From: Ferrimonas marina
Lineage (GTDB): Bacteria > Pseudomonadota > Gammaproteobacteria > Enterobacterales > Shewanellaceae
Reading direction: 5' to 3'
NCBI RefSeq assembly: GCF_900129905.1
Contig: NZ_FQXG01000004.1
Span: 62,001-126,000, forward strand
DNA length: 64,000 bases
Of the stretch, positions 1 through 64,000 are shown piece after piece (position 1 is the first letter of the stretch; each line of letters opens with the position of its first letter). The position numbers and the translations under genes are program-made. The notes under the pieces are model-generated. The model saw only the letters and a program-made list of their open reading frames with translations. It ran no database searches and was not told where the DNA came from.

Positions 1-122
1 GCACCGACAACCGTTCCCGGGTGCTGTTTGAGGCCCCGGAGACCGACGAGTTCTACCTGGTGTTTGACCCAGGCCACGAAGCCCCGGCTGAAGTGGATGT
101 GGTCGAGATGCGGGAGCGCTGA
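1..122 (+). CDS. 3' end of an unidentified gene (partial)
   Basis: The window opens inside a reading frame that runs to a TGA at 120-122, giving about 39 C-terminal residues (ending VVEMRER). The tail is acidic and soluble-looking, with no motif I recognise. The stop overlaps the ATG of the next gene (TGATG), so it is probably translationally coupled and belongs to the metal-import operon that follows. Too little is present to name a family. Confidence 0.6.
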   Translation, partial: TDNRSRVLFEAPETDEFYLVFDPGHEAPAEVDVVEMRER

Positions 123-676
123 TGATGCGCGCCACGACGGTACAAAGAGTAAAACCGGATAATGGCGTCCGGGAAGGGATGTGGGTTGGCTCAGCGATAG
201 CTGGGCTGTTGCTGTTTGCGGTCACTGCCCTGCCCTTTCACCAGGCCCAATCCCACGACCATGGTCTGGCCCAACACCAGGTCTCCGACCGCGACATCGA
301 CAGTGATAATCACGCCCTGTTTGCCGAGCTGCGCATCGCCTTCGAGGAGATCCGGGACCTGTACCAGGACAACGGACAACAGTGGCCCGAGATCACCGAG
401 CTGCAGGATGAGTTCCTGCCGCCCTTCGTTGAGGACATGAGCTGGCAGCGCCAGGGCGCACACCGGTGGCAACACCTGGGTGACGGCGAGTACCTGGGCC
501 AGCCGGGTCAGGACAGCGCACCGGCGGTGCTGCTGTTGGCCGCCCAGCAGCCGGCCCAGATCTGGTTTCATCCGGCTCCCGTCGCCGGCGCCACCGACAC
601 CAACATTGATCAGCTTATCCACCAGGGCTGGAAACAGCTGGTCAACGCCCAAGCCACACCCGGCCATCATCATTGA
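122..676 (+). CDS. DUF6162-like membrane-anchored protein of a zinc-import operon
   Basis: This 184-residue protein has a short cytoplasmic N-terminus with the pattern TVQxVxPxxGxRE, one transmembrane helix at about residues 21-39, and a periplasmic part. His is frequent just after the membrane helix, and the chain ends in three His residues. The N-terminal pattern and the position directly before ABC-type metal transporter genes fit the DUF6162 family (identified from memory). A role in periplasmic metal handling is inferred. The first ATG overlaps the previous stop; a second ATG at 125 is an alternative start. The stop lies 8 bp before the ATG of the binding-protein gene. Confidence 0.6.
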   Translation: MMRATTVQRVKPDNGVREGMWVGSAIAGLLLFAVTALPFHQAQSHDHGLAQHQVSDRDIDSDNHALFAELRIAFEEIRDLYQDNGQQWPEITELQDEFLPPFVEDMSWQRQGAHRWQHLGDGEYLGQPGQDSAPAVLLLAAQQPAQIWFHPAPVAGATDTNIDQLIHQGWKQLVNAQATPGHHH

Positions 677-684
677 GAGTTGAT

Positions 685-1590
685 ATGCGTTTCTCCAAAC
701 CCTCCCTGCTGGCGGCGGTGCTGCTGCTGCCCACCCTGTTCCCCGTTACCGCCTGGGCCAAGCTCAAGGTTGGCATCACCCTGCACCCCTATTACAGCTA
801 CGTTGCTGCCGTGGTGGGTGACAAGGCCGAGATCGTGCCACTGGTGGATGCCGGCTTTAACCCCCACAACTACCTGCCTCAGCCTGGTGATCTGCGCCGC
901 CTGAGCCAGATGGACGCCATCGTAGTCAACGGCATCGGCCATGACGAGTTCGCCATGCAGGTGATCGCCTCCGCCAACCGTAGCGATCTGGCGGTGATCG
1001 AGGCCAACGTTGGCATCCCGCTGCTGCCGGCCATGGGCGCCTCCGTCGGCGACGGTGCCATCAACCCACACACCTTTGTGGGCATCGCCACCACCATCCA
1101 GAAGGTCTACACCATCGCCGCCGAACTGGGCAAACTGGACCCGGACAACGCCGCCGAATACCGCCGCAATGCCCGCGCCTACGCCCGCGAGCTGCGCCAA
1201 ATGAAGCAGGCCGCGATGAACCAGCTCAATGGCCTGGACACCCAGGGCCTCAAGGTGGCCACCACCCACAACGCCTACGGCTACCTGCTGCAGGAGTTCG
1301 GTATTGGTGTGGATGCGGTGATCGAGCCGGCCCACGGGGTCGAGCCCTCTGCCAGCCAGTTGCAAGGTACCATCGAGCGGATCCAGGCCTCCGGGGTCAA
1401 CGTGCTGTTCTACGAGCTGGACATGCCCAACCGCTTCGTCGACACCATCCAGGAGGCCACCGGCGTTCGACTCTACCAGTTCTCCCACATGACCCATGGC
1501 CCCTACGATGCCGACAAGGTGATCAAGGAGACCGGCGACAACCTGGATACCCTGGTTAAGGCGATCCACTACATTGCCGAGGCCGAGTGA
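685..1590 (+). CDS. metal ABC transporter substrate-binding protein (ZnuA/TroA family)
   Basis: This is a periplasmic cluster-9 binding protein of 301 residues. A signal peptide at residues 1-25 ends in AWA before KLKVGITLHPYYS. Candidate metal-ligand regions are His in NPHNYLP, His in NPHTF, His in EPAHGVEPS, and an acidic site in FYELDMP. A longer frame opens with TTG at 673, but the ATG at 685 gives a clean signal peptide behind a GAGAG ribosome site, so it is preferred. It delivers Zn2+ or Mn2+ to the ATPase/permease pair encoded next. Zn2+ is favoured because the His-rich neighbour is in the same operon. Its stop overlaps the next start (TGATG). Confidence 0.88.
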   Translation: MRFSKPSLLAAVLLLPTLFPVTAWAKLKVGITLHPYYSYVAAVVGDKAEIVPLVDAGFNPHNYLPQPGDLRRLSQMDAIVVNGIGHDEFAMQVIASANRSDLAVIEANVGIPLLPAMGASVGDGAINPHTFVGIATTIQKVYTIAAELGKLDPDNAAEYRRNARAYARELRQMKQAAMNQLNGLDTQGLKVATTHNAYGYLLQEFGIGVDAVIEPAHGVEPSASQLQGTIERIQASGVNVLFYELDMPNRFVDTIQEATGVRLYQFSHMTHGPYDADKVIKETGDNLDTLVKAIHYIAEAE

Positions 1591-2300
1591 TGGGACCGAG
1601 TATCGAAGTTAAGGGCCTGTCGCTGCGCTACGGCAACGACCAGATCCTGCACCCCTTCAACCACCAGTTCGACGCCGGCGGCTGTCACGTCATCATGGGG
1701 CCCAACGGCGGCGGCAAAACCTCGCTGATCCGCTCGGTACTGGGCCTGACCCCGTTCGAGGGTGAAATCAGCATCCACTGGCCACAGGGCAGCAGCGGCA
1801 AGATCGGCTACGTGCCCCAGGCGGCTGGCTTCGAGGCCAGCCTGCCGCTGACCGTGATGGATTTTGTTCTGCTCAACTGCAGCCAGCGCCCCCTGTTTGG
1901 CGGCGTGAAGCGGACCGATCGCGCGTTTGCCCTCACCCAGTTGGAGCGGGTAGGCATGGCCGACAAGGCCAAGCGCCGCATGGGCCAACTCTCCGGTGGT
2001 GAGCAGCAACGGGTGCTGTTTGCCCAGGCCCTGCTGGACAACCCGGATCTTATCGTGCTGGATGAGCCCGCCACCGGCATGGACAAGGACGGCCTGCGCT
2101 ACCTCGACCAGCTGATGATGGACCTACTTTCCGAAGGCAAAACCCTGTTGATGGTGCACCACGACATCCGTGCCGTCCGGCGCCTCGAGCAGGCCCGGGT
2201 TCACGTGATTAACCGCCGCCTGATCACCAGCGGCCACCCGGATACCGTGCTGGCACCGGAAAACATCGAAAACCTGTTTCACCCGGAGGAAGCCGCCTGA
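1590..2300 (+). CDS. metal ABC transporter ATP-binding protein
   Basis: This cytoplasmic ABC ATPase has 236 residues. It shows Walker A GPNGGGKTS at about residues 36-44, the signature LSGGEQQRV, Walker B LIVLDEPATG, and a switch His in MVHHDIR. The size and the pairing with a cluster-9 binding protein and a FecCD/ABC-3-type permease place it in the ZnuC/MntB group. The ATG at 1590 overlaps the previous TGA. A GTG one codon earlier is possible but less likely. Its own TGA overlaps the permease ATG, so the genes are translationally chained. Confidence 0.92.
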   Translation: MGPSIEVKGLSLRYGNDQILHPFNHQFDAGGCHVIMGPNGGGKTSLIRSVLGLTPFEGEISIHWPQGSSGKIGYVPQAAGFEASLPLTVMDFVLLNCSQRPLFGGVKRTDRAFALTQLERVGMADKAKRRMGQLSGGEQQRVLFAQALLDNPDLIVLDEPATGMDKDGLRYLDQLMMDLLSEGKTLLMVHHDIRAVRRLEQARVHVINRRLITSGHPDTVLAPENIENLFHPEEAA

Positions 2301-3175
2301 TGGAAAGCTTACGTCAATGGGCCCTGGCCGGCGCCGAGGCCGGTTACCTGCCGGAGAGCTTCGGCTACGCCTTTATGGTCAATGCCCTGATCGCCGCGGT
2401 GATGGTGGGCCCACTATTGGGCGGCCTCGGTACCCTGGTGATCGCCAAGCGCCTGGCCTTTTTCTCTGAAGCGGTGGGCCACGCAGCACTGACCGGCATC
2501 GCCATCGGCATTCTGCTGGGTGAACCGGCGGAGAACCCGATCATCTCGCTGTTCACCTTCTGCATGCTGTTTGCGCTGATCCTGCACTTCGTGCGTAACC
2601 GCACCGCCGTGCCCTACGACACTCTGGTGGGGGTGTTCCTGGCCATCGCCCTGGCCGGTGGCTCAGCACTGCTGATGTTCGTGGCCCGCAAGATCAACAT
2701 CCACATGCTGGAGAACGTGCTGTTCGGCTCCATCCTGACGGTCAACGACGCCGATATCCTGCTGCTGGCTCTGTGCTGTGCGGTCATCGTTGCCCTGCTG
2801 CTGCCCACCTTCAATCGCATGCTGCTGACCTGCATCAGCCCGGATCTCGCGCGGGTGCGCGGCTACAACAGCCAGTTCTACGACTACCTGTTCGTCATCA
2901 TGGTGACCCTGGTGACCATCGCGGCGGTGAAGATCGTCGGTGCGGTGCTGGTGGGGGCGCTGTTGCTGATCCCCGGCGCCACCGCCCGCCTGTTGACCAC
3001 CAACATGGGCAGCTTCGTGCGCCTGTCGGCGCTGCTGGCCACCATCGCCTGCGTCGGTGGCATCTACCTGCCGATGGCGATGGAGATACCGGTGCCCTCC
3101 GGTGCCGCCATCATCCTGATCAGCGCCTTGTTCTTTATCAGTGCCAACCTGTACAAGATTGGAGTGAAATCCTGA
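2300..3175 (+). CDS. metal ABC transporter permease (ABC-3 family)
   Basis: This inner-membrane protein of 291 residues has about eight hydrophobic helices. It carries the family-typical early segment GPLLGGLGTLVIAKRLAFFSE followed by AVGHAALTGIAIG, and a late KIVGAVLVGALLLIPGATARL helix pair. It forms the channel of the importer with the preceding ATPase. The start overlaps the ATPase stop (TGATG), and its stop overlaps the start of the next gene in the same way. The permeases of Zn (ZnuB) and Mn systems are not distinguishable by eye here. Confidence 0.9.
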   Translation: MESLRQWALAGAEAGYLPESFGYAFMVNALIAAVMVGPLLGGLGTLVIAKRLAFFSEAVGHAALTGIAIGILLGEPAENPIISLFTFCMLFALILHFVRNRTAVPYDTLVGVFLAIALAGGSALLMFVARKINIHMLENVLFGSILTVNDADILLLALCCAVIVALLLPTFNRMLLTCISPDLARVRGYNSQFYDYLFVIMVTLVTIAAVKIVGAVLVGALLLIPGATARLLTTNMGSFVRLSALLATIACVGGIYLPMAMEIPVPSGAAIILISALFFISANLYKIGVKS

Positions 3176-4050
3176 TGAAACGTCTGTTTACCCTGTTGTG
3201 CATGCTATTGGCGCCGCTGACGGCCATGGCAGAGCAAGCGAAGCACCACAGCGTACTGACCGGCTTGCCGGTCAACTATATGCTGGCCTCCCAGCTGCTG
3301 GAAGGCACCGACGCCGAGGTAAAGTACCTGCCACCGAGCCGATATGGCATGCATCGAATGGCCAACTGGCTGGATGGTCAGGGGCAGCAAACAGTGCAAA
3401 GCGCCGCCTCCGAGGCCGATGCGGTCATTACCCTGGCCGCCGCCTGGCCCCAGGACCCGCTGTTCCGCTACGCTCGCGCCCACAACATCCGCCTGGTGGA
3501 GATCGACGCCAGCCAGACCATCGGCCCCCGCGCCCAGAGTGTGGCGGTACTGCCCGGCAACAACGGCCAGCCCTCCCCCTACGTCTGGCTCAATCCCGCC
3601 AACCTGGCGCAGATGAACACCATCGTGGCGATGGATCTGCAACGCCTTTGGCCTCAGCACCAGGCCACCATCCGCGCCAACCGTGCCAAGCTCAACCAGG
3701 CGATCCTGTCGATGCAACAGCGCCAGGCAATGCAGTTGATGGAAGCAGAGATCGACTCGGTGATCCTGCTGGATGAGCCGATGGAAGACTTTGCCGCTGG
3801 CCACCAGCTGTTCGTTCACCACCGTCAGTTCGGCTCCGAGCTGGAGTGGAGTGATGCCCAGTCCCAGGCCCTGGTTCAGGCTCTTGAGGACGATCCGGAA
3901 GCGGTGATCCTGATGACCCGTCGTGCCAGTGGCAAACTCAACGGCCTGCTGCCGGAGGGTACCCGTGTGCTGCAGATAGACGCCCTGGACCGCTGGGGTC
4001 GCGGCATCGACAACGCCGATCCCCTAGCCCGCTGGGCACTGCCGTTGTAA
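3175..4050 (+). CDS. second, degenerate metal-binding-protein-like periplasmic protein
   Basis: This 291-residue protein has a signal peptide (residues 1-19, ending TAMA). Its fold cues resemble cluster-9 binding proteins: a WLNPANLAQM element where the family normally has an H-x-WLDP motif. The usual His before the Trp is Tyr (SPYVWLNP), and other expected His ligands are not evident. It is the last gene of the importer operon, overlapping the permease stop. A longer frame reading back to 2773 is only the permease read in another frame. It may be an accessory chaperone or adaptor rather than a classical metal receptor; this is inference. Confidence 0.7.
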   Translation: MKRLFTLLCMLLAPLTAMAEQAKHHSVLTGLPVNYMLASQLLEGTDAEVKYLPPSRYGMHRMANWLDGQGQQTVQSAASEADAVITLAAAWPQDPLFRYARAHNIRLVEIDASQTIGPRAQSVAVLPGNNGQPSPYVWLNPANLAQMNTIVAMDLQRLWPQHQATIRANRAKLNQAILSMQQRQAMQLMEAEIDSVILLDEPMEDFAAGHQLFVHHRQFGSELEWSDAQSQALVQALEDDPEAVILMTRRASGKLNGLLPEGTRVLQIDALDRWGRGIDNADPLARWALPL

Positions 4051-4403
4051 CAGGGCTGCCGCCCTGCTGGGTGCCAAGGTTTCCCCTAGCACTATGTGCC
4101 ATAGGTGTTTCCCTGGCGCCCAGTTTCTTTACCGCTTTTAGTTCCCACGTCAGGGGCTCCGCCCCCGACACCCCCTTGCCTCCAGTCGGTGCTTCTCCTC
4201 GCTCGCTACCAACGAGACTGCGGTACCGGCCAGAGTCGGCACCCCTGCCTCCGCTGGCCTTTCGGGCCATCCAGGCCCTCAACCTAGTCTCATTGGGCTC
4301 ACTCGGGCACCTCTAAGTCGGCGCAAGATCCGTGTGCCACCATTACTTTATGAGCCTGAACCCCGACTAAAAGGGACCTTGTAGGTAATCTTTCCGCGAA
4401 AAG
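4051..4403. other. gene-free GC-rich intergenic stretch
   Basis: About 350 bp lie between the importer operon and the fklB terminator. Short frames on both strands here have no ribosome site or recognisable protein. The stretch has several GC-rich self-complementary patches, for example GTC-GGGGC/GCCCC-GAC at 4149-4169. It reads like a non-coding repeat or decayed sequence rather than a gene. I see no RNA gene that I can name in it. Confidence 0.5.
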
Positions 4404-4450
4404 AAAACAAAAAAGCCGTCGCCTCCTTTTAAGAGCGCGACGGCTTTTTC
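4404..4450. terminator. intrinsic terminator, bidirectional
   Basis: Stem GCCGTCGC (4415-4422) pairs with GCGACGGC (4437-4444). It has an A-run on the left and a T-run on the right, so it can end fklB on the minus strand and any leftward-facing plus transcript. Confidence 0.85.
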
Positions 4451-4467
4451 TTGCTACAAGATACCCT

Positions 4468-5079
4468 TTACAGGATCTCCAGCAGCTCCACTTCGAACAC
4501 CAGGGCGGCGTACGGCGGGATAGCACCACCAGCACCTTGCTCGCCGTAGGCCAGGTTGTGCGGGATGTACAGCTTGACCTTGGTGCCAACCGGCATGGTC
4601 TGCAGGGCTTCGGTCCAGCCAGCGATCACGCCGCCAACCGGGAAGTCAGCCGGCTGGCCACGCTCTACGGAGCTGTCGAACACACGGCCATCGGTGAAGG
4701 TACCGTGGTAGTGGCAGCGAACAGTAGATTCGCGGGTCGGCTTCTCGCCTTCACCCTGCTTCAGAACCTCGATCTGCAGGCCAGACTCGGTCACGGTCAC
4801 TTCGTCACGCTTGGCGTTCTCAGCCAGGAAGGCTTCGCCTTCGGCAGCGGCGGCCTTGGCCTTGGCTTCCTGCTCGGCTTTCAGACGCTCGGAGATCACG
4901 GCGAAGGCCTGTTGCAGCTCTTCTTGCGGTACCTGGCTGTCAACGCCGCTCATGGCGTCGGCCAGACCGGCCTGTACAGAAGCGATGTCTACGCCTTCAA
5001 AGCTCTGGCTGGCCAGTTGCTCACCCATCTGGCGGCCAACACCGTAGCTCACCTTCTTCTCAACAGAATCAAAACTCAT
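4468..5079 (-). CDS. fklB: FKBP-type peptidyl-prolyl isomerase FklB (FKBP22)
   Basis: This 203-residue protein is close to the 206 residues of E. coli FklB. An N-terminal helical dimerisation domain (about 1-90, rich in Ala/Glu/Lys) is followed by an FKBP domain. Recognisable elements are TESGLQIEVLKQGEGEKP, GRVFDSSVERGQPADFPVGGVI, IPHNLAYGEQGAG and the end ALVFEVELLEIL, which matches the E. coli C-terminus. There is no signal peptide, so it is cytosolic. It catalyses cis-trans isomerisation of X-Pro bonds and acts as a folding helper. It is a single-gene unit with its own terminator; the next gene upstream (the M48 protease) is also on the minus strand. Confidence 0.93.
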   Translation of the reverse strand: MSFDSVEKKVSYGVGRQMGEQLASQSFEGVDIASVQAGLADAMSGVDSQVPQEELQQAFAVISERLKAEQEAKAKAAAAEGEAFLAENAKRDEVTVTESGLQIEVLKQGEGEKPTRESTVRCHYHGTFTDGRVFDSSVERGQPADFPVGGVIAGWTEALQTMPVGTKVKLYIPHNLAYGEQGAGGAIPPYAALVFEVELLEIL

Positions 5080-5171
5080 TAGAGGTTCCCTAAATTAGGA
5101 CGGAGTAAAGGCGGCAAGTGTACCACCGAATCCCCCTAAGCTCCCGACAATTCCGCCCAACTAAGCCCAAC

Positions 5172-5990
5172 TCAGCCCGGAGGCTGACATTGGGGCTGGT
5201 GACCCGCCTGCCTTGCCGCCTGGTACCACTGCTGGGCCTGGTTCTGTCGATATCTCAACTCGCTGATGCGGCTGTCGTGGGAGGGGTGGGTGGACAGCAT
5301 CTCCGGTGGCGCGCCACCGCCTGAAGCCTTGGCCATGTTTTGCCACAGGCTCACCGAGGCGCTGGGGTTGAAGCCGGCACGGGCCATCAGCTCCAGGCCG
5401 ATGATGTCCGACTCAAGCTCCTGTTCGCGACCGAACGGCAGGATGATCCCCACCTGGGCGCCCATGCCGAGGCCAGCCATGATCATATCGGAGTTATCAA
5501 CCCCACCGGCGCCCAGCGCCACCGAGGCGATCTGCAATCCGGCGTTGGTCATCTGGCCGCGGGAAACCTGTTCGTTACCGTGGTTGGCCAGCACGTGGCC
5601 GATCTCATGGCCCATTACCGCCGCCAGCTGGTCCTGGGTCTTAGCCACCTTGAGCAGCCCGGTATAAACACCGATGTGACCGCCGGGCAGGGCAAAGGCG
5701 TTGACCTGGTCGGAGTCAAACACCACCACCTCCCAGGTCTCCACCTGCTCAGGGTCGATCGCCGCCAGGTGCTGAGCCTCGGTCAGGGCATCGGCAATAC
5801 AGCTGACGTAACGATTGGTGGCAGCATCCTTGGAGATGGTCTCCTGCTGCTTGATCTGCTCAAACGACTGCGCCCCCATCTGGCGCATCTCATCCGGTGA
5901 GAACAGCAGCATCTGCCCCCGACCGGTGGGGGATTGCGTGCTGCACGCCGCCAGCATCAGCGACAACGCGCACAGGACTGTTCGCTTCAT
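5172..5990 (-). CDS. M48-family metalloprotease lipoprotein (LoiP/YcaL-like)
   Basis: This 272-residue protein has a lipoprotein signal ending LAAC (Cys at residue 16). The zinc protease motif HEIGH (in MGHEIGHVLANH) has a downstream third-ligand Glu in ESDIIGLELMARAGF. The catalytic domain covers about residues 60-240, and the C-terminal tail is Gln-rich. It fits the small outer-membrane-associated Oma1/LoiP-type proteases that trim misfolded envelope proteins. E. coli LoiP has a similar length. The gene stands alone, about 90 bp upstream of fklB. The exact orthologue (LoiP, YcaL or BepA-like without TPR) cannot be settled by eye. Confidence 0.88.
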   Translation of the reverse strand: MKRTVLCALSLMLAACSTQSPTGRGQMLLFSPDEMRQMGAQSFEQIKQQETISKDAATNRYVSCIADALTEAQHLAAIDPEQVETWEVVVFDSDQVNAFALPGGHIGVYTGLLKVAKTQDQLAAVMGHEIGHVLANHGNEQVSRGQMTNAGLQIASVALGAGGVDNSDMIMAGLGMGAQVGIILPFGREQELESDIIGLELMARAGFNPSASVSLWQNMAKASGGGAPPEMLSTHPSHDSRISELRYRQNQAQQWYQAARQAGHQPQCQPPG

Positions 5991-6061
5991 CCTTCCTCCT
6001 TGGGATTCAACTTAACTCCGTGACGGTTCCAGTGTGCCAGCGCCGGCCACAGAAACAAAGC

Positions 6062-6083
6062 GGGGACACCCTATGGTGTCCCC
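6062..6083. terminator. stem-loop downstream of S9 peptidase gene
   Basis: A perfect 9-bp stem GGGGACACC / GGTGTCCCC with a CTAT loop lies just after the stop at 6089. On the minus strand it is followed by a T-rich but interrupted stretch, so it may be a terminator or an mRNA 3' stabiliser. Confidence 0.55.
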
Positions 6084-6088
6084 TCTGC

Positions 6089-8038
6089 TCACAGCTTCAG
6101 GTGCTGCTCTAAAAAGCCCAACAGCTCGGCGTACATCTCGGCCCGATTGTCCTCGTTGTAGAAGCCGTGGCCCTCTTTCTCCATCACCATCCACTCGTAG
6201 GGGTAATCGATCGCCTCCAGGCCATCGCGCAGGGCGTAGGCGTGCTCAATCGGCGCCCGCACATCCTCTTTGCCGTGGATGATCATCACCGCCGCCTTGA
6301 GCTTGTCCAGGTGGTGGATCGGGCTAAAGGCACGCAGCTGTTCCTTGTCAGAGCCCAGGTACTTGTCGAGGATCTTCATCCCCATGGTGCTCTCAGTGGT
6401 GTCGCCCTTCTTGAACATCAGCTCCATGTCGTAGATGCCGACAAAGCCCACGCTGCAGGCAAACAGCTCCGGTGCCAACACCGCCGATTGCAGTGCCGAA
6501 TAGCCACCAAAGGAGGCGCCGTAGATGCAGATCCGCTCCGGATCGGCAATGCCCTGGGCTATCACGTACTCGGTGGCATCGATGATGTCGTACTGGATCT
6601 CCTGCCCCCACTTGCGATAGCCCGACTCCTCAAACGCCTTGCCATAACCGCCAGAGCCGCGGAAATTGACCTGCAGTACCGCCATGCCCCGGCTGGCCAG
6701 CAGCTGAGTCTCCGGGTTGTAGCCCCACTCATCCCGCGGACCGTGTGGGCCGCCATGGGGGTTGACCACCAGCGGCAGCTTCTCCGCCTTGGCCCCGTTC
6801 GGCAGGGTCAGGTAGCCGTGGATCTCCACCCCATCCCGGGTGGTCAGGCTGATCGGCTTGACCTGGGCGGACTGCGTCGGCTTCACCCAGGGACGTGCGG
6901 CGGTCAGGTGACGCACCGTGTTATTGCTGCCGTCATACAGATAGAAGGTACCCGGATCCTGGGCGCTGTAGCTGACCACGATCGCCTTGCTGCCATCCGC
7001 CGTGGTGCTGGTGATGCGCACCTGATGATCCGGAAAGGCCGCATCCAGGCCACGCATCAGCTGGGCTTCCCGGGCCTCGTTATCGATGTAGACCACCTCG
7101 GACACATCCGGCATCACCTCCAGGCCATACAGCTTGCGGCCATCGGCGCTGAGATAGAAGTCACTGGGATCCACCCGTTCATCCCGGTAAAGCAGCTCAC
7201 GGCTGCCATCGCGCATGTCCATCAGGTAGAGGCCCAGCCGGCTCTCACCAGCCCGGTCCAGTGCATAGACCCGATGCTCGTCGGCAAAGGCCAGCGGGGA
7301 AAAATCGAAATCACTGTCCGCCGCCTTGGATTGAGCCACCAGCCGCCACTCCGCTTTGTCGTCTTCGCGGTAGTAGATCTCCAGTTGATCCTTGTCATTG
7401 AGGCCAAAGCTAAAGCGGGCCCGGCCCTGGTGATCGGTCAGGAAGCTGCCGTGGGGCACGGGCGCCCGGGCAACCTGCTTCTTACGACCGCTGTAGATGT
7501 TGACCTTGTAGAGGGTGGGTTTGGGGTTCTTCCCCTCCAGGAAGGGCGTGGAGGCGATCAGCACCGATTTGGGCTCGTCCGGCAGCAGGTCAACCACCTG
7601 GCCGGAGCCCATGGTGGCGTTACGCCGGCCAACGTGGCTGGACAGCCCGCTATTGCCGGCATTGACGCCAAAGATGTTCTTCTTGCGCTTGCCATTGACG
7701 TTCACCGCCAGCCACTCGCCGTTGCTGCGCGGCTGCTCGTACCAACTGGAGAAGGTTTCCAGCCGGAAGATCACCCGCTCGTCATTGGCCCAGTGGTACG
7801 CCCCAACCTGGTTGTTGCCATCCAACTTGGCCAGGTAGGTGGGCTTAAGGGTATCAGCCGCCAGGATCGCCAGCACGTTCTTGCCTTCGTGCGGGGTGAT
7901 CACCGCCAGATGCTTGCCATCCGGCGAGATCTTTACCGAGTGAAATTGACTGTTTTTACTGAAATGCTCAATCTCAGCCGGCGCAGCCTGGATACCCCAG
8001 GCCAGAATCACCAGCAAGAGCGATAAAATTCGCTGCAT
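6089..8038 (-). CDS. secreted S9-family (prolyl oligopeptidase-type) peptidase, copy 1
   Basis: This 649-residue protein has a signal peptide (residues 1-18) followed by a beta-propeller-like region (about 25-390) containing KISPDGKHLAVITP. A C-terminal alpha/beta hydrolase domain begins near NPHGGPHGPRD. The catalytic triad is Ser509 in GASFGGYS, Asp592 in GKEDVRAP and His624 in KEGHGFYN (positions approximate). Family knowledge predicts hydrolysis of oligopeptides outside the cytoplasm. The frame extends 10 codons upstream, but ATG 8038 sits behind an excellent AAGGAGG site and starts the signal peptide. It is paralogous to the gene at 8972-10930. Confidence 0.9.
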   Translation of the reverse strand: MQRILSLLLVILAWGIQAAPAEIEHFSKNSQFHSVKISPDGKHLAVITPHEGKNVLAILAADTLKPTYLAKLDGNNQVGAYHWANDERVIFRLETFSSWYEQPRSNGEWLAVNVNGKRKKNIFGVNAGNSGLSSHVGRRNATMGSGQVVDLLPDEPKSVLIASTPFLEGKNPKPTLYKVNIYSGRKKQVARAPVPHGSFLTDHQGRARFSFGLNDKDQLEIYYREDDKAEWRLVAQSKAADSDFDFSPLAFADEHRVYALDRAGESRLGLYLMDMRDGSRELLYRDERVDPSDFYLSADGRKLYGLEVMPDVSEVVYIDNEAREAQLMRGLDAAFPDHQVRITSTTADGSKAIVVSYSAQDPGTFYLYDGSNNTVRHLTAARPWVKPTQSAQVKPISLTTRDGVEIHGYLTLPNGAKAEKLPLVVNPHGGPHGPRDEWGYNPETQLLASRGMAVLQVNFRGSGGYGKAFEESGYRKWGQEIQYDIIDATEYVIAQGIADPERICIYGASFGGYSALQSAVLAPELFACSVGFVGIYDMELMFKKGDTTESTMGMKILDKYLGSDKEQLRAFSPIHHLDKLKAAVMIIHGKEDVRAPIEHAYALRDGLEAIDYPYEWMVMEKEGHGFYNEDNRAEMYAELLGFLEQHLKL

Positions 8039-8272
8039 AGGAACCTCCTTTTCCTTTGGTGGCACCATGCTAACACCAGAATTTATCTCACTAAAGACAG
8101 TAAGTTACTGTCGATATGACCCTCCAATACTCAGATCCCTGAAGCACCAGCCACAGCCAGCCACTCACACCAGGCCACAATGTTAAATTGGTGAATTAAT
8201 CTACACTTTGCTGCGCTGTCTGGATAAACCACCGAGGCTGGCCAGTATTGGCAGCCAGTAAGGAGAACTGGG

Positions 8273-8890
8273 ATGAAACGCATAGTGGGACTGAGCCTAG
8301 TGGCCCTGACACTGAGCCTGGGCCAAGGCTGGGCGGAAGAGGAGGCCGAGGCCGCTCGAGCCGCTGCCAAGGAAGCCAATGACAAGGCGGATGCGGCCAA
8401 AGAGGAGGCCAAGGCCGCTGAGGATGCCAAAGACGCGGCGGAATCGCTGGAGGAAGCAGAAGCCACGGTGAAGCAGTTTAAGAAAGAGGACGACTCGCTG
8501 GCGGCGGTGATGGATAAGGCCGCGGGCTATGCGGTGTTCCCCACCGTCGGCAAGGCTGGTATGGGGGTGGGCGGTGCCCACGGCTCCGGTATTGTCTACG
8601 CCGGTGGCAAACCCATCGGTACCACCTCACTGACCCAGTTGACCATCGGCTTCCAGCTCGGCGGCCAGGTGTTCAGTGAGCTGATCCTGTTCGAAGATGC
8701 CGAGGCACTGGAGAACTTCAAGGGCGGCAACTTCGAGATGAGCGCGCAGATCTCCGCGGTGGTTGCCGCGGCGGGTGCCGCGGCCTCCGCGCCCTATGAG
8801 AACGGCATCAAGGTGCTGACCATGACCGGTGGCGGCCTGATGTACGAGGCCTCCGTCGGTGGCCAGAAGTTCTCCTACAAGGACCTCTGA
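8273..8890 (+). CDS. secreted SYLF/Ysc84-domain protein with coiled-coil N-terminus
   Basis: This 205-residue protein has a signal peptide (about 1-21) and then an Ala/Glu/Lys-rich predicted coiled coil (22-70). A SYLF (YSC84-like, lipid-binding) domain from about 72 to the end is marked by GYAVFPTVGKAGMGVGG, GSGIVYAGGK, TIGFQLGGQVFSELILFED and ISAVVAAAGAAASA. SYLF proteins bind lipids; the bacterial role is poorly known. The ribosome site AAGGAG is 7 nt before the ATG. It is divergent from S9 copy 1 and convergent with S9 copy 2, so it sits between two paralogues. A strong terminator follows. Confidence 0.85.
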   Translation: MKRIVGLSLVALTLSLGQGWAEEEAEAARAAAKEANDKADAAKEEAKAAEDAKDAAESLEEAEATVKQFKKEDDSLAAVMDKAAGYAVFPTVGKAGMGVGGAHGSGIVYAGGKPIGTTSLTQLTIGFQLGGQVFSELILFEDAEALENFKGGNFEMSAQISAVVAAAGAAASAPYENGIKVLTMTGGGLMYEASVGGQKFSYKDL

Positions 8891-8900
8891 TAGCCCCATA

Positions 8901-8932
8901 AAAAAACGCCCGGGCAGTGCCCGGGCGTTCTT
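8901..8932. terminator. intrinsic terminator, bidirectional
   Basis: An A-run, then the stem AACGCCCGGGCA / TGCCCGGGCGTT, lies 15 bp after the SYLF stop. It can serve both that gene and the convergent S9 gene. Confidence 0.85.
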
Positions 8933-8971
8933 TAGCTCAAGCCAGAGGCTGGGTGCCTCCAGCAGCTCGCC

Positions 8972-10930
8972 TTAGAGTTTCAGGTGCTCATCAAAGAAGC
9001 CCGCGATATCTTCAAATAGCACCTTACGGTTCTCGTCGTTGTAGAAGCCGTGCCCCTCTTTCTTCATCACCTTCCAGCGATAGGGATGGTTGGCCGCCTC
9101 CAGTGCCTTGCGCAGCGCCTCGGCCTGCTCAATGGGCGCCCTCTCATCCTGGCCACCGTGGATGATGAACACCGGTGCCTTGAGCTTGTCGATATTGTGC
9201 ACCGGGCTGAATGCCTGAAGCTGCGCCTTGTCCTGGCCAATCACCCGGTTCAGATAGCGCATACCGGATTCATGCTCAGGAATGTCCCCCTCGGTGTACA
9301 TCATTTCAAGATCATACACCCCGACAAAGCCCAGGCTGCAGGCGAACAGATCCGGTTCGAGGATCGCCGACTGCAGCGCCGAGTAGCCGCCAAAGCTGCC
9401 ACCGTAGAGGCAGATCCGCTGTTTATCGGCGTAGCCCTGCTCGACCACGTGGCGGGTGGCGTCGATGATGTCGTACTGGATCTTATCGCCCCAGTGACGA
9501 TAACCGGCCCGTTCAAAGTCACTGCCAAAGCCGCCGGAGCCACGGAAGTTAACCTGCAACACCGCGTAGCCGCGGCTGGCCAGGAACTGGGTGGTGGTAT
9601 CGTACTGCCACCAATCCCGGGGTCCATGAGGCCCACCGTGGGGATTGACGATCAGCGGCAGGTTCTTGGCCTCTTTACCCTCAGGCAGGGTCAAATAGCC
9701 CCGAATGGTCAGGCCGTCCCGGGCCTCGAAGCTGATGGGCTTGACCGTGGCTGATTTCGCAGTCTCGACCCAAGGGCGGGCACGCGCCACCTGCTTGAGG
9801 CTGTTTTTCTCCGCATCAAATAGGTAGAACACCCCGGGTACGGTATCACTGAACGCGTTCACAATGGCGAAGCGGCCATCGAATGACTGGTGGCTGAGGC
9901 GTACCTGCATCCCCGGCAGGGCCTGGATCAGCCCCTTGAGCAGGGCGGTTTCCGGACGCTGTTTATCGATAAACAGGTAGGAGGGATAATCCGGCTCCAC
10001 CTCCAGTGCATAGAGGTGGCGACCATCGGCACTGAACCAGTAGTGTGACGGGTCGACCTCCTTATCACGGTAAACCAGCTTGCGCTCACCGGTCTTCATA
10101 TCCATGCGGTAGACACCACTGATAGGGCTATCGCCACGGGCAGCGATATAGACCTGGTGATCATCAGCAAATGCCAGCGGGGCGTAATCCACGTTCTCGC
10201 CGGTGGGCTCACCTTCATAAACCAGCGCCCAATCCGCGTCTTTCTTATCCCGGTAGTAGAGCCGGACCTGGCCGTTGGCGGCGACACCACTGACAAACCG
10301 AGCGACACCTTTGTGATCGACAAGGAAATCAGCGCTTGGTACTGGCGAGCGTCCCTTACTGCGCATGCGTCCTGTGTAGACATTGAGCAGGTGTAGCTCC
10401 GGCAATACATTGTCGCTGCTAGAGAAAGGGGTGACGCTGATCAGGATGTTCTTCTTATCCTCGGGCAACAGGTCAACGATTTGACCATAACCATAGGTAG
10501 CGGTGGCCTGCTTGATCTTGCGACCGGTCTGCATCCCCCCCATCCGATAGCCAAAGATATTCTTGCGCTTCTTGCCATTGACGTTGATGCCAAACCATTC
10601 GCCGGCACTCACTGGCTGCTCCATCCAACCCTTGTAGTAGTTGAGCTGAACGATCACCCGCTCCTTGTTGACCCAGTGGAAGTCACCCACCTCCTTGTTG
10701 TCGCCAAAGCGGGCCACCGTGGTCGGCTCCAGTGATTCACTGTTGAGGATCGCCAGGGCGTTCTTGCCCTCGATGGGGGTCAGCACGGCGATGTGCTTGC
10801 CATCCGGGGACACTTTCACATCCAGAAACTGGCTGTCCTTACTGTAATACTCCACGCTGTCCGGGCCAGGCTGCGCAGCACTGAGGGAGAGGCTGAGAAA
10901 CAGCCCCAAAACTAAGCTTAAGTACCTCAT
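8972..10930 (-). CDS. secreted S9-family peptidase, copy 2
   Basis: This 652-residue protein has a signal peptide ending SLSAA near residue 19 and a propeller-like N-terminal half. The hydrolase domain has NPHGGPHGPRDWW, the nucleophile motif YGGSFGGYSALQ, an acid in HGGQDERAP and a His in KKEGHGFYN. It aligns along its whole length with the gene at 6089-8038 (shared blocks include NFRGSGG and IQYDIIDAT), so the two are paralogues from a local duplication. The ribosome site TAAGGAGATC precedes the ATG. The substrate is unknown. Propeller differences suggest different substrate gating, which is inference. Confidence 0.9.
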   Translation of the reverse strand: MRYLSLVLGLFLSLSLSAAQPGPDSVEYYSKDSQFLDVKVSPDGKHIAVLTPIEGKNALAILNSESLEPTTVARFGDNKEVGDFHWVNKERVIVQLNYYKGWMEQPVSAGEWFGINVNGKKRKNIFGYRMGGMQTGRKIKQATATYGYGQIVDLLPEDKKNILISVTPFSSSDNVLPELHLLNVYTGRMRSKGRSPVPSADFLVDHKGVARFVSGVAANGQVRLYYRDKKDADWALVYEGEPTGENVDYAPLAFADDHQVYIAARGDSPISGVYRMDMKTGERKLVYRDKEVDPSHYWFSADGRHLYALEVEPDYPSYLFIDKQRPETALLKGLIQALPGMQVRLSHQSFDGRFAIVNAFSDTVPGVFYLFDAEKNSLKQVARARPWVETAKSATVKPISFEARDGLTIRGYLTLPEGKEAKNLPLIVNPHGGPHGPRDWWQYDTTTQFLASRGYAVLQVNFRGSGGFGSDFERAGYRHWGDKIQYDIIDATRHVVEQGYADKQRICLYGGSFGGYSALQSAILEPDLFACSLGFVGVYDLEMMYTEGDIPEHESGMRYLNRVIGQDKAQLQAFSPVHNIDKLKAPVFIIHGGQDERAPIEQAEALRKALEAANHPYRWKVMKKEGHGFYNDENRKVLFEDIAGFFDEHLKL

Positions 10931-11094
10931 TATCTTGGATCTCCTTATCCATCTTTCGGCTCTAACCTAACGCCATGTTGCGCCATTGTTAAGGACAAAC
11001 TGCCCGTATGGCGTCATGCCTCTGGCGTATGGATTTTTCGCAAAGCGATGCAGTTAGGAGCGTGAAAGGCCCAGTTAAACTGGTCGGAATGGGC

Positions 11095-11125
11095 ACAAAA
11101 AAGGCGCCCTCAAGGGCGCCTTTTC
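11095..11125 (-). terminator. intrinsic terminator of dnaJ
   Basis: Stem GGCGCCCT / AGGGCGCC at 11103-11120 has A/T runs on both sides, 14 bp past the dnaJ stop. On the minus strand it ends in a run of six T. Confidence 0.88.
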
Positions 11126-11138
11126 ATCCAAACCCAGC

Positions 11139-12272
11139 TTAGCTGGTCAGGTCATCGAAGAACTTCTTCACACCGTCGAAGAAGCCTTCAGCCTTGGGCT
11201 TGTGACGTTTGGCAGAGACCGCACAGGTCTCCTCAAACTCCCGCAGCAGCTCCTTCTGACGCTCGGTCAGGTTCACCGGGGTTTCGACGATCACCTTACA
11301 GATGAGATCGCCCACCGCGTGGCTGCGCACCGACTTCACGCCCTTGCCGCGCAGGCGGAACATCCGGCCGGTCTGGGTCTCGGACGGTACCTTGAGGGAG
11401 ACACGACCGTCCAGGGTCGGTACCTCGATCTCGCCGCCCAGCGCCGCGTTGGCAAAGGAGATCGGCACCTCGCAGTAGAGGTTGTTGCCGTCACGGACGA
11501 AGATCGGGTGCTCCTTGATGTGCACCTGAACGTAGAGATCCCCCGCCGGGGCCCCCATCTCGCCCGCTTCGCCTTCGCCTGCCAGACGGATACGGTCGCC
11601 GTTATCAACGCCCGCCGGGATGGTGACGGACAGGGTCTTGGTGGTTTCCACCCGGCCCTGGCCGTGACACTTGTTGCAGGGGTCTTTGATCACCTTGCCG
11701 CGACCGCCACAGGTGGGACAGGTCTGCGCCACGGCGAAGAAGCCCTGGCGGATCTGCACCTGACCGGTGCCGTGACAGGTGCCACAGGAGGAGACGCCGG
11801 TCTTGGACTTGGAGCCGGTGCCGCCACAGCTGTCGCAGCTGGACAGGGAGGGGATCTTCAGCTCTTTCTTGCAGCCCTTCACCGCCTCTTCCAGGCTCAG
11901 CTCCAGGTTGTAGCGCAGATCGCTGCCGCCCCGGGCTTGCTGACGACCACCACGGCGGCCGCCAAAGATGTCACCGAACACGTCGCCAAAGATGTCGCCA
12001 AAGTCGGCACCACCGCCACCACCAAAGCCGCCGGCACCGCGGTTGGGATCCACCCCGGCGTGGCCAAACTGGTCGTAGGCCGCGCGCTTCTGTTCGTCGG
12101 TGAGGATCTCGTAGGCTTCCTTCACCTCTTTGAACGCCGCCTCGGCCGCTTCGTCACCCGGGTTGCGATCCGGGTGGTACTTCATCGCCAGGCGCTTGTA
12201 CGCCTTCTTGATGTCGCGGTCGCTGGCATCGCGGGCCACGCCCAGTACTTCGTAAAAATCGCGTTTTGACAT
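11139..12272 (-). CDS. dnaJ: chaperone DnaJ (Hsp40)
   Basis: This 377-residue protein has the full class-I layout. The J domain is residues 1-70 with HPD in [10 protein letters not shown] Gly/Phe-rich linker (about 75-110) includes a run of Gly. Four CxxCxGxG-type zinc repeats ([32 protein letters not shown]) cover about 143-210, followed by the C-terminal client-binding domains. It delivers unfolded clients to DnaK and stimulates its ATPase. It is downstream of dnaK on the same strand, 115 bp apart, with a terminator-like hairpin between them (12321-12354), so dnaJ output may be lower than dnaK output. Confidence 0.97.
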
Positions 12273-12320
12273 TGGTTTGCCGTGATCCGTTAGTTAAACC
12301 AGTTGGACTTGCTGTTAAGC

Positions 12321-12354
12321 AAAAACGGGCGGCCGGGAAAGGCCGGTCGCCCGC
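12321..12354 (-). terminator. terminator-like hairpin between dnaK and dnaJ
   Basis: Read on the minus strand, CGGGCG-A-CCGG pairs with CCGG-C-CGCCCG around a small loop and is followed by five T. It lies about 35 nt after the dnaK stop and 50 nt before dnaJ. Partial termination or mRNA processing is likely. Confidence 0.65.
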
Positions 12355-12387
12355 TTCATTCAATGCTAAGAAGGGTAAGACAAAGAA

Positions 12388-14316
12388 TTACTTCTTGTCG
12401 TCTTTCACTTCTTCAAACTCAGCGTCAACCACGTCGTCCGCCGGCTTGGCTTGTGCCTCGGCGCCCGCGTCGCCACCCGGGGCTGCGCCCTGGGCCGCTT
12501 GAGCTTGTTGCTGGGCCAGCTCCATCAGCTTGGCAGACGCCTGGATCAGCTCCTGGGTCTTGGCCTCGATGGCGTCCTTGTCTTCGCCCTTAACCGCTTC
12601 TTCCACGGCCTTGGCCGCTTCTTCGATCTTGGCTTTGTCTTCTTCGCCCAGGGCTTCGCCGGCTTCTTCCACCTGCTTGCGGGTGGCGTGCACCAGACCG
12701 TCAGCCTGGTTGCGAGCCGCGACCAGCTCTTCGAACTTCTTGTCCGCTTCGGCGTTTGCTTCGGCGTCGTTCACCATGGCGTTGATCTCATCCTCGGACA
12801 GACCGGAAGAGGCCTGGATGGTGATCTTCTGCTCTTTGCCGGTGTTCTTGTCCTTGGCAGACACGTGCAGGATGCCGTCGGCATCGATGTCGAAGGTCAC
12901 TTCGATCTGCGGCATGCCGCGCGGCGCTGCCTGGATGCCTTCCAGGTTGAACTGACCCAGGGACTTGTTGCCCTGCGCCTGCTTACGCTCACCCTGCAGC
13001 ACGTGGATGGTTACCGCAGCCTGGTTGTCTTCCGCAGTGGAGAACACCTGAGACTTTTTGGTCGGGATGGTGGTGTTCTTCTCGATCAGCGCGGTCATCA
13101 CGCCGCCCATGGTCTCGATGCCCAGGGACAGCGGGGTTACGTCCAGCAGCAGCACGTCTTTCACGTCACCGGCCAGTACGCCACCTTGAACCGCAGCGCC
13201 CATGGCTACCGCTTCGTCCGGGTTCACGTCCTTACGCGGCTCTTTGCCAAAGAAGTCAGCAACGGCCTGCTGTACCTTCGGCATACGAGTCTGGCCACCC
13301 ACCAGGATGATGTCGTTGACGTCGGACACAGACAGGTCAGCGTCCTGCAGAGCTACCTTCAGCGGCTCCAGGGAGCGGATGATCAGGTCTTCTACCAGGG
13401 ATTCCAGCTTGGCGCGGGTTACCTTGATGTTCATGTGCTTCGGCCCGGTGGCGTCGGCAGTGATGTACGGCAGGTTGACGTCGGTCTGCTGGGCAGAGGA
13501 CAGCTCAATCTTGGCCTTTTCAGCGGCTTCTTTCAGGCGCTGCATCGCCAGGGGATCGTTCTTCAGATCGATGCCCTGCTCGTTCTTGAATTCGTCCGCC
13601 AGGTAGTTGATCAGGCGGTTGTCGAAGTCTTCACCACCCAGGTGGGTGTCACCGTTGGTGGCCAGAACCTCGAAGGTGTGCTCGCCATCCACCTCATCGA
13701 TCTCGATGATGGAGATATCGAAGGTACCACCACCCAGGTCGTACACGGCGATGACGTTGTCACCGGCCTTCTTGTCCATGCCGTAGGCCAGGGCCGCGGC
13801 AGTGGGCTCGTTGATGATGCGCTTCACGTCCAGACCGGCGATGCGACCGGCATCCTTGGTGGCCTGACGCTGAGAATCGTTGAAGTAGGCCGGTACGGTG
13901 ATTACCGCTTCGGTCACTTCCTCGCCCAGGTAATCCTCGGCGGTCTTCTTCATTTTCTTCAGGACTTCAGCAGATACCTGCGGCGCAGCCATCTTCTCGC
14001 CGTGGGCTTCAACCCAGGCGTCACCGTTGTCCGCTTCGACGATCTTGAACGGCATGATGTCGATATCACGCTGTACCACTTCGTCTTTAAAGCGACGACC
14101 GATCAGACGCTTGATCGCGTACAGGGTGTTGTGCGGGTTGGTCACCGCCTGGCGCTTAGCCGGCTGGCCCACCAAGGTCTCGCCATCGGTGTAGGCAATG
14201 ACAGAGGGGGTGGTGCGATCACCCTCAGCGTTTTCAATTACTCGCGGCTTGTCGCCATCCAGAATGGCCACACAGGAGTTTGTGGTGCCCAGATCGATAC
14301 CGATGATCTTACCCAT
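12388..14316 (-). CDS. dnaK: chaperone DnaK (Hsp70)
   Basis: This 642-residue protein has the nucleotide-binding domain (1-385) with [13 protein letters not shown] and the phosphate loop [12 protein letters not shown]. The hydrophobic linker [13 protein letters not shown] is followed by the substrate-binding domain and lid. The tail is rich in Gly/Ala/Gln and ends [10 protein letters not shown], the co-chaperone-interacting EEVD-like motif of proteobacteria. ATP-driven folding of clients requires DnaJ and GrpE, both encoded in this window. Two sigma-32-type promoters lie upstream (14369-14397 and 14441-14466), so heat-shock induction is expected. Confidence 0.98.
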
Positions 14317-14368
14317 CGAGTGCCTCCAAAAAACTTTGAAACAACGCGGTTCTTAACTGTTACGAGGT

Positions 14369-14397
14369 ATTTGGGGCTGGCGCTTTGGCCTTTCAAG
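14369..14397 (-). promoter_or_regulatory. sigma-32 promoter proximal to dnaK (P2)
   Basis: On the minus strand, CTTGAAA (14397-14391), a 14-nt spacer, then CCCCAAAT (14376-14369), about 50 nt before the dnaK ATG. This matches the heat-shock consensus CTTGAAA-N13/14-CCCCAT closely. Confidence 0.82.
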
Positions 14398-14440
14398 GCC
14401 CGGCCTAAAAAATAATTTCGCCCCGGAACTGACAGCAAAG

Positions 14441-14466
14441 ATGGGGTCGGGGTGCCCGCTTTCAAG
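14441..14466 (-). promoter_or_regulatory. sigma-32 promoter distal to dnaK (P1)
   Basis: On the minus strand, CTTGAAA (14466-14460), a 13-nt spacer, then CCCCAT (14446-14441), an exact consensus match. It lies about 125 nt before the dnaK ATG. Confidence 0.9.
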
Positions 14467-14560
14467 GGGCAGACCCAAAAAAGTTGTGGGAATTCTGAGT
14501 CGAGCTGCACTAACTGGGTATAATTGCTGCCAATTCCTGCCCCATCAGATCCAACCACCC

Positions 14561-15466
14561 ATGGCAAAAAATCAAACCCGCGCGATGCAGTTCGGCTTTG
14601 CCGCCGTGTTGCTCTGGTCCACCGTGGCCACCGCCTTCAAGCTGTCGCTGGCCCATATGTCGCCGGCCCAGTTGCTGCTGTACGCTTCCCTTACCTCCGC
14701 CACGTTGCTGGCCGCCATCGTCTTGGTGCAAAAGCGCGGCCAGCAGGTGGTGCGTCAATGGCGCGGGCAACCGCTGCAATACATTAAAAGCGGTTTGCTT
14801 AACCCCTTTCTCTATTACCTGGCACTGTTTGGCGCCTACGACCGGCTGCCAGCACAGCAGGCCCAGGCGCTGAACTACACCTGGGCTATTCTGCTCAGTC
14901 TGCTGGCAGTGCCAATGTTGGGGCAAAAACTGCGGCGCTGGGATGTGCTGGCCGCGGTGGCGGCCTATTTCGGCGTGGTGGTGATCGCCACCGGTGGCAA
15001 CCTGGCCAGCCTGGATTTTGCCAGCCCACTGGGGGTGGGCCTGGCGCTGCTCTCCACCCTGCTCTGGTCGCTCTACTGGATCGTCAACACCAAGGACCAG
15101 GGTGATCCGGTGGCCAGTTTGCTGCTCAGCTTCCTGGTCTCCCTGCCCTGCATCGCCCTGGTCTGTGCCTGGCGCGGCGAACTGGCGCTGCCCTCCTGGC
15201 AGGGGCTAGCGGGCGCCGCCTACGTTGGCCTGTTTGAGATGGGACTAACCTTCGTACTCTGGCTGACCGCCATGCGCACCGCGGAGCGCACCGCGCCGCT
15301 GTCCAACCTGGTGTTCCTCGGCCCCTTCCTGTCGCTGTTCTTTATCGCCCAGATCCTGGGCGAGGCGATCGCCCCTGCCACCTTGTATGGCCTGGGATTG
15401 ATCGTCGCCGGCCTGCTGATCCAGCAGTTTGGCCCCAAGTGGCAGCAGCGTAATGCGACAAACTAA
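14561..15466 (+). CDS. EamA/DMT-family transporter
   Basis: This 301-residue inner-membrane protein has ten hydrophobic helices in two EamA repeats (about 8-138 and 150-290). It shows typical DMT cues such as ALNYTWAILLSLLAVP and a C-terminal LGEAIAPATLYGLGLIVAGLLIQ followed by a basic tail. The frame opens 40 codons earlier within the dnaK promoter region, but the ATG at 14561 starts the usual short hydrophilic N-terminus before helix 1. DMT exporters move amino acids, nucleosides or small metabolites; the substrate cannot be deduced. It is divergent from dnaK. A TATAAT at 14519-14524 could be its -10 box, though no good -35 is visible. Confidence 0.85.
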   Translation: MAKNQTRAMQFGFAAVLLWSTVATAFKLSLAHMSPAQLLLYASLTSATLLAAIVLVQKRGQQVVRQWRGQPLQYIKSGLLNPFLYYLALFGAYDRLPAQQAQALNYTWAILLSLLAVPMLGQKLRRWDVLAAVAAYFGVVVIATGGNLASLDFASPLGVGLALLSTLLWSLYWIVNTKDQGDPVASLLLSFLVSLPCIALVCAWRGELALPSWQGLAGAAYVGLFEMGLTFVLWLTAMRTAERTAPLSNLVFLGPFLSLFFIAQILGEAIAPATLYGLGLIVAGLLIQQFGPKWQQRNATN

Positions 15467-15470
15467 CACT

Positions 15471-15491
15471 TGCAATTGATTCGCATTTGCA
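15471..15491. promoter_or_regulatory. Fur-box-like inverted repeat
   Basis: The 21-bp site starts TGCAATTGAT and ends CATTTGCA. It agrees at 17 of 21 positions with TGCAAATGAT-AAT-CATTTGCA-type Fur boxes of gammaproteobacteria (consensus from memory). It lies 5 bp after the EamA stop and 43 bp before the start of the small membrane protein, where iron-dependent repression would act. Confidence 0.55.
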
Positions 15492-15534
15492 TCAGCCTTG
15501 GCGGTGATGAGATGACTGCACTGGAAGCGATGCG

Positions 15535-15792
15535 ATGTCGACACTGCAAGATACCCGCAACACCCTGCCTTTCGTCTTGGCTCTGGGGCTGCTGCTGAGC
15601 CTGAGCCTGCTGCCTTTGCTGCCCCAAGGCAACGCCCTTTGGTGGCTGCTTCCCCTGGTCACCCTGGGGTTCGCCGCCCTGGCGGCCAGCCTGGCGGAGA
15701 TGCTGGCCCAACGTCCCAGCCGCTGGGCCTGGGCCGCATTAGGCCTTAGCTGGCTGCTGATGCCGATACTGATGCCATTCGATGGGCTCTGA
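15535..15792 (+). CDS. small hydrophobic membrane protein, function unknown
   Basis: This 85-residue protein has a polar N-terminus (about 11 residues) followed by three hydrophobic stretches (about 12-30, 35-58 and 66-82), separated by short loops including AQRPSRW. I do not recognise the family. A weak ribosome site (GGAAG) precedes the ATG. The base composition matches neighbouring genes. It is preceded by a Fur-box-like repeat at 15471-15491, which would make it iron-responsive. No partner gene shares its operon. A small accessory of metal uptake or a stress peptide is possible, but neither is shown by the sequence. Confidence 0.6.
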   Translation: MSTLQDTRNTLPFVLALGLLLSLSLLPLLPQGNALWWLLPLVTLGFAALAASLAEMLAQRPSRWAWAALGLSWLLMPILMPFDGL

Positions 15793-15989
15793 TCCCCCGC
15801 ACAGAACCCCTGTTTTTGCGGCTTTGACCATTTTTCACCCAGGCTCCGGCCAAAAAAATTTTTGCCTCTGTAACTGCCTAAGTTGCCGTCGATTTTGTTT
15901 TACCACTATGCTGGGTTAATCCCCCACGGGATTGAATGACCTGCTGATTTATGGAACATTGCGGCGCTTGAACACGATAGAGGTGAGTC

Positions 15990-16682
15990 TTGCGGATCTT
16001 TCGACTTTGCACACTGGCGCTGACATTAGTCTGCACGTCAGCCTTGTCCCAAAAGCACACGGTGACCTCCGTGCTGAGCCACTATGGCCCGGCGGTGCAA
16101 CAGCGACTGGCTCCCTTCTGGCAGCTGGTCCCGGAAGGCTTCGAGGTGAGCAACGCCAAGTTTGTCGCCCTCAAGGCGGAGCAAAAGCTGGAGATCTGGC
16201 TGCAAAGCAGCGACGGCCAATGGCACTTCTTCCGTACCTACCCCATCCTCAAGACCAGCGGCAGCCTGCGCCCCAAGATGCGCCAGGGTGATCTGCAGGT
16301 CCCCGAAGGCGTGTACCGTCTGGACGCCGCCAACCCCAACAGCCAGTTTCACCTCTCCTTGCGGATCAACTACCCCAACGAGATGGATCGCTACTTCGGT
16401 GCCCAGGAGCAGCGGGGTGATCTGGGTGGCAACATATTCATCCATGGCAACGAGGTATCCTGGGGCTGCCTGGCCATGGGGGATCGGGCCATCGAAGAGC
16501 TGTTTGTGCTGGCCCACGACCTGGGGCTGGACAACATCGAGGTGGTGATCGCCCCACGAGACCCGCGTCAGCATCAGCTTAAGCGCCCCGATAGCCTGCC
16601 CAAATGGGTGGATCTCAAATACCTGGAGATCCAGGCCAGCATTGCCGAGCTGGACCAGCATAGCCCGGCGCTGCTGCTCTGA
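15990..16682 (+). CDS. YafK-like L,D-transpeptidase-family periplasmic protein
   Basis: This 230-residue protein starts at TTG 15990, which has a GAGGTG ribosome site about 5 nt upstream and begins a signal peptide (1-20). The YkuD-type domain has the catalytic signature HGNEVSWGCLAMGD (His and Cys of the H-x-S-x-G-C motif), preceded by GSLRPKMRQGDLQVPEGVYRL. Its arrangement resembles E. coli YafK (DpaA), which releases Braun's lipoprotein from peptidoglycan. Transpeptidation or this amidase-type reaction are both possible. It is convergent with grpE and shares a terminator with it. Confidence 0.82.
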   Translation: MRIFRLCTLALTLVCTSALSQKHTVTSVLSHYGPAVQQRLAPFWQLVPEGFEVSNAKFVALKAEQKLEIWLQSSDGQWHFFRTYPILKTSGSLRPKMRQGDLQVPEGVYRLDAANPNSQFHLSLRINYPNEMDRYFGAQEQRGDLGGNIFIHGNEVSWGCLAMGDRAIEELFVLAHDLGLDNIEVVIAPRDPRQHQLKRPDSLPKWVDLKYLEIQASIAELDQHSPALLL

Positions 16683-16700
16683 CAGCCAATCAGCCGACAC

Positions 16701-16732
16701 AAAAAAACCGCCTTTCGGCGGTTTTTTTGTTT
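16701..16732. terminator. bidirectional terminator between yafK-like gene and grpE
   Basis: Stem ACCGCC / GGCGGT with a run of seven A on the left and seven T on the right, placed between convergent genes. Confidence 0.88.
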
Positions 16733-16740
16733 TGTCAGGC

Positions 16741-17355
16741 TCAGGCCTGGGTGTCGACCTTGGGGGCACCGCCCTGTGACACCATCACCATGGCCGGGCG
16801 CAGCAGGCGACCGTTCAGGGTGTAGCCCTTCTGCATCACGGTCATCACGGTGTTGGCCGGATGATCCGGGCTCGGCACCATGGAGATCGCCTGGTGCAGC
16901 TCCGGGTTGAACGGCTGACCGGTCGGGTCCACCACCTCAACGCCAAACTTGGCCACGCTGGCGATAAAGCTCTTCTGAGTCAGCTCCACCCCTTCCAGGA
17001 TCGGCTTCACCAGCTCCTCCTCCCGGTTCGGTACCTCCAGGGCACGCTCCAGGTTATCCAGGATCGGCAGCAGTTCGTTGGCGAACTTCTCCAGCGCGAA
17101 CTTGCGCGCCTTCTCCAGATCCTGTGCGGTGCGACGACGGATGTTCTCCACCTCCGCGGCCGCTCGTACCACACTGTCTTTCTGGCCGGCAATCTCGGCT
17201 TTGGCAGCGTTCAGTTCAGCTTCCAGTTCAGCGATACGCTGGTCACGAGGATCCACCTCCTGACCCGCTTCGGTTTCTACCTCAGCGTCTACCTGCTCCG
17301 GTTGCTGTTCTGCAATCTCTTCTTGATCAACTACTTTTTGCTGCTCGTCGCTCAT
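16741..17355 (-). CDS. grpE: nucleotide exchange factor GrpE
   Basis: This 204-residue protein has an acidic Glu/Gln-rich N-terminal tail (1-45), a long coiled coil (about 45-95) with [15 protein letters not shown], and a C-terminal beta domain with [12 protein letters not shown] and [21 protein letters not shown]. GrpE releases ADP from DnaK. The ATG at 17355 has GGAG in front; a GTG one codon earlier is an alternative. It is divergent from nadK, as in E. coli, and its upstream region has a sigma-32-type promoter (17402-17427). Confidence 0.96.
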
Positions 17356-17401
17356 CACAACTCCGCCAAACCACTTTATTCATTAAAACACTGAGCCTAT
17401 T

Positions 17402-17427
17402 ATGGGGACGAAATCGACCACTTCAAG
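17402..17427 (-). promoter_or_regulatory. sigma-32 promoter of grpE
   Basis: On the minus strand, CTTGAAG (17427-17421), a 13-nt spacer, then CCCCAT (17407-17402), about 47 nt before the grpE ATG. One mismatch to the heat-shock consensus in the -35 element. Confidence 0.82.
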
Positions 17428-17449
17428 GCCGCGATGACGCGGATTCTGC

Positions 17450-18334
17450 ATGCCAGAGCACTTCAAGACCATTGGCCTTATCGGCAAACCCCATCACGAC
17501 GGGGCCAACAAAACCATCAAACGCCTCCATCAGTGGTTGAACAGCCTCGGCTACGAGGTGCTGATCGAACAGCGGGTAGCCCGACAACTGAGCCAACTCA
17601 ACGCCCCGGGGCACACCCTCAATGAGTTGGGGGAGCGCTGCGACCTGGCCATTGTGGTGGGCGGTGACGGCAACATGCTGGGGGCCGCCCGGGTACTGTC
17701 CCGCTACGATGTGGCGGTGATCGGCGTCAACCGTGGCAACCTGGGTTTTCTGACCGACTTGCCGCCGGAGGGTTTCGAGCCGGCGCTGAGCAAGGTGCTA
17801 GAGGGGGAGTTCAGCACCGAGCACCGCTTCCTGCTACAGGCCGAGGTGTACCGACACGGTGCGCTCAAGGCCTCCAACAGCGCGGTCAACGAGGCGGTAC
17901 TCCACCCGGGCCGGGTGGCCAACATGATCGAGTTCGAGGTCTACATCGACGGTCAGTTCATGTACAGCCAGCGGGCCGACGGCATGATCGTCTCCACCCC
18001 TACCGGCTCCACCGCCTACTCTCTGTCCGCCGGCGGGGCGATCCTCACCCCCAACCTCAACGCCATCATCCTGGTGCCGATGTTCCCCCACTCGCTGTCC
18101 GGCCGCCCCATCGTGGTGGACGGCAACAGCGAGGTGAAGCTCATTGCCTCACCGGAGATGGGCGAGCGACCACTGGAGGTCAGCTGTGACGGTCACGTTA
18201 CCCTCTCTGCCCTGCCGGGGGATGAGATCATCATCCGCAAGGCCGACCATTCGCTGCGCCTGATCCACCCCCGTGGTCGCAGCTACTTCGAGGTGCTGCG
18301 CAGCAAACTGGGTTGGGGCAGCAAGCTGTTCTGA
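17450..18334 (+). CDS. nadK: NAD kinase
   Basis: This 294-residue cytosolic enzyme phosphorylates NAD+ to NADP+ using ATP. The hallmark [13 protein letters not shown] lies at about residues 63-75. [10 protein letters not shown] and the substrate loop with [11 protein letters not shown] follow, then [20 protein letters not shown] and a C-terminal beta-sandwich ending [11 protein letters not shown]. The length is close to the 292 residues of E. coli NadK. It is divergent from grpE, and its 5' region overlaps the grpE promoter elements. A 20-bp-stem terminator follows. Confidence 0.96.
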
Positions 18335-18340
18335 CCCCAT

Positions 18341-18393
18341 ACCAACAAAAACGCCCGCAACCGAAGCCATCGATTGCGGGCGTTTTTGTTGGT
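18341..18393. terminator. long-stem bidirectional terminator
   Basis: A perfect 20-bp inverted repeat (18341-18360 with 18374-18393) has a 13-nt loop. It includes AAAAA/TTTTT on the outer arms and lies between convergent nadK and the SDR gene. Confidence 0.9.
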
Positions 18394-18402
18394 ACTGCAT
18401 CG

Positions 18403-19107
18403 CTACCAGGGGATAGCCCGGCGGTCCCGCAGAAACTGGCCACTGGGGCCATCACTGGGCAGGGTGGCGGCCCAGACGATGTCCGCCGCCGCCTGCTGCG
18501 GTGAACGATCCGCCTCCGGGCCGCCCATGTCGGTCCGTACCCAGCCCGGGCAGACCGAATTGACCTTGATGTCCTGCTCCACCACCTCCGCAGCCAACAC
18601 CGCGGTTAAGGCGTTAAGGCCCGCCTTGGAGATCCGGTAGGCGGTGATCTTCGGCCCCATATCCGCCAGGGCACCGTAACCGGAGGAGACATTGACGATG
18701 CGACCGAAGCAGCGCTGCATCATCCCCGGCAGCGCCGCCCGACACAGGTAGATAGGCCCGTACAGGTTGGTCTCCAGTGTTTGGTGCAGGGTGAGGTCAT
18801 CCAGCTCCGGTAGGCTCAATGTCGCATCCAGGTACACCCCGGCGTTGTTGATCAGCAGATCCAGCCCCCCTTCCGATTCGATCTGCGCCAACAGCGTGTC
18901 CACCTGGGATGAAGAGCGCACCTCCAGGCTGACCGCTCGGGCCCTCCCTCCCTGCGCCTCAATCGCTTCCGCGGTGGCCTGCGCTGCGGCAACCTGACGG
19001 GCTGCGCACCAGACCTGGATCCCCCGCTCAGCCAGTTGCAGACAGATTTCGCGGCCAATCCCGCGGCTGGCGCCGGTGACCAGCGCCACTGGACTCGATT
19101 TTGCCAT
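18403..19107 (-). CDS. short-chain dehydrogenase/reductase
   Basis: This 234-residue Rossmann-fold oxidoreductase has the cofactor motif TGASRGIGREI (about residues 11-21), LLINNAGV, a Ser in IVNVSSGYG, and the catalytic pair YRISK. The final segment VCPGWVRTDMGG is the usual SDR substrate loop. The frame extends 39 codons upstream, but ATG 19107 sits behind GAGGAGG and begins just before the first beta strand. NADP(H) use is suggested by the Arg in the cofactor loop but is not certain. The substrate is unknown. It stands alone. Confidence 0.87.
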   Translation of the reverse strand: MAKSSPVALVTGASRGIGREICLQLAERGIQVWCAARQVAAAQATAEAIEAQGGRARAVSLEVRSSSQVDTLLAQIESEGGLDLLINNAGVYLDATLSLPELDDLTLHQTLETNLYGPIYLCRAALPGMMQRCFGRIVNVSSGYGALADMGPKITAYRISKAGLNALTAVLAAEVVEQDIKVNSVCPGWVRTDMGGPEADRSPQQAAADIVWAATLPSDGPSGQFLRDRRAIPW

Positions 19108-19172
19108 CCTATCCTCCTCACCTGAGTGATTGCAGTATGGCCTGTCCGTTCGGCTCTGGCCGCCTTGTCGCG

Positions 19173-20192
19173 CTAGCGCTGCAGACCCCGGTAGCGGTAG
19201 CCGGCAAAGCGGCTTTGCACCCATTGCCGGGCTGCCTTTCGTCGGGCCAGTTCCTGCTTCGCCTCATGATTGAGCTCATTGGTATCCAGCAGCCCCAGCT
19301 CCCGCAATCTCGGCTCCAGGTGACGCAACTCGCGCAGACCCATGGGGCTGCTCACCGGCGTCAGCTCGGCAAACAGCGCCACCAGCCGACGGGCCTGGAA
19401 CAGCTTGGCCACCGATTCATGCAGCGATGCGTCCCACAGCAGGGCCTTGGGCCGTCGTTGTCGACCTGTAGCCGAGTTGGCCATGGCAAAGCTGTGCACA
19501 TAGGCGCTATCGCGCTTCAGCACCTTGAGCTGACGGCCCATATCTCGCAGTGCCAGTGCCATCTCCGCTAGCCCCAGCTCGACCCCCTGCGAGTAATCGA
19601 GCTGATTTTGTTCCAGCGCCAGGCCACAGCGCTCAGCACATTGACTCAATGGCTCGGGCAACTCGGTCAGCAGCGCCTCGCCGCTGTCGAGCAGGCGCAC
19701 CCCGCGATGGGTCTCATCGCAACGCTCAAACAGCTTGTCGTACAGGCCGGTGCCCAGGCTGATACCGTAGCGCTGCTCGATCTCCTCCAGCAGGTCCTGG
19801 AAGCGATCCTTGTGGGCGTGGTAGTTATTGACCTTGCGGTCGACCGAGCTCTGGCTGAACTGCTGCTGGGCCAGCTCCACCCGCTTCTGGGTCAGGGCAA
19901 ACTGGCTGTTGCTTAAGGCGTGCTGCTTCAAGCTCTGGTTCAGTTGCAGCTGATTGATCTCAACCCGGTACATCCCCATCCGAATGGTGCGCATCGCCAG
20001 CCAGGCGCCGATCACCGACAGTGGCGCCTTGTACAGATCAAACAGCTGCTCCACCCACTCCGGAGTCCAGCTCAACGGCACCGTCACGGCGGCCTTGGTG
20101 GAGACAATCAGCAGCGGCAGACAGACCACCAGCGTGGCCACGAACAGGCGCTGCACATCCCGTTCGTACTGTTGTTTCAGTTCCATCCTCAT
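19173..20192 (-). CDS. unknown membrane protein with two TM helices and a helical cytoplasmic domain
   Basis: This protein is 339 residues from ATG 20192 (ATG 20186 is equally possible; the frame itself opens further up). After a charged start, helix 1 (about 16-38, LFVATLVVCLPLLIVSTKAA) and helix 2 (about 60-80) flank a short loop. A long Gln-rich helical or coiled-coil segment follows (85-130), then a mostly helical soluble domain with no motif I recognise. Its promoter region is shared with recN, which carries LexA boxes 176 bp away. A link with DNA damage is therefore possible but not shown. Confidence 0.7.
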   Translation of the reverse strand: MRMELKQQYERDVQRLFVATLVVCLPLLIVSTKAAVTVPLSWTPEWVEQLFDLYKAPLSVIGAWLAMRTIRMGMYRVEINQLQLNQSLKQHALSNSQFALTQKRVELAQQQFSQSSVDRKVNNYHAHKDRFQDLLEEIEQRYGISLGTGLYDKLFERCDETHRGVRLLDSGEALLTELPEPLSQCAERCGLALEQNQLDYSQGVELGLAEMALALRDMGRQLKVLKRDSAYVHSFAMANSATGRQRRPKALLWDASLHESVAKLFQARRLVALFAELTPVSSPMGLRELRHLEPRLRELGLLDTNELNHEAKQELARRKAARQWVQSRFAGYRYRGLQR

Positions 20193-20367
20193 TCCCAGGC
20201 GATTTGCTATCGCGCCGCACTCTATCGAAAAATCGCGATCATTGACGGGACCAAAACGGCAGTTTTTCCTTACGCTGAGCGTTACCAGGGCCAAGTTGCG
20301 GCCCCGGTTCAGCTCGGTTGGCCACACTTCGTCAATAAAACCCTTTACTGACCACTTTTTCCTCATA

Positions 20368-20387
20368 TACTGTACCCCCATACAGTA
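20368..20387. promoter_or_regulatory. LexA (SOS) box upstream of recN
   Basis: TACTGTACCCCCATACAGTA keeps the invariant CTGT-N8-ACAG and the flanking TA/TA of the gammaproteobacterial consensus. It is 27 bp upstream of the recN ATG. Confidence 0.9.
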
Positions 20388-20388
20388 C

Positions 20389-20404
20389 ATGTTTATCCAT
20401 ACAG
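20389..20404. promoter_or_regulatory. second, degenerate LexA box
   Basis: ATGT-N8-ACAG is placed 19 bp downstream of the first box and ends 9 bp before the recN ATG. One conserved base (C to A) is missing. E. coli recN also carries more than one LexA site. Confidence 0.55.
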
Positions 20405-20413
20405 GGATTCACC

Positions 20414-22075
20414 ATGCTCGCACAGCTGACGGTCAGCAACTTCGCCATCGTTAAGTTCTTGGAACTGGACCTGCACCCGGGGATGACCAGCATCACCGGG
20501 GAAACCGGCGCCGGTAAGTCCATCGCCATCGATGCCCTGAGCCTGTGTCTTGGCGGTCGTGGCGAGGCCAGCATGGTGCGCCCCGGTGCGCCACGGGCGG
20601 AGCTGTCCGCCCGCTTTGATCTGAGCAAAATCCCAGCCGCCCGCCGCTGGCTACAGGACAACGCGCTGGACGAGGAGGAGGAGTGCATCCTGCGCCGCAC
20701 CATCTCCGGCGAAGGCCGCTCGCGCGCCTGGATCAACGGCCATCCGGTGCCCCTGGCCCAATTGAAAAGCCTGGGCGAATTGCTGGTGAGCATCCATGGG
20801 CAGCATGCCCACCACAGCATGCTGCACCCGGATGTTCAGCTCACCCTGTTGGACCAGTACGCCGGCCACGACGCCCTGCTCAGCCGCTGTCGCCAGTCCC
20901 ACAAAGCCTGGAAGCAACTTGATCAGCGCATCCGTCAGTTGCAGCAGGAGCAGGAGGAGCGCCGAGCCCGGGCCCAGCTGCTGGAGTACCAGGTGCAGGA
21001 ACTGGATGAGTTTGCCCTGCAACCCGGCGAGTTTGAGCAGATAGAGACCGAGCATCACCGCCTGGCCAACTGCGGCAACCTGCTGGAACAAAGCCAGCGA
21101 GCACTGTATCTGCTCAGCGAGGGCGAAGAGGTCTCGGTTCAGAGCCTGCTCAGCCAGGTGATCAGCGAGGTGGAGTCGCTGCAACAGGCGGATCCCAGCC
21201 TGGGTGAGGTGGTCAGTATGCTGCACGAGGGCCTGATCCAGGTGCAGGAGAGCAGCAATGAGCTGGACAGCTACCGCAGCAGCCTGGAGATGGACCCGGA
21301 ACGCTTTAACGAGCTGGAACAGCGCCTGTCCCGGGCGATGTCGCTGGCCCGCAAACACATGGTTTCAGGCAACGAGCTGGCAGCGCACCACCAGGCCCTG
21401 GCGGAAGAGCTGGCCAGCATCGCCGGCGACGACGCCGAACTGGAGACCCTGGCCGAGGCCCGGGAAGCAGCCCTGGCTGAACTGCAGGCCCAGGCATTGC
21501 GCCTGAGCAAAAGCCGACAACGCTACGCCAAGGAGCTGGACAAGCTGGTCACTGCCAACATGCGCGAGCTGGCGATGCCCCATGCCCGCTTTGCCATCGA
21601 TGTGGACCACCAGAGCGAAGCACCCGGCCCGGAAGGCGCCGACAAGGTACAGTTTCTGGTCTGCACCAACCCGGGACAGCCGATGCAGCCCATCGCCAAG
21701 ACCGCCTCCGGCGGCGAGCTCTCCCGCATCGGCCTGGCCATTCAGGTGATCACCGCCCGCAAGGTGGCCACCCCGACCCTGATCTTTGACGAGGTAGACG
21801 TGGGGATCTCCGGCCCCACCGCCGCGGTGGTTGGTCGCATGCTGCGCCAGCTGGGTCAGTCCACCCAGGTGTTCTGTGTCACCCACCTGCCGCAGGTGGC
21901 AGGCAACGGCCACAACCACATGTACGTCGCCAAGCAAAGCCGCTCAGGCCAAACCGAAACCCAGATGATGCCGCTGCTGGGCGACGCCCGGGTGGATGAG
22001 CTGGCCCGCCTACTCGGTGGCGATACCATCACCGATAACACCCGGGCGAACGCCCTTGAGTTGTTGGCGCAGTAA
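20414..22075 (+). CDS. recN: DNA repair protein RecN
   Basis: This 553-residue SMC-like ATPase has an N-terminal head with Walker A GETGAGKSI at about residues 29-37. A Q-loop region includes SIHGQHAHHSML, followed by a long coiled-coil middle (about 150-390) and a C-terminal head with the signature ASGGELSRIGLA, Walker B TLIFDEVDVGISG and CVTHLPQVA. It acts in double-strand-break repair, holding DNA ends for recombination. The E. coli protein has the same length. The adjacent LexA boxes indicate strong SOS control. No T-run terminator is seen after the stop. Confidence 0.97.
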   Translation: MLAQLTVSNFAIVKFLELDLHPGMTSITGETGAGKSIAIDALSLCLGGRGEASMVRPGAPRAELSARFDLSKIPAARRWLQDNALDEEEECILRRTISGEGRSRAWINGHPVPLAQLKSLGELLVSIHGQHAHHSMLHPDVQLTLLDQYAGHDALLSRCRQSHKAWKQLDQRIRQLQQEQEERRARAQLLEYQVQELDEFALQPGEFEQIETEHHRLANCGNLLEQSQRALYLLSEGEEVSVQSLLSQVISEVESLQQADPSLGEVVSMLHEGLIQVQESSNELDSYRSSLEMDPERFNELEQRLSRAMSLARKHMVSGNELAAHHQALAEELASIAGDDAELETLAEAREAALAELQAQALRLSKSRQRYAKELDKLVTANMRELAMPHARFAIDVDHQSEAPGPEGADKVQFLVCTNPGQPMQPIAKTASGGELSRIGLAIQVITARKVATPTLIFDEVDVGISGPTAAVVGRMLRQLGQSTQVFCVTHLPQVAGNGHNHMYVAKQSRSGQTETQMMPLLGDARVDELARLLGGDTITDNTRANALELLAQ

Positions 22076-22182
22076 CCGTCTCACTCAATCCCTGACCCTG
22101 CCTCGGGTCAACCTGGCCCGAGGCAACCCGGCGTGAGCAGCACGCCACAAACCGCAATCGATTTGTTTTACCCTCCGCTTTC

Positions 22183-22197
22183 GGGATCTCAGATCCC
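22183..22197. promoter_or_regulatory. 15-bp palindrome upstream of alcohol dehydrogenase gene
   Basis: GGGATCT-C-AGATCCC is a perfect 7-bp inverted repeat with a 1-bp centre, 114 bp before the ADH start. It is a candidate operator for an unknown regulator. Confidence 0.4.
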
Positions 22198-22224
22198 ACT
22201 ACGAAACATTTTCGCCACATCATC

Positions 22225-22242
22225 TTATGACGCCGGTCACAT
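22225..22242. promoter_or_regulatory. CRP-like site upstream of alcohol dehydrogenase gene
   Basis: TATGA-CGCCGG-TCACA matches the CRP core TGTGA-N6-TCACA at 9 of 10 positions. It is centred about 77 bp before the ADH start codon. Confidence 0.55.
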
Positions 22243-22310
22243 AACCTTGCAGCAGCCGGTGCTAGCTTGGTTCTCAGCAAAGGATTAATTCACTGTTGAG
22301 GAGTGCTGTC

Positions 22311-23462
22311 ATGGCCGTTACCAAATTCTTCATCCCTGCCGTCAATACCCTGGGCCAGGGTGCCCTGGACGACGCCATCGGCGATATTGTCGCCCTGGGT
22401 TTTCGCAAGGCGCTGATCGTCACCGATAAGCCGCTGGTGCAACTGGGGATCAGTAGTCAGGTGGTGGACAAGCTCCAGACCCAAGGCATCGAAGCTGTGG
22501 TGTTCGACGGCGTGCAGCCCAACCCAACCACCGCCAACGTGGCCGCCGGTCTGGCCATGCTGAAGCAGGCTGAGTGTGACTTCGTGCTCTCCCTCGGCGG
22601 TGGCTCGCCGCATGACTGCGCTAAGGGGATCGCCCTGGTCGCCACCAACGGCGGCGACATCCGCGACTACGAAGGGGTAGACCAATCCGCCAAGCCGCAG
22701 CTACCGCTGGTGGCGATCAATACCACCGCCGGCACCGCCTCGGAGATGACCCGCTTCTGCATCATCACCGATGAGTCACGCCACATTAAGATGGCCATCG
22801 TCGACAAGAACACCACACCGATCCTGTCGGTCAATGACCCGGAGCTGATGCGCCTTAAGCCCAAAGACCTGACCGCGGCCACCGGTATGGACGCGCTGAC
22901 CCACGCCATCGAGGCCTACGTCTCCACCGCCGCCAGCCCCATCACCGACGCCTGCGCCGAGAAGGCGATCAGCCTGATCAGCCAGCACCTACGTGCCGCA
23001 GTGGCCAATGGCGACGATCTGGAGGCGCGGGAGCAGATGGCCTATGCCCAGTTCCTCGGTGGCATGGCCTTTAACAACGCCAGTCTGGGTTATGTTCACG
23101 CCATGGCCCACCAACTGGGTGGCTTCTACGACCTGCCCCACGGCGTCTGTAACGCCCTACTGCTGCCCCATGTGCAGCGCTTCAATGCCCCGGCTTGTGC
23201 CGCCCGCCTCAAGGCCGTGGCTGCGTTGATGGGCGTCGACACCAGCGCACTGGATGACACCGCCGGGGCCGAGGCTGCCATCGTTGCCATCCAGACCCTG
23301 GCCAGTGACATTGGCATCCCGGCCAACCTGACCGCGCTGGAGGTGAAGGCGGAGGACATCCCCACCCTGGCCAGCAACGCGTTGAAGGACGCCTGTGGCC
23401 TGACCAACCCGCGCCAGGCCAGCCATGAGGAGATCATGGGGATCTTCCAGGCGGCGATGTAA
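22311..23462 (+). CDS. iron-containing (group III) alcohol dehydrogenase
   Basis: This 383-residue protein is the size of E. coli YiaY and Zymomonas AdhB. The NAD-binding glycine motif is [14 protein letters not shown] (about residues 96-109). Metal-binding positions are in [41 protein letters not shown]. It oxidises short primary alcohols or reduces aldehydes with NAD(H) and Fe2+ in the cytosol. The ATG at 22311 has GAGGAG about 6-8 nt upstream; an upstream start adds only five codons. It is a single gene with its own terminator and a CRP-like site, suggesting catabolite or anaerobic control. Confidence 0.92.
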
Positions 23463-23477
23463 CTTGCCAGAGAAAAA

Positions 23478-23508
23478 AGGGCGGCACCGAGGTGCCGCCC
23501 TTTTTTTG
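23478..23508 (+). terminator. intrinsic terminator of alcohol dehydrogenase gene
   Basis: Stem GGGCGGCACC / GGTGCCGCCC with a short loop, followed by seven T, 17 bp after the stop. Confidence 0.9.
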
Positions 23509-23563
23509 CAGCCACGGCTTCGCTATGATGCGGGCTTACTAACATGGCGACACAGAGAAAAGA

Positions 23564-23935
23564 ATGAAGCAGTTCCGCACGCTGGTATTGGCAGCGGCCC
23601 TGTCCACAGGGATGGCAGGTTGTTCCGTATTTGACTGGATGGTGTACAAGATTGACATCCCCCAGGGGAACTTCATCGAACAGGTGCAGGTGGAAAAGCT
23701 GCGCATTGGCATGACCCGCGAGCAGGTTGAGTTTGTACTGGGGCGCCCGGTACTGCGCGACAGCTTCGCTTCGAACAAGTGGTACTACGTCTACCAATTC
23801 AAGAACGGTCGCACCAATGAGCTGACCCGGCGTGAGCTGGTGGTCCGCTTCGAGGACGACGTGGTGGCCGAGGTGGAAGGCGACTACAACCTGAGCGACG
23901 AATTCATGACCCCGCTGGACGCCGGCCGACCCTGA
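23564..23935 (+). CDS. bamE: outer-membrane assembly lipoprotein BamE (SmpA)
   Basis: This 123-residue protein has a lipoprotein signal ending MAGC (Cys20). The BamE core contains YKIDIPQGNFIEQ, KLRIGMTREQVEFVLGRPVLRDSF, WYYVYQFKNG and a final VRFEDDVVAEVEGDY strand pair. It is the small BAM subunit that binds BamD and phosphatidylglycerol. Its place next to convergent ratA/rnfH and close to recN is the conserved enterobacterial order. The C-terminal tail is slightly longer than the E. coli protein. Confidence 0.96.
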   Translation: MKQFRTLVLAAALSTGMAGCSVFDWMVYKIDIPQGNFIEQVQVEKLRIGMTREQVEFVLGRPVLRDSFASNKWYYVYQFKNGRTNELTRRELVVRFEDDVVAEVEGDYNLSDEFMTPLDAGRP

Positions 23936-23952
23936 GTGCCCTGGTCGTCATT

Positions 23953-23989
23953 CAACAAAAACGCAGCCCGATGGCTGCGTTTTTTGTTG
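23953..23989. terminator. bidirectional terminator between bamE and rnfH
   Basis: The inverted repeat CAACAAAAACGCAGCC / GGCTGCGTTTTTTGTTG has a 3-nt loop and A/T-rich outer arms, between convergent genes. Confidence 0.9.
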
Positions 23990-24004
23990 CGACGGCTTCA
24001 GAGG

Positions 24005-24361
24005 CTACTGCTCGGCGTTGTCGTCCGCCCGCAGCGGATTGGGCCGGCCACCGGTGACCTTATCGGCACGCCCCTCCTGCTTGGCCTTCTCCGCCCGGCG
24101 CTTGCGCACCTCGCGAGGATCCGCCAGCAGAGGACGGTAGATCTCCACCCGCTCACCGGCCTTCAATGGCTGGCCCAGCTTAACGGTGCGGCTGAAGATC
24201 CCCACCTTCTGTTTGGCCAGATCTATCTCAGGATGCAGCAGCAACACCCCGGAAGCCTCGATGGCGGCCTCAACGTCACTGCCCACCGGCACATGTACCT
24301 TTTTCAGAAAGGCGCTGTCCGGCAGCGCGTAGACCACCTCCACCTCCATCATCTCAGCCAC
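24005..24361 (-). CDS. rnfH: RnfH family protein (RatB)
   Basis: This 118-residue beta-grasp (ubiquitin-like) protein contains [39 protein letters not shown] and [22 protein letters not shown], all shared with E. coli RnfH. The GTG at 24361 is chosen as start: AAGGAGG lies 6 nt upstream, and it gives the same spacing to VEVxYALP as E. coli. ATGs at 24352 and 24349 are the alternatives. The start overlaps the end of ratA by 8 bp, so the two are coupled. The molecular role is unsettled. The tail after about residue 100 is basic and Gly-rich. Confidence 0.92.
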
Positions 24362-24788
24362 CGTAGACCTCCTTGGCCCGGACAGAGAAAGATTGCACCA
24401 TGGACTGCGCCAGCTCGTTGAACACCTTGCCAAAGGCCTTTTCCACCAGGGCGTTGGCAAACTCGAACTGCAAAGTCAGCTCCACCTTGCAGGCGTCTTC
24501 CCGCAGCGGGGTAAACTGCCACTGGCCCTGCAGCTGACGAAACGGCCCCTCTTTCAGCTGCATCAGGATCCGGCTGCCCGGCTCCAGTTGATTCTCGGTG
24601 GTGAAGCTTTGGGCGATCCCCGCCTTACGCACCGATACCGAGGCCAGCATCGATTGTTCGTCGGCCTGGTGAACCTCGCTGCCAACGCAGCCAGGCAGAA
24701 ACTGCGGATAGGCCGCCACATCATTGACCAGCGCGTACATCTGCGATGCGCTAAAGCGCACCAAAGCGCTGCGATTAATCTCTGGCAT
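24354..24788 (-). CDS. ratA: RatA family START-domain protein (coenzyme Q-binding/ribosome-associated)
   Basis: This 144-residue protein matches E. coli RatA in start and length ([24 protein letters not shown]). It is a START/Coq10-like fold with the family end [15 protein letters not shown]. coli RatA was reported to block ribosome-subunit joining; Coq10 relatives bind ubiquinone. The ATG at 24788 has GGAGG 6 nt upstream; the longer open frame has no ribosome site. It is convergent with bamE and divergent from smpB. Confidence 0.93.
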
Positions 24789-25041
24789 TACTGCCCTCCC
24801 ATGTTCACTTCGCGCTAGTTTGCCATAGCGCCGATGCCGCTTCACGGGAAAATGGCGTAACACCCCAGTCCCAGCCGTTTTGAGACCAACCGCTGGGGCA
24901 AATCCTCAACCCAAGGGACGCCCATTTCGCTGCTGACATCGGTGCCATCTGCGCCAGCGCCAAGTCATTGCACTCTTGGCGTCAATAACTGGCACTTCAG
25001 GCCATACCAAATTGACCGTGGACGGGTATAATGTGCCGCCT

Positions 25042-25530
25042 ATGGCTAAGAAAAACGCAAAGAAAACCAAGCCCACTTCCTCCACCATCGCGCTGAACAA
25101 GAAAGCGAAGCACGAGTACAAATTCCTGGAGAAGATTGAGGCGGGACTCTCCCTGCAAGGCTGGGAAGTCAAATCCATGCGGGCAGGTAAAGTGAACCTG
25201 ACCGATTGTTACGTCATCATCCAACGGGGCGAGGCCTACCTGGTGGCCTGCAACATCACCCCCCTGAACACCGCCTCCACCCACGTGGTGTGCGAGCCGA
25301 TGCGCCCGCGTAAGCTGCTGCTCAAGCGCCGTGAGCTGGACCGCCTGATTGGCCAGGTCGAGCAGAAGGGTCATACCCTGGTGCCAGTGGCGCTGTACTG
25401 GAGCAAATCGTTCGCCAAGCTGGAGGTTGCCCTGGCCCAGGGTAAGCAGATGCACGATAAGCGTCAGGACAGCAAAGAGCGCGACTGGCAGCGTGAGAAG
25501 GCCCGGGTGATGAAGGGCAAGATGCGCTAA
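25042..25530 (+). CDS. smpB: tmRNA-binding protein SmpB
   Basis: This 162-residue protein has the SmpB core [35 protein letters not shown] (read in parts along residues 25-60), then [14 protein letters not shown] and the basic C-terminal tail that inserts in the mRNA channel ([24 protein letters not shown]). It loads tmRNA onto stalled ribosomes. The ATG at 25042 follows Met-free sequence; the earlier in-frame start at 24976 lacks support. It directly precedes ssrA on the same strand, a conserved pairing. Confidence 0.97.
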
Positions 25531-25597
25531 CTGCTGGTTGTCTGTACAGGGTTCACTTGCCCGCCAGCGGGTGAAGTGGTAGCCTTATAACGTACTT

Positions 25598-25958
25598 GGG
25601 GTCGATTTAGGATTCGACGGGATACTCGAAACCCAAGGTGCATGCCGTGGGGCGGTTGGCCACGTAAAAAGCCGCAAAAAAATAGTCGCAAACGACGAAA
25701 ACTACGCCCTCGCTGCCTAATAAGCAGTAGAGTGCCTGCCTCTGAAGCCCCGCTTGCTGGCTGAAGGTTCAAGGCAGTCAAACCCTGCAAGATCGCGTGG
25801 AACCTTTGTCCGGAGGTGAAGCGTTAAAACCAATCGGACTCGCCTTGATGAAGCCTGTTGTTCGGCGTCTGACTGGGTTAACTAAAAGAGCAACTAAGCA
25901 TGTAGTGCCGACGGCGTAGGTGTTTCGGACGCGGGTTCAACTCCCGCCGACTCCACCA
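25598..25958 (+). ncRNA. ssrA: transfer-messenger RNA (tmRNA, SsrA)
   Basis: The 361-nt RNA starts GGGGTCGATTTAGGATTCGA and ends in the tRNA-like TTCAACTCCCGCCGACTCCACCA region, with an encoded CCA (given in part). The tag frame begins at GCA 25688 and reads ANDENYALAA followed by TAA TAA (25718-25723), after the usual GCCGCAAAAAA-ATAGTC resume signal. A TATAAC at 25586-25591 is a probable -10 box. It frees stalled ribosomes and tags the peptides for ClpXP/ClpAP. A terminator follows. Confidence 0.97.
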
Positions 25959-25968
25959 AACGTTTGGA

Positions 25969-25999
25969 AAAAGCCCATCCGCAAGGATGGGCTTTTTTT
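25969..25999 (+). terminator. intrinsic terminator of ssrA
   Basis: Stem AAGCCCATCC / GGATGGGCTT with loop GCAA and seven T, starting about 12 nt after the CCA end. Confidence 0.92.
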
Positions 26000-26116
26000 G
26001 TGCCTGCTGGCCGGCCAAACCTAAGCCAAGCCACTGTTAAACCACAACAGATTGCCTCCGGGCCCGGGCTTTGTTAGCGTGCCTGCCAGATTGAAGCTTC
26101 GGATGTTGCCAACGCC

Positions 26117-26830
26117 ATGCGCCTGTTTGTCCTCTGGGTGCTGCTGTGGCCGGCCTTCTCACTCCACGCTGACGAGATTAAGCTCTCCAACAGCGGGATC
26201 TGCCACGACCACAACAGCCCCTCCTACGCCCGTACCCAAAACTTCCAACCCTTTGCCAGCCTGGAAGCCTGCCTGAAGGCCGGTGGCCGCCTGCCCGCCA
26301 ATCGGGCGGAACCGACGGCCGTCAACAGCCAGAGTGGAGACTACCATCGCAGTGCCTTTCGCCACTGGAGCGGCAGCTGCCCCAACACACGTCATCAGCT
26401 GCTGGCCGAACAGTCCACCGCGGTGCAGACCACCTTCACCAACGACCGCGGCTGCACGGTAGATCGGGGTAAGTGGCGCGACCTCTACTCCGGCCTGACC
26501 CACTACGTGGCCAGGGAGCTGGACATCGACCACATCGTGCCGCTGGCCTACTCCTGGTCGCGGGGCAGTGACCGCTGGGACGATGCCACCCGCGAGCGCT
26601 TTGCCAACGACAACGCCAACCTGGTGGTCACCACCGCCCGGCTAAACCGCCAAAAGGGGGCACTGGGCCCCACCGAATGGCTGCCACCGGATGAGGCCTA
26701 CCGCTGCCAGTACCTGCTCAGATTTGACCGGGTGATGAAGCGCTATGGCCTGAGCTATCAGCCCGATGAGGCACTGGAAATGGCCGCACTAAAGCAACGC
26801 TACTGCGGCATCGAGCCCTCATCCGATTGA
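26117..26830 (+). CDS. secreted HNH-family nuclease
   Basis: This 237-residue protein has a signal peptide (about 1-18) and a mature part with eight or more Cys, suggesting disulphides in the periplasm or outside. The nuclease core is LDIDHIVPLAYSW (His-Asp-His of the beta-beta-alpha metal motif), followed by NDNANLVVTTARLNRQKGALGPTEWLPP, the typical N-x-N and K-x-x-x-x-P-x-x-W context. Non-specific DNA scavenging or defence in the envelope are both plausible. The last 31 bp overlap the 3' end of the convergent lipoprotein gene. Confidence 0.82.
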   Translation: MRLFVLWVLLWPAFSLHADEIKLSNSGICHDHNSPSYARTQNFQPFASLEACLKAGGRLPANRAEPTAVNSQSGDYHRSAFRHWSGSCPNTRHQLLAEQSTAVQTTFTNDRGCTVDRGKWRDLYSGLTHYVARELDIDHIVPLAYSWSRGSDRWDDATRERFANDNANLVVTTARLNRQKGALGPTEWLPPDEAYRCQYLLRFDRVMKRYGLSYQPDEALEMAALKQRYCGIEPSSD

Positions 26831-27294
26831 GTGTCATCCTGCGCCAGGGCCTCGACCCCATTGGCGATCTGGGCCTTCACCGCCTGGTACTGCTCCTTAC
26901 CGTCCACCTTGTAGATCCGCTCGATATGAGTCTTACGACCCCGCTCCAGTGGGGTCGATACCGTATCGAACCGCGCCTCCACCGAGCCCACCGTGGAGCT
27001 GACCAGCACCACATTGGCAAAGGTCAGGTTGGGATCCGGCCGCTGCAGGATCAGCAGGTACCAGGTTCGGGGTGACTGCTGGATCAGCACCGCTTGGTTA
27101 TCCAGTGCCTCCCAGGAGTTCATCCGGTAGTTCTCGATGCGCTGTACCTGTTCCAGCTCGCTGAAGCTGTACTTGGGATCCTCCACATAGGGCTCAGAGC
27201 TGCACCCCGCCAATACCAGGCCCCAGGCCAGAAGCAGCCCCCACACCAGAACCGGCCGGGAGCTGATCGAGAATCCGCTTTGTCGCCACGCCAT
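26800..27294 (-). CDS. DUF6491-like lipoprotein
   Basis: This 164-residue protein has a lipoprotein signal ending LAGC after a hydrophobic segment (about 15-31). The mature part includes VQRIENYRMNSWEALDNQAVLI, the pattern (R-I-x-x-[YW]-x-x-x-S-W-x-x-L-D) of DUF6491 proteins as I recall it, and TWYLLILQRPDPNL. The function is unknown. The ATG at 27294 has AAGGAG 6 nt upstream; the open frame continues 28 codons further without a ribosome site. Its 3' end overlaps the HNH nuclease gene by 31 bp on the opposite strand. Confidence 0.75.
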   Translation of the reverse strand: MAWRQSGFSISSRPVLVWGLLLAWGLVLAGCSSEPYVEDPKYSFSELEQVQRIENYRMNSWEALDNQAVLIQQSPRTWYLLILQRPDPNLTFANVVLVSSTVGSVEARFDTVSTPLERGRKTHIERIYKVDGKEQYQAVKAQIANGVEALAQDDTQSDEGSMPQ

Positions 27295-27447
27295 ACTCGG
27301 CTCCTTTTTCACTGTCTCACTGCAGTATTCGCAATATCCCTGACCCCTGCCAGAGTGCGCCGACCCGGTCAGTGCCATATCCCTTGTTGTTGCCCTGCCC
27401 CTATGCCACCATCACAGTCCGTTTCATGGCGATGTTGTAGAGGATAC

Positions 27448-29151
27448 ATGGACGCATTTTCCCAAATAGAACAAGACTATATCCAGCTTATCAGCCAAGA
27501 CCCCAACGCCTGTGTTGAGCTGGGACTGCCGCAACGCCTGGGGGATCTGCCAGATCCCTCCATGGCCGCTGCCAAGGCGCAGCGAGAGCGGGCTGAGGAT
27601 ATGCTGACTGCCATTAACGCCCTCGATGCCGAACTGCTGAGCTTTGAGCAGCAGCAGGACCTGGCCCTGATGGCCCTATCCGCCCGCCAGATCCTGGTCA
27701 AGGGCGACTTCCAGGTGGAGGGGCAGAGTACCCTGCAGATGCTGCCCCAGGCCGGCGATAAGCTCAGTGCCGGCATTTTCCTACTGGTGGTGGCGGATCC
27801 CCGTCCGGCCCAGGCTCGGCTGGATGACATCCTGTCTCGCTTGCAGCAGGCCCCCGAGTTTCTCAGCGCCATGCTGGCGCGCTTGCAGACCCCAGTGGCG
27901 CGCTGGGTCAATATCGAGCTGGAAACCCTGGATGGCCTGCCGGGCTTCTTTGCCACCATCGCCGATTGGGCCGAGCAGGAGGACTATGAAGCCCTCGACA
28001 GCCTGCGCCGCGCCATCGACCAGACTAATGACGCCATGGAGCGCTATGCCGCCGCCCTGAAGGGGCTGCTCACCACTGAGCAGTTTGCTATCGGTGCTGA
28101 GCAGGCACAGCGTCTGCTGGCCGCTAATGGTATCGAGCAGAGCCTGGAGAGCATCCACAGCTTTGCCTGTGATTTTGTCAGCCGCACCCAGGCGGAGATC
28201 GAGGCCCTGCGCCAGCAGCTGTGTCAGCGCTACGAACTCGCCGCCGACACCACTGTTCAGCAACTGCAACAGTGGCTCTACCAACGCTATGCCGTAGAGG
28301 TGGCGGATGGTGATCTGCAAGGGGTGATCCGCCGCTACCAGGACGAGGCGAACAAGATCGAGGCCTTTATCCGCGATACCGGGCTGTTCCCCATCCCGGC
28401 GCAACAACGGATGCAGATCATGCAAACCCCGGCATTCATGGCACCAATGATCCCCGCCGGCGCGATGATGCAGCCGGCTGCGATGCGCCCCGGTGAAAAG
28501 GTGTCGCAGATCTACCTGACCCTGAGCGAAGCGCTGCTGGATGAGCACACCGAGCTGGGCATTCCGGTGATGATGATCCACGAGGGGATCCCCGGTCATC
28601 ACCTGCAGTTGGCCACCGCCAGCCTGCATGACTCGCCGGTACGCCGGGTCTTCCCCGCCATGGAGCTGGCCGAGGGCTGGACCACCATGCTGGAGGATTA
28701 CATGCTGGACCAGGGCTACATGGGGTCACTGACCGACGAAGCCCGCTTTATCGCCAAGCTGGACATCAGCCGCATCAGTGCCCGGGTGGCGATTGATCTT
28801 TACTTCCTCACCGGCGAGCGGCGCTACCTGGAGATCGGCTATCCGGTCGCCCTGGACAGCGAGGATCCCTTCATCAATGCCGGGGCTCTTTTGCAAGCAG
28901 TGACGGGCTTCACCGAGGGGCGTGTCCAGGCGGAGCTGAACTGGTACTCACAGGAGCGCGGCTATCCGATGTGCTACCTGCTGGGCAACACCCTGGTGTG
29001 GCAGCTGAAACGGGATTTCGATGCCCACCACACCGAGCTGACCGAGCGGGAGCGGGACCAGGCGTTCCACCGCCACTTCCTGCAAGCGGGCAACATGCCG
29101 ATGGCGATGCTACGTCAGCGCTTTGCCCACTTAGGCCTGATCGCCGCCTAA
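27448..29151 (+). CDS. DUF885-family putative zinc carboxypeptidase
   Basis: This 567-residue protein has no signal peptide, so it is cytosolic. The C-terminal half bears the family hallmark HEGIPGHHLQLA (HExxxH-like metal site) and, further on, ELAEGWTTMLEDYMLDQGYM (the Glu that completes the site). The N-terminal half is helical. DUF885 members are related to M32/M3-type metallopeptidases, but their substrates are mostly unknown. The open frame extends far upstream in unrelated sequence; ATG 27448 is preceded by TAGAGG and starts a compact N-terminus. It is divergent from the DUF6491 gene and convergent with batD. Confidence 0.82.
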   Translation: MDAFSQIEQDYIQLISQDPNACVELGLPQRLGDLPDPSMAAAKAQRERAEDMLTAINALDAELLSFEQQQDLALMALSARQILVKGDFQVEGQSTLQMLPQAGDKLSAGIFLLVVADPRPAQARLDDILSRLQQAPEFLSAMLARLQTPVARWVNIELETLDGLPGFFATIADWAEQEDYEALDSLRRAIDQTNDAMERYAAALKGLLTTEQFAIGAEQAQRLLAANGIEQSLESIHSFACDFVSRTQAEIEALRQQLCQRYELAADTTVQQLQQWLYQRYAVEVADGDLQGVIRRYQDEANKIEAFIRDTGLFPIPAQQRMQIMQTPAFMAPMIPAGAMMQPAAMRPGEKVSQIYLTLSEALLDEHTELGIPVMMIHEGIPGHHLQLATASLHDSPVRRVFPAMELAEGWTTMLEDYMLDQGYMGSLTDEARFIAKLDISRISARVAIDLYFLTGERRYLEIGYPVALDSEDPFINAGALLQAVTGFTEGRVQAELNWYSQERGYPMCYLLGNTLVWQLKRDFDAHHTELTERERDQAFHRHFLQAGNMPMAMLRQRFAHLGLIAA

Positions 29152-29165
29152 GCGAACCCCTCACG

Positions 29166-29187
29166 GCCCCCGCTGTTCAGCGGGGGC
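29166..29187. terminator. hairpin between convergent genes
   Basis: Stem GCCCCCGCT / AGCGGGGGC with a GTTC loop lies 14 bp past the DUF885 stop and overlaps the batD stop codon. There is no clear T-run, so termination strength is uncertain. Confidence 0.5.
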
Positions 29188-30547
29188 TGTCGCTCTGGTG
29201 TTCGTCCCTCACTGCCGCTGTCTCATTGGCTGCTGTCCCCTCTGCTATTCTCCCTTCAGCCTCGCTCTTCTCCAGGTTCGAACGCATCTGGCCCAATCGG
29301 TTCAAGGCCGGGATCGCCAGGGGCCAGCGCCAGCCTCGCGGGCGTCGTATGCTGTACCACAGCGCCCAGAGTGCCCCGGCACTGGGCCTGCCACCCGGGG
29401 CAAACTGCTGCTGTGACCAGCGGGCACGCAATCCAGAAGAGAGGTCCGGGGCCAGCAACCAGGTCCCCTGCTTGCGCACCCGCTTGAGGTAGAGCAGCCG
29501 ATTGGCCTCGGCGTAGTGGCGCTTAAGCAGCGCCACACGAAACTGCCAGCCCAGTGGAACCCGCCCCTGCTGCCAGCGACGGCGCAGCCAACGCAATCCC
29601 AACCAAAGTCCAGACAGCACCAACAAGAACACCAGCAGTGGCCCGCCATAGGCCCGTACAGCGCTTGCCGGGGTGTGCCTCACCGACCACTGGCCGCCAG
29701 GCACCACCAGGCTCTGTAGCTTGTCCTGCTCGGTATCCCACCACTTGATTGACCACTGAGGCAGGGTCAGCTGGCCCCCTTGTTGAACCAGCCAGGTTTG
29801 CTCATCGACCCGCTGGGCACTGTAGGCACCGCGATTTTGCTGATCGGTCAGCACCGGCGGCGCCGCGTAGGCCTGAACCTTGGCATTGCTGGGCAGCGGC
29901 GGGGCCGGCAGCATCGCTGCGGTGGTGTTGTCTGCGTACTGGGTGATGGTGCGGGTGATGCTGTCGCCCACCCGCAGCTCGCCGCCCGGCTCAGGTTGCC
30001 ACTGCACCTTTAGCGAAAGATCACTGGCGGCTACCCAGGGCACCGCTTCGGTCAGGCTGGGATCCGGCAGCTGCGCCTGGAACTGCAGCGGCGGGGTGGG
30101 CAGCGTCCCCACAATGGCTTGCCGGTCCGGGCCACTAATGCTCAACGTCACCGGCACCGGCGGCACCGTGCGTGCCCCCTCGGCTTGCGGGTAGAGCACC
30201 AGCTCCCAGCGCTGCACCGCCCAGCTCTGCTGCCCCTCACGGCGGCTGTAGTTGGTGGCAAGCTGACTGCGCTGCATCACCAGGGTGTTGGGGATCTCCA
30301 GGTGGCCCAGCCGGGTGCCGGCGGTCAGCCAGCTGTCAGTGGAAACCTCGATCACCATACGGATCTGCTCACCCACAGCGACGGACTCACTCGGCTCTAA
30401 CCAGGCATCGAGCTTTACATGCCCCTGCTGCTGCCACTGCGCCAGGCTGGTGGCATGGGCCACACTCCCTGATTGCGTTGCCAACAGCAGCACAGCGAGG
30501 AAAGCCCGCAGCAGCAATAGGGGCCGAGCTGTTGCTATGCCTCTCAT
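29177..30547 (-). CDS. batD: BatD-like protein (aerotolerance operon)
   Basis: This 456-residue protein has a signal peptide (about 1-32), a periplasmic beta-rich region (about 40-300), and one transmembrane helix near 308-328 (LLVFLLVLSGLWLGLRWL). A basic cytoplasmic domain of about 110 residues with DUF7939-like features follows. It is the last gene of the MoxR-Bat operon; ATGA overlaps the stop of the VWA-TPR gene. Bat proteins are linked to envelope stress and oxygen tolerance in Bacteroides, and to MoxR-dependent complex assembly elsewhere. A specific role here is not known. Confidence 0.82.
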   Translation of the reverse strand: MRGIATARPLLLLRAFLAVLLLATQSGSVAHATSLAQWQQQGHVKLDAWLEPSESVAVGEQIRMVIEVSTDSWLTAGTRLGHLEIPNTLVMQRSQLATNYSRREGQQSWAVQRWELVLYPQAEGARTVPPVPVTLSISGPDRQAIVGTLPTPPLQFQAQLPDPSLTEAVPWVAASDLSLKVQWQPEPGGELRVGDSITRTITQYADNTTAAMLPAPPLPSNAKVQAYAAPPVLTDQQNRGAYSAQRVDEQTWLVQQGGQLTLPQWSIKWWDTEQDKLQSLVVPGGQWSVRHTPASAVRAYGGPLLVFLLVLSGLWLGLRWLRRRWQQGRVPLGWQFRVALLKRHYAEANRLLYLKRVRKQGTWLLAPDLSSGLRARWSQQQFAPGGRPSAGALWALWYSIRRPRGWRWPLAIPALNRLGQMRSNLEKSEAEGRIAEGTAANETAAVRDEHQSDSPR

Positions 30548-32097
30548 TGCTCCGCCTCCGCGGCGAACTTATTGCGCAGGAACACTGCAGGGTCTCCCTC
30601 CACTCGCCGCATCCAGCGCTCGTTCAGCGCGGGATCCGCCAGTAACTCGCTAGCCTGCCACTGCTGTGGCACCATCATCTGGCGACTGACCTGCTCCTCG
30701 GCCCCCTCGGCGCGCTGTGGATCATCCTCACCCAGCTCCTTGGATGCCTCGTTCTCGGTATTGGCCTGGCTTTCGCTGATGCGGTTGATCTCCTCGATGA
30801 TCCCCTGGACCAGGGCCCGATTCTGCGCCGCACCGGGGAACTGCGGCGACTGCGCCAGCAACCGGTCATACAGGGCTCTCGCCGCCAGGTACTCGCGCTG
30901 ATGGGCCAGGGCATTGGCGGCATTGAACAGCGCCTGGGGGCTATCCACCCTCAGGAAGTAGCTGTGGGCCGCGGCGAACTGGCGGTCGTAGTAGAGCGCA
31001 ACCCCCTTCCACATTGGGTCCTCAAACCGCTTGGCCGCCTCACCGTACTCGCCCCGCTGAAACAGCCACTGCCCCTGCTGGTCCGGCGTCAGCCACAGAT
31101 CAGCAAAGCGCCACTGCTCGGCCTCCGCTGCCGGTGTGACCAGGGTAAACAACACCAGCCACTGCACCGTCCAGCCACGCCGAAACCACAATAGAAACAG
31201 CGCCAGCAACGGGAACAGCAGCCCATAGCCCATATCCTGCCAAGGCATCACATTGTCCTCGCTCATCCGCATCTGCCGTGACAGCGCCGCCAGCACCTTG
31301 GTCACATCACCATCGTCTACGGTCACCGGCACCAGTTGACCTGAGGCCGCCTGAGCCAGGACCGCCAATCCCGCCTCGTCCATCGGGATGGTGCTGGGCC
31401 GGCTGGGATCCCCCATGGTCCAGACCAGCAGTTGATTAGGCTGATCGGTAAAGAACTCGGCGAAGCGCTCAGCGGTCTGTTGCCCCACCCCGTCGCTGAG
31501 CAGCACCAGGGTCAGTGGCCCGCCCGTTTGCTCCGCCAGCTGCGCCACCAGGGGCAGGGCATATTCGGCAAACTTGCCCGGTCGTGGCATCACTTGCGGT
31601 TTGAGGCCGTGCAGCAGCGGCAGAAACACCTGGGTGTCCTCGGTCATCGGCATGGCCAGGTGCGCGCTGCCTGCATAGGCGATCAGCGCCTGGCGACCGC
31701 CGCTGCGGGCCTCGAGCAGATCCTGGATCTTCTGCTTGGCCCGGGCCAGCCGACTGGGGGCCAGATCTGTCTGCTCCATCGACTCGGACAGGTCGAGCAG
31801 CAATACCATCGCCGCCTGATCCTCACCAAAGGGGGAAGGCTGACGCTGCCAACTGGGCCCCGCGGCCACCAGGCTAGCCAGGGCAAAGGCCACCAGCAGC
31901 AACTTCAGAGGCAGATGGGCACGCCAGCCCTGCTCTCCCACGCTCAGCGCCTTGAGCAGATGGGGCGGCAACACCGCCATCCAGCCGCCCAGCGTCTGTC
32001 GGTGGCGCCACTGCAGATAGGCCAGGGCAAAGATAGGCAGCATCACCAGCAGCCAGGCCGGTCGCAGGAAATGAAAGGCCGCGATTGCCTCAACCAT
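30544..32097 (-). CDS. VWA-domain plus TPR protein (BatB-BatC fusion type)
   Basis: This 517-residue protein has two N-terminal helices (about 10-28 and 63-83) and a von Willebrand A domain with MIDAS DLSESM (about 100-105) and VLLSDGVG. A helix pair near 300-335 precedes a C-terminal TPR-like region (about 350-430) with QWLFQRGEYGEAAKRFEDP and ALFNAANALAHQREYLAARALYDRLLAQSP. The tail is Glu/Gln-rich. The VWA and TPR halves correspond to the separate BatB and BatC of Bacteroides, here in one chain. It overlaps batA by 8 bp and batD by 4 bp. Confidence 0.87.
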   Translation of the reverse strand: MVEAIAAFHFLRPAWLLVMLPIFALAYLQWRHRQTLGGWMAVLPPHLLKALSVGEQGWRAHLPLKLLLVAFALASLVAAGPSWQRQPSPFGEDQAAMVLLLDLSESMEQTDLAPSRLARAKQKIQDLLEARSGGRQALIAYAGSAHLAMPMTEDTQVFLPLLHGLKPQVMPRPGKFAEYALPLVAQLAEQTGGPLTLVLLSDGVGQQTAERFAEFFTDQPNQLLVWTMGDPSRPSTIPMDEAGLAVLAQAASGQLVPVTVDDGDVTKVLAALSRQMRMSEDNVMPWQDMGYGLLFPLLALFLLWFRRGWTVQWLVLFTLVTPAAEAEQWRFADLWLTPDQQGQWLFQRGEYGEAAKRFEDPMWKGVALYYDRQFAAAHSYFLRVDSPQALFNAANALAHQREYLAARALYDRLLAQSPQFPGAAQNRALVQGIIEEINRISESQANTENEASKELGEDDPQRAEGAEEQVSRQMMVPQQWQASELLADPALNERWMRRVEGDPAVFLRNKFAAEAEQ

Positions 32098-33067
32098 GCA
32101 CCCGCCTCCGCCACGTCGCCCAACTGAACAGCGTCAGGTAGAGCAGCAGCACCGCCGCCACCGGCAGGTAGTGGATGGACTGCTTCAGCCGGTACTCCAC
32201 GCTCTGGTACTGGGCCGGCTCCAGCTCCCCCAGGGTGTTGGTGACCTCACGCAGCTGAGTTGGTGACAAGGCGAGGAAATGACGTCCGCCGGTACGCTCT
32301 GCCACCCCCTGGATCACCGTCATATCCAGCGCCTCCTCCCCCACGGTGGCCGGATCCCCCACTGCCACCATGTAGACAGTCACCCCCTCGGCTGCGGCCA
32401 CCTTGGCCGCTTCCAGTGGTGGCACCAGGCTGTCGGTGTCGTTGCCGTCGGTCAGTACCAGCACCACCTTCTGCTCCAGGGTGGAGCTACGCATCAGCTT
32501 GATGGCCAACCCCAAGGCATCCCCCAGGTGGGTGCTCTGCCCGGCCATCCCCACCTGGGCCTGATCCAATAGCGCCAGCCAGACGGCCTGGTCGGCGGTG
32601 AAGGGGGCTTGCAGGTAAGCGGCATCACCAAACAGGATCAGCCCCAGTCGATCCCCCTGGCGCTGCTGGGCAAACTCCGCCAGCACCTGCTTTACCGCTG
32701 CCAGCCGGGATAGCGCCTGCTGGCCTGGCTGGGCGAAGTCCTTCGCCGCCATCGAGCCGGACAGGTCCACCACCACCATCAGGTCCCGTCCGCTCATCTG
32801 CCGGGTCTGGGGCGGGCCCAGCCACATCGGCTTAGCCAGGGCCAAGAGCAGCAACAACCAGGTCAGCACCAGGGCAACCCGCTGCCAGCGCGCCGGCTGG
32901 GCGGTACTGGTACCGCTGCCTGGGGTTTGGCCGGTAAGTTGAGCCAGCAAAGAGAGAAAGGGGACCTGGATAGCCCGTTGGCGGGTTTGGTAGGGCGGCA
33001 ACCAGCGCACCAGCAGCAAAGGCAGGGGCAGCAACCAGAGCCAGTTAGGGTGGGCAAACTCAACCAT
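32090..33067 (-). CDS. batA: VWA-domain membrane protein (BatA-like)
   Basis: This 325-residue protein begins with a helix in the FAHPNWLWLLPLPLLLVRWLP region and has a second helix near 58-76. The VWA domain has MIDAS VDLSGSMAAKDF (about 92-103) and VLTDGND, and a C-terminal helix precedes WRRRVHG. Metal-dependent protein binding in the periplasm or at the inner face is expected. ATG 33067 overlaps the DUF4381 stop by 8 bp; the longer open frame is the DUF4381 gene read in another frame. Typical of MoxR operons. Confidence 0.9.
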   Translation of the reverse strand: MVEFAHPNWLWLLPLPLLLVRWLPPYQTRQRAIQVPFLSLLAQLTGQTPGSGTSTAQPARWQRVALVLTWLLLLLALAKPMWLGPPQTRQMSGRDLMVVVDLSGSMAAKDFAQPGQQALSRLAAVKQVLAEFAQQRQGDRLGLILFGDAAYLQAPFTADQAVWLALLDQAQVGMAGQSTHLGDALGLAIKLMRSSTLEQKVVLVLTDGNDTDSLVPPLEAAKVAAAEGVTVYMVAVGDPATVGEEALDMTVIQGVAERTGGRHFLALSPTQLREVTNTLGELEPAQYQSVEYRLKQSIHYLPVAAVLLLYLTLFSWATWRRRVHG

Positions 33068-33563
33068 GGCGGCATCCGGGGTGGCAGCGGATCCACAGCT
33101 CCGCCTGGGCCAGCACCGCCAACATCTGCTCGGCGTCGATCTGCCACGCCTGTCGCGGCTGAAACAACGCCCGCTGCCAGGCCAGTCCGGGCCCTTTGCT
33201 GAATTCACTCTGGCCGGTTTCATCCAGGAAGCTAAGCCAGCCCAGGCCATGGCGAGCCGGCGGTGTTGCCTCCGGATAGGCATAACGTACCATCAGTGAC
33301 ATCAGCTGCTGCAGCTCGGTGATCTGCTGGGCCAGGGCACATCCCTTGAGCCGTTGCAGCGTCGCCAATCCCTCCCGGCGATAGCGAGCACGCCACCAGC
33401 GGCGGCCCCAGCGAGATAGCCAAACCACTCCCCACAGCAGCGCAGCCAGCATTAGCACCTGCCAGCCCAGGGTTTGTGGCCACCAAGGCACCGCCTCGGG
33501 CAGCGGCACCTCCTGCAGCTCCTTAAGCAGATGACTGGAGAGCTGGGGCAGCGACTGGCTCAT
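33060..33563 (-). CDS. DUF4381 domain protein of the MoxR-Bat operon
   Basis: This 167-residue protein has a short polar N-terminus and a Trp-rich transmembrane helix (about 29-52, PQTLGWQVLMLAALLWGVVW). A basic stretch RRWWRARYRREGL and a soluble helical domain follow. The layout and position between DUF58 and BatA fit DUF4381. ATG 33563 overlaps the DUF58 stop (ATGA). The function is unknown; it probably anchors or scaffolds the VWA proteins. Confidence 0.82.
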   Translation of the reverse strand: MSQSLPQLSSHLLKELQEVPLPEAVPWWPQTLGWQVLMLAALLWGVVWLSRWGRRWWRARYRREGLATLQRLKGCALAQQITELQQLMSLMVRYAYPEATPPARHGLGWLSFLDETGQSEFSKGPGLAWQRALFQPRQAWQIDAEQMLAVLAQAELWIRCHPGCRHG

Positions 33564-34468
33564 GATGCCCGTCCCAGCGCGCGCTTAAGCTGGCCAACTT
33601 CATCCCCGCCAGTGTCGATCTGCAGCAGCGGCAAGCCACGCCGGGCAAAGGCACGCTGCAGTGCGGTGGCCTTGTCCGCCGCAGCTTCGGCAAAGCGCTG
33701 AGACAATGAGGCGGAGGCCGGGTCTACCGCCATCTGCTGCTGGCCGTCACTGGCAACAAAGGGCCCGGGCAGCTGTTGCTCCATGGGATCGGTAAGGTAA
33801 CAGGTCAACACCTCGTTGTGGCGCTGCAGGTGGCGGATCCGGGTCAGGCAGCCGGGTTGCCAGCCATCAAAGTCGCTGATCAGCACCAGGGTATAGGCCT
33901 TGAGCTGACGCCGCTGCAGCGCGGCCAGCGCCTGCTCCAGTTGCTGCGGCTGACTATCGGCCCGCCCGGCTCCCAGTGCCTGGTTGGCCTTGGCCAATCG
34001 GGCCAGGGCGCGCATCCAGGCCAGGGACTGCCGCTGTGGCTCAAACCAGTCACAGCCGCTGTCGGTCAGCAGCAGCATTCCGACCCGATCGCCATCGGCC
34101 AGGGCCCGCCAGCCCAGCAGGCTGGCCAAACGGGCCGCCACCACCGATTTCATGGTGACCTGGGAGGCAAAAAATAGGGATTGGCGTTGATCGGCCAGGA
34201 TCAGTACCGAGCGATCCCGCTCCTCGGTGAACACCCTAACGTGGGGCTTGCCGGTGCGCAGCGTCACCTTCCAGTCCAGGGTGCGGATGTCGTCGCCATC
34301 GCGGTAGTGGCGCAGCTCCTCGAAATCCAGGCCACGGCCACGAAAGCGCGAACCGTGCTGGCCCGCTAATGGGCTGGCACTGGGCGAACGGGGCAGCAAG
34401 CTTAATCCCTGCAGCGCCCCTTTGAGGCTAAGCAGCTGACGGTAATCCACATGGATACGAGGGTCCAT
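33560..34468 (-). CDS. DUF58 (VWA-like) protein
   Basis: This 302-residue protein has the DUF58 signature GRGLDFEELRHYRDGDDIRTLDWKVTLRTGKPHVRVFTEERDRSV, read in overlapping parts around residues 45-90. A VWA-like fold with DQRQSL and LVLISDFDGW follows. No membrane helix is seen. It works with MoxR ATPase in operons of this type. ATG 34468 lies 4 bp after the MoxR stop; the open frame above it is inside moxR. It overlaps the DUF4381 start by 4 bp. Confidence 0.9.
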   Translation of the reverse strand: MDPRIHVDYRQLLSLKGALQGLSLLPRSPSASPLAGQHGSRFRGRGLDFEELRHYRDGDDIRTLDWKVTLRTGKPHVRVFTEERDRSVLILADQRQSLFFASQVTMKSVVAARLASLLGWRALADGDRVGMLLLTDSGCDWFEPQRQSLAWMRALARLAKANQALGAGRADSQPQQLEQALAALQRRQLKAYTLVLISDFDGWQPGCLTRIRHLQRHNEVLTCYLTDPMEQQLPGPFVASDGQQQMAVDPASASLSQRFAEAAADKATALQRAFARRGLPLLQIDTGGDEVGQLKRALGRAS

Positions 34469-34472
34469 CGCC

Positions 34473-35438
34473 CTACCCCACCGGCACCCGCTCAAGCAGT
34501 GCCGCCACCACATCCTGCGACCGCACCTGATCGGCCAGGGCATCAAAACTCAGCTTGATACGATGGCCTAATACCCCCTGCGCCACGGCACGGATATCCT
34601 CTGCATCCACGTAATCCCGCCTGGCCAGCCAGGCCTTGACCCGGGCGCATCGGTCCAGCGCAATGGAGGCTCGGGGACTGGCGCCAATCTGGATCCAGCT
34701 GGCCAGTTCACCGAAGTTGCTGGGTTGTCGGGTGGCCATCACCAGGGCTACCAGGTAGCGTTCGGCGGTGTCGGAGACCTGGACCTGGCTGATCGCCTGA
34801 CGTGCCGCCAGCACCTGCTCAGCGCTGACAATCCCCGCAGGCGGGGCCACGGGCTGCTCCTCATCACGCATCAGGCGGACAATGGCCCGCTCCTCTTCCT
34901 CCTCCGGATAGGGCACGGTGACCTTCATCAGGAAGCGATCCATCTGCGCCTCAGGCAACGGGTAGGTGCCCTCCTGCTCGATGGGGTTCTGGGTGGCCAG
35001 CACCATAAACAGTGGCGGTAGCTGGTGGGTCTGGCCGCCGACGGTGAGGGTACGCTCGGCCATCGCCTCCAGCAGGGCCGCTTGCACCTTGGCCGGCGCC
35101 CGGTTGACCTCATCGGCCAAAACCAGTTGATTGAAGATGGGGCCCGGCTGGAACACCAGGCTGGGCTTGCCCTCCACCTCCCGGTACACCTCGGTGCCGG
35201 TGACATCAGAAGGGAGCAGGTCCGGAGTGAACTGGATGCGACCAAACTGTGCCGACAGGGCCTGGGCCAGCGCCTTGACCGCCCGGGTCTTGGCCGTGCC
35301 AGGCAGGCCCTCCAGCAGCAGGTGGCCGTCGCTGAGCAGTCCTATGATCAGAGCTTCCACCACCTCAGCCTGGCCGATGATGCTCTGGCCAATCTGCTGT
35401 TGCAGCTGCACCATCGCCTCCCGTGCTGCGTCAGACAT
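34473..35438 (-). CDS. MoxR-family AAA+ ATPase
   Basis: This 321-residue AAA+ protein has Walker A EGLPGTAKTRAV (about residues 41-52), Walker B VLADEVNRAP, sensor 1 ATQNPIEQEGTYPLPEAQMDRF and a C-terminal helical lid. MoxR ATPases act as chaperone-like remodelers with VWA partners, here the four downstream genes. ATG 35438 has GGAG 6 nt upstream; the ATG one codon earlier (35441) is possible. It is the first gene of a tightly overlapping six-gene operon; an ankyrin gene lies 65 bp upstream on the same strand. Confidence 0.93.
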   Translation of the reverse strand: MSDAAREAMVQLQQQIGQSIIGQAEVVEALIIGLLSDGHLLLEGLPGTAKTRAVKALAQALSAQFGRIQFTPDLLPSDVTGTEVYREVEGKPSLVFQPGPIFNQLVLADEVNRAPAKVQAALLEAMAERTLTVGGQTHQLPPLFMVLATQNPIEQEGTYPLPEAQMDRFLMKVTVPYPEEEEERAIVRLMRDEEQPVAPPAGIVSAEQVLAARQAISQVQVSDTAERYLVALVMATRQPSNFGELASWIQIGASPRASIALDRCARVKAWLARRDYVDAEDIRAVAQGVLGHRIKLSFDALADQVRSQDVVAALLERVPVG

Positions 35439-35503
35439 CATCTTCTCCCTGGGTTATGAGTCGCCGGAACGCTCGACATGGATTCCGCAGCGGCAACGGA
35501 CAC

Positions 35504-36454
35504 TCACTGCGATTGCAGCAAACTGAGGATCTCCAGGTAGCCCAGCGCCTGGGCCATCTGTGCCGGAGTCTGACCGTCGTAGCCTGTCAGATCGGTGCGC
35601 ACCCCATGGGTCAGCAGGGCCAAGACTGCCTGACGATGGCCATGCCACACCGCATCGTGCAGCGGGGTGTAACCATTGTTTGGCCCCTGCAGATCCTTGA
35701 CCCGGTGAAAGCCGGGGAAGTGGGCCAACAACTCAATCACCTCGGCGTGGCCCATATAGGCGGCCTTGTGCAGGGGCACCGCTGCCATGTAGTGATCCGC
35801 CAGGGTTTGATCCGCACCGCCCTCCAGCAGCGCCCGCACCACCGAGGCCATCCCCTCACGGGCAGCGATCAACAGCGGGGTATGGCCGTCATTGCCGCTG
35901 CCATCCACCGGCCAGCAAGCGTTCACTTCGGCTCCATTGGCCAACAGGGTGGTGACCTTATCCCGCTTCTGCGCTTCGCTCAGGCCCGGATTGGTGATCA
36001 CCAGAAACAGCGGCTGACTCGCCTCCCACTGGGCCCGGTCGTGGCCGTATTGGGCCAGCAACTGCGCCATCTGCTCGCTTTGCTGCTGACCGAAGGGATC
36101 CGAATCCGCCGCACCAAACTCGGTCAGGCCCAAGGCGGTGAGACCGAAGTGGGAAACCAGTTGCGGGTTGATCTGGGGGTGGGCCAGCAGCTGTGCCACG
36201 ACCGCCGGTTGACGATGCCACACCGCCACCATCAAGGGGGTGACCCCATGAGTGGGGGTTTGCAGGTTGACCGGTGCGCCGGCCTCCAGCAGCAGCGACA
36301 CCAGCTCGGTATCCCCGCGCTGTACCGCCAGGTGCAGAGCGCTGTTACCCATCCCCGGCTCCAGCTCAAACACCGATGCGCCCTCACTCAATGCCAGGGC
36401 AAGGGCAGCTCTATCCCCCTCCAATACCGCTTGGTGTAATCTCGGCCAGCGCAT
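35504..36454 (-). CDS. ankyrin-repeat protein
   Basis: This 316-residue soluble protein has at least six ankyrin repeats, recognised by GNSALHLAVQRGDTELVSLLLEAGAPVN, GVTPLMVAVWHRQPAVVAQLL, GHTPLLIAAREGMASVVRALLEGGAD, MAAVPLHKAAYMGHAEVIELL and YTPLHDAVWHGHRQAVLALL (each a separate unit). No other domain is seen. ATG 36454 has GGGAGGGA upstream; an ATG six codons earlier is an alternative. It sits between the moxR operon (same strand) and a divergent ion-channel gene. Partners are unknown. Confidence 0.85.
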   Translation of the reverse strand: MRWPRLHQAVLEGDRAALALALSEGASVFELEPGMGNSALHLAVQRGDTELVSLLLEAGAPVNLQTPTHGVTPLMVAVWHRQPAVVAQLLAHPQINPQLVSHFGLTALGLTEFGAADSDPFGQQQSEQMAQLLAQYGHDRAQWEASQPLFLVITNPGLSEAQKRDKVTTLLANGAEVNACWPVDGSGNDGHTPLLIAAREGMASVVRALLEGGADQTLADHYMAAVPLHKAAYMGHAEVIELLAHFPGFHRVKDLQGPNNGYTPLHDAVWHGHRQAVLALLTHGVRTDLTGYDGQTPAQMAQALGYLEILSLLQSQ

Positions 36455-36593
36455 CCGGCTCCCTCCCGCCATTTCCGTGCAACAAGCATAGTTGCTGCCA
36501 TCCCCACTGGCAGCTTACGCCCAGCGCATATGGCGAAGCGGCGAAAAATCAGCCACATTGAAGCCAACCAAGGACGCGACGGGGCATCGACTG

Positions 36594-37904
36594 ATGGGAC
36601 GGAATCGCTGGGAAGGCGTGCGGGATGGGGTAGCGATAGTGGCGATCTTCACCAGCATGGTGATGGTCGCCCTGGCCCTGGTGATCCCGGAACTGGGCCA
36701 ACGCTGGCTGCCCTGGCTCTACCTGCTGGATCTGCTGTGCTGGGCCGATCTGGTCTACCGGGCCCTGCGTGCCCGTCAGGGTGGCTACCTGGAGTCGATG
36801 CAAGGCAGCAAGCTGGCTCTGCTACTGGCCACCGCCCCCTGGGAGCTGCTGTTTGTCACTACGCCAATGATCGAAGGCGCCCTGCCCTGGCTTTGGGCCT
36901 TACGGCTGTTTCGGCTGTTCCAGATCAACGTGCTGCTGCTGCGGTTGCAACTGCTGGGGCTGCAGCGCAGTGGCTCGATACACCTGTTCCGGCTGTTGAT
37001 CAACATCGCCCTGATCAGTCATCTGCTGGCCTGCAGCTGGCTGCTGCTGGGCTACCTGGCAGAGGACAGCTCCTGGTTGGCCAAGACCGAGCTGCTCGAC
37101 GCCGAGAGTCAGCGCCAGTACATCCGCGCCCTGTACTGGACCATCACCACCATGACCACCGTGGGCTACGGCGACATCACCCCGGCCCACGACGTGGAGT
37201 TTTTGTTCTCCGCCGGGGTGATGCTGGTGGGGGCCTCGTTCTACGCTTATGTCATCGGCAACGTGGCGCTGCTGGTGGGCCAGTTAAACGCCAGCCGCAA
37301 TCAGTACTACCAACAGGCCCAGCAGGTCAGCGAGTACCTTTATGAACAACAAGCCCCGCCGGCGCTGATCCAGCGCATCAAGGCCTACTACTTTCATCGC
37401 TGGCGCCGCTATAACAGCGTCAGCCGAGCCAGCTGGCTGGATGACCTGCCCCACTCCCTTGCGGTGGAGGTGAAGACCTTCCTGGCCCGACGACTGATAG
37501 AGCAGGTGCCGCTGTTTCAGCAAGCCAGTGAACCGCTGCGGGAACAACTGCTCGATGCGCTGGAGCTGGAGTACGTCGCTCCCCAGTGCCAGGTAGCCCG
37601 GGAGGGGGAGTACAACGAGCAGCTGAGCTTTATCCTGGAGGGCAGCATGAGGGTAGTCCAGGGCGGTGAGACCCTGGCGATGTTTGGCCCGGGGGACGAA
37701 TATGGCCTGCATTCCATGACCAGCGGCGAACGGCGCACCGCCGGGCTGGTGACCGACAGCTACTGCGAGCTGATGCACCTGTCCCAGACCGATTACGATC
37801 GGATCCAACAGCACTATCCCGAGATTAAGACGCTGCTGGAGCAAGCACTGTCTGACAACCTGGCGGAGCTCGACCGGCTCAATCAACAAGGGGCAAGACT
37901 CTGA
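36594..37904 (+). CDS. voltage-gated-type K+ channel with cyclic-nucleotide-binding domain
   Basis: This 436-residue protein has six hydrophobic helices. The pore has the selectivity filter TTVGYGD preceded by ALYWTITTM, then a C-linker-like region (KAYYFHRWRRYNS) and a cNMP-binding fold (about 320-410) with FILEGSMRVVQGGETLAMFGPGDEYG. The usual phosphate-binding Arg of the cNMP pocket is not obvious, so ligand binding is uncertain. It is related to bacterial CNG/KvAP-like channels. ATG 36594 has only a weak ribosome site; a TTG at 36492 in the same frame would add 34 residues. It is divergent from the ankyrin gene. Confidence 0.83.
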   Translation: MGRNRWEGVRDGVAIVAIFTSMVMVALALVIPELGQRWLPWLYLLDLLCWADLVYRALRARQGGYLESMQGSKLALLLATAPWELLFVTTPMIEGALPWLWALRLFRLFQINVLLLRLQLLGLQRSGSIHLFRLLINIALISHLLACSWLLLGYLAEDSSWLAKTELLDAESQRQYIRALYWTITTMTTVGYGDITPAHDVEFLFSAGVMLVGASFYAYVIGNVALLVGQLNASRNQYYQQAQQVSEYLYEQQAPPALIQRIKAYYFHRWRRYNSVSRASWLDDLPHSLAVEVKTFLARRLIEQVPLFQQASEPLREQLLDALELEYVAPQCQVAREGEYNEQLSFILEGSMRVVQGGETLAMFGPGDEYGLHSMTSGERRTAGLVTDSYCELMHLSQTDYDRIQQHYPEIKTLLEQALSDNLAELDRLNQQGARL

Positions 37905-37960
37905 CGCTTTTGCCGTTGCTGAGCTAGGCTTGATCCGCCGAGACAGAAGAGGTCGAGCCG

Positions 37961-38323
37961 ATGAGATTGCTGATATTACTGCTCGTCTGTGCCCCCTTGG
38001 GGGTACTGGCTAATCACCACAAAAGCCAGGAGCTGCCGCGGGAGATGGTGGTGCCTTGCGACGGCAAAGCGGAGGGCGACAGCTGCCAGTTCAGCCGCGA
38101 ATCCGGCGAACGGATCCAGGGCCAGTGCCAGCTGGCCCGGGGCCAGATGATCTGCCACCCCAGTAGCGAACACCGCAGCTCCATCAACCAGGAACTGCTG
38201 AAAGCCTGTCACCAGCGGGTGGCTGGCGAGGCCTGCAGCTTCTCCGTCGAGGGGGGCAACAGCATCGAGGGCCACTGCGAGGCCAACCCGGAAGGCGAGC
38301 TGTTCTGCAAACACGACCGTTAA
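37961..38323 (+). CDS. small secreted protein with a duplicated four-cysteine motif
   Basis: This 120-residue protein has a signal peptide of about 18 residues (ending VLA). The mature part has two copies of a Cys pattern: C-x8-C-x13-C-x8-C (about residues 33-65) and C-x8-C-x13-C-x9-C (about 82-115). Both carry a shared C-[QS]-F-S core and an I-[QE]-G-[QH]-C segment. The first copy follows a His pair. It looks like a disulphide-stabilised envelope protein that arose by internal duplication. I do not recognise the family. It ends at a strong terminator and stands alone. Confidence 0.7.
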   Translation: MRLLILLLVCAPLGVLANHHKSQELPREMVVPCDGKAEGDSCQFSRESGERIQGQCQLARGQMICHPSSEHRSSINQELLKACHQRVAGEACSFSVEGGNSIEGHCEANPEGELFCKHDR

Positions 38324-38330
38324 GCCACAA

Positions 38331-38355
38331 AAAAGGGCCCCGAGGGGCCCTTTTT
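38331..38355. terminator. bidirectional terminator
   Basis: Stem AAAGGGCCC / GGGCCCTTT with a CGAG loop and A/T runs on both sides, between convergent genes (Cys-rich protein and hldD). Confidence 0.88.
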
Positions 38356-38371
38356 CCGTTATCGATACGCC

Positions 38372-39325
38372 TTACTGGCCGATAAAGTGCTGCTCAGCCA
38401 GCCAGTCCAGGTAGAGCGGTACCGCCTGCTCCACACTCTTGAACGGTTCGCTGTAGCCAGCGGCACGCAGCTGGGTTAGATCCGCCTGGGTGTAGCTTTG
38501 GTAGGCCCCCTTGAGCTTGTCCGGGAACGGGATGTACTCGACGTTGCCACCCTTGTGGTAGTCGATCACCGCATTGGCCACGTCGTTGAAGCTTTGTGCC
38601 TTGCCGGTGCCGCAGTTGAAGATCCCGGAGACCTCGGGGTTTTGCCACAACCACAGGTTCACCTTGACCACGTCTTCGACGAAGACAAAGTCGCGCAGCT
38701 GCTCGCCATCCTCGTAACCATCCACCCCTTCAAACAGACGACACACGCCGTTGGCCTTGAGTTGGTTGTTGAAGTGGAAGGCCACGCTGGCCATGCCGCC
38801 CTTGTGCTGCTCCCGCGGCCCGTAGACGTTGAAGTAGCGCAGACCGGCCACTTGGCAGCGGTGATCATTCTGGCGTACGTACTGGTCAAACAGGAACTTG
38901 GAGTAGGCGTACACGTTCAGCGGTTTCTCGTGCTCACGCTGTTCACTGAAGGTGTCGCTGCCGCCGTACACCGAGGCCGAGGAGGCGTAGATGTACTGAC
39001 AACGGTTGCGGTTGCAGTAGTGCAGCAGCTCTTTGGAGTACTCGTAGTTGTTCTCCATCATGAAGCGGCCATCCCACTCAGTGGTGGCGGAACACGCCCC
39101 CTGGTGGAAGATCACCTCGAGCTGACCGTCGAACTCACCGCCCTGGATCTGGGCCAGGAACAGGTCCTTATCCAGGTAATCGGCGATCTCACAATCCGCC
39201 AGGTTAAACATCTTGGTGCCGTCACTGAGGTCATCCACCGCGATGATGTCGGTACGACCCATGGCATTGAGGGCCTTCACCAGGTTGCTGCCGATAAAGC
39301 CGGCGGCGCCAGTCACTACGATCAT
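38372..39325 (-). CDS. hldD: ADP-L-glycero-D-manno-heptose 6-epimerase
   Basis: This 317-residue SDR-type epimerase has [15 protein letters not shown] at the N-terminus, [17 protein letters not shown], the catalytic region SSASVYG and [12 protein letters not shown], then [19 protein letters not shown]. It makes the ADP-heptose used for the lipopolysaccharide inner core. E. coli HldD is similar in size (310). ATG 39325 has AAGGA 7 nt upstream; the extra codons in the open frame are not supported. It is followed on the minus strand by a terminator, with the GT9 gene 52 bp upstream, so the two probably form an operon. Confidence 0.95.
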
Positions 39326-39377
39326 TCTCTGTTCCTTCTTGTGGCCTCGCTGGCCACCCTGTTGGTTCAAGCTAAGT

Positions 39378-40385
39378 TTACTTACCTTGGTCTTGATTCA
39401 AAAATGCCGCCACCTTGCTGGCCGCCAGATCGACGTCGACCAGGGCCATATTGCGGCCATCGCGACGCCCCGGCGGCGGGGTGAAGCTCAACCGCTTGTG
39501 AGCCTGCGACAGGGTCTGCCACTTCACGTGCACCGCTGAGCGGCGTGCGGCATAAAACCCCACGGTGGGCACATCGTGCAATCCCGCTAGGTGCAGGGGG
39601 CCAGTGGAGCCGGCGATGAACATATCGGCGGCCACCAGCGACTTGGCAAAATCCACCAGCTTATCCAGCGGCGGGGCCAGCGCCACGTTCACCGGCGTAT
39701 CCGCCAGCGCCTGGTGGATCTCCTCCGCCAGCTTGCGCTCCTCACCGCTGTAGGTCAGCACAAACTGGCAGGGCTGCTCGGTCTGCTCATGGATCTGGCG
39801 GATAAGGCTAACAAAATGGGAGGTGGGCAGGCTACCGGAGGAGCCCCCGGTACCGGCATGAACAAACACCAGCTGGCTGTCCGCCTGCTTCTGGTAGAAC
39901 GCCTGCCACTTGGGACGCTCGGCGCTGAGATCCCAGTACTGGGTGGGCAGGGACGGGATCGGAATGTCGTTGTCACGCAGCAGCCGCTCGGTCAGTCGGC
40001 AACCCTTACGCCATACCGGCTCCCCTTCGCCCATCTGAATGTTGACCCGGTGCTTGTAGCAGTACTGGTACCAGTGCAGTTTGGGGGCCACCACGTAGGG
40101 CACGCCCAGGCCCCGAACCAGGAACATGGTGCGGACCTGGGAGCGGGCCATCACGATGCCGTCGTAGTTACGCTCGGCGATCTGTGCCCGAATCGCCTTG
40201 TCATCGCCGGTATCCAGGATGATGTGATCAACATAGGGACAAGCTTCTGCCAGGCTGGCCACCACGGGGGTGACAAACACCTCGATGCTGGCCTCCGGCA
40301 GCGCCCGCTTGAGCATCGCCAGGGCCGGCCAGGCCAACACGAAATCGCCGATCTTATCGTGGCGAAAATAAAGGATTCTCTTCAT
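39378..40385 (-). CDS. GT9-family glycosyltransferase (heptosyltransferase-like)
   Basis: This 335-residue protein has the GT9 start [20 protein letters not shown] and the donor-site segment [15 protein letters not shown]-terminal block has [26 protein letters not shown], matching the heptosyltransferase D-x-x-x-G-N/S-D/T-x-G-x-x-H-x-A pattern. It probably adds a heptose to the LPS core, using the ADP-heptose made by the HldD encoded downstream. The acceptor is unknown. ATG 40385 is chosen because the conserved motif follows at once; ATG 40394 is possible. Confidence 0.87.
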
Positions 40386-40799
40386 CTTACCCATAGGTTC
40401 GTGAACAAAAAGGCAAAGCCCCAGTGGGCACGCACTGCCAGCTCAGGCAGCAACAGCGGATCCCACCAGGCAAAGTGACTCGATTATAACGGCTTTCCTA
40501 TGGCAAATGCGTGTCCGAACTCCACAAAACAACCCGAGAGGTCCCACAAGCGGAACGATTGGCCCCAGGGAAGCAGGCCAACCACCGGGCATCTCGGCAT
40601 CCCACCCGCTCCCTGATCAGCCAGCGACACCGGGCGAACATGGCGCGACTCAACTTGATAAACTGACACTGCTTGGCAGTAAACTCCGATGCGTCACCAG
40701 ATAGATAGACGCGACCCAATGGGCAACAGGAAGAATTTTCGCGTCTTTTTCGCGGGTACACCGTCTGTCTAAGATTGCCCCAAAACCAAAGAGGCCCGG
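40386..40799. other. gene-free intergenic region between GT9 gene and sigZ
   Basis: This is 414 bp between divergent genes. No convincing frame, tRNA or hairpin-type RNA is seen. The last 60 bp before sigZ contain CGCG repeats (TTTTCGCG, TTTTTCGCGG) and GTCTGTCTAAGATT, which could be an ECF-type promoter, but I cannot match a consensus. Promoters for both neighbours must lie here. Confidence 0.6.
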
Positions 40800-41333
40800 A
40801 TGCTCTCCCATTGGCAACAGCACAAATCCCAGCTGCGCAGCTACATCCACAAACGCATTGACGACCCCAGCGCCGTTGATGACATCCTGCAGGAGGTCTA
40901 CATCAAGGCCAGCACCCACCTGCACCAGCTCAAATCCCAGGGCAGCCTGGGGGGCTGGCTCTATCGCATCGCCCACAACGCCATCATGGATCACTACCGC
41001 CAGCAGCGCCCCACCACCGAGCTGCCAGAGGAGTTGGCTGCCGACGAGGCAGAGCCGGCCATCCAGGCGCATCAAAAACTGGCGCAGTGCCTGCGACCGC
41101 TGATCGAAGAGCTGCCGGACAAGTACCGCCAGCCACTGAAGCTGGCGGAGCTGGAGGGCACCTCACAGCAACAGATCGCCGATCAGCTGGGGCTGTCTCT
41201 GTCGGGCGCCAAGAGTCGGGTCCAGCGAGCCCGGGTCAAGCTGCGGGAGCAGCTGACCACCTGCTGCGACATCGAGGTCGGCCACGGCGGCGTCACCCAT
41301 TTCGAGCCCAAGGATCCCAACCGCCGCTGCTAA
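40800..41333 (+). CDS. sigZ: ECF RNA polymerase sigma factor SigZ
   Basis: This 177-residue protein has an ECF region 2 (about 10-70) with DDILQEVYIKASTHL and WLYRIAHNAIMDHYR, and a region 4 helix-turn-helix (about 115-160) with LEGTSQQQIADQLGLSLSGAKSRVQRARVKLRE. The Cys-containing tail CC-x7-GG is followed by FEPKDPNRRC, which is typical of the SigZ class. No anti-sigma gene is adjacent; the tail Cys residues may sense the signal directly (inference). No clear terminator follows; a LysR gene is convergent. Confidence 0.88.
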   Translation: MLSHWQQHKSQLRSYIHKRIDDPSAVDDILQEVYIKASTHLHQLKSQGSLGGWLYRIAHNAIMDHYRQQRPTTELPEELAADEAEPAIQAHQKLAQCLRPLIEELPDKYRQPLKLAELEGTSQQQIADQLGLSLSGAKSRVQRARVKLREQLTTCCDIEVGHGGVTHFEPKDPNRRC

Positions 41334-41413
41334 TCATCGCAGCTAACTGTGGCTAAGAGCTGCTGAACCCCATTTTTGTGCCAGACGGCTGGTGCCATTG
41401 ATGTGACAAGGCA

Positions 41414-42289
41414 TCAGCTCGCGTCTGTTTGGCCTGCAATGCCCTCACTCAGCGGCGCCAGCCAGTGGTAAACCGCAGGCTTGGGCTGACACAGCCAGAT
41501 CACCTGCTCACAGGTGTAGGGGCAGCCAGATACCGGCAACACGGCGAGCCCCTGGCTTTGCGCCAGGTAATCCGGCACATAGGCCAGCCAGTCAGTGGCT
41601 TTGACCAGGCTCACCAGGGTGGCCACATCCTCAACCCGGGCGCGGATCTGGCGATGAAACGGCTCGTCGTACCAACCATCCAGGCTGGTCTGGCTGCTCA
41701 TCTGGCCATAGATGGGCTTGGCCGGCACCACGAACGGCTGTTGCAGCACACGATCAATGGGCACCGCCTCCGAGCAGTCGCTCAGCAAGGGGTGCCCTGG
41801 CCGGGCGACGGTGACAAACTGGGCCTGCGCCAGCTCGGTGGCCTGCCACTCCCTGCCCTGCGGGCGCTCACCGCTGAGGGTAGAGAGCAGGGCAAGATCC
41901 ACCTGGTGGCGGGCCAGGGGGACCAAATCCGCCGCCAACTGGGTCTCCACACTGACGGGCGTGTCCAACCGGGCCAGGATGGGGGCAACAAACTGGCTGA
42001 GTAGCGCCTGGGAGCCACTGATCCGCAGATGGCGTCGCCGGGGCTGACCCAGCTCGCCATCGATCTTATCCAGGGTCTGCGCCAACTCCAGCGCGCGAAC
42101 AAACAGCATTTTACCCGCTTCGGTCAGCGCCCAGCCCTGGCGTCGAAACAGCGCCTGCTGATAGTGCGTTTCTATCCGTTTGATCGCTTTGGAGACCGTA
42201 CCCGGTGACTGCCCCAGTTGACGCGCCGCCTCTCTCAGGCCCGGAGCACGCGCCACCGCGACAAACAGCTTCAAATCGTCCAGCTTCAT
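41414..42289 (-). CDS. LysR-family transcriptional regulator
   Basis: This 291-residue protein has a winged helix-turn-helix (1-62) with AVARAPGLREAARQLGQSPGTVSKAIKRIE. An effector-binding domain (about 90-291) contains HLRISGSQALLSQFVAPIL and the hinge-linked lobe. It is divergent from an old-yellow-enzyme gene 122 bp away, so it probably controls that gene and itself. An inverted repeat at 42303-42331 is a candidate operator. The effector is unknown. Confidence 0.92.
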   Translation of the reverse strand: MKLDDLKLFVAVARAPGLREAARQLGQSPGTVSKAIKRIETHYQQALFRRQGWALTEAGKMLFVRALELAQTLDKIDGELGQPRRRHLRISGSQALLSQFVAPILARLDTPVSVETQLAADLVPLARHQVDLALLSTLSGERPQGREWQATELAQAQFVTVARPGHPLLSDCSEAVPIDRVLQQPFVVPAKPIYGQMSSQTSLDGWYDEPFHRQIRARVEDVATLVSLVKATDWLAYVPDYLAQSQGLAVLPVSGCPYTCEQVIWLCQPKPAVYHWLAPLSEGIAGQTDAS

Positions 42290-42302
42290 ATTGATTCCTT
42301 AC

Positions 42303-42331
42303 TGGAAACGCCCGTTGCACATCCGTTTCTA
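42303..42331. promoter_or_regulatory. inverted repeat in the LysR/OYE intergenic region
   Basis: TGGAAACG (42303-42310) and CGTTTCTA (42324-42331) are complementary with one mismatch and 13 bp apart. It begins 14 bp upstream of the LysR start, a typical autoregulatory position. Confidence 0.45.
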
Positions 42332-42411
42332 TTATCACAGCGAGCATAGCGCTAGACTGGCGCAGCAAACAACAACGACAGCGCACGAAAGCCGTATTTC
42401 AAGGACCCCGC

Positions 42412-43404
42412 ATGGATCGCTTCTCCCCCCTGGCCCTCGGCCCCCACCGACTTGCCAATCGACTGGTGGTGCCCCCCATGGCCTCCCAAACCGCAGACCG
42501 CCACGGCCTGGTCACGGCCGAAACCCTCAGCCATTACCGCACCCTGGCCCAGTCCACGGCCTCGTTGGTGATGGTGGAGTACAGCTTTGTCAGCCCCTGC
42601 GGCCGCAGTGAGCCAAACCAGCTGGGGGCTCATCAAGACACCTGCATCGAGGGCCTGGGCGCCATCGCTGAGACCATCCACGCTCAAGGGGCCAAGGCGG
42701 GTCTGCAGCTGACCCACTGCGGCGGCAAGGCACAACTCGATGTATGCCCGGATCTTATGGGCCCCTCCGGCATCACCGTGCCCGCCTATGACCGCACCCT
42801 GCCCCAGCCTAAAGCGATGTCTGAACAGGCCGTATGGCACTGGCGCGATGCCTTTATCGCCGCGGCGCTGCGGGCTGCCAAGGCCGGATTTGACCTGGTC
42901 GAGCTGCACTGCGCCCACGGCTATGGCCTGAACCAGTTCCTCTCCCCCGTCACCAATCACCGAACCGACCGGTACGGCGCCAGCCTGGCTGGTAGGACGC
43001 AACTGGTGGTGGAGATCATTGAGGCGATCCGGGCCCAGACCCAGCTGACCGTGATGGTGCGGATCCCGGGGCAGGATCTCTACCCCGGCGGACTGAGCCG
43101 CGATGACATGGTGGCCGTCTCACAGCGATTGATTGCCGCCGGGGCCCAGGTACTGGATGTGTCTTCCGGTATCGGTGGCTGGAACCGCCCCCGCGACCGT
43201 CAGGGCGAGGGCTACCTGGTATCCGAGGCGGCGTATCTGAAACAGGCGGGACTGGGCGTGCCGGTGATTGGGGTTGGTGGCATTGAAACCGGTGAATACA
43301 TCGACCATGCCCTGCAACAGGGCTGGCTCGACCTGGCCGCGGTTGGCCGCAAGATCCTGAGCAATCCCCAGGCCTTTGCCCAACAGCAGATGCAAGCAGC
43401 CTGA
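42412..43404 (+). CDS. NADH:flavin oxidoreductase (old yellow enzyme family)
   Basis: This 330-residue TIM-barrel flavoenzyme has the N-terminal RLVVPPMAS, the substrate-binding site THCGGKAQ, and the family block ELHCAHGYGLNQFLSPVTNHRTDRYGASL read in parts near 162-190. The C-terminal VGVGGIETGEYIDHALQQG is the FMN phosphate site. It resembles the YqjM subclass. It reduces activated alkenes or xenobiotics with NAD(P)H. It is divergent from the LysR gene, presumably its regulator. No terminator is obvious right after the stop. Confidence 0.9.
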   Translation: MDRFSPLALGPHRLANRLVVPPMASQTADRHGLVTAETLSHYRTLAQSTASLVMVEYSFVSPCGRSEPNQLGAHQDTCIEGLGAIAETIHAQGAKAGLQLTHCGGKAQLDVCPDLMGPSGITVPAYDRTLPQPKAMSEQAVWHWRDAFIAAALRAAKAGFDLVELHCAHGYGLNQFLSPVTNHRTDRYGASLAGRTQLVVEIIEAIRAQTQLTVMVRIPGQDLYPGGLSRDDMVAVSQRLIAAGAQVLDVSSGIGGWNRPRDRQGEGYLVSEAAYLKQAGLGVPVIGVGGIETGEYIDHALQQGWLDLAAVGRKILSNPQAFAQQQMQAA

Positions 43405-43582
43405 CCAAAAGGCCTATCTGAGCCAGCAAGAGAGAAACAACGAGAGAGAAACGCCTGACAGATCCTGACGGGCAGCGAACATCAGAGCTGAATAGATCAG
43501 ATGGATCTGTGCCTTGGGGGCTTCAAAGACTTACATTGAGGGGGGTTGGCCAGTGCCAGGGAAGACAACTCAAAAGAGAGTT

Positions 43583-43688
43583 GGGTGGCACCCCAGCCAC
43601 ATCCCGGCACATGCGTCCACCGCCTTGGCTGCTCCCTTCCGGGCCTGACCAGGTCAACGATTTAGCATTGCGAGAGGACCGGGGTACC
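43583..43688 (-). ncRNA. ffs: signal recognition particle RNA (4.5S, SRP small type)
   Basis: The minus strand contains GACCTGGTCAGGCCCGGAAG and GGAGCAGCCAAGGCGG, the conserved apical GGAA tetraloop and symmetrical-loop region of bacterial 4.5S RNA, followed by GTGCCGGGATGT. Ends GGTACCCC and GGGGTGCC pair, giving about 106 nt. Ends are set by pairing and could shift by a few bases. It forms the SRP with Ffh. A short hairpin CAACTC/GAGTTG follows the 3' end. Confidence 0.92.
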
Positions 43689-43748
43689 ATAGACGGTACG
43701 TCCGAAAACGCAGGGGCATTATTACCTCGCCGCTGCCGCCATGCAAGA

Positions 43749-43776
43749 CAAGGCCGCCAGAAAGGCGGCCTTTTTC
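43749..43776. terminator. intrinsic terminator between ffs and DASS transporter gene
   Basis: Stem GGCCGCC / GGCGGCC with an AGAAA loop and a T5 on the plus side. On the minus strand the T-run is interrupted (CCTTGTCTT). It lies 30 bp after the DASS stop. Confidence 0.65.
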
Positions 43777-43804
43777 ACGTGTTCGCTGTTTTATTGCGCA
43801 GGCG

Positions 43805-45196
43805 CTAGGTCCACAGCCACTGGCTGAGCAGGTAAAGCACCAGCACGCAGAGGCCGTTTACCACCACCCCGGCCCGCATCATGTCGGTCTGCTTGATAAA
43901 GCCGGAACCGAACATGATGGCGTTGGGCGGCGTCGCCACCGGCAGCATAAAGGCGCAACTGGCAGCGATACCGATCAGCACCGACAGGATCACCGGTGAG
44001 ACCCCCAGCGCCTCAGCAATCGAGGCAAACACCGGGACCAACAGCGCGGCACTGGCGGTGTTACTGGCAAACTCGGTGAGCAGCACCACAAACACGATGA
44101 TCACCAGCACCAGCAGCGCCAGCGGCGCGTTGCCCATCACCTCCATCAGGGTATTGGCCATAAACACCGAGGTGCCGGTGGTCTTAAGCACGCCAGACAG
44201 TGCCAGGCCGCCACCAAACAGCAGCAGCACACCCCACTCGGTCTGCTTCTCGATTTGCTTCCAGCTGGCCAGGCGCAGTGCCCCCAAGGCCACCACGGCA
44301 GAGAGCGCGACAAAGGTGTCGAACTTGCTGATTCCACCCAGCGCAGCGGACAGCGGCTTGGAGAAGATCCAGGCACTGACGGTCAACAGGAACACCACCA
44401 GGGTCAGCTTGGCCGGGCCACTCATCGGCGCACTGTCAGCACGAAACTCAAATCTGTGGTTCAGGTTGGGCTTAATCATCAGGTAGAGCGCCAGGATGGT
44501 GACCGGCCACAGCACCAGCATCGCCACCAGGCCAAACTCCATCCAGCCGGCGAAATCCAGCCCCACCTGGGCCGCGGCAATGGCATTGGGTGGGCTGCCC
44601 ACCAGGGTGCCGATGCCGCCGATATTGGCGCTGTAGGCGCAGCCCAACAGCACAAACACGTAGGTTCGCCGATGGTGGTTGGCATCCAGCTGGGACAGCA
44701 TGCCCAGGGCCAGGGGCAGCATCATGGCGGCGGTGGCGGTATTGCTGATCCACATCGACAACAAACCGGTGACCGCAAACAGCAGCAGGGAGGCGGTAGC
44801 GAGCTTGCCCCCCGCCAGGTTAACCACCTTGGCGGCAATACGTTGATCGATCCCCTGCACATGCAGTGCCGCCGCCAGGGCGAAGCCACCGAAGAACAGG
44901 AAGATAATGGGGTTGGCGAAGTTCGACAGCGCCGCCGTGGTATCCATCAGTCCGAGGAAGATGGCCAACACCGGCACCAGGATCGCAGTGACAGTGATAT
45001 GGATAGCCTGGGTCAGCCACAAGGTGGCAATAAACACCAGCAGTGCCAGCCCCTTGGTCACCTCCGCTTCAAACGGCAGCCAGGCCAGCATGGCCAGAAA
45101 CACCGCAACAGCGCCTATCAGTATCATCGCTTTGGTATCCAATACCGGCAGCGGTGCCTCCGAGGACACCGGCTGCTGACGGTCAACGTTATGCAT
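43805..45196 (-). CDS. DASS (SLC13)-family sodium/dicarboxylate-type transporter
   Basis: This 463-residue inner-membrane protein has about 11-12 helices. It shows two SNT substrate signatures ([15 protein letters not shown] and [16 protein letters not shown]) and the cation-site loop [16 protein letters not shown]. The end [16 protein letters not shown] is the family hallmark. It imports dicarboxylates or sulphate-like anions with Na+. ATG 45196 has AAGGAAGG about 9 nt upstream; the frame extends seven more codons. It is a single gene. Confidence 0.93.
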
Positions 45197-45503
45197 CGAG
45201 GGTTCCTTCCTTGCCATTGTTGTTATAGGTCAAATCTGTCCCGGCATTTAACCATGTCGAATCTCGGTCACGGTGGTGGCTCCCCCTCGACCAAAGGCCA
45301 ATGGCCAAACCGGAATCACTGCCAATGCCCCGCAATCCCGCGACACTACGGCCAGGATCCGGTCTGGATTACGGCTTTATGCTGTGATCTCTTGAACATC
45401 CAGGTTGATTTTTCTTACGCGAAGATCAGAGCTTTTATTGATCTAGATCCTGATTTCCCTTTCTAAGCTCCAACAACACCCTCATCAAACAGGAGAAAAT
45501 GCG
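45197..45503. other. intergenic region before comEA-like gene
   Basis: About 300 bp lie between divergent genes with no convincing frame. An inverted repeat AGATCA-N10-TGATCT (45423-45444) lies 60 bp upstream of the comEA-like ATG and could be an operator. The right part is AT-rich, as expected of a promoter. Confidence 0.5.
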
Positions 45504-45794
45504 ATGAAAAGTGTGTTGTTCTTGGTAGTTGTTCTGCTGGCCGCCAGCCCCTGGGCCCTGGCTAACCCCTCGATGGATACCGCTGCGGCCGCGCAGTCAA
45601 CGATGGTAAACATCAATACCGCCTCGGCCACGGCCTTGGCTGATGCCCTGGTGGGCGTCGGCGAGAAGAAGGCCCAGGCGATCGTTGATTACCGCCAGCA
45701 GCACGGCGAGTTTGAGGCCATTGACCAGTTGGAGCGGGTTAAGGGGATCGGCGCCGAGCTGGTGTCCAAAAACCGCAGCCGCATCCAGCTTTAA
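45504..45794 (+). CDS. secreted ComEA-like helix-hairpin-helix protein
   Basis: This 96-residue protein has a signal peptide (1-20, ending ALA) and a HhH DNA-binding domain (about 33-96). The domain contains VNINTASATALADALVGVGEKKAQAIVDYR and FEAIDQLERVKGIGAELVSKN, the typical two hairpins G-V-G and G-I-G. It binds DNA in the periplasm and in transformable species pulls DNA in; here no other competence gene is adjacent. The ribosome site AGGAGAA precedes the ATG. Confidence 0.9.
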   Translation: MKSVLFLVVVLLAASPWALANPSMDTAAAAQSTMVNINTASATALADALVGVGEKKAQAIVDYRQQHGEFEAIDQLERVKGIGAELVSKNRSRIQL

Positions 45795-45947
45795 CCTTGA
45801 CCGGCGGGGGTTTTCCCCGCCCACTTTTGCTATGAAGGGCCGCTTTCTTACGCATTTCATTCACGTTTTTCTCAAACCGCCCCATTAACAACTACACTCC
45901 AGAGCACACCCATCGAAGTTGCACGTTGCTTATAGGGAGGTAGACAG

Positions 45948-46844
<897 letters not shown>

Positions 46845-46851
46845 CCCCAAA

Positions 46852-46875
46852 GCCCTGCACCTCAGAGTGCAGGGC
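46852..46875. terminator. hairpin after galU
   Basis: GCCCTGCAC / GTGCAGGGC with a 6-nt loop, 8 bp after the stop. A T-rich tail is weak, so it is either a weak terminator or an mRNA 3' stabiliser. Confidence 0.5.
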
Positions 46876-47053
46876 CCATTCTCCTCACCTTCCCAGCGTA
46901 AACCTCTAAAGTCCCACTACTAAGCGGTCGTTCTAATCTCAATAAGTGCCACATAACTTGGACCTGTGCGGCAGAACCCAACACAGCCACTGGCGAAACT
47001 AATTTTTGTCAGGGTAAACTGCATTCACACTCTTGCTAGAAAGACCGACCATC

Positions 47054-47470
47054 ATGTTTGGAAAAAAGAAAACCACAAAAAGCGCCTCTGGCCTGACCTA
47101 CATCTCCACCGACTGCCGCCTCAGCGGTGAGCTGGTACTGGACAGCGACTGCATGGTAGACGGCACCATCGAAGGGGTGGTGAGTGCTAAGGGCAGCGTT
47201 ATCATCGAGCAGGCCGGCCGCATCGACGGTGAGCTGGAAGCGGAAGAGGTTCGTGTTTCCGGCCAGTTCAAGGGCAAGCTGAAGTGCAAGCGCCTGTCCA
47301 TCACCGCCAACGGCCTGGTGGACGGCGAAGTCCTGTCCGAGAAGATCGAGATCTTCGAGGGGGGCCAGTTCGTCGGCACCCGCCTGAAGGAAGAGATGCT
47401 GCGTCTGGATGGCCCCAAAGAGGTCCAAACCAAAGAAAAAGCCTCAGTAAAACTGGCGGAAAGCGCCTAA
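47054..47470 (+). CDS. bactofilin (polymer-forming cytoskeletal protein)
   Basis: This 138-residue protein has a basic N-terminal tail (MFGKKKTTK) followed by a right-handed beta-helix of bactofilin repeats: LSGELVLDSDCMVDGTIEGVV, GSVIIEQAGRIDGELEAEEV, VSGQFKGKLKC, LSITANGLVDGEVLSEKIEI, each about 18 residues. It polymerises without nucleotide and organises cell-shape or wall enzymes. ATG 47054 is preferred over the frame start, which adds seven residues. The DUF2982 gene follows 20 bp downstream and may be co-transcribed. Confidence 0.92.
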   Translation: MFGKKKTTKSASGLTYISTDCRLSGELVLDSDCMVDGTIEGVVSAKGSVIIEQAGRIDGELEAEEVRVSGQFKGKLKCKRLSITANGLVDGEVLSEKIEIFEGGQFVGTRLKEEMLRLDGPKEVQTKEKASVKLAESA

Positions 47471-47490
47471 GAATTTGCTAGGCTGATCGT

Positions 47491-48123
47491 ATGGATACGA
47501 TCGCTATCGCACCAATGAGCCGCCGCAACAGCATCACCCTGATGTGTTGCGGCGGTTTGCTTTTAGCCCTGGCCATCCTGCTCAACCCGTTCTGGCCCGG
47601 CCCTAGCGTTGGCCTGGGCGTTACCTCCCTGGCGCTGCTGTTTCTCGGCTTCATCAAGCGCCAGGACAAGGTGGTGAGCGTTCACCTTACCCCGGAGGGG
47701 CTGCACTACCACCACCGCAAGGGGGAATGGTTTCTGCCCTGGGGCGAGATCCAGCGACTGGACCAGCCTCGCCTGCCTGATACCCACGAGCCCCTCGACT
47801 TTGTCGGCCTAAGGCTGATCCCGGAGCACACCCACCTGGAGCATATCCGACCCCGCCTGGCACTGGCGCTACTGATGGAGCAGCGGCCACTGCACCAGTT
47901 GACCGCTTCCTGCGACGAAGGGGCCTGCATGCCCAGCCTCAGCAGCAAGAAACACCCGCACCTCACCGGCGTTATGGCTGCCTACGCGGCGCAGATGAAC
48001 CAACTGCGCGACGGCCTGGGTTTTGATCTCTACCTGCCCCACTCGGTGCTGGATCGCTCCAGTGAACAGATGGTGAGCCTGATCAAGCAGTACCGTCAGC
48101 AGGCGCTGCACCAGGGCGACTGA
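47491..48123 (+). CDS. DUF2982-like membrane protein
   Basis: This 210-residue protein has two N-terminal transmembrane helices (about 15-32 and 38-54) and a cytoplasmic domain. The domain contains GEWFLPWGEIQRLDQPRLP and GLRLIPEHTHLEHIRPRLA, with an ending resembling the DUF2982 family of Shewanella and Vibrio (recalled, not searched). The function is unknown. Its last 41 bp overlap the 3' end of the convergent EamA gene. It is close to the bactofilin gene. Confidence 0.68.
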   Translation: MDTIAIAPMSRRNSITLMCCGGLLLALAILLNPFWPGPSVGLGVTSLALLFLGFIKRQDKVVSVHLTPEGLHYHHRKGEWFLPWGEIQRLDQPRLPDTHEPLDFVGLRLIPEHTHLEHIRPRLALALLMEQRPLHQLTASCDEGACMPSLSSKKHPHLTGVMAAYAAQMNQLRDGLGFDLYLPHSVLDRSSEQMVSLIKQYRQQALHQGD

Positions 48124-48937
48124 GCCACACCGACAGACCAATCACTGCCCCACCTAAAGCCAGCCGCAGCAGGTCTGCCTCCCGGTTCCAGATCAGCACA
48201 TTAACCAGGATACCGGCGGGGATCAGCACGTTGTTCATCACCGCCAACGCGGTGGCATTGACCTGGGTGGCACCATAGTTCCAGCCAAAGTAGCCCAAAC
48301 CCGACGCCACCAACCCCAGCCACAGCAGCACACCCCACTGGATACCCTCAGTGGGCAACCCCTCCAGATTGCCCAGCCAGAGGAAGTTGCACAGCGCCAG
48401 TGTACCGGCTCCGACGAAGAACCAGGCAAAGGCCTGGTGACGGGCCAGGCCCGATTGGTGGGGTAAGGCACGGTAGGCGATCTGGCCGAAGGCAAAGCAG
48501 AGGTTGGCCCCCTGGACCAGCAGGAAGCCAAGCCAAAAATCGCTCTCGATCGGCTCGTAGCGAATGATGATGGCACCCAGCACCGCGGCCAGGGCGGGCC
48601 AGAGGCCACTGGGGTGGAACTGACGCAGGCGCAGATCCTCCAGCACCCGAACCCAAACCGGGGTCATCACGGTGAACAGCAGCACCTCCGGTACGCTGAG
48701 AAAAGCAAAGGCGTGGTACAGCAGGGTGAACATCAGCCCCAACTGCACCGCGCCGATCCCCGCCAGTTTCAACGCCATGGGCACCGGCACCGGCCGCAGC
48801 AACGGCACAAACAGCAAACAGGCCAGCACCATGCGCGACAGCACGGCAAAGTAGGGGTCCACCTGTCCGGCGATGTAGACGTCAATCAGGGAGAAGGAGA
48901 AGGCCCAGACCAGGGTCACAATCCAAAGCAACGGCAT
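48083..48937 (-). CDS. EamA/DMT-family transporter, second copy in window
   Basis: This 284-residue protein has about ten helices. N-terminal PLLWIVTLVWAFSFSLIDVYIAG and SRMVLACLLFVPLL are typical of DMT exporters, and EVLLFTVMTPVWVRVLEDL and the second repeat with VNATALAVMNNVLIPAGILVN follow. The substrate is unknown. The frame extends 20 codons upstream without support; ATG 48937 begins helix 1. It overlaps the DUF2982 gene tail-to-tail and lies 13 bp downstream of the elyC stop, so it may be co-transcribed with elyC. Confidence 0.85.
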   Translation of the reverse strand: MPLLWIVTLVWAFSFSLIDVYIAGQVDPYFAVLSRMVLACLLFVPLLRPVPVPMALKLAGIGAVQLGLMFTLLYHAFAFLSVPEVLLFTVMTPVWVRVLEDLRLRQFHPSGLWPALAAVLGAIIIRYEPIESDFWLGFLLVQGANLCFAFGQIAYRALPHQSGLARHQAFAWFFVGAGTLALCNFLWLGNLEGLPTEGIQWGVLLWLGLVASGLGYFGWNYGATQVNATALAVMNNVLIPAGILVNVLIWNREADLLRLALGGAVIGLSVWLSRPGAAPADGTA

Positions 48938-48950
48938 AACAGAGATTCTT

Positions 48951-49679
48951 TTAGGTAAGAGAGAGCCACAACAGGCCCAGGTATTCGTGCAGTGCACGCT
49001 GGCTGGTCCAGAGGTTACCGGCGGTGAGGTACCAGGGGTGGGTCGGCGTAGCGATAAAATCCGTGGGGGCGGCCACCGGAGTCATCCCCATGCGCTGATA
49101 GCTCAGCATGGAACGGTGCATGTGTGTGGCGGAGGTCACCAGCGCGGCCTGGCCATCACCCACCAGAAGCTGGGTTGCGCGAGCTTCTTCGCGGGTATCT
49201 CGGGCCTGCTCCAGCGCCACGATCTGCTGCGCCGGCACCCCGAGCTCGATGGCCGCCTGGCGCAGTATGCGAGCATGGGGCACGGCATCCTGACCACTGT
49301 AGCCCGACACCACCAGGGTCGCCTGGGGGTTGGCCTGCCAGATCCGTACCCCCTCCGACAGCCGCTTAAGGCCGATCGCCGAGAGCTGCTGTACCGCGGT
49401 TCGATCCGGGTCAGAATGGTGGGCGCTGCCCAGCACCAGGACGTAATCCACTGGCTGGTTGATGTCGAACACCGGGTAGCGTTGCTCCAGCGAGTTCGCC
49501 AGGGCCGTGCTGAGCGGCGAGAAACTCAGTAGCAACAGGTAAACCGGGCCGGCCAACAGCAGGGTTCGCCCCAGTCGTGGCCACCGGCGCCAGCACAGCC
49601 CGCCGGCCAGCATCAACAGGCAGGCCAGCGGCACCGGCAACAGTAGCGCGGTGATGGCCTTTTTCAGCCAAAACCCCAT
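48951..49679 (-). CDS. elyC: ElyC/SanA/YdcF-family envelope protein
   Basis: This 242-residue protein has two N-terminal helices (about 5-25 and 33-55) and a DUF218 domain. The domain contains YVLVLGSAHHSD, LKRLSEGVRIWQ, LVVSGYSGQD, ARDTREEARATQLLV and VTSATHMHRSMLSYQRMGM, as in E. coli ElyC (YcbC), which helps handle undecaprenyl-phosphate intermediates of envelope synthesis. ATG 49679 overlaps the mak stop by 1 bp (TGATG), indicating coupling. Confidence 0.87.
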   Translation of the reverse strand: MGFWLKKAITALLLPVPLACLLMLAGGLCWRRWPRLGRTLLLAGPVYLLLLSFSPLSTALANSLEQRYPVFDINQPVDYVLVLGSAHHSDPDRTAVQQLSAIGLKRLSEGVRIWQANPQATLVVSGYSGQDAVPHARILRQAAIELGVPAQQIVALEQARDTREEARATQLLVGDGQAALVTSATHMHRSMLSYQRMGMTPVAAPTDFIATPTHPWYLTAGNLWTSQRALHEYLGLLWLSLT

Positions 49680-50599
49680 CAGGGCTTGCCCCACAACCAG
49701 GCCGCGCCCCGAACCCCGGAGGAGTCTCCGTGCTGGTTGCGCAGAATAGGCAGGTCACACTCTTGCCCGATCACCTGCAGACGTAACTGCTCCGGCAGGT
49801 CGCTGTAGATCCAGTCCAGGTTGGACAGACCGCCACCGAGCACCACACAATCTGGGTCCAGCAGGTGAACCACGTGGGCCAGGGCCCGGGCCAGTTGGCT
49901 GAGAAACTGCTGTCGGATCTGCAGAGCTGCCGGCTCACCGGCGCGGGCTCGCAGCTCTATCTCAGTGGCACTCAAGCCATCGCCGGTGAGGCGGCGGTAT
50001 TGTGCCTCCAGCCCGCTGCCGGAGATGTAGCGCTCGATGCAGCCGCGCTTACCGCAGAAGCACTCCGGCCCCGGGAACTCCTGTTCGGTCATCCAGGGCA
50101 GCGGATTATGACCCCACTCGCCGGCGATACCGTGGCGGCCGGCATGGGCCTGACCGTCGATGGCCAGGCCGGCGCCGCAACCGGTGCCGAGGATGGCGCC
50201 AAACACCACCCGGTAGCCACGCCCGGCGCCATCCATCGCCTCGGACACGGCGAAGCAGTTGGCGTCGTTGGCGGTGCGCACCGGCCGCTGCAGCCGCTGG
50301 CTGAGATCCCGCTCCAGCGGCTGACCATTGAGGCAGGTGGAGCTGGCCGCCTTGACCGTTTCGGTACGACTGGACACCACCCCGGGGATCCCCACCCCGA
50401 CGCTGCCAACGCACTGGATCTCCCGTTCGCACTGCAACACCATCTCGGTGATGGTGGCCAAGGTGGGCTGGTACTGCCCCTTGGGGGTGGGACGGCGCTG
50501 ACGCCACAGGATCTGGCCTATGGGGTCCAGGGCGATCACCTCGATCTTGCTGCCCCCCAGATCGACCCCGATCCGGACCGGAAGTTGCGCGGGATTCAT
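49679..50599 (-). CDS. mak: fructokinase Mak (ROK family)
   Basis: This 306-residue cytosolic sugar kinase closely resembles E. coli Mak. It starts RIGVDLGGSKIEVIALD, continues with GIPGVVSS, NDANCFAVSEAMDGAG, GTGCGAGLAIDGQ, GEWGHNPLPWM and the ROK zinc site CFCGKRGCIE, and ends GDSSGVRGAAWLW. It phosphorylates fructose (and mannose/glucose weakly). The ribosome site AAGGA is 6-7 nt before the ATG. elyC is coupled downstream. Confidence 0.92.
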   Translation of the reverse strand: MNPAQLPVRIGVDLGGSKIEVIALDPIGQILWRQRRPTPKGQYQPTLATITEMVLQCEREIQCVGSVGVGIPGVVSSRTETVKAASSTCLNGQPLERDLSQRLQRPVRTANDANCFAVSEAMDGAGRGYRVVFGAILGTGCGAGLAIDGQAHAGRHGIAGEWGHNPLPWMTEQEFPGPECFCGKRGCIERYISGSGLEAQYRRLTGDGLSATEIELRARAGEPAALQIRQQFLSQLARALAHVVHLLDPDCVVLGGGLSNLDWIYSDLPEQLRLQVIGQECDLPILRNQHGDSSGVRGAAWLWGKP

Positions 50600-50675
50600 C
50601 GCGGTTCCTTCATAAAAAACAAAACGTTGTCAATTAACTCAAAGTGTAATGCCCAGTGACGCTGGGCGCAAAAAC

Positions 50676-50701
50676 GCAAACAGCCCGCCGAAGCGGGCTG
50701 T
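50676..50701 (-). terminator. intrinsic terminator of glmM
   Basis: Stem CAGCCCGC / GCGGGCTG with a CGAA loop. On the minus strand it is followed by a T-rich tail, 18 bp past the glmM stop. Confidence 0.82.
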
Positions 50702-50718
50702 CACCTGCGAAGCGTGGC

Positions 50719-52062
50719 TCAACCGGCCTGATCGACCCGCTGTACCTCGTCGGCGATGCGCTGGGCCAGGGCGGCCACATCGAAGTGAGGCTGCGCCTCC
50801 ACCATCACCCGGATCAGCGGCTCGGTACCGGACTTACGCAGCAGCACCCGGCCCTGCTCGCCCATCTCCTGCTCCACCTCGGCCACAGCGGCTTTCACCG
50901 ACTCGGCCTCCAGCGGGGCGGTCTTGCCGGAGAAGCGAACATTGACCAGCACCTGCGGCAGCATCTTCAGATCCGCCCGGGCTTCGCACAGGGTCTCGTT
51001 CATCTGCTGCAGGGCGTTGAGCACCTGCAGCGCAGCGATGATGCCGTCACCGGTGCTGTGATGCTTGAGGCTGAGGATGTGACCGGAGTTTTCACCGCCG
51101 AGCATCCACTGCTTCTCTTTGAGCATCTCAACCACGTAGCGGTCACCCACCTTGGAGCGGGCAAAGGGGATATCCAGTGCTTTCAGCGCCAGCTCCAGGC
51201 CCAGGTTGGCCATCAGGGTACCCACTACGCCACCTTCCATCTTGCCGCTATGGTGCCAGTGGCGAGCGATGATGTAGAGGATGCCATCGCCATCCACCAC
51301 GGTGCCGTCCTTGTCGACCATCATCACCCGGTCACCGTCGCCGTCAAAGGCGATGCCCAGGTCGGCATCGGTTTCCAGCACCTTGGCCACCAGGTCATCC
51401 AGGTGGGTTGCTCCGCAGCGCTCATTGATGTTGAGGCCATTGGGTTCAGCACCGATCACGGTGATCTCCGCCCCCAGCTCACGAAACACCGCCGGAGCGA
51501 TGTGGTAGGTAGCGCCATGGGCACAATCCAGCACGATGTGCATCCCTTCCAGGGAGCCGTTCTTGCTGAAGGTACTTTTACAAAATTCGATGTAGCGGCC
51601 TGCGGCATCATTGATGCGGCGCACTTTGCCCAGCTTATCAGATGCGGCACAACCCATCGGCTTATCCAGCTCCGCTTCGATCGCCAGTTCGTTGGCGTCG
51701 GTCAGCTTAGTCCCGAAGGTGGAGAAGAACTTGATGCCGTTGTCATGGTAGGGGTTATGGGAAGCACTGATCACCACCCCAGCATCGGCACGGAAGGTCT
51801 GGGCCAGGTAGGCGATGGCCGGGGTCGGCAGTGGGCCGGTCAGGGCCACGTTGACGCCGGCGGCGATGAACCCGGCCTCCATGGCGGATTCCAGCAGGTA
51901 GCCTGATATGCGAGTGTCCTTGCCGACAATCACCTCGCGGGTGCCCTCGGCGGCCATGATGGTGCCAGCGGCATACCCCAGCTTCATGGCAAATTCCGGT
52001 GTGATGGGAAATTGGCCCACCAGGCCACGGACCCCATCGGTCCCAAAGTATTTTCGGCTCAT
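50719..52062 (-). CDS. glmM: phosphoglucosamine mutase
   Basis: This 447-residue protein has the start [12 protein letters not shown], the catalytic serine loop [16 protein letters not shown] (Ser about 102), the metal site [15 protein letters not shown] and the sugar-binding GGENSGH. C-terminal [14 protein letters not shown] binds phosphate. It converts glucosamine-6-P to glucosamine-1-P for peptidoglycan and LPS. The length fits the family (445). folP/ftsH, its usual neighbours, are not adjacent here. A terminator follows. Confidence 0.96.
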
Positions 52063-52336
52063 ATCAGCTCAATCTGTCTCGGAGAGGCTCAGCCTCAATC
52101 CTGTTTGGGTATCGAAAGCGATACCTTCGGCGCCATATCGCCACTCATTGGCGACCATTTTGCCACTGTTTTCCAACCAACCCAAAGGGCTTACTTGGAT
52201 TGCTGTTGCTTTTAAACACTATTTCACCAAGTTAACCCTGTTAAGTTTAGCTCTGGTGCAGGGCCGCAACATTGAGAATGCGCGACTGAGCTTTATCCGC
52301 AGTGAGCACCTCCTACCTAGGTACGTCGAGGCAGAC

Positions 52337-52367
52337 GAAAAAGGGCCTGGATTCCCCAGGCCCTTCG
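52337..52367 (-). terminator. intrinsic terminator of the hyp operon
   Basis: Stem AAGGGCCTGG / CCAGGCCCTT with an ATTC-type loop. On the minus strand it is followed by a run of T, 25 bp past the hypE stop. Confidence 0.88.
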
Positions 52368-52391
52368 AGCAGATCAACATCGCTTTCCTTT

Positions 52392-53420
52392 TCAACAGAT
52401 CCGGGGCAACTGCTCCCCCACCGGCATCGGCAGCAGACGACTGCCACCGAACAGGCCCACCACCGAGACCTGGCCCGCCGGGGCCGCGGCCACGGTGCCG
52501 ATCACTGCAGCTTCCCGACCCGCTGGGTGGGCCTGCATCGCCGCCAGGATGGCATCGCAATGCTGGGGTGGCACCACCGCAATCAGCTTACCCTCGTTGG
52601 CCATCAGCAGCGGATCCAGCCCCAGGATCTCACTGACCCCGCGTACCTCCGGGTGCAGCGGCAGTGCGGCTTCCTCCAGCTCGATGCTGACCTGGGCCAC
52701 GCTGGCCATCTCGTTGGCCACCGCCGCCACGCCACCGCGGGTGGCATCGCGCAGGGCCCGAACCGGACCCGCCGCCAGCATTGCCTCCACCAGGCCATTG
52801 AGCGGCTGGCAATCGCTTTGCAGCTCACCACTGAGCGCCAGTTCGCCCCGGGCCTGAAGGATCGCCGCGCCGTGATCGCCGACGGTACCAGAGACGATCA
52901 CCCGATCCTCCGGCTGGATATGACGAGCACCGAGCTGACGGTCGCCTGGCACCACGCCGATGCCACTGGTGTTGATGAACAGCTTGTCGCAGGCCCCCCG
53001 GTGCACCACCTTGGTGTCGCCGGTAACGATCTGCACCCCCGCCTCTCGAGCCGTACGGGCCATGGAGGCAACGATGCGCTCCAGGGTTGCCAGCGGCAGC
53101 CCCTCCTCGATGATGAAGCTGCAGGAGAGATAACGGGGGATGGCCCCGGCCATCGCCACGTCATTGACCGTGCCGCACACCGCCAGCTTGCCGATGTCGC
53201 CCCCGGGGAACTCCAGCGGGTCCACCACGAAAGAGTCGGTGGCAAAGGAGAGCCGATCCCCGGCACCGTTCAGCGACGCCAATGGCAGCTGCGCCTGATC
53301 CTCCATCAGGGCCAGCTCGGCGTTATCAAAGGCCGCAACGAAGTATTGCTCAATCAGTTGTTGCATCGCCTGGCCGCCACTACCGTGGGCCAGGGTAATG
53401 CATTCCTCTTCCCTCAACAC
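52392..53420 (-). CDS. hypE: hydrogenase maturation protein HypE
   Basis: This 342-residue AIR-synthase-fold enzyme starts at GTG 53420 (TTG 53417 is also possible). ITLAHGSGGQAMQQLI, TDSFVVDPLEFPGGDIGKLAVCGTVND (in parts) and ANEGKLIAVV are conserved, and it ends in the essential C-terminal Cys (PRIC). HypE turns the carbamoyl group from HypF into cyanide for the Fe(CN)2CO centre. Last gene of the hypABCDE operon; 4 bp after hypD. Confidence 0.96.
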   Translation of the reverse strand: MLREEECITLAHGSGGQAMQQLIEQYFVAAFDNAELALMEDQAQLPLASLNGAGDRLSFATDSFVVDPLEFPGGDIGKLAVCGTVNDVAMAGAIPRYLSCSFIIEEGLPLATLERIVASMARTAREAGVQIVTGDTKVVHRGACDKLFINTSGIGVVPGDRQLGARHIQPEDRVIVSGTVGDHGAAILQARGELALSGELQSDCQPLNGLVEAMLAAGPVRALRDATRGGVAAVANEMASVAQVSIELEEAALPLHPEVRGVSEILGLDPLLMANEGKLIAVVPPQHCDAILAAMQAHPAGREAAVIGTVAAAPAGQVSVVGLFGGSRLLPMPVGEQLPRIC

Positions 53421-53424
53421 AGAT

Positions 53425-54534
53425 TCAGTTCTCCGCTCGATATTGGTAGTAGGCCGCGCAGGCCCCTTCGCTGGACACCATCAAGGCCCCCACCGGGGTC
53501 TGTGGCTGGCAGGCGGTGCCAAACAGGGCACACTGGTTGGGCTTCATCAGTCCACGCAGCACCGCGGCGCAGCCGCAGCCCTCCGGCTCCGCCACACTGC
53601 GTCTATCCAGGCCAAAGCGCCGCTCGGCGTCCCAGGGCGCGAACGCCTCAGTCAGCATCAAACCGGAGTGAGGAATGGACCCAAGGCCACGCCAGTCTGA
53701 CTGGGGTGCGGTCTGAAACACCTCGGCCATCGCCTGCTGGGCCACCGGGTTGCCATCGCTGTGCACAGCCCGTCGGTACTGGTTGTCGATGCGGCTGTCG
53801 CCGTCGGCGATCTGCGCCACCACCATGGCCAGCGCCTGCAGCAGATCCAGCGGCTCGAAGCCGGCGATCACCAATGGCTTGTTGTACTGCTCGGCGATGA
53901 AGTCGTAGACCCGCTCACCGGTGATCATCGACACATGGCCCGGGCCGATAAAGCCGTCGATGCGGATGCCGGGATCGTCCAGGATGGCCCGCAGCGGTGG
54001 GCCGATGGTGATGTGGTGGCACAGCACCGAGAAGTTTTCGATCCCTTCCCGCTTGGCTTGCTGCAGGGTCAGGGCGGTGGCCGGTGCGGTGGTTTCAAAG
54101 CCCAGGGCAAAGAACACCACCTGGCGCTCGGGATGCTGACGTGCCAACGCCAGGGCATCCAACGGTGAGTAGACCACCCGGATATCGGCGCCCCGGGCCT
54201 TGGCGTCCTGCAGGCTGCCCAGATCGCCGGGTACCCGCAGGGCATCGCCATAGGAGCAGAGCATCACATCGTGTTGCTGAGCCAGGGTGATGGCATCATC
54301 GATCCGCCCCCGGGGCAGCACGCACACCGGGCAGCCCGGCCCATGAACAAACTCGATCCCGTCAGGCAGCAGCTGCCCCAGGGCAAACTTGAAGATGGCA
54401 TGGGTGTGACCGCCACACACCTCCATGATCTGCAGCGGTTTGCGGGCCGGGTCGACCCGCTCCAGCTGCTGATGGATCTGGGCCAAGGTGGCCTTGACCG
54501 CCTGGGGGTCACGAAACTCATCAACGAATCTCAT
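53425..54534 (-). CDS. hypD: hydrogenase maturation protein HypD
   Basis: This 369-residue iron-sulphur protein has the active-site regions EVCGGHTHAI and GPGCPVCVLP, GFETTAPATA, GFIGPGHVS, and C-terminal Cys residues (EGCGCAAVLRGL, NQCALFGTACQ) for the 4Fe-4S cluster. It holds the Fe to which CN and CO are added, with HypC. ATG 54534 overlaps the hypC stop (ATGA). Confidence 0.96.
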   Translation of the reverse strand: MRFVDEFRDPQAVKATLAQIHQQLERVDPARKPLQIMEVCGGHTHAIFKFALGQLLPDGIEFVHGPGCPVCVLPRGRIDDAITLAQQHDVMLCSYGDALRVPGDLGSLQDAKARGADIRVVYSPLDALALARQHPERQVVFFALGFETTAPATALTLQQAKREGIENFSVLCHHITIGPPLRAILDDPGIRIDGFIGPGHVSMITGERVYDFIAEQYNKPLVIAGFEPLDLLQALAMVVAQIADGDSRIDNQYRRAVHSDGNPVAQQAMAEVFQTAPQSDWRGLGSIPHSGLMLTEAFAPWDAERRFGLDRRSVAEPEGCGCAAVLRGLMKPNQCALFGTACQPQTPVGALMVSSEGACAAYYQYRAEN

Positions 54535-54809
54535 GCTGTGCCCTCCGGACCCGCCAGATCGGCCAGCTCATGCTCCAGCCCGCCAACGGCCTTGAGTGCC
54601 GCCAGGGTGGCTTCCGCCTCCGCTTCCGACAGCAGCCCCAGGGCAAAACCGACGTGGATCACCGCCCACTGGCCAAGCAACTGCTCGGGCTCTGCAGGCC
54701 AGATGCAGGCCGCGTTGACCTGACGCTGTACCCCGTTGACCGCCACCGTCACGGTCTGGCGCTCAGCGTCATCGATGGATTGGATCTGGGCCGGGATCCC
54801 TAGGCACAT
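54531..54809 (-). CDS. hypC: hydrogenase maturation chaperone HypC
   Basis: This 92-residue protein has the family N-terminus [10 protein letters not shown], with Cys2 binding the Fe(CN)2CO precursor and the hydrogenase large subunit. The rest is a small beta barrel with a helical tail containing [13 protein letters not shown]. The start overlaps the hypB end by 10 bp; the open frame further up is in hypB. A second, shorter HypC is encoded at 57335-57577. Confidence 0.94.
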
Positions 54810-55912
54810 ACCGGTACCCTCTTCGCTACCCACTCCAGCCACTGGGCCATCCCCTCGCCGCTGCGGGCGGAGACCTGGATCACCTCGATATTAGGATTCA
54901 CCCGGCGGGCGTTGTCGATGCAGGCGGCCACATCAAAATCGGTGTGGGGCAACAGGTCGACCTTGTTCAGCAGCATCACGTCCGCCGCGGCAAACATGTC
55001 CGGGTACTTGAGCGGTTTGTCCTCCCCCTCGGTGACCGACAGGATCGCCACCTTGTGGGCCTCGCCCAGGTCAAAGCCCGCCGGGCACACCAGGTTGCCG
55101 ACGTTCTCGATAAACAGGATCCCCGCCTCGTCCAGCGCCAGCTGATCCGCCGCGCGGCCGACCATGGCGGCATCCAGGTGGCAGCCCTTGCCGGTATTCA
55201 CCTGCACCGCAGCGACCCCGGTGGCGCGGATCCGCTCGGCGTCATTGGCGGTTTGCTGATCGCCCTCAATGACCGCCAGGGAGTAGTCCTCCTTGAGCTC
55301 ATCCACGGTGGCGGTGAGAAGGGTGGTCTTGCCGGAGCCCGGGCTGGAGACCAGGTTCAGCACCAGCAGGCACTCCTCGGCAAAGCGCTGTCGATTGACC
55401 GCAGCCAGTCGATCGTTGGCGCCGAGGATATCCTGTTCCACCTGCACCATCTTCTGTTGGCTCATACCCGGGTTGTGGGCGTGGGCCGGCCCCTGACCGT
55501 AATGCAGCTCGCCGTCGTACTCCTCGGGCTCAAACATGGGCAGCTCTGTGCCGGCCAGCTCGGCGTCGGATAGCTCCCTGTGGGATAGCTGGGCCATCAG
55601 TTGATGGGCTTGCTGGGCGCTGGACACATGAAAGTGGTAGTGATGATGGACATCGCCCTGGTGATGGTACTTGTGTACCGTCTTATGCACCGCTTTGGAC
55701 TCGGCGGGCGCAGGGTGGGTATGGTCGTGATGAGCATGGTCGTGATGGTGGTGATCATAGGCATGGTGATGATGTCCATGTTCGTGGTGGTCATGGCCAT
55801 GGTGATGATGCCCATGATCGTGGTGATGATGGCCATGATCATGACCATGCTGGTGAGAATGCTCTCCCTCAATCACCAGATTGCCTTCGGCACAGCCGCA
55901 TACGGTACACAT
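54800..55912 (-). CDS. hypB: hydrogenase nickel-incorporation GTPase HypB with long poly-His region
   Basis: This 370-residue protein has the N-terminal nickel motif MCTVCGC. About 31 His follow in residues 18-66 with Asp and Gly, and nine more lie in 76-95. The GTPase domain (about 165-370) has the P-loop [25 protein letters not shown], the NKVDLL G4-type motif and [10 protein letters not shown]. It stores or delivers Ni2+ with HypA. E. coli HypB lacks such a stretch; long His tracts are known in rhizobial HypB. ATG 55912 is 2 bp after the hypA stop. Confidence 0.96.
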
Positions 55913-55914
55913 GT

Positions 55915-56256
55915 TTACTCTACCTCCAGTGATTTCACGCGCATTTCGCTGCCACCTATCAGGTGCAGCTGGAACCCTCCACAGCGTGGGCATGACTCGC
56001 CCCGCCGTGATAAAGGCACCTCAGAATCGCAATTAAAACAGTGGGCCAGCCCGGGAAGCCGCTCGACGCGCACCTCGGCCCCATCGGCCACGCTGTGCTT
56101 AAACACCGCGTCCAGGCTGAACAACAAAGACTCCAGCTCAACCCCGGCCAGCTCGCCGATCTCAAGCTCGATGGATTTGACGCAGCCGAACGGGGACTGC
56201 GCCCGTTGCTGCTCGACGATGGCCAGAATGCCTTCCGCCAGGGACATTTCGTGCAT
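55915..56256 (-). CDS. hypA: hydrogenase nickel-incorporation protein HypA
   Basis: This 113-residue protein has the start [11 protein letters not shown] (His2 binds nickel), a helical/beta body with [15 protein letters not shown], and the zinc knuckle CFNCDSEV and CPRCGG (CxxC pairs about 16 residues apart). It hands Ni2+ to the large subunit with HypB. The open frame upstream lies in the HupK-like gene, whose stop is 2 bp before this ATG, so the four genes are coupled. Confidence 0.95.
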
Positions 56257-56258
56257 GG

Positions 56259-57170
56259 TTACTCCTGTTGCCACCAGTTGACCGCCACCTCCAGACAGGG
56301 GGCGTAGGCCAGCACCAGCAAAGGGATGATCCCCCGGGCTTGCGCCAGGCTGGCGAAGCGCTGCTGAGCCAGGGTCTGACGCAGGCTGAACAACAGATCG
56401 GTGGAAGGGATCTCGATGTGGTAGGACTGCACCCGCTCTTGTTGCCACTGGGCCTGGTGGCGCAGCTGGCCTCGGGCGGCGCTGACCACACCGGGGCCCA
56501 GCAAGGTGGTGTGGCCACCGGGGTCCTGCAGCCGGGTCAGGGCCTGCTGCATCTCGTTGGCCATGGCCTGAAAGCGCCCGCCCAGGGTGGCTGGGGCCAA
56601 GCGCTGACGGGCCGCGCTGCCGGTCTCCATCGCCTGCACCTCCGCCTCGGGGGTGATACAGGCATGAAACCAATCCCGCTGCTCCAGCTCGGTCAGCAAG
56701 GGGGTTAGGATCTGGGCCAGGAAGGGCACCAGATCCGGATGACGGGGAGGAATGGACAAGGGGGGGACTTTCGCATCAGGCTGCCACAGGGCAGTGGGCA
56801 GCTGGGATTGGCAGCGCTGCAGTGACTGCTGCCAGCGCACCAACGCCTTCAGGCTGGCGTCGCTCTCCCCCAACAGCAGGGTATGGGCCCGGTAGAGCTG
56901 CCAACCGTGCTCCTTGAGCCACTCCAGCCAGACCGCCTGGTCCCGTGCCATCTCGGTGGCGGGATCGAAGCTGGACGACTGCAGGCTGACGGCAGCACGC
57001 AGTTGCGCCTGGCCACACAAACGGTACAGCAAGCCAAGCTGGCGCCGCACCTGCTCGGCGCACAATCCTTCCAGGTGGGGGGCGACGTTGGGCAGGGTCA
57101 GTTGCCACTCCCGCTCGTACACCCGCCCCTCATCCCAACTGAGTAAGAGCCTTGCGGCTGTCAATTCCAT
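56259..57170 (-). CDS. HupK-like hydrogenase accessory protein (decayed large-subunit fold)
   Basis: This 303-residue protein has no membrane helix. YRLCGQAQLRAA (about 49-60) looks like the hydrogenase L1 motif RICGVC-x2-H with the second Cys and His lost. The end APCLEVAV (about 290-297) resembles the L5 motif DPCxxC with one Cys lost. HupK of Rhizobium and Ralstonia is a large-subunit-like scaffold for the Fe(CN)2CO centre and keeps only part of the Cys set. The assignment is from these motifs and context. It is the first gene of the hypABCDE operon. ATG 57170 has AAGGAG about 10 nt upstream. Confidence 0.65.
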   Translation of the reverse strand: MELTAARLLLSWDEGRVYEREWQLTLPNVAPHLEGLCAEQVRRQLGLLYRLCGQAQLRAAVSLQSSSFDPATEMARDQAVWLEWLKEHGWQLYRAHTLLLGESDASLKALVRWQQSLQRCQSQLPTALWQPDAKVPPLSIPPRHPDLVPFLAQILTPLLTELEQRDWFHACITPEAEVQAMETGSAARQRLAPATLGGRFQAMANEMQQALTRLQDPGGHTTLLGPGVVSAARGQLRHQAQWQQERVQSYHIEIPSTDLLFSLRQTLAQQRFASLAQARGIIPLLVLAYAPCLEVAVNWWQQE

Positions 57171-57246
57171 GCCGTCTCGCTCCTTGGGCCCGCTTCGGTA
57201 GGGGCCCTGCTACTCTCCGAGTCTAAGCGTTAGCCCCGGGAAAAAC

Positions 57247-57260
57247 GTGAACCAGATCAA
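57247..57260. promoter_or_regulatory. weak FNR-like site
   Basis: GTGAA-CCAG-ATCAA: the right half is perfect for FNR (ATCAA) and the left half matches 3 of 5 bases. It is about 85 bp upstream of the HupK-like gene. Confidence 0.3.
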
Positions 57261-57334
57261 CCCGCCAAAGCAAGGTGCCGGATCCTCATCACGCTTTGAC
57301 CGCCCTTCCGCGAAGGGAAGTTACCGAATGGCGG

Positions 57335-57577
57335 TCAGATCTCACCGGCGGCCATCTTGTCGGCGATCTCCCGGTACAGCTCCAGGCTGTCCAGGGCCCG
57401 CTCGCTGTCGATCTTCTCCATGGCAAAGCCGTGACTGACCAGCAGGTAGTCCCCCACCGCCAGATCCGGCCCCAGCAGATGGACACTGACATCACGCTCC
57501 TGCCCCAGGGTTTCCACCCTGGCGATCTGCGCCTCGCTGTCCAGCGACAGCACCTTGGAGGGGATGGCAAAACACAT
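57335..57577 (-). CDS. second HypC/HupF-type hydrogenase chaperone
   Basis: This 80-residue protein starts MCFAIPSKVLSLD (Cys2 conserved) and contains DVSVHLLGPDLAVGDYLLVSHGFAMEKID, matching the HypC/HybG/HupF barrel. It has about 40 percent or less visible similarity to the HypC at 54531. ATG 57577 has GAGGAGG upstream, 10 bp after the stop of the HypF-like gene. Such a second copy is common in operons with HupK, where HupF protects the large subunit during assembly in oxygen. Its identity as HupF rather than HypC is inference. Confidence 0.87.
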   Translation of the reverse strand: MCFAIPSKVLSLDSEAQIARVETLGQERDVSVHLLGPDLAVGDYLLVSHGFAMEKIDSERALDSLELYREIADKMAAGEI

Positions 57578-57587
57578 ACGCCCCTCC

Positions 57588-59273
57588 TCAGGCCACGGCC
57601 GGTTCGGCTCGCGCCACAAACAGCGCACCCAGTGCCAGGCTGGCACCAGCAAAGTCCAGCGGCGCCGGCAGGCGGATCTGCACGTTGCGGTCCAGCCGCC
57701 GATAGAGCCGGTCGAGCAGCACCGGGTTGGCAAACTCGTCACCCGCCAGGATCACCTGCTCCAGGCCGTAGTCGGCATCCAACTGCTCGACCCACTGGCT
57801 GAGGAAGTCGGTGAGCGAATCGACAAAGCCGTAGGCCAAAGCAGAGCTCGACTCCCCGTCCGCCAGGCGGTAGCACAGCAGCGACTGGAACGCCGGGCGC
57901 CAGTCCAGCTGTAGCCCGTCAGGGCCGGGTTTAAGCTTGGCGTCGATCCGTGGTGCCACTGGCGAGCCATGTTGCAGCGCTGCGGCCACCAGGGCGTCGG
58001 CGGCCCGCTGGGGGTCACTGTCCTGGCTCAGGCCAATCAGCCAGGCCGCCATCGCCATCGCATCACGAACGCTGCCGCTGAGTTGGCCGGGTTGCTGATC
58101 TAGCTGTTCAAGCCACTGGGGATGGTGTGTCTTAACCCGCTCCAGCATCCGCTGGGCACTGCTCCCCAGCTCTGCCACCGAGGCCAACCAGGCCGCCGGT
58201 GTCTGCCACTGACGGTCCAGCGACACCAGCCAGCGGTACTCGTTGCCGTCGCGATAGAGCAGGCCCGAAGCCTGGTTTTCACTGAGGAACAGCACGGCAC
58301 TGCGCTTGGGTACCCGGTCCAGTTGCCGGATCCCCTCCAGGGCACAGGCGGCGGGGAGGCAATCGCCGCTGTCTGGCAAGGTGGTTGGGGAGAGTTGCAC
58401 CCGCTCACCATCCCAGTGGGCATGGATCCCCCCCATGCGCGCATCCTGATGCAGCGGCGGGTGAGTCAGCTGGTGACGAAAGCCCGGCAGTGAGAGGGCA
58501 ATGGGCAGGGTATCGCAATGACTCAGTTGCAGGGCTCGTCCCTGACTGCGCATCGCCACCGCCACCACACCGTGTTGGGCCAATCGCTCGGTCAGCGCCA
58601 GGGTGAGGCGATCGTCCGCCAACTGTACCTGATACAGCGCCCGGGCCAGCTGATGCTGCTCGATAAAAGCCTGACGCGGTGCCAGTCGCAGCTGCGGTTT
58701 CTCCAGCCCGGACAGGCATAACTGGCCCACCCGACCGATGTGTAAGGACTCCGCCAGCGCCTTGGGCTGACAGAACAGCAGGGTGTCGTCTTCAATACCG
58801 CTGTGGGCCAGCAGGCGCAATTCACGCCGGCCGTGGCGGGTCTCCAGCAGGGTGTGCCCCTCCAGCAGTAACCCGTCCAGGTGACGCTGGACCCAACGCT
58901 CCAGGCTGTTCTCTCCCTGCAGCCAGTGGTCGTCGCTGCTGCTGTCACAGTGGCGACAGCCTTGCAGAGGCTGATCCTGGCAATGGCGACAATAGGGCAG
59001 GTCCAGCTTGCCCTCGTTCAGCGCCAGGGCGTCACCGTCAAACTGGTCAATCGCCTCAATGCCGCTGTCAATCAGCCAGCAGGAGACCGGGAAGGCGTTG
59101 CCAATCAGTTCCGCCAGCTGAGACAGCTGGGCCTCGTCCCCCTCCGCTTCCAGGGCGTAGCCCCGCTCGGTCTCGGCGATGGTCATCACCAGGGGATGTT
59201 GCAAGAACTGGTTGCACAAGCGGGCGTAGATTGGCACCTGCTGGGCCGTGTTGAAGTTAAACCGCAGCTTCAT
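57588..59273 (-). CDS. divergent HypF-like protein of the hydrogenase operon
   Basis: This 561-residue protein, seen by eye, resembles a shrunken HypF. The N-terminus (1-75) could be a degenerate acylphosphatase-like domain. One short zinc-like motif C95-x2-C98-x7-C106-x2-C109 replaces the two longer HypF fingers. A middle part (about 115-330) is in YrdC-like position. The C-terminal part reads LDWRPAFQSLL, GFVDSLTDFLSQW and VILAGDEFANPVLLDRLYRRL, then an ASLALGAL end. These line up with HypF LSGGVMQN and NDGGLAVGQA, but Gly, His and Asn residues of the active site are changed. Likely inactive as carbamoyltransferase; function unknown. It overlaps hyaD by 17 bp. Confidence 0.7.
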   Translation of the reverse strand: MKLRFNFNTAQQVPIYARLCNQFLQHPLVMTIAETERGYALEAEGDEAQLSQLAELIGNAFPVSCWLIDSGIEAIDQFDGDALALNEGKLDLPYCRHCQDQPLQGCRHCDSSSDDHWLQGENSLERWVQRHLDGLLLEGHTLLETRHGRRELRLLAHSGIEDDTLLFCQPKALAESLHIGRVGQLCLSGLEKPQLRLAPRQAFIEQHQLARALYQVQLADDRLTLALTERLAQHGVVAVAMRSQGRALQLSHCDTLPIALSLPGFRHQLTHPPLHQDARMGGIHAHWDGERVQLSPTTLPDSGDCLPAACALEGIRQLDRVPKRSAVLFLSENQASGLLYRDGNEYRWLVSLDRQWQTPAAWLASVAELGSSAQRMLERVKTHHPQWLEQLDQQPGQLSGSVRDAMAMAAWLIGLSQDSDPQRAADALVAAALQHGSPVAPRIDAKLKPGPDGLQLDWRPAFQSLLCYRLADGESSSALAYGFVDSLTDFLSQWVEQLDADYGLEQVILAGDEFANPVLLDRLYRRLDRNVQIRLPAPLDFAGASLALGALFVARAEPAVA

Positions 59274-59817
59274 GCTTCTCTCCCGCGCAGGACACTGCAG
59301 CCAGTTGTGCGATATCCGGATCCGCCTGTTGCTGGCAGATCAGCCCCAGGGAACTCAGGTGCTGGGCCAGTGCCCGCTCCATCAGGGGCACCGCGGCCCG
59401 GACCTTGTCGGTCAACTCGAAGCTCATCGACTCCAGCACCTCGGGGATCACCCCGAGGATCAGGGTCTGGGGTCGGTCTCCCACCATGTCCATCATGGTG
59501 AGGGTATGCAGCATCTCCACTTCGTGGGCACTGCCTTGGAAATCGATATGGTGGGGCGCAGCATCGAAGTCGAAGAAATAGACATCGCCATGCTGGCCCT
59601 GGGTGGAATGGATGGTGTCCACCACGATCACCTGATCATATTGGGTCATCATCGGGATCAGGGCGTGGGCCAAGGTGCCGCCGTCAACGAACGTCACCTC
59701 GACCGGCCCTTCGATCCGATACTTCTGTTGGAAATAGTGGGCAAAGTGCACGCCGATGCCCTCATCGGCGTACAACACGTTGCCAATCCCAAGAATCAGG
59801 ATCTTTTTCGGCATCAC
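59257..59817 (-). CDS. hyaD: hydrogenase maturation endopeptidase HyaD
   Basis: This 186-residue protease has GIGNVLYADEGIGVH (Glu16 in E. coli numbering), VTFVDGGTL, the Asp of VVDTIHS and a His in SAHEVEML, the three nickel-sensing ligands. It cuts the C-terminal tail of HyaB after the conserved His once Ni is inserted. It overlaps hyaC by 4 bp. Confidence 0.94.
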   Translation of the reverse strand: MMPKKILILGIGNVLYADEGIGVHFAHYFQQKYRIEGPVEVTFVDGGTLAHALIPMMTQYDQVIVVDTIHSTQGQHGDVYFFDFDAAPHHIDFQGSAHEVEMLHTLTMMDMVGDRPQTLILGVIPEVLESMSFELTDKVRAAVPLMERALAQHLSSLGLICQQQADPDIAQLAAVSCAGEKHEAAV

Positions 59818-60482
59818 TTCTCTTCTACTTTATGGGTGTCATAACCGGACACGATGGTGTCCATCGAGCTCTTGAACCACACCGCACTCCACATCGCCAT
59901 GTAGACGTGGATCGGCAGGAAGATGATGAACACCCAGGTCAACCAGTGGTGGATCTCCCGCACCGGGGCCAGGCCACCGAACAGCGCGGTGCCCCACTCT
60001 GCCAGCGGGTAGATCAGACCTCCCAAGCCCTCGTGGTAGACATTGGCGTGCAAAATCAAACCGGTAATGCACATCAAGGCGGCCACCACACTGACCATCA
60101 GGTAGCTGACAAATTGCAGCGGTCCGTAGACCCCCTGCTTGTGCAGCTTGCCATGCCACAGGTAGGACTTAAGGTTGATGACCCAACTGCGCGGACTGAT
60201 CACATCCCGGTAGGAGCGACGCTCAATGTTGCTCCGGCTAAAGAAGAACAGGTAAGCCCGGTACAGGGTCACCGCACAGAGCACGAAGCCCGCCACCAGG
60301 TGGGCAAAGCGCACCCAGCCCTGCTGCAGGTTATCCGTGCCGCCGTAGGGCGTCAGGAAGGGCCAGGCGATGTAGAAGCCGGTTACCACCAGCACCACGA
60401 TGCTGATGGCCCGTAGCCAATGCCCCCACATGATGGCGGGACCAAAGATCTTGTCCCGGGTATACAAAGGCGAATCAGACAT
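59814..60482 (-). CDS. hyaC: NiFe hydrogenase b-type cytochrome subunit HyaC
   Basis: This 222-residue membrane protein has four helices. GPAIMWGHWLRAISIVVLVVTGFYIAWPF and VRFAHLVAGFVLCAVTLYRAYLFF provide His ligands for two b-type hemes. MCITGLILHANVYHE and HHWLTWVFIIFLPIHVYMAMW supply the others. It passes electrons from the hydrogenase small subunit to the quinone pool. It is 12 bp after hyaB, in the same operon. Confidence 0.94.
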   Translation of the reverse strand: MSDSPLYTRDKIFGPAIMWGHWLRAISIVVLVVTGFYIAWPFLTPYGGTDNLQQGWVRFAHLVAGFVLCAVTLYRAYLFFFSRSNIERRSYRDVISPRSWVINLKSYLWHGKLHKQGVYGPLQFVSYLMVSVVAALMCITGLILHANVYHEGLGGLIYPLAEWGTALFGGLAPVREIHHWLTWVFIIFLPIHVYMAMWSAVWFKSSMDTIVSGYDTHKVEEK

Positions 60483-60493
60483 GCTTCCCCTCC

Positions 60494-62197
60494 TTAGGCG
60501 CTTGCCGCACCCACTTGGAATTGGCCCAGATCCGTACCCTTGTAATCCATCACATGCACCGCACAGGCCATGCAGGGGTCAAAGGAGTGGATCACCCGGA
60601 TCACCTCCAGCGGCTTGGTGGGATCCTCGAGCTTGATGCCGATCAGCGACTTCTCGTAGGGCCCCTTCTTGCCGTTGGCGTCCTCCGGACCGGAGTTCCA
60701 GGTGGTGGGCACCACCGCCTGGTAGTTCTCCACCTTGCCGCCCTTGATCCGCACCCAGTGCGACAGCATGCCCCGTGGCGCCTCGATCATGGAGTGACCG
60801 ACGTACTCAACGTCGTTGCGCATGCCCGGATCGATGAAGGTCTCCTCATCCACCAGGATGTTGTCCACCAGCGCATCGAAGGTCTCCAGTGCCGCGTCGG
60901 CCACCAAAATGGTTTGCAGCAGACGCGCCGCGGTGCGGCCTAAGGTGGTGAACAGCGCCTCGATGGGCAACCCGGTGGCGGCCAGCAAGCCGTCGACCGC
61001 TTCGACCACCCGCTTGTTGCCCTTGGCGTAGTTCACCAGCAGGCAGGCCAGCGGGCCCACTTCCACCGGTTCGCCGTTATAACGGGGCGATTTCACCCAG
61101 GTGTACTTGCCATCGCCATCAACGGTGGGCAGCTCGCCATACACGGTGTCACGCTTGGTGAAGCCGGTGTAGTTGGGCTTGGTCTCGCCGTCGTAGGGGT
61201 GCAGTGCCGGGCCATCCTCGTACCAGGCGTGACTGACGTCTTCTTTGATCAGGTCCGGGTTGATGTCGCTGACCCCGGCCAGATCGCCGTTGATGATCAC
61301 ACCACCCTCGAACAGGTACTGACCCCGCCCCAGGGCAAAGTCCTGGCACGCCAGGAAGCTGTTGACGCCCACGCCCTTGAGCACGGAGTCTTCCCCTTTG
61401 TACTGGGCCGCCGCCATCAGCACGTCCGGCAGGTAGGCACGCTGGATGAAGTCGTTCACCTCGGCGTGTTTCTGTTTCCACTGCTGCAACCGCGCCGGGC
61501 TGAGCATGTCGCGGACACAGGTAACACCGCCCACCACCAGCGACTGCGGGTGTGGTTGCTTGCCACCGAAGATGGCCAGCATCTCCGCCGCCACCCGCTG
61601 CACTTCCAGCGCCTTGAGATAGTGAGATACCGCAATCAGGTTCTGCTCCGGGGTCAGCTGGTAGGTACCGTTGCCCCAGTAAGCGTTGGCAAAGGGACCC
61701 AGCTTGCCGGAGGCAACCAGCTTGGCCACCCGCTCCTGCACCGCGCGCAAGTCCCCCTCGCCGGCGGCGATGGGTTTGTCGGTCCACTTCATCGCCTCCT
61801 GGGCCGCAGCGGCAGGATCGGCAGAGAGCGCCGACACCACGTCCACCCAGTCCAGCGCGTGCAGGTGGTAGAAGTGCACCACGTGGTCGTGCATGTAGAG
61901 CGAGGCCTGCATGATGGAACGCAGCAGCTCGGCGTTATAGGGGATCTGCACCTTAAGGGCATCCTCCACCGCTTCGATGCCGGCCCGGTAGTGGGAGTAG
62001 GTGCACACCCCGCAGATCCGCTGGGTCAGCAGACCGGCGTCCATCGGGCTGCGCCCCTTCATGATCACCTCAATGCCGCGCCACAGGGTGGAAGAGGACC
62101 AGGCATTAGTGATCACATTGTTCTCATCCACCTCCACTTCCACCCGCAGGTGGCCCTCGATACGGGTAATGGGGTCTACAACAACACGTTTACTCAT
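60494..62197 (-). CDS. hyaB: NiFe hydrogenase large subunit HyaB
   Basis: This 567-residue protein has the N-terminal ITRIEGHLRVEVEVDENN, the L1 motif RICGVC (C62, C65) with TYSHYRAG after it, and the L5 motif DPCMACAVH (about 540-548). A 19-residue tail, VMDYKGTDLGQF and on, is removed by HyaD. The four Cys hold the Ni-Fe centre. It oxidises H2 in the periplasm, exported with HyaA by Tat. ATG 62197 overlaps the hyaA stop (ATGA). Confidence 0.97.
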   Translation of the reverse strand: MSKRVVVDPITRIEGHLRVEVEVDENNVITNAWSSSTLWRGIEVIMKGRSPMDAGLLTQRICGVCTYSHYRAGIEAVEDALKVQIPYNAELLRSIMQASLYMHDHVVHFYHLHALDWVDVVSALSADPAAAAQEAMKWTDKPIAAGEGDLRAVQERVAKLVASGKLGPFANAYWGNGTYQLTPEQNLIAVSHYLKALEVQRVAAEMLAIFGGKQPHPQSLVVGGVTCVRDMLSPARLQQWKQKHAEVNDFIQRAYLPDVLMAAAQYKGEDSVLKGVGVNSFLACQDFALGRGQYLFEGGVIINGDLAGVSDINPDLIKEDVSHAWYEDGPALHPYDGETKPNYTGFTKRDTVYGELPTVDGDGKYTWVKSPRYNGEPVEVGPLACLLVNYAKGNKRVVEAVDGLLAATGLPIEALFTTLGRTAARLLQTILVADAALETFDALVDNILVDEETFIDPGMRNDVEYVGHSMIEAPRGMLSHWVRIKGGKVENYQAVVPTTWNSGPEDANGKKGPYEKSLIGIKLEDPTKPLEVIRVIHSFDPCMACAVHVMDYKGTDLGQFQVGAASA

Positions 62198-63339
62198 GAC
62201 TCATCCTCTTTCTTCTTGTTCATGAACGCCGTGGTGACGGCGTGGGCACCGATACCGGCGACGGTCACCCCCAAAATGGTGGCGCCAATGGCGTCGGCGG
62301 TCATATCCAGGCTGTGGATCTCGCGCCGACCCAGCGGCTTTTCAAAGTCCGCCATGGTGTCCCAGAAGTGAGGCTCGGAGCAGCCCATGCAGCCGTGACC
62401 GGCCAGCACCGGCCAACTGGTGTGGTGGTTAAACCGCTCGGTGGGGCAGTTGTTGTAGGTGTAGGGGCCTTTGCAGCCCACCTTGTAGAGGCAGTAGCCC
62501 TCTTTGGCGCCGGCGTCGCCGAAGGTCTCGACAAACTCACCGGCGTCGAACCGACCGCGACGTTCGCAGTTGTCATGCACCCGGGCACCGTAGGCCCAGC
62601 GCGGACGGTTGAACATGTCCAGCGGCGGCAGCTTGCCGAACATGATGAAGTACATCAGGGTACCGACGATGTTCTTCTCCGAGGGCGGACAGCCGCCCAG
62701 GTTGACCACCGGCTTGTTGGTCACCTCCATCACCGCACGGGCCTCGGTCGGGTTCGGCTTGGCGGCCTGGACGCCACCAAAGGCAGCACAGGTACCCACC
62801 GACACGATGGCAGCAGCCCCTTCGGCGCACTCATCGATGATCTGCATGCCGGTGTGGCCCTTGCAGCCCACGGTCAGGAAGGCACCGTTGTTGGCGGTGG
62901 GCACGGCGCCCTCAACCGCCAGCACGTACTGGCCCTTGTAGGCCTTGAGGGCGTGCTCCAGGTTCTCCTCCGCCTGCCAGCCAGAGGCCGCCATCAGGGT
63001 TTCGTGATACTCGAGAGAGATATGGTCGAAGATCAGGGTATCGACGGTGGGGGTATCGGCGCGGATCAGCGATTCCGAGCAACCGGTGCATTCGGCCATG
63101 TGCAGCCAGATCAGCGGCACCCGGTTGGCCAGTTCGGCGGCTTCCGCCACCATGGGGGCAAACTGCATCGGCAGTGCCAGTACCGTGGCCGTCGTGGCGC
63201 TCCATTTCATGAAGTCGCGGCGGGAGATCCCCTGGGCTTCCATGCTGTCACGCAGTGAGGCCTGTTTCAGCGGGGGCTGTTCGGCCAGGCTATCCAGCCG
63301 CTGGCGGCATTGCGCCAGTAACGCATCGTATTTGTTCAC
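62194..63339 (-). CDS. hyaA: NiFe hydrogenase small subunit HyaA
   Basis: This 381-residue protein starts at GTG 63339, which has GGAGG 7 nt upstream. A 38-residue extension precedes the Tat motif SRRDFMKW (39-46). The proximal cluster region reads ECTGCSES (C84, C87) and GTCAAFGG, and the other clusters lie in HDNCERRGRFDAGEF, YCLYKVGCKGP and NNCPTE. The extra Cys of oxygen-tolerant enzymes are absent. A C-terminal helix (about 345-370) anchors it to HyaC. It delivers electrons from HyaB. Confidence 0.96.
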   Translation of the reverse strand: MNKYDALLAQCRQRLDSLAEQPPLKQASLRDSMEAQGISRRDFMKWSATTATVLALPMQFAPMVAEAAELANRVPLIWLHMAECTGCSESLIRADTPTVDTLIFDHISLEYHETLMAASGWQAEENLEHALKAYKGQYVLAVEGAVPTANNGAFLTVGCKGHTGMQIIDECAEGAAAIVSVGTCAAFGGVQAAKPNPTEARAVMEVTNKPVVNLGGCPPSEKNIVGTLMYFIMFGKLPPLDMFNRPRWAYGARVHDNCERRGRFDAGEFVETFGDAGAKEGYCLYKVGCKGPYTYNNCPTERFNHHTSWPVLAGHGCMGCSEPHFWDTMADFEKPLGRREIHSLDMTADAIGATILGVTVAGIGAHAVTTAFMNKKKEDES

Positions 63340-63368
63340 AGTGCATCCTCCAATGATGACTGGCGTCT

Positions 63369-63530
63369 TCAGCGACGCTTATGCCAGGCCAGCCCAGCAC
63401 CAATAACGCCGACCACCACCATCATCAGCAGCACATCCCAGGCGTGATGGAAGTGCCCCAGGCCACCGTGCCCCGGGTGCGCCATCGCCAGACCGGGGAA
63501 CATCGCCAGTAGATACATGCCTCTCTTCAT
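63369..63530 (-). CDS. 53-residue His-rich small membrane peptide
   Basis: This reading frame has ATG 63530 with GAGGAAGAG in front. Residues 1-17 form a signal-like hydrophobic start (KRGMYLLAMFPGLAMA), followed by HPGHGGLGHFHHAWD (five His), one transmembrane helix (about 32-48) and HKRR. It lies 29 bp upstream of hyaA on the same strand, so it is probably the first gene of the operon. The family is not recognised. The His cluster is likely a metal or heme-edge site on the outer face. Confidence 0.7.
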   Translation of the reverse strand: MKRGMYLLAMFPGLAMAHPGHGGLGHFHHAWDVLLMMVVVGVIGAGLAWHKRR

Positions 63531-63649
63531 TCTCTCTTCCTCATTCCATCTTGTTGTTATTCCGTAATTGGTCGTGTTTCCACGTCAGGGAACAACGGGA
63601 AATCGGACCAGCAGCAAGAGAATATTAATGTCTTAATCAACCCCAGTAA

Positions 63650-63665
63650 TGTGACTCATGTCACC
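63650..63665. promoter_or_regulatory. CRP-like site upstream of the hya operon
   Basis: TGTGA-CTCATG-TCACC matches TGTGA-N6-TCACA at 9 of 10. It also forms the inverted repeat GTGAC-TCAT-GTCAC. It is about 120 bp upstream of the small peptide ATG. Confidence 0.6.
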
Positions 63666-63682
63666 CACTTCCGGGGTGCAAC

Positions 63683-63696
63683 TTGATTCAAATCAA
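63683..63696. promoter_or_regulatory. perfect FNR-type site upstream of the hya operon
   Basis: TTGAT-TCAA-ATCAA is an exact match to the FNR/Anr/EtrA consensus. It is centred about 160 bp upstream of the small-peptide ATG and 39 bp downstream of the hypF stop. It predicts anaerobic activation. Confidence 0.82.
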
Positions 63697-63734
63697 TTTG
63701 TTGTGGCAATCCGCTTCAATTCTTTACCGTTTCA

Positions 63735-64000
63735 TTACGATTTTTGTGAAGCCGCCTCGATCGCCGCCTGTCCCACCGCCAGGCCACCGTCGTTGGCAGG
63801 CACCTGACGATGCCACAGCAGGGTCAGGCCACTGCCGCGCAACTGGTCCTCCAGCAGGGTCTGCAGCAGGGCGTTTTGCATCACCCCTCCGCTGAACAGC
63901 AGGTGTTCAATGCCATGGGCCCGGGCGTGGTAGACCGCCACCGCCGCCAGTTCGTTGGCCAGCAAAACGTGGAACTGGAACGCCAGATCCGCCCTGCTGC
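63735..64000 (-). CDS. hypF: carbamoyltransferase HypF, C-terminal end (partial)
   Basis: The frame runs off the window end; about 88 C-terminal residues are present. They read LAFQFHVLLANEL, HLLFSGGVMQNALLQTLL and VPANDGGLAVGQA, the Kae1-like end of HypF with intact FSGGVMQN and NDGG motifs. HypF makes the carbamoyl group that becomes CN in the NiFe centre. It is transcribed in the same direction as hya and hyp. Confidence 0.93.
   Translation of the reverse strand, partial: SRADLAFQFHVLLANELAAVAVYHARAHGIEHLLFSGGVMQNALLQTLLEDQLRGSGLTLLWHRQVPANDGGLAVGQAAIEAASQKS

What the first reader, a model, noticed from the sequence alone, without database searches (positions are those of the whole stretch)
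57588..59273. Degenerate HypF-like protein inside a hydrogenase operon that also has true HypF
Seen: a 561-residue protein with one short zinc-type motif (C-x2-C-x7-C-x2-C) and a C-terminal half aligning with the HypF end, where LSGGVMQN becomes LAGDEFAN and NDGG becomes DFAG. The true HypF end, with intact motifs, lies at 63735-64000. Known: HypF is an acylphosphatase, zinc-finger, YrdC, Kae1-like enzyme. Inference: this is a pseudo-enzyme paralogue that may scaffold maturation, not a second carbamoyltransferase.
Basis: partly seen in the sequence, partly recalled or inferred. Interest (0 to 1): 0.7.

Follow-up and report, generated by a model that had tools for sequence, protein, structure and literature searches.

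The report
Degenerate HypF relative beside a hydrogenase
Next to the genes of a hydrogen-using enzyme this marine bacterium keeps, besides the maturation enzyme HypF, a shrunken relative of HypF that has lost HypF's working residues yet is preserved by selection, so it is probably a helper for assembling the enzyme, which may explain the poorly understood gene hydE.

Summary
The 561-aa protein on the minus strand at 57588-59273 is a degenerate relative of HypF. Evidence: Pfam HypF_C_2 E 1.3e-9; profile comparison with 13 HypFs, E 4.7e-11; an AlphaFold2 model (pLDDT 89.6) whose nine best PDB matches are HypF entries. Of 112 columns invariant in 13 HypFs it keeps 15, four of them the zinc cysteines. 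It is not decay: dN/dS is 0.05-0.20 in 8 of 9 pairs, one unmeasurable. Matches to it, to HypF and to the hydrogenase large subunit fall in the same 119 of 146 family genomes. It follows hydA-B-C-D in 77 of 77 loci. Relatives in hydrogenase operons of two Campylobacterota keep both HypF fingers. I conclude it is a HydE-type pseudo-HypF, probably a non-catalytic assembly factor of the HydABC hydrogenase. H. pylori hydE is reported necessary for hydrogenase activity, function unknown (PMC7695850 passages); its sequence could not be reached.

The parts
57588..59273 (-). HydE-type pseudo-HypF, 561 aa; overlaps the end of the protease gene by 17 bases
59046..59273 (-). Residues 1-76: acylphosphatase-like beta-alpha-beta-beta-alpha-beta domain; HypF VQGVGFR arginine and conserved asparagine absent
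   Evidence: secondary structure of the AF2 model; MAFFT alignment; profile bridge through Campylobacterota relatives only from residue 46 on
58947..58991 (-). Residues 95-109: C4 zinc finger equivalent to HypF finger 2 (HypF C173, C176, C195, C198), loop shortened; finger 1 absent
   Evidence: four cysteines in 18 of 18 rows of A1 (window included) and in both Campylobacterota relatives
58494..58916 (-). Residues about 120-260: YrdC-like remnant; HypF K-x-R and SxN positions changed, E-K-P kept
57609..58376 (-). Residues about 300-555: Kae1-like part without the HHxAH histidines and NDGG
57807..57821 (-). D485-S486-x2-D489: S486 and D489 in 20 of 20 HydE-type rows; in HypF S in 2 and D in 1 of 13
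57726..57749 (-). LAGDEFAN, where HypF has FSGGVMQN
62194..63339 (-). hydrogenase small subunit (HydA) with Tat signal match
60494..62197 (-). [NiFe] hydrogenase large subunit (HydB)
59814..60482 (-). b-type cytochrome subunit (HydC)
   Evidence: TIGR02125 E 9.4e-65
59257..59817 (-). HyaD/HupD-type maturation protease (HydD)
   Evidence: TIGR00140 E 3.4e-44 (150.4 bits, just under its cut-off of 151.8); Pfam HycI E 1.3e-25
57335..57577 (-). first HypC/HupF-type chaperone, 80 aa
56259..57170 (-). 303-aa protein weakly resembling the C-terminal part of the large subunit; HupK-like by position
63735..64000 (-). C-terminal end of the intact HypF (774 aa, runs out of the window)
52392..56256 (-). 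hypE, hypD, second hypC, hypB, hypA

Best explanation
The protein is a HydE-type pseudo-HypF. It descends from an old duplication of HypF, has lost the residues of the acylphosphatase, YrdC and Kae1 active sites, and is kept as an accessory factor of the membrane-bound, Tat-exported HydABC uptake hydrogenase. Shown here: HypF ancestry, loss of HypF-type residues, a preserved fold (as a prediction), company with HydABC and HypF, and purifying selection. Inferred: it does not make carbamoyl-adenylate, but uses the inherited HypF-like surface and its zinc finger to dock on maturation partners (HypE, the HypC-HypD complex, or the immature large subunit HydB). There it would act as a scaffold or chaperone between cofactor insertion, C-terminal cleavage by HydD and joining with HydA and HydC before export.
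For: HypF homology. Two-step bridge: A1 versus two Campylobacterota relatives E 7.7e-22, these versus HypF E 1.6e-23 over 596 columns; direct tblastn of the window protein on the Sulfurimonas gene E 8.6e-10 in a search of that one locus. Fold. Residue loss: 15 of 112 HypF-invariant columns kept, 4 of them zinc cysteines. HydE-type proteins are one clade apart from HypF, support 100/100. Matches to HydE (E 1e-5), HypF and HydB (both E 1e-50) in the same 119 of 146 genomes (handle lists compared by eye). HydA-B-C-D precede it in 77 of 77 loci, the estimated gap from HydD being 66 bases or less in 76 of 77. dN/dS 0.05-0.20 in 8 of 9 pairs. H. pylori hydE mutants are said to lose hydrogenase activity, not rescued by nickel, with normal urease (passages of PMC7695850, citing Benoit 2004, which I did not see).
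Against: No binding or activity data exist here; scaffold is one of several non-catalytic roles. Identity with H. pylori HydE rests on gene order and on Sulfurovum/Sulfurimonas relatives, not on the H. pylori sequence. The Pfam match is uneven: of 6 relatives scanned only 2 pass the HypF_C_2 cut-off, and both Campylobacterota proteins do not. Other hydrogenase loci (Parabacteroides, Sulfobacillus, Aeromonas, Bradyrhizobium, Alteromonas; stretches L142-L146) show no HydE by tblastn beyond HypF finger matches and hits above E 0.09, so the factor is not general. The large-subunit tree does not unite the HydE-bearing hydrogenases (2 changes; one origin in 0% of bootstraps; Sulfobacillus falls among them on a long branch). 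New conserved residues could mean a new activity rather than none.
Confidence: 0.72

Rival explanations
1. A second, still active HypF (carbamoyltransferase) dedicated to this hydrogenase.
For: HypF entries are the best fold matches; one zinc finger kept.
Against: HypF-invariant columns kept by the window protein: 2 of 14 in the acylphosphatase part, 3 of 29 in YrdC, 6 of 41 in Kae1; in it the arginine, asparagine, K-x-R, SxN, HHxAH and NDGG positions are all changed (among the 18 rows a few such columns match in 2-5 rows, S343 for instance in 5). No NCBIfam match up to E 1, hypF included. In the 146-genome sample it never occurs without a HypF match.
Confidence: 0.04
2. A neofunctionalised enzyme: the old sites are gone but residues gained by the HydE clade (such as E191, D444, S486, D489) form a new active site used in hydrogenase maturation.
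For: These residues stand in 18 of 18 rows of A1 and in both Campylobacterota relatives, but in only 1, 0, 2 and 1 of 13 HypFs.
Against: Few shared conserved positions for an enzyme (18 columns in both groups, five of them the start Met and zinc cysteines); identities of 25-47% to the window protein suit a binding protein better.
Confidence: 0.1
3. A regulator or sink that binds HypE or HypF non-productively and tunes cyanide-ligand supply.
For: Best PDB match is chain A of the HypE-HypF complex entry, of HypF length; pseudo-enzymes often regulate their active paralogue (general knowledge).
Against: The gene lies with the structural genes, right after the protease, and H. pylori hydE loss is said to abolish activity (PMC7695850 passage), which suits a positive factor.
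Confidence: 0.1
4. A decaying pseudogene copy of hypF.
For: Loss of catalytic-type motifs; in two genomes (G475, G507) the matches lie in two shorter open frames.
Against: No stop inside any of the listed matches, dN/dS 0.05-0.20 in 8 of 9 pairs, confident fold.
Confidence: 0.01

Closest known systems
HypF (carbamoyl-HypE ligase; PDB 3vti, 3vth, 4g9i, 3tsp)
   Same: Domain order and predicted fold; zinc finger 2 cysteines; G511, L519 and G549 of the Kae1-like end, columns invariant in HypF
   Different: 561 instead of 774 aa; finger 1 absent; 97 of 112 HypF-invariant columns changed or missing; found beside a HypF match in all 119 sampled genomes that have it
HydE of the NiFe hydABCDE operon (H. 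pylori HP0635; a Wolinella HydE is recalled, not seen; not the radical-SAM HydE of [FeFe]-hydrogenase)
   Same: Gene after hydA, B, C, D of a membrane-bound uptake hydrogenase; H. pylori gene needed for activity, function unknown (PMC7695850 passages)
   Different: Sequence relationship to HP0635 itself untested here; [quoted passage not shown]
Hypothetical proteins on Sulfurovum mangrovi and Sulfurimonas paralvinellae hydrogenase plasmids (641 aa)
   Same: Homologous over 492 columns; directly after the protease (Sulfurovum) or after cytochrome b (Sulfurimonas), hypF nearby
   Different: Keep both HypF zinc fingers (Pfam zf-HYPF E 8.8e-14 and 6.7e-15, two stretches each); weak HypF_C_2 scores (16.0 and 21.7 bits)
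HupK/HoxV and HupF of aerobic hydrogenase clusters
   Same: Accessory factors; HupK shares cysteine motifs with the large subunit and was proposed as a scaffold (PMC3534401 passages)
   Different: Related to the large subunit, not to HypF; a HupK-like candidate stands in this same operon

Membership tests
HypF | Acylphosphatase signature V-Q-G-V-G-F-R and conserved Asn | tested here: not met
   HypF R35 and N53 columns 0 of 18 rows
HypF | Two C4 zinc fingers | tested here: not met
   one finger; no zf-HYPF match up to E 1
HypF | YrdC nucleotide-site residues (K-x-R, TSxN; motif roles recalled) | tested here: not met
   changed in the window protein
HypF | Kae1-like histidines HHxAH and C-terminal NDGG (roles recalled) | tested here: not met
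   changed in the window protein; H498 0 of 18, D757 0 of 18 rows
HypF | TIGR00143 hypF equivalog | tested here: not met
   no match up to E 1
HypF | HypF fold and domain order | tested here: met
   predicted model, nine best PDB hits are HypF entries, 3vti_A E 2.4e-17, TM 0.69 by query length, rmsd 7.5 A
HydE of NiFe hydABCDE | Gene after hydABCD of a Tat-exported, cytochrome-b-linked hydrogenase | tested here: met
HydE of NiFe hydABCDE | Sequence homology to a Campylobacterota gene in such an operon | tested here: met
   Sulfurovum and Sulfurimonas
HydE of NiFe hydABCDE | Sequence homology to H. pylori HP0635 | not tested
   no such sequence in the collections reached
HydE of NiFe hydABCDE | Required for hydrogenase activity | not testable with these tools
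   bench work

The most novel reading that the evidence does not exclude
HydE is not merely dead HypF: its clade-specific residues (such as D444, S486, D489) and zinc finger form a new site on the old carbamoyltransferase fold that carries out, or carries an intermediate for, a step of cofactor assembly not covered by HypA-F in these bacteria, for instance holding the Fe(CN)2CO precursor or handling the CO ligand, whose anaerobic source is described as unresolved (PMC12134894 passages).
Probability: 0.07. Interest if true: 0.85.

Novelty: new variant of a known kind. Interest (0 to 1): 0.5.

Why it matters
The papers whose passages I read call the function of H. pylori hydE unknown or not fully understood. 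If the gene is a pseudo-HypF, that turns the gap into concrete tests (partners HypE, HypC-HypD, HydB; zinc finger; lost active sites). It would also be a second case, beside HupK, of hydrogenase maturation reusing a degenerate relative of one of its own proteins as a helper.

Tried and rejected
Second active HypF: rejected on residue loss and co-occurrence. Pseudogene: rejected on selection and open frames. Chance similarity: rejected by Pfam, profile-profile and fold comparison. Recent duplicate of a neighbouring HypF: disfavoured, the HydE-type proteins form one clade (100/100), and holding Campylobacterota HydE together with the Sulfurimonas HypF is rejected (p-AU 3.75e-8); the program warned of long branches and of odd letter make-up in 10 of 32 rows. 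One origin of HydE with its hydrogenase: not supported by the large-subunit tree (15 rows: the window, 8 of the 77 loci, 2 Campylobacterota and 4 others picked by me): HydE-bearing rows need 2 changes and are one side of a branch in 0% of bootstraps; few rows and a long Sulfobacillus branch, so left open. Of 40 listed plasmid hits I fetched 7 and used 6 in that tree; Alteromonas was left out because its match was in two pieces. PDB profile search gave only weak HypF hits (best 3vth E 0.053). Plasmid tblastn with the window protein found nothing at E 1e-5; a viral-contig scan with the Campylobacterota pair found no relative. AlphaFold2 of HypF without an alignment failed (pLDDT 34) and was not used. 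A1 holds 18 rows: the window and 17 chosen from the HydE-type loci; A2 holds the own HypF (from L012) and 12 of the other 14 loci (two partial ones left out). One search used 13 of the 18 rows of A1, one Photobacterium and two Campylobacterota proteins, and 16 HypFs. In one search one row (L049) shows HypF in place of HydE, an effect of my greedy placement: one search finds HydE there from base 6001.

Full report
What is there. On the minus strand, 57588-59273 encodes a 561-aa protein. It sits in a run of genes read in one direction: HypF (774 aa, ending at 63735), small subunit, large subunit, cytochrome b, HyaD-type protease, this gene, a HypC-type chaperone, a 303-aa protein, hypA, hypB, a second hypC, hypD and hypE. 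I call the family Shewanellaceae; that label is recalled.

Homology to HypF. Pfam HypF_C_2 matches residues 355-535 at E 1.3e-9, above the curated cut-off; NCBIfam gives nothing up to E 1. Of 6 relatives scanned, 2 pass the HypF_C_2 cut-off. A profile of 18 rows (A1) against 13 HypFs (A2) aligns from the zinc finger to the end, probability 97.1, E 4.7e-11. Further support comes from two Campylobacterota plasmids: 641-aa hypothetical proteins in the hydrogenase operons of Sulfurovum mangrovi (after the protease) and Sulfurimonas paralvinellae (after cytochrome b), with hypF nearby. They match zf-HYPF clearly, match A1 at E 7.7e-22 over 492 columns from residue 46 of the window protein on, and match HypF at E 1.6e-23 over 596 columns beginning in the acylphosphatase part. 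That profile holds only two sequences. Direct tblastn of the window protein on the Sulfurimonas gene gives E 8.6e-10 within that locus; on the Sulfurovum stretch it gives nothing better than E 0.41, outside the gene. Residues 1-45 are tied to HypF only by predicted secondary structure and the MAFFT alignment.

Structure. AlphaFold2 with A1 gave mean pLDDT 89.6 and pTM 0.88; residues 1-76 form beta-alpha-beta-beta-alpha-beta. Foldseek against the PDB ranks nine HypF chains first: 3vti_A (HypE-HypF complex, E 2.4e-17, TM-score 0.69 by query length), 3vth, 4g9i and E. coli HypF; TsaD/Kae1 proteins follow. rmsd values are large (7-11 A), as domains may sit differently.

What was lost. Of 112 columns invariant in the 13 HypFs the window protein keeps 2 of 14 (acylphosphatase), 0 of 12 (finger 1), 4 of 16 (finger 2, exactly the cysteines), 3 of 29 (YrdC) and 6 of 41 (Kae1). 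The finger-1 cysteines are absent in all 18 rows of A1 and present in both Campylobacterota relatives. The short C-x2-C-x7-C-x2-C is a shortened finger 2; the Shewanella rows of A1 keep a longer loop. Columns shared by 17 or more of 18 rows and by both Campylobacterota number 18 of 47. Among them D444, S486, D489 and E191 occur in 0, 2, 1 and 1 of 13 HypFs.

Not decay, and not alone. dN/dS was 0.053-0.202 in 8 of 9 pairs; the ninth had no usable dS. In 146 genomes of the family, 119 have a HydE match (cut-off E 1e-5; every best match at 2.7e-19 or better), 119 a HypF match and 119 a HydB match (cut-off E 1e-50 each). The matched handles and the 20 listed unmatched ones are the same in the three calls, compared by eye; 7 unmatched genomes are not listed. 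Of 274 genomes of the class, 4 matched: the window's own, and 3 whose match lies in open frames of 776-841 aa, the length of HypF; this sample missed Photobacterium, which does have the gene. A scan of genome contigs with A1 gave 77 loci, in Ferrimonas, Paraferrimonas, Shewanella, Photobacterium and one record labelled Marinobacter. HydA-HydB-HydC-HydD precede the gene in 77 of 77; the estimated HydD-HydE gap is 66 bases or less in 76 of 77 and 502 in one. HypF lies in the fetched stretch in 60 of 77, some stretches ending early. HydE identities to the window protein are 25-47%, HydB identities 66-87%, so HydE changes fast.

History. In a tree of 16 HydE-type and 16 HypF proteins the two kinds separate with support 100/100; the branch is long and the program warns of long-branch effects. 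The large-subunit tree of 15 rows does not unite the HydE-bearing hydrogenases, so one transfer or one origin of the whole operon is not shown. Stretches around other hydrogenases (L142-L146) show no HydE by tblastn beyond HypF finger matches and hits above E 0.09.

What it does. Nothing here shows a function directly. Gene order and co-occurrence tie it to HydABC. In H. pylori, hydABCDE is the hydrogenase operon; hydE mutants are described as lacking hydrogenase activity, not rescued by nickel, with normal urease and unknown HydE function (passages of PMC7695850). [quoted passage not shown] All three cite Benoit 2004, which I did not see. My reading is a non-catalytic assembly factor using the HypF-like surface, confidence 0.72 for the whole statement; HypF ancestry alone I hold at about 0.97, loss of carbamoyltransferase activity at about 0.93. 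Nine literature searches in the open PMC library listed no paper whose title or abstract start describes this HydE as a HypF relative, nor did the passages I read; papers outside that library, the original Helicobacter work included, were not available.

Context. The operon also has the HupF-HupK-HypC order described for aerobic hydrogenase systems (passages of PMC3534401): two HypC-type genes flanking a 303-aa protein whose C-terminal part aligns weakly with the large subunit (hhalign E 0.00029, probability 40). That protein was found in 5 of the 77 fetched stretches (Ferrimonas, Paraferrimonas and the Marinobacter-labelled record), in none of the Shewanella or Photobacterium ones at E 1e-4.

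Noticed in passing
56259-57170 (-): 303-aa protein between two HypC-type genes; its end resembles the large-subunit C-terminus with one cysteine of the metal-ligand pair missing (weak, probability 40): HupK-like candidate, a second degenerate relative in the same operon.
   Followed up: partly
54800-55993 (-): HypB has a very long histidine-rich stretch between its N-terminus and the GTPase domain, of the kind seen in nickel-storing HypB proteins (comparison recalled).
   Followed up: no
63735-64000 and L012:6736-9060: hypF lies upstream of the small-subunit gene here, but downstream of HydE in Ferrimonas balearica (L043, L044) and in many Shewanella loci: the gene has moved within the cluster.
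   Followed up: partly
L042: Record labelled Marinobacter nauticus DP3N21-5 has the Ferrimonas gene order and the coordinates of genome G385, which the genome search lists as same genus as the window: probably a mislabelled Ferrimonas.
   Followed up: partly
G475, G507: HydE matches lie in two shorter open frames in these two genomes; assembly error or broken gene not decided.
   Followed up: no
G382, G395, G404, G407, G414, G424, G508: A second large-subunit gene, 68-77% identical to the window's, is present but only one HydE match was counted.
   Followed up: no
L012:9263-13156: Directly beyond hypF, on the opposite strand, lie an 820-aa frame that reads like a Tat-exported molybdopterin oxidoreductase, a ferredoxin-like frame and a TorD/DmsD-like frame (by reading, not searched).
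   Followed up: no
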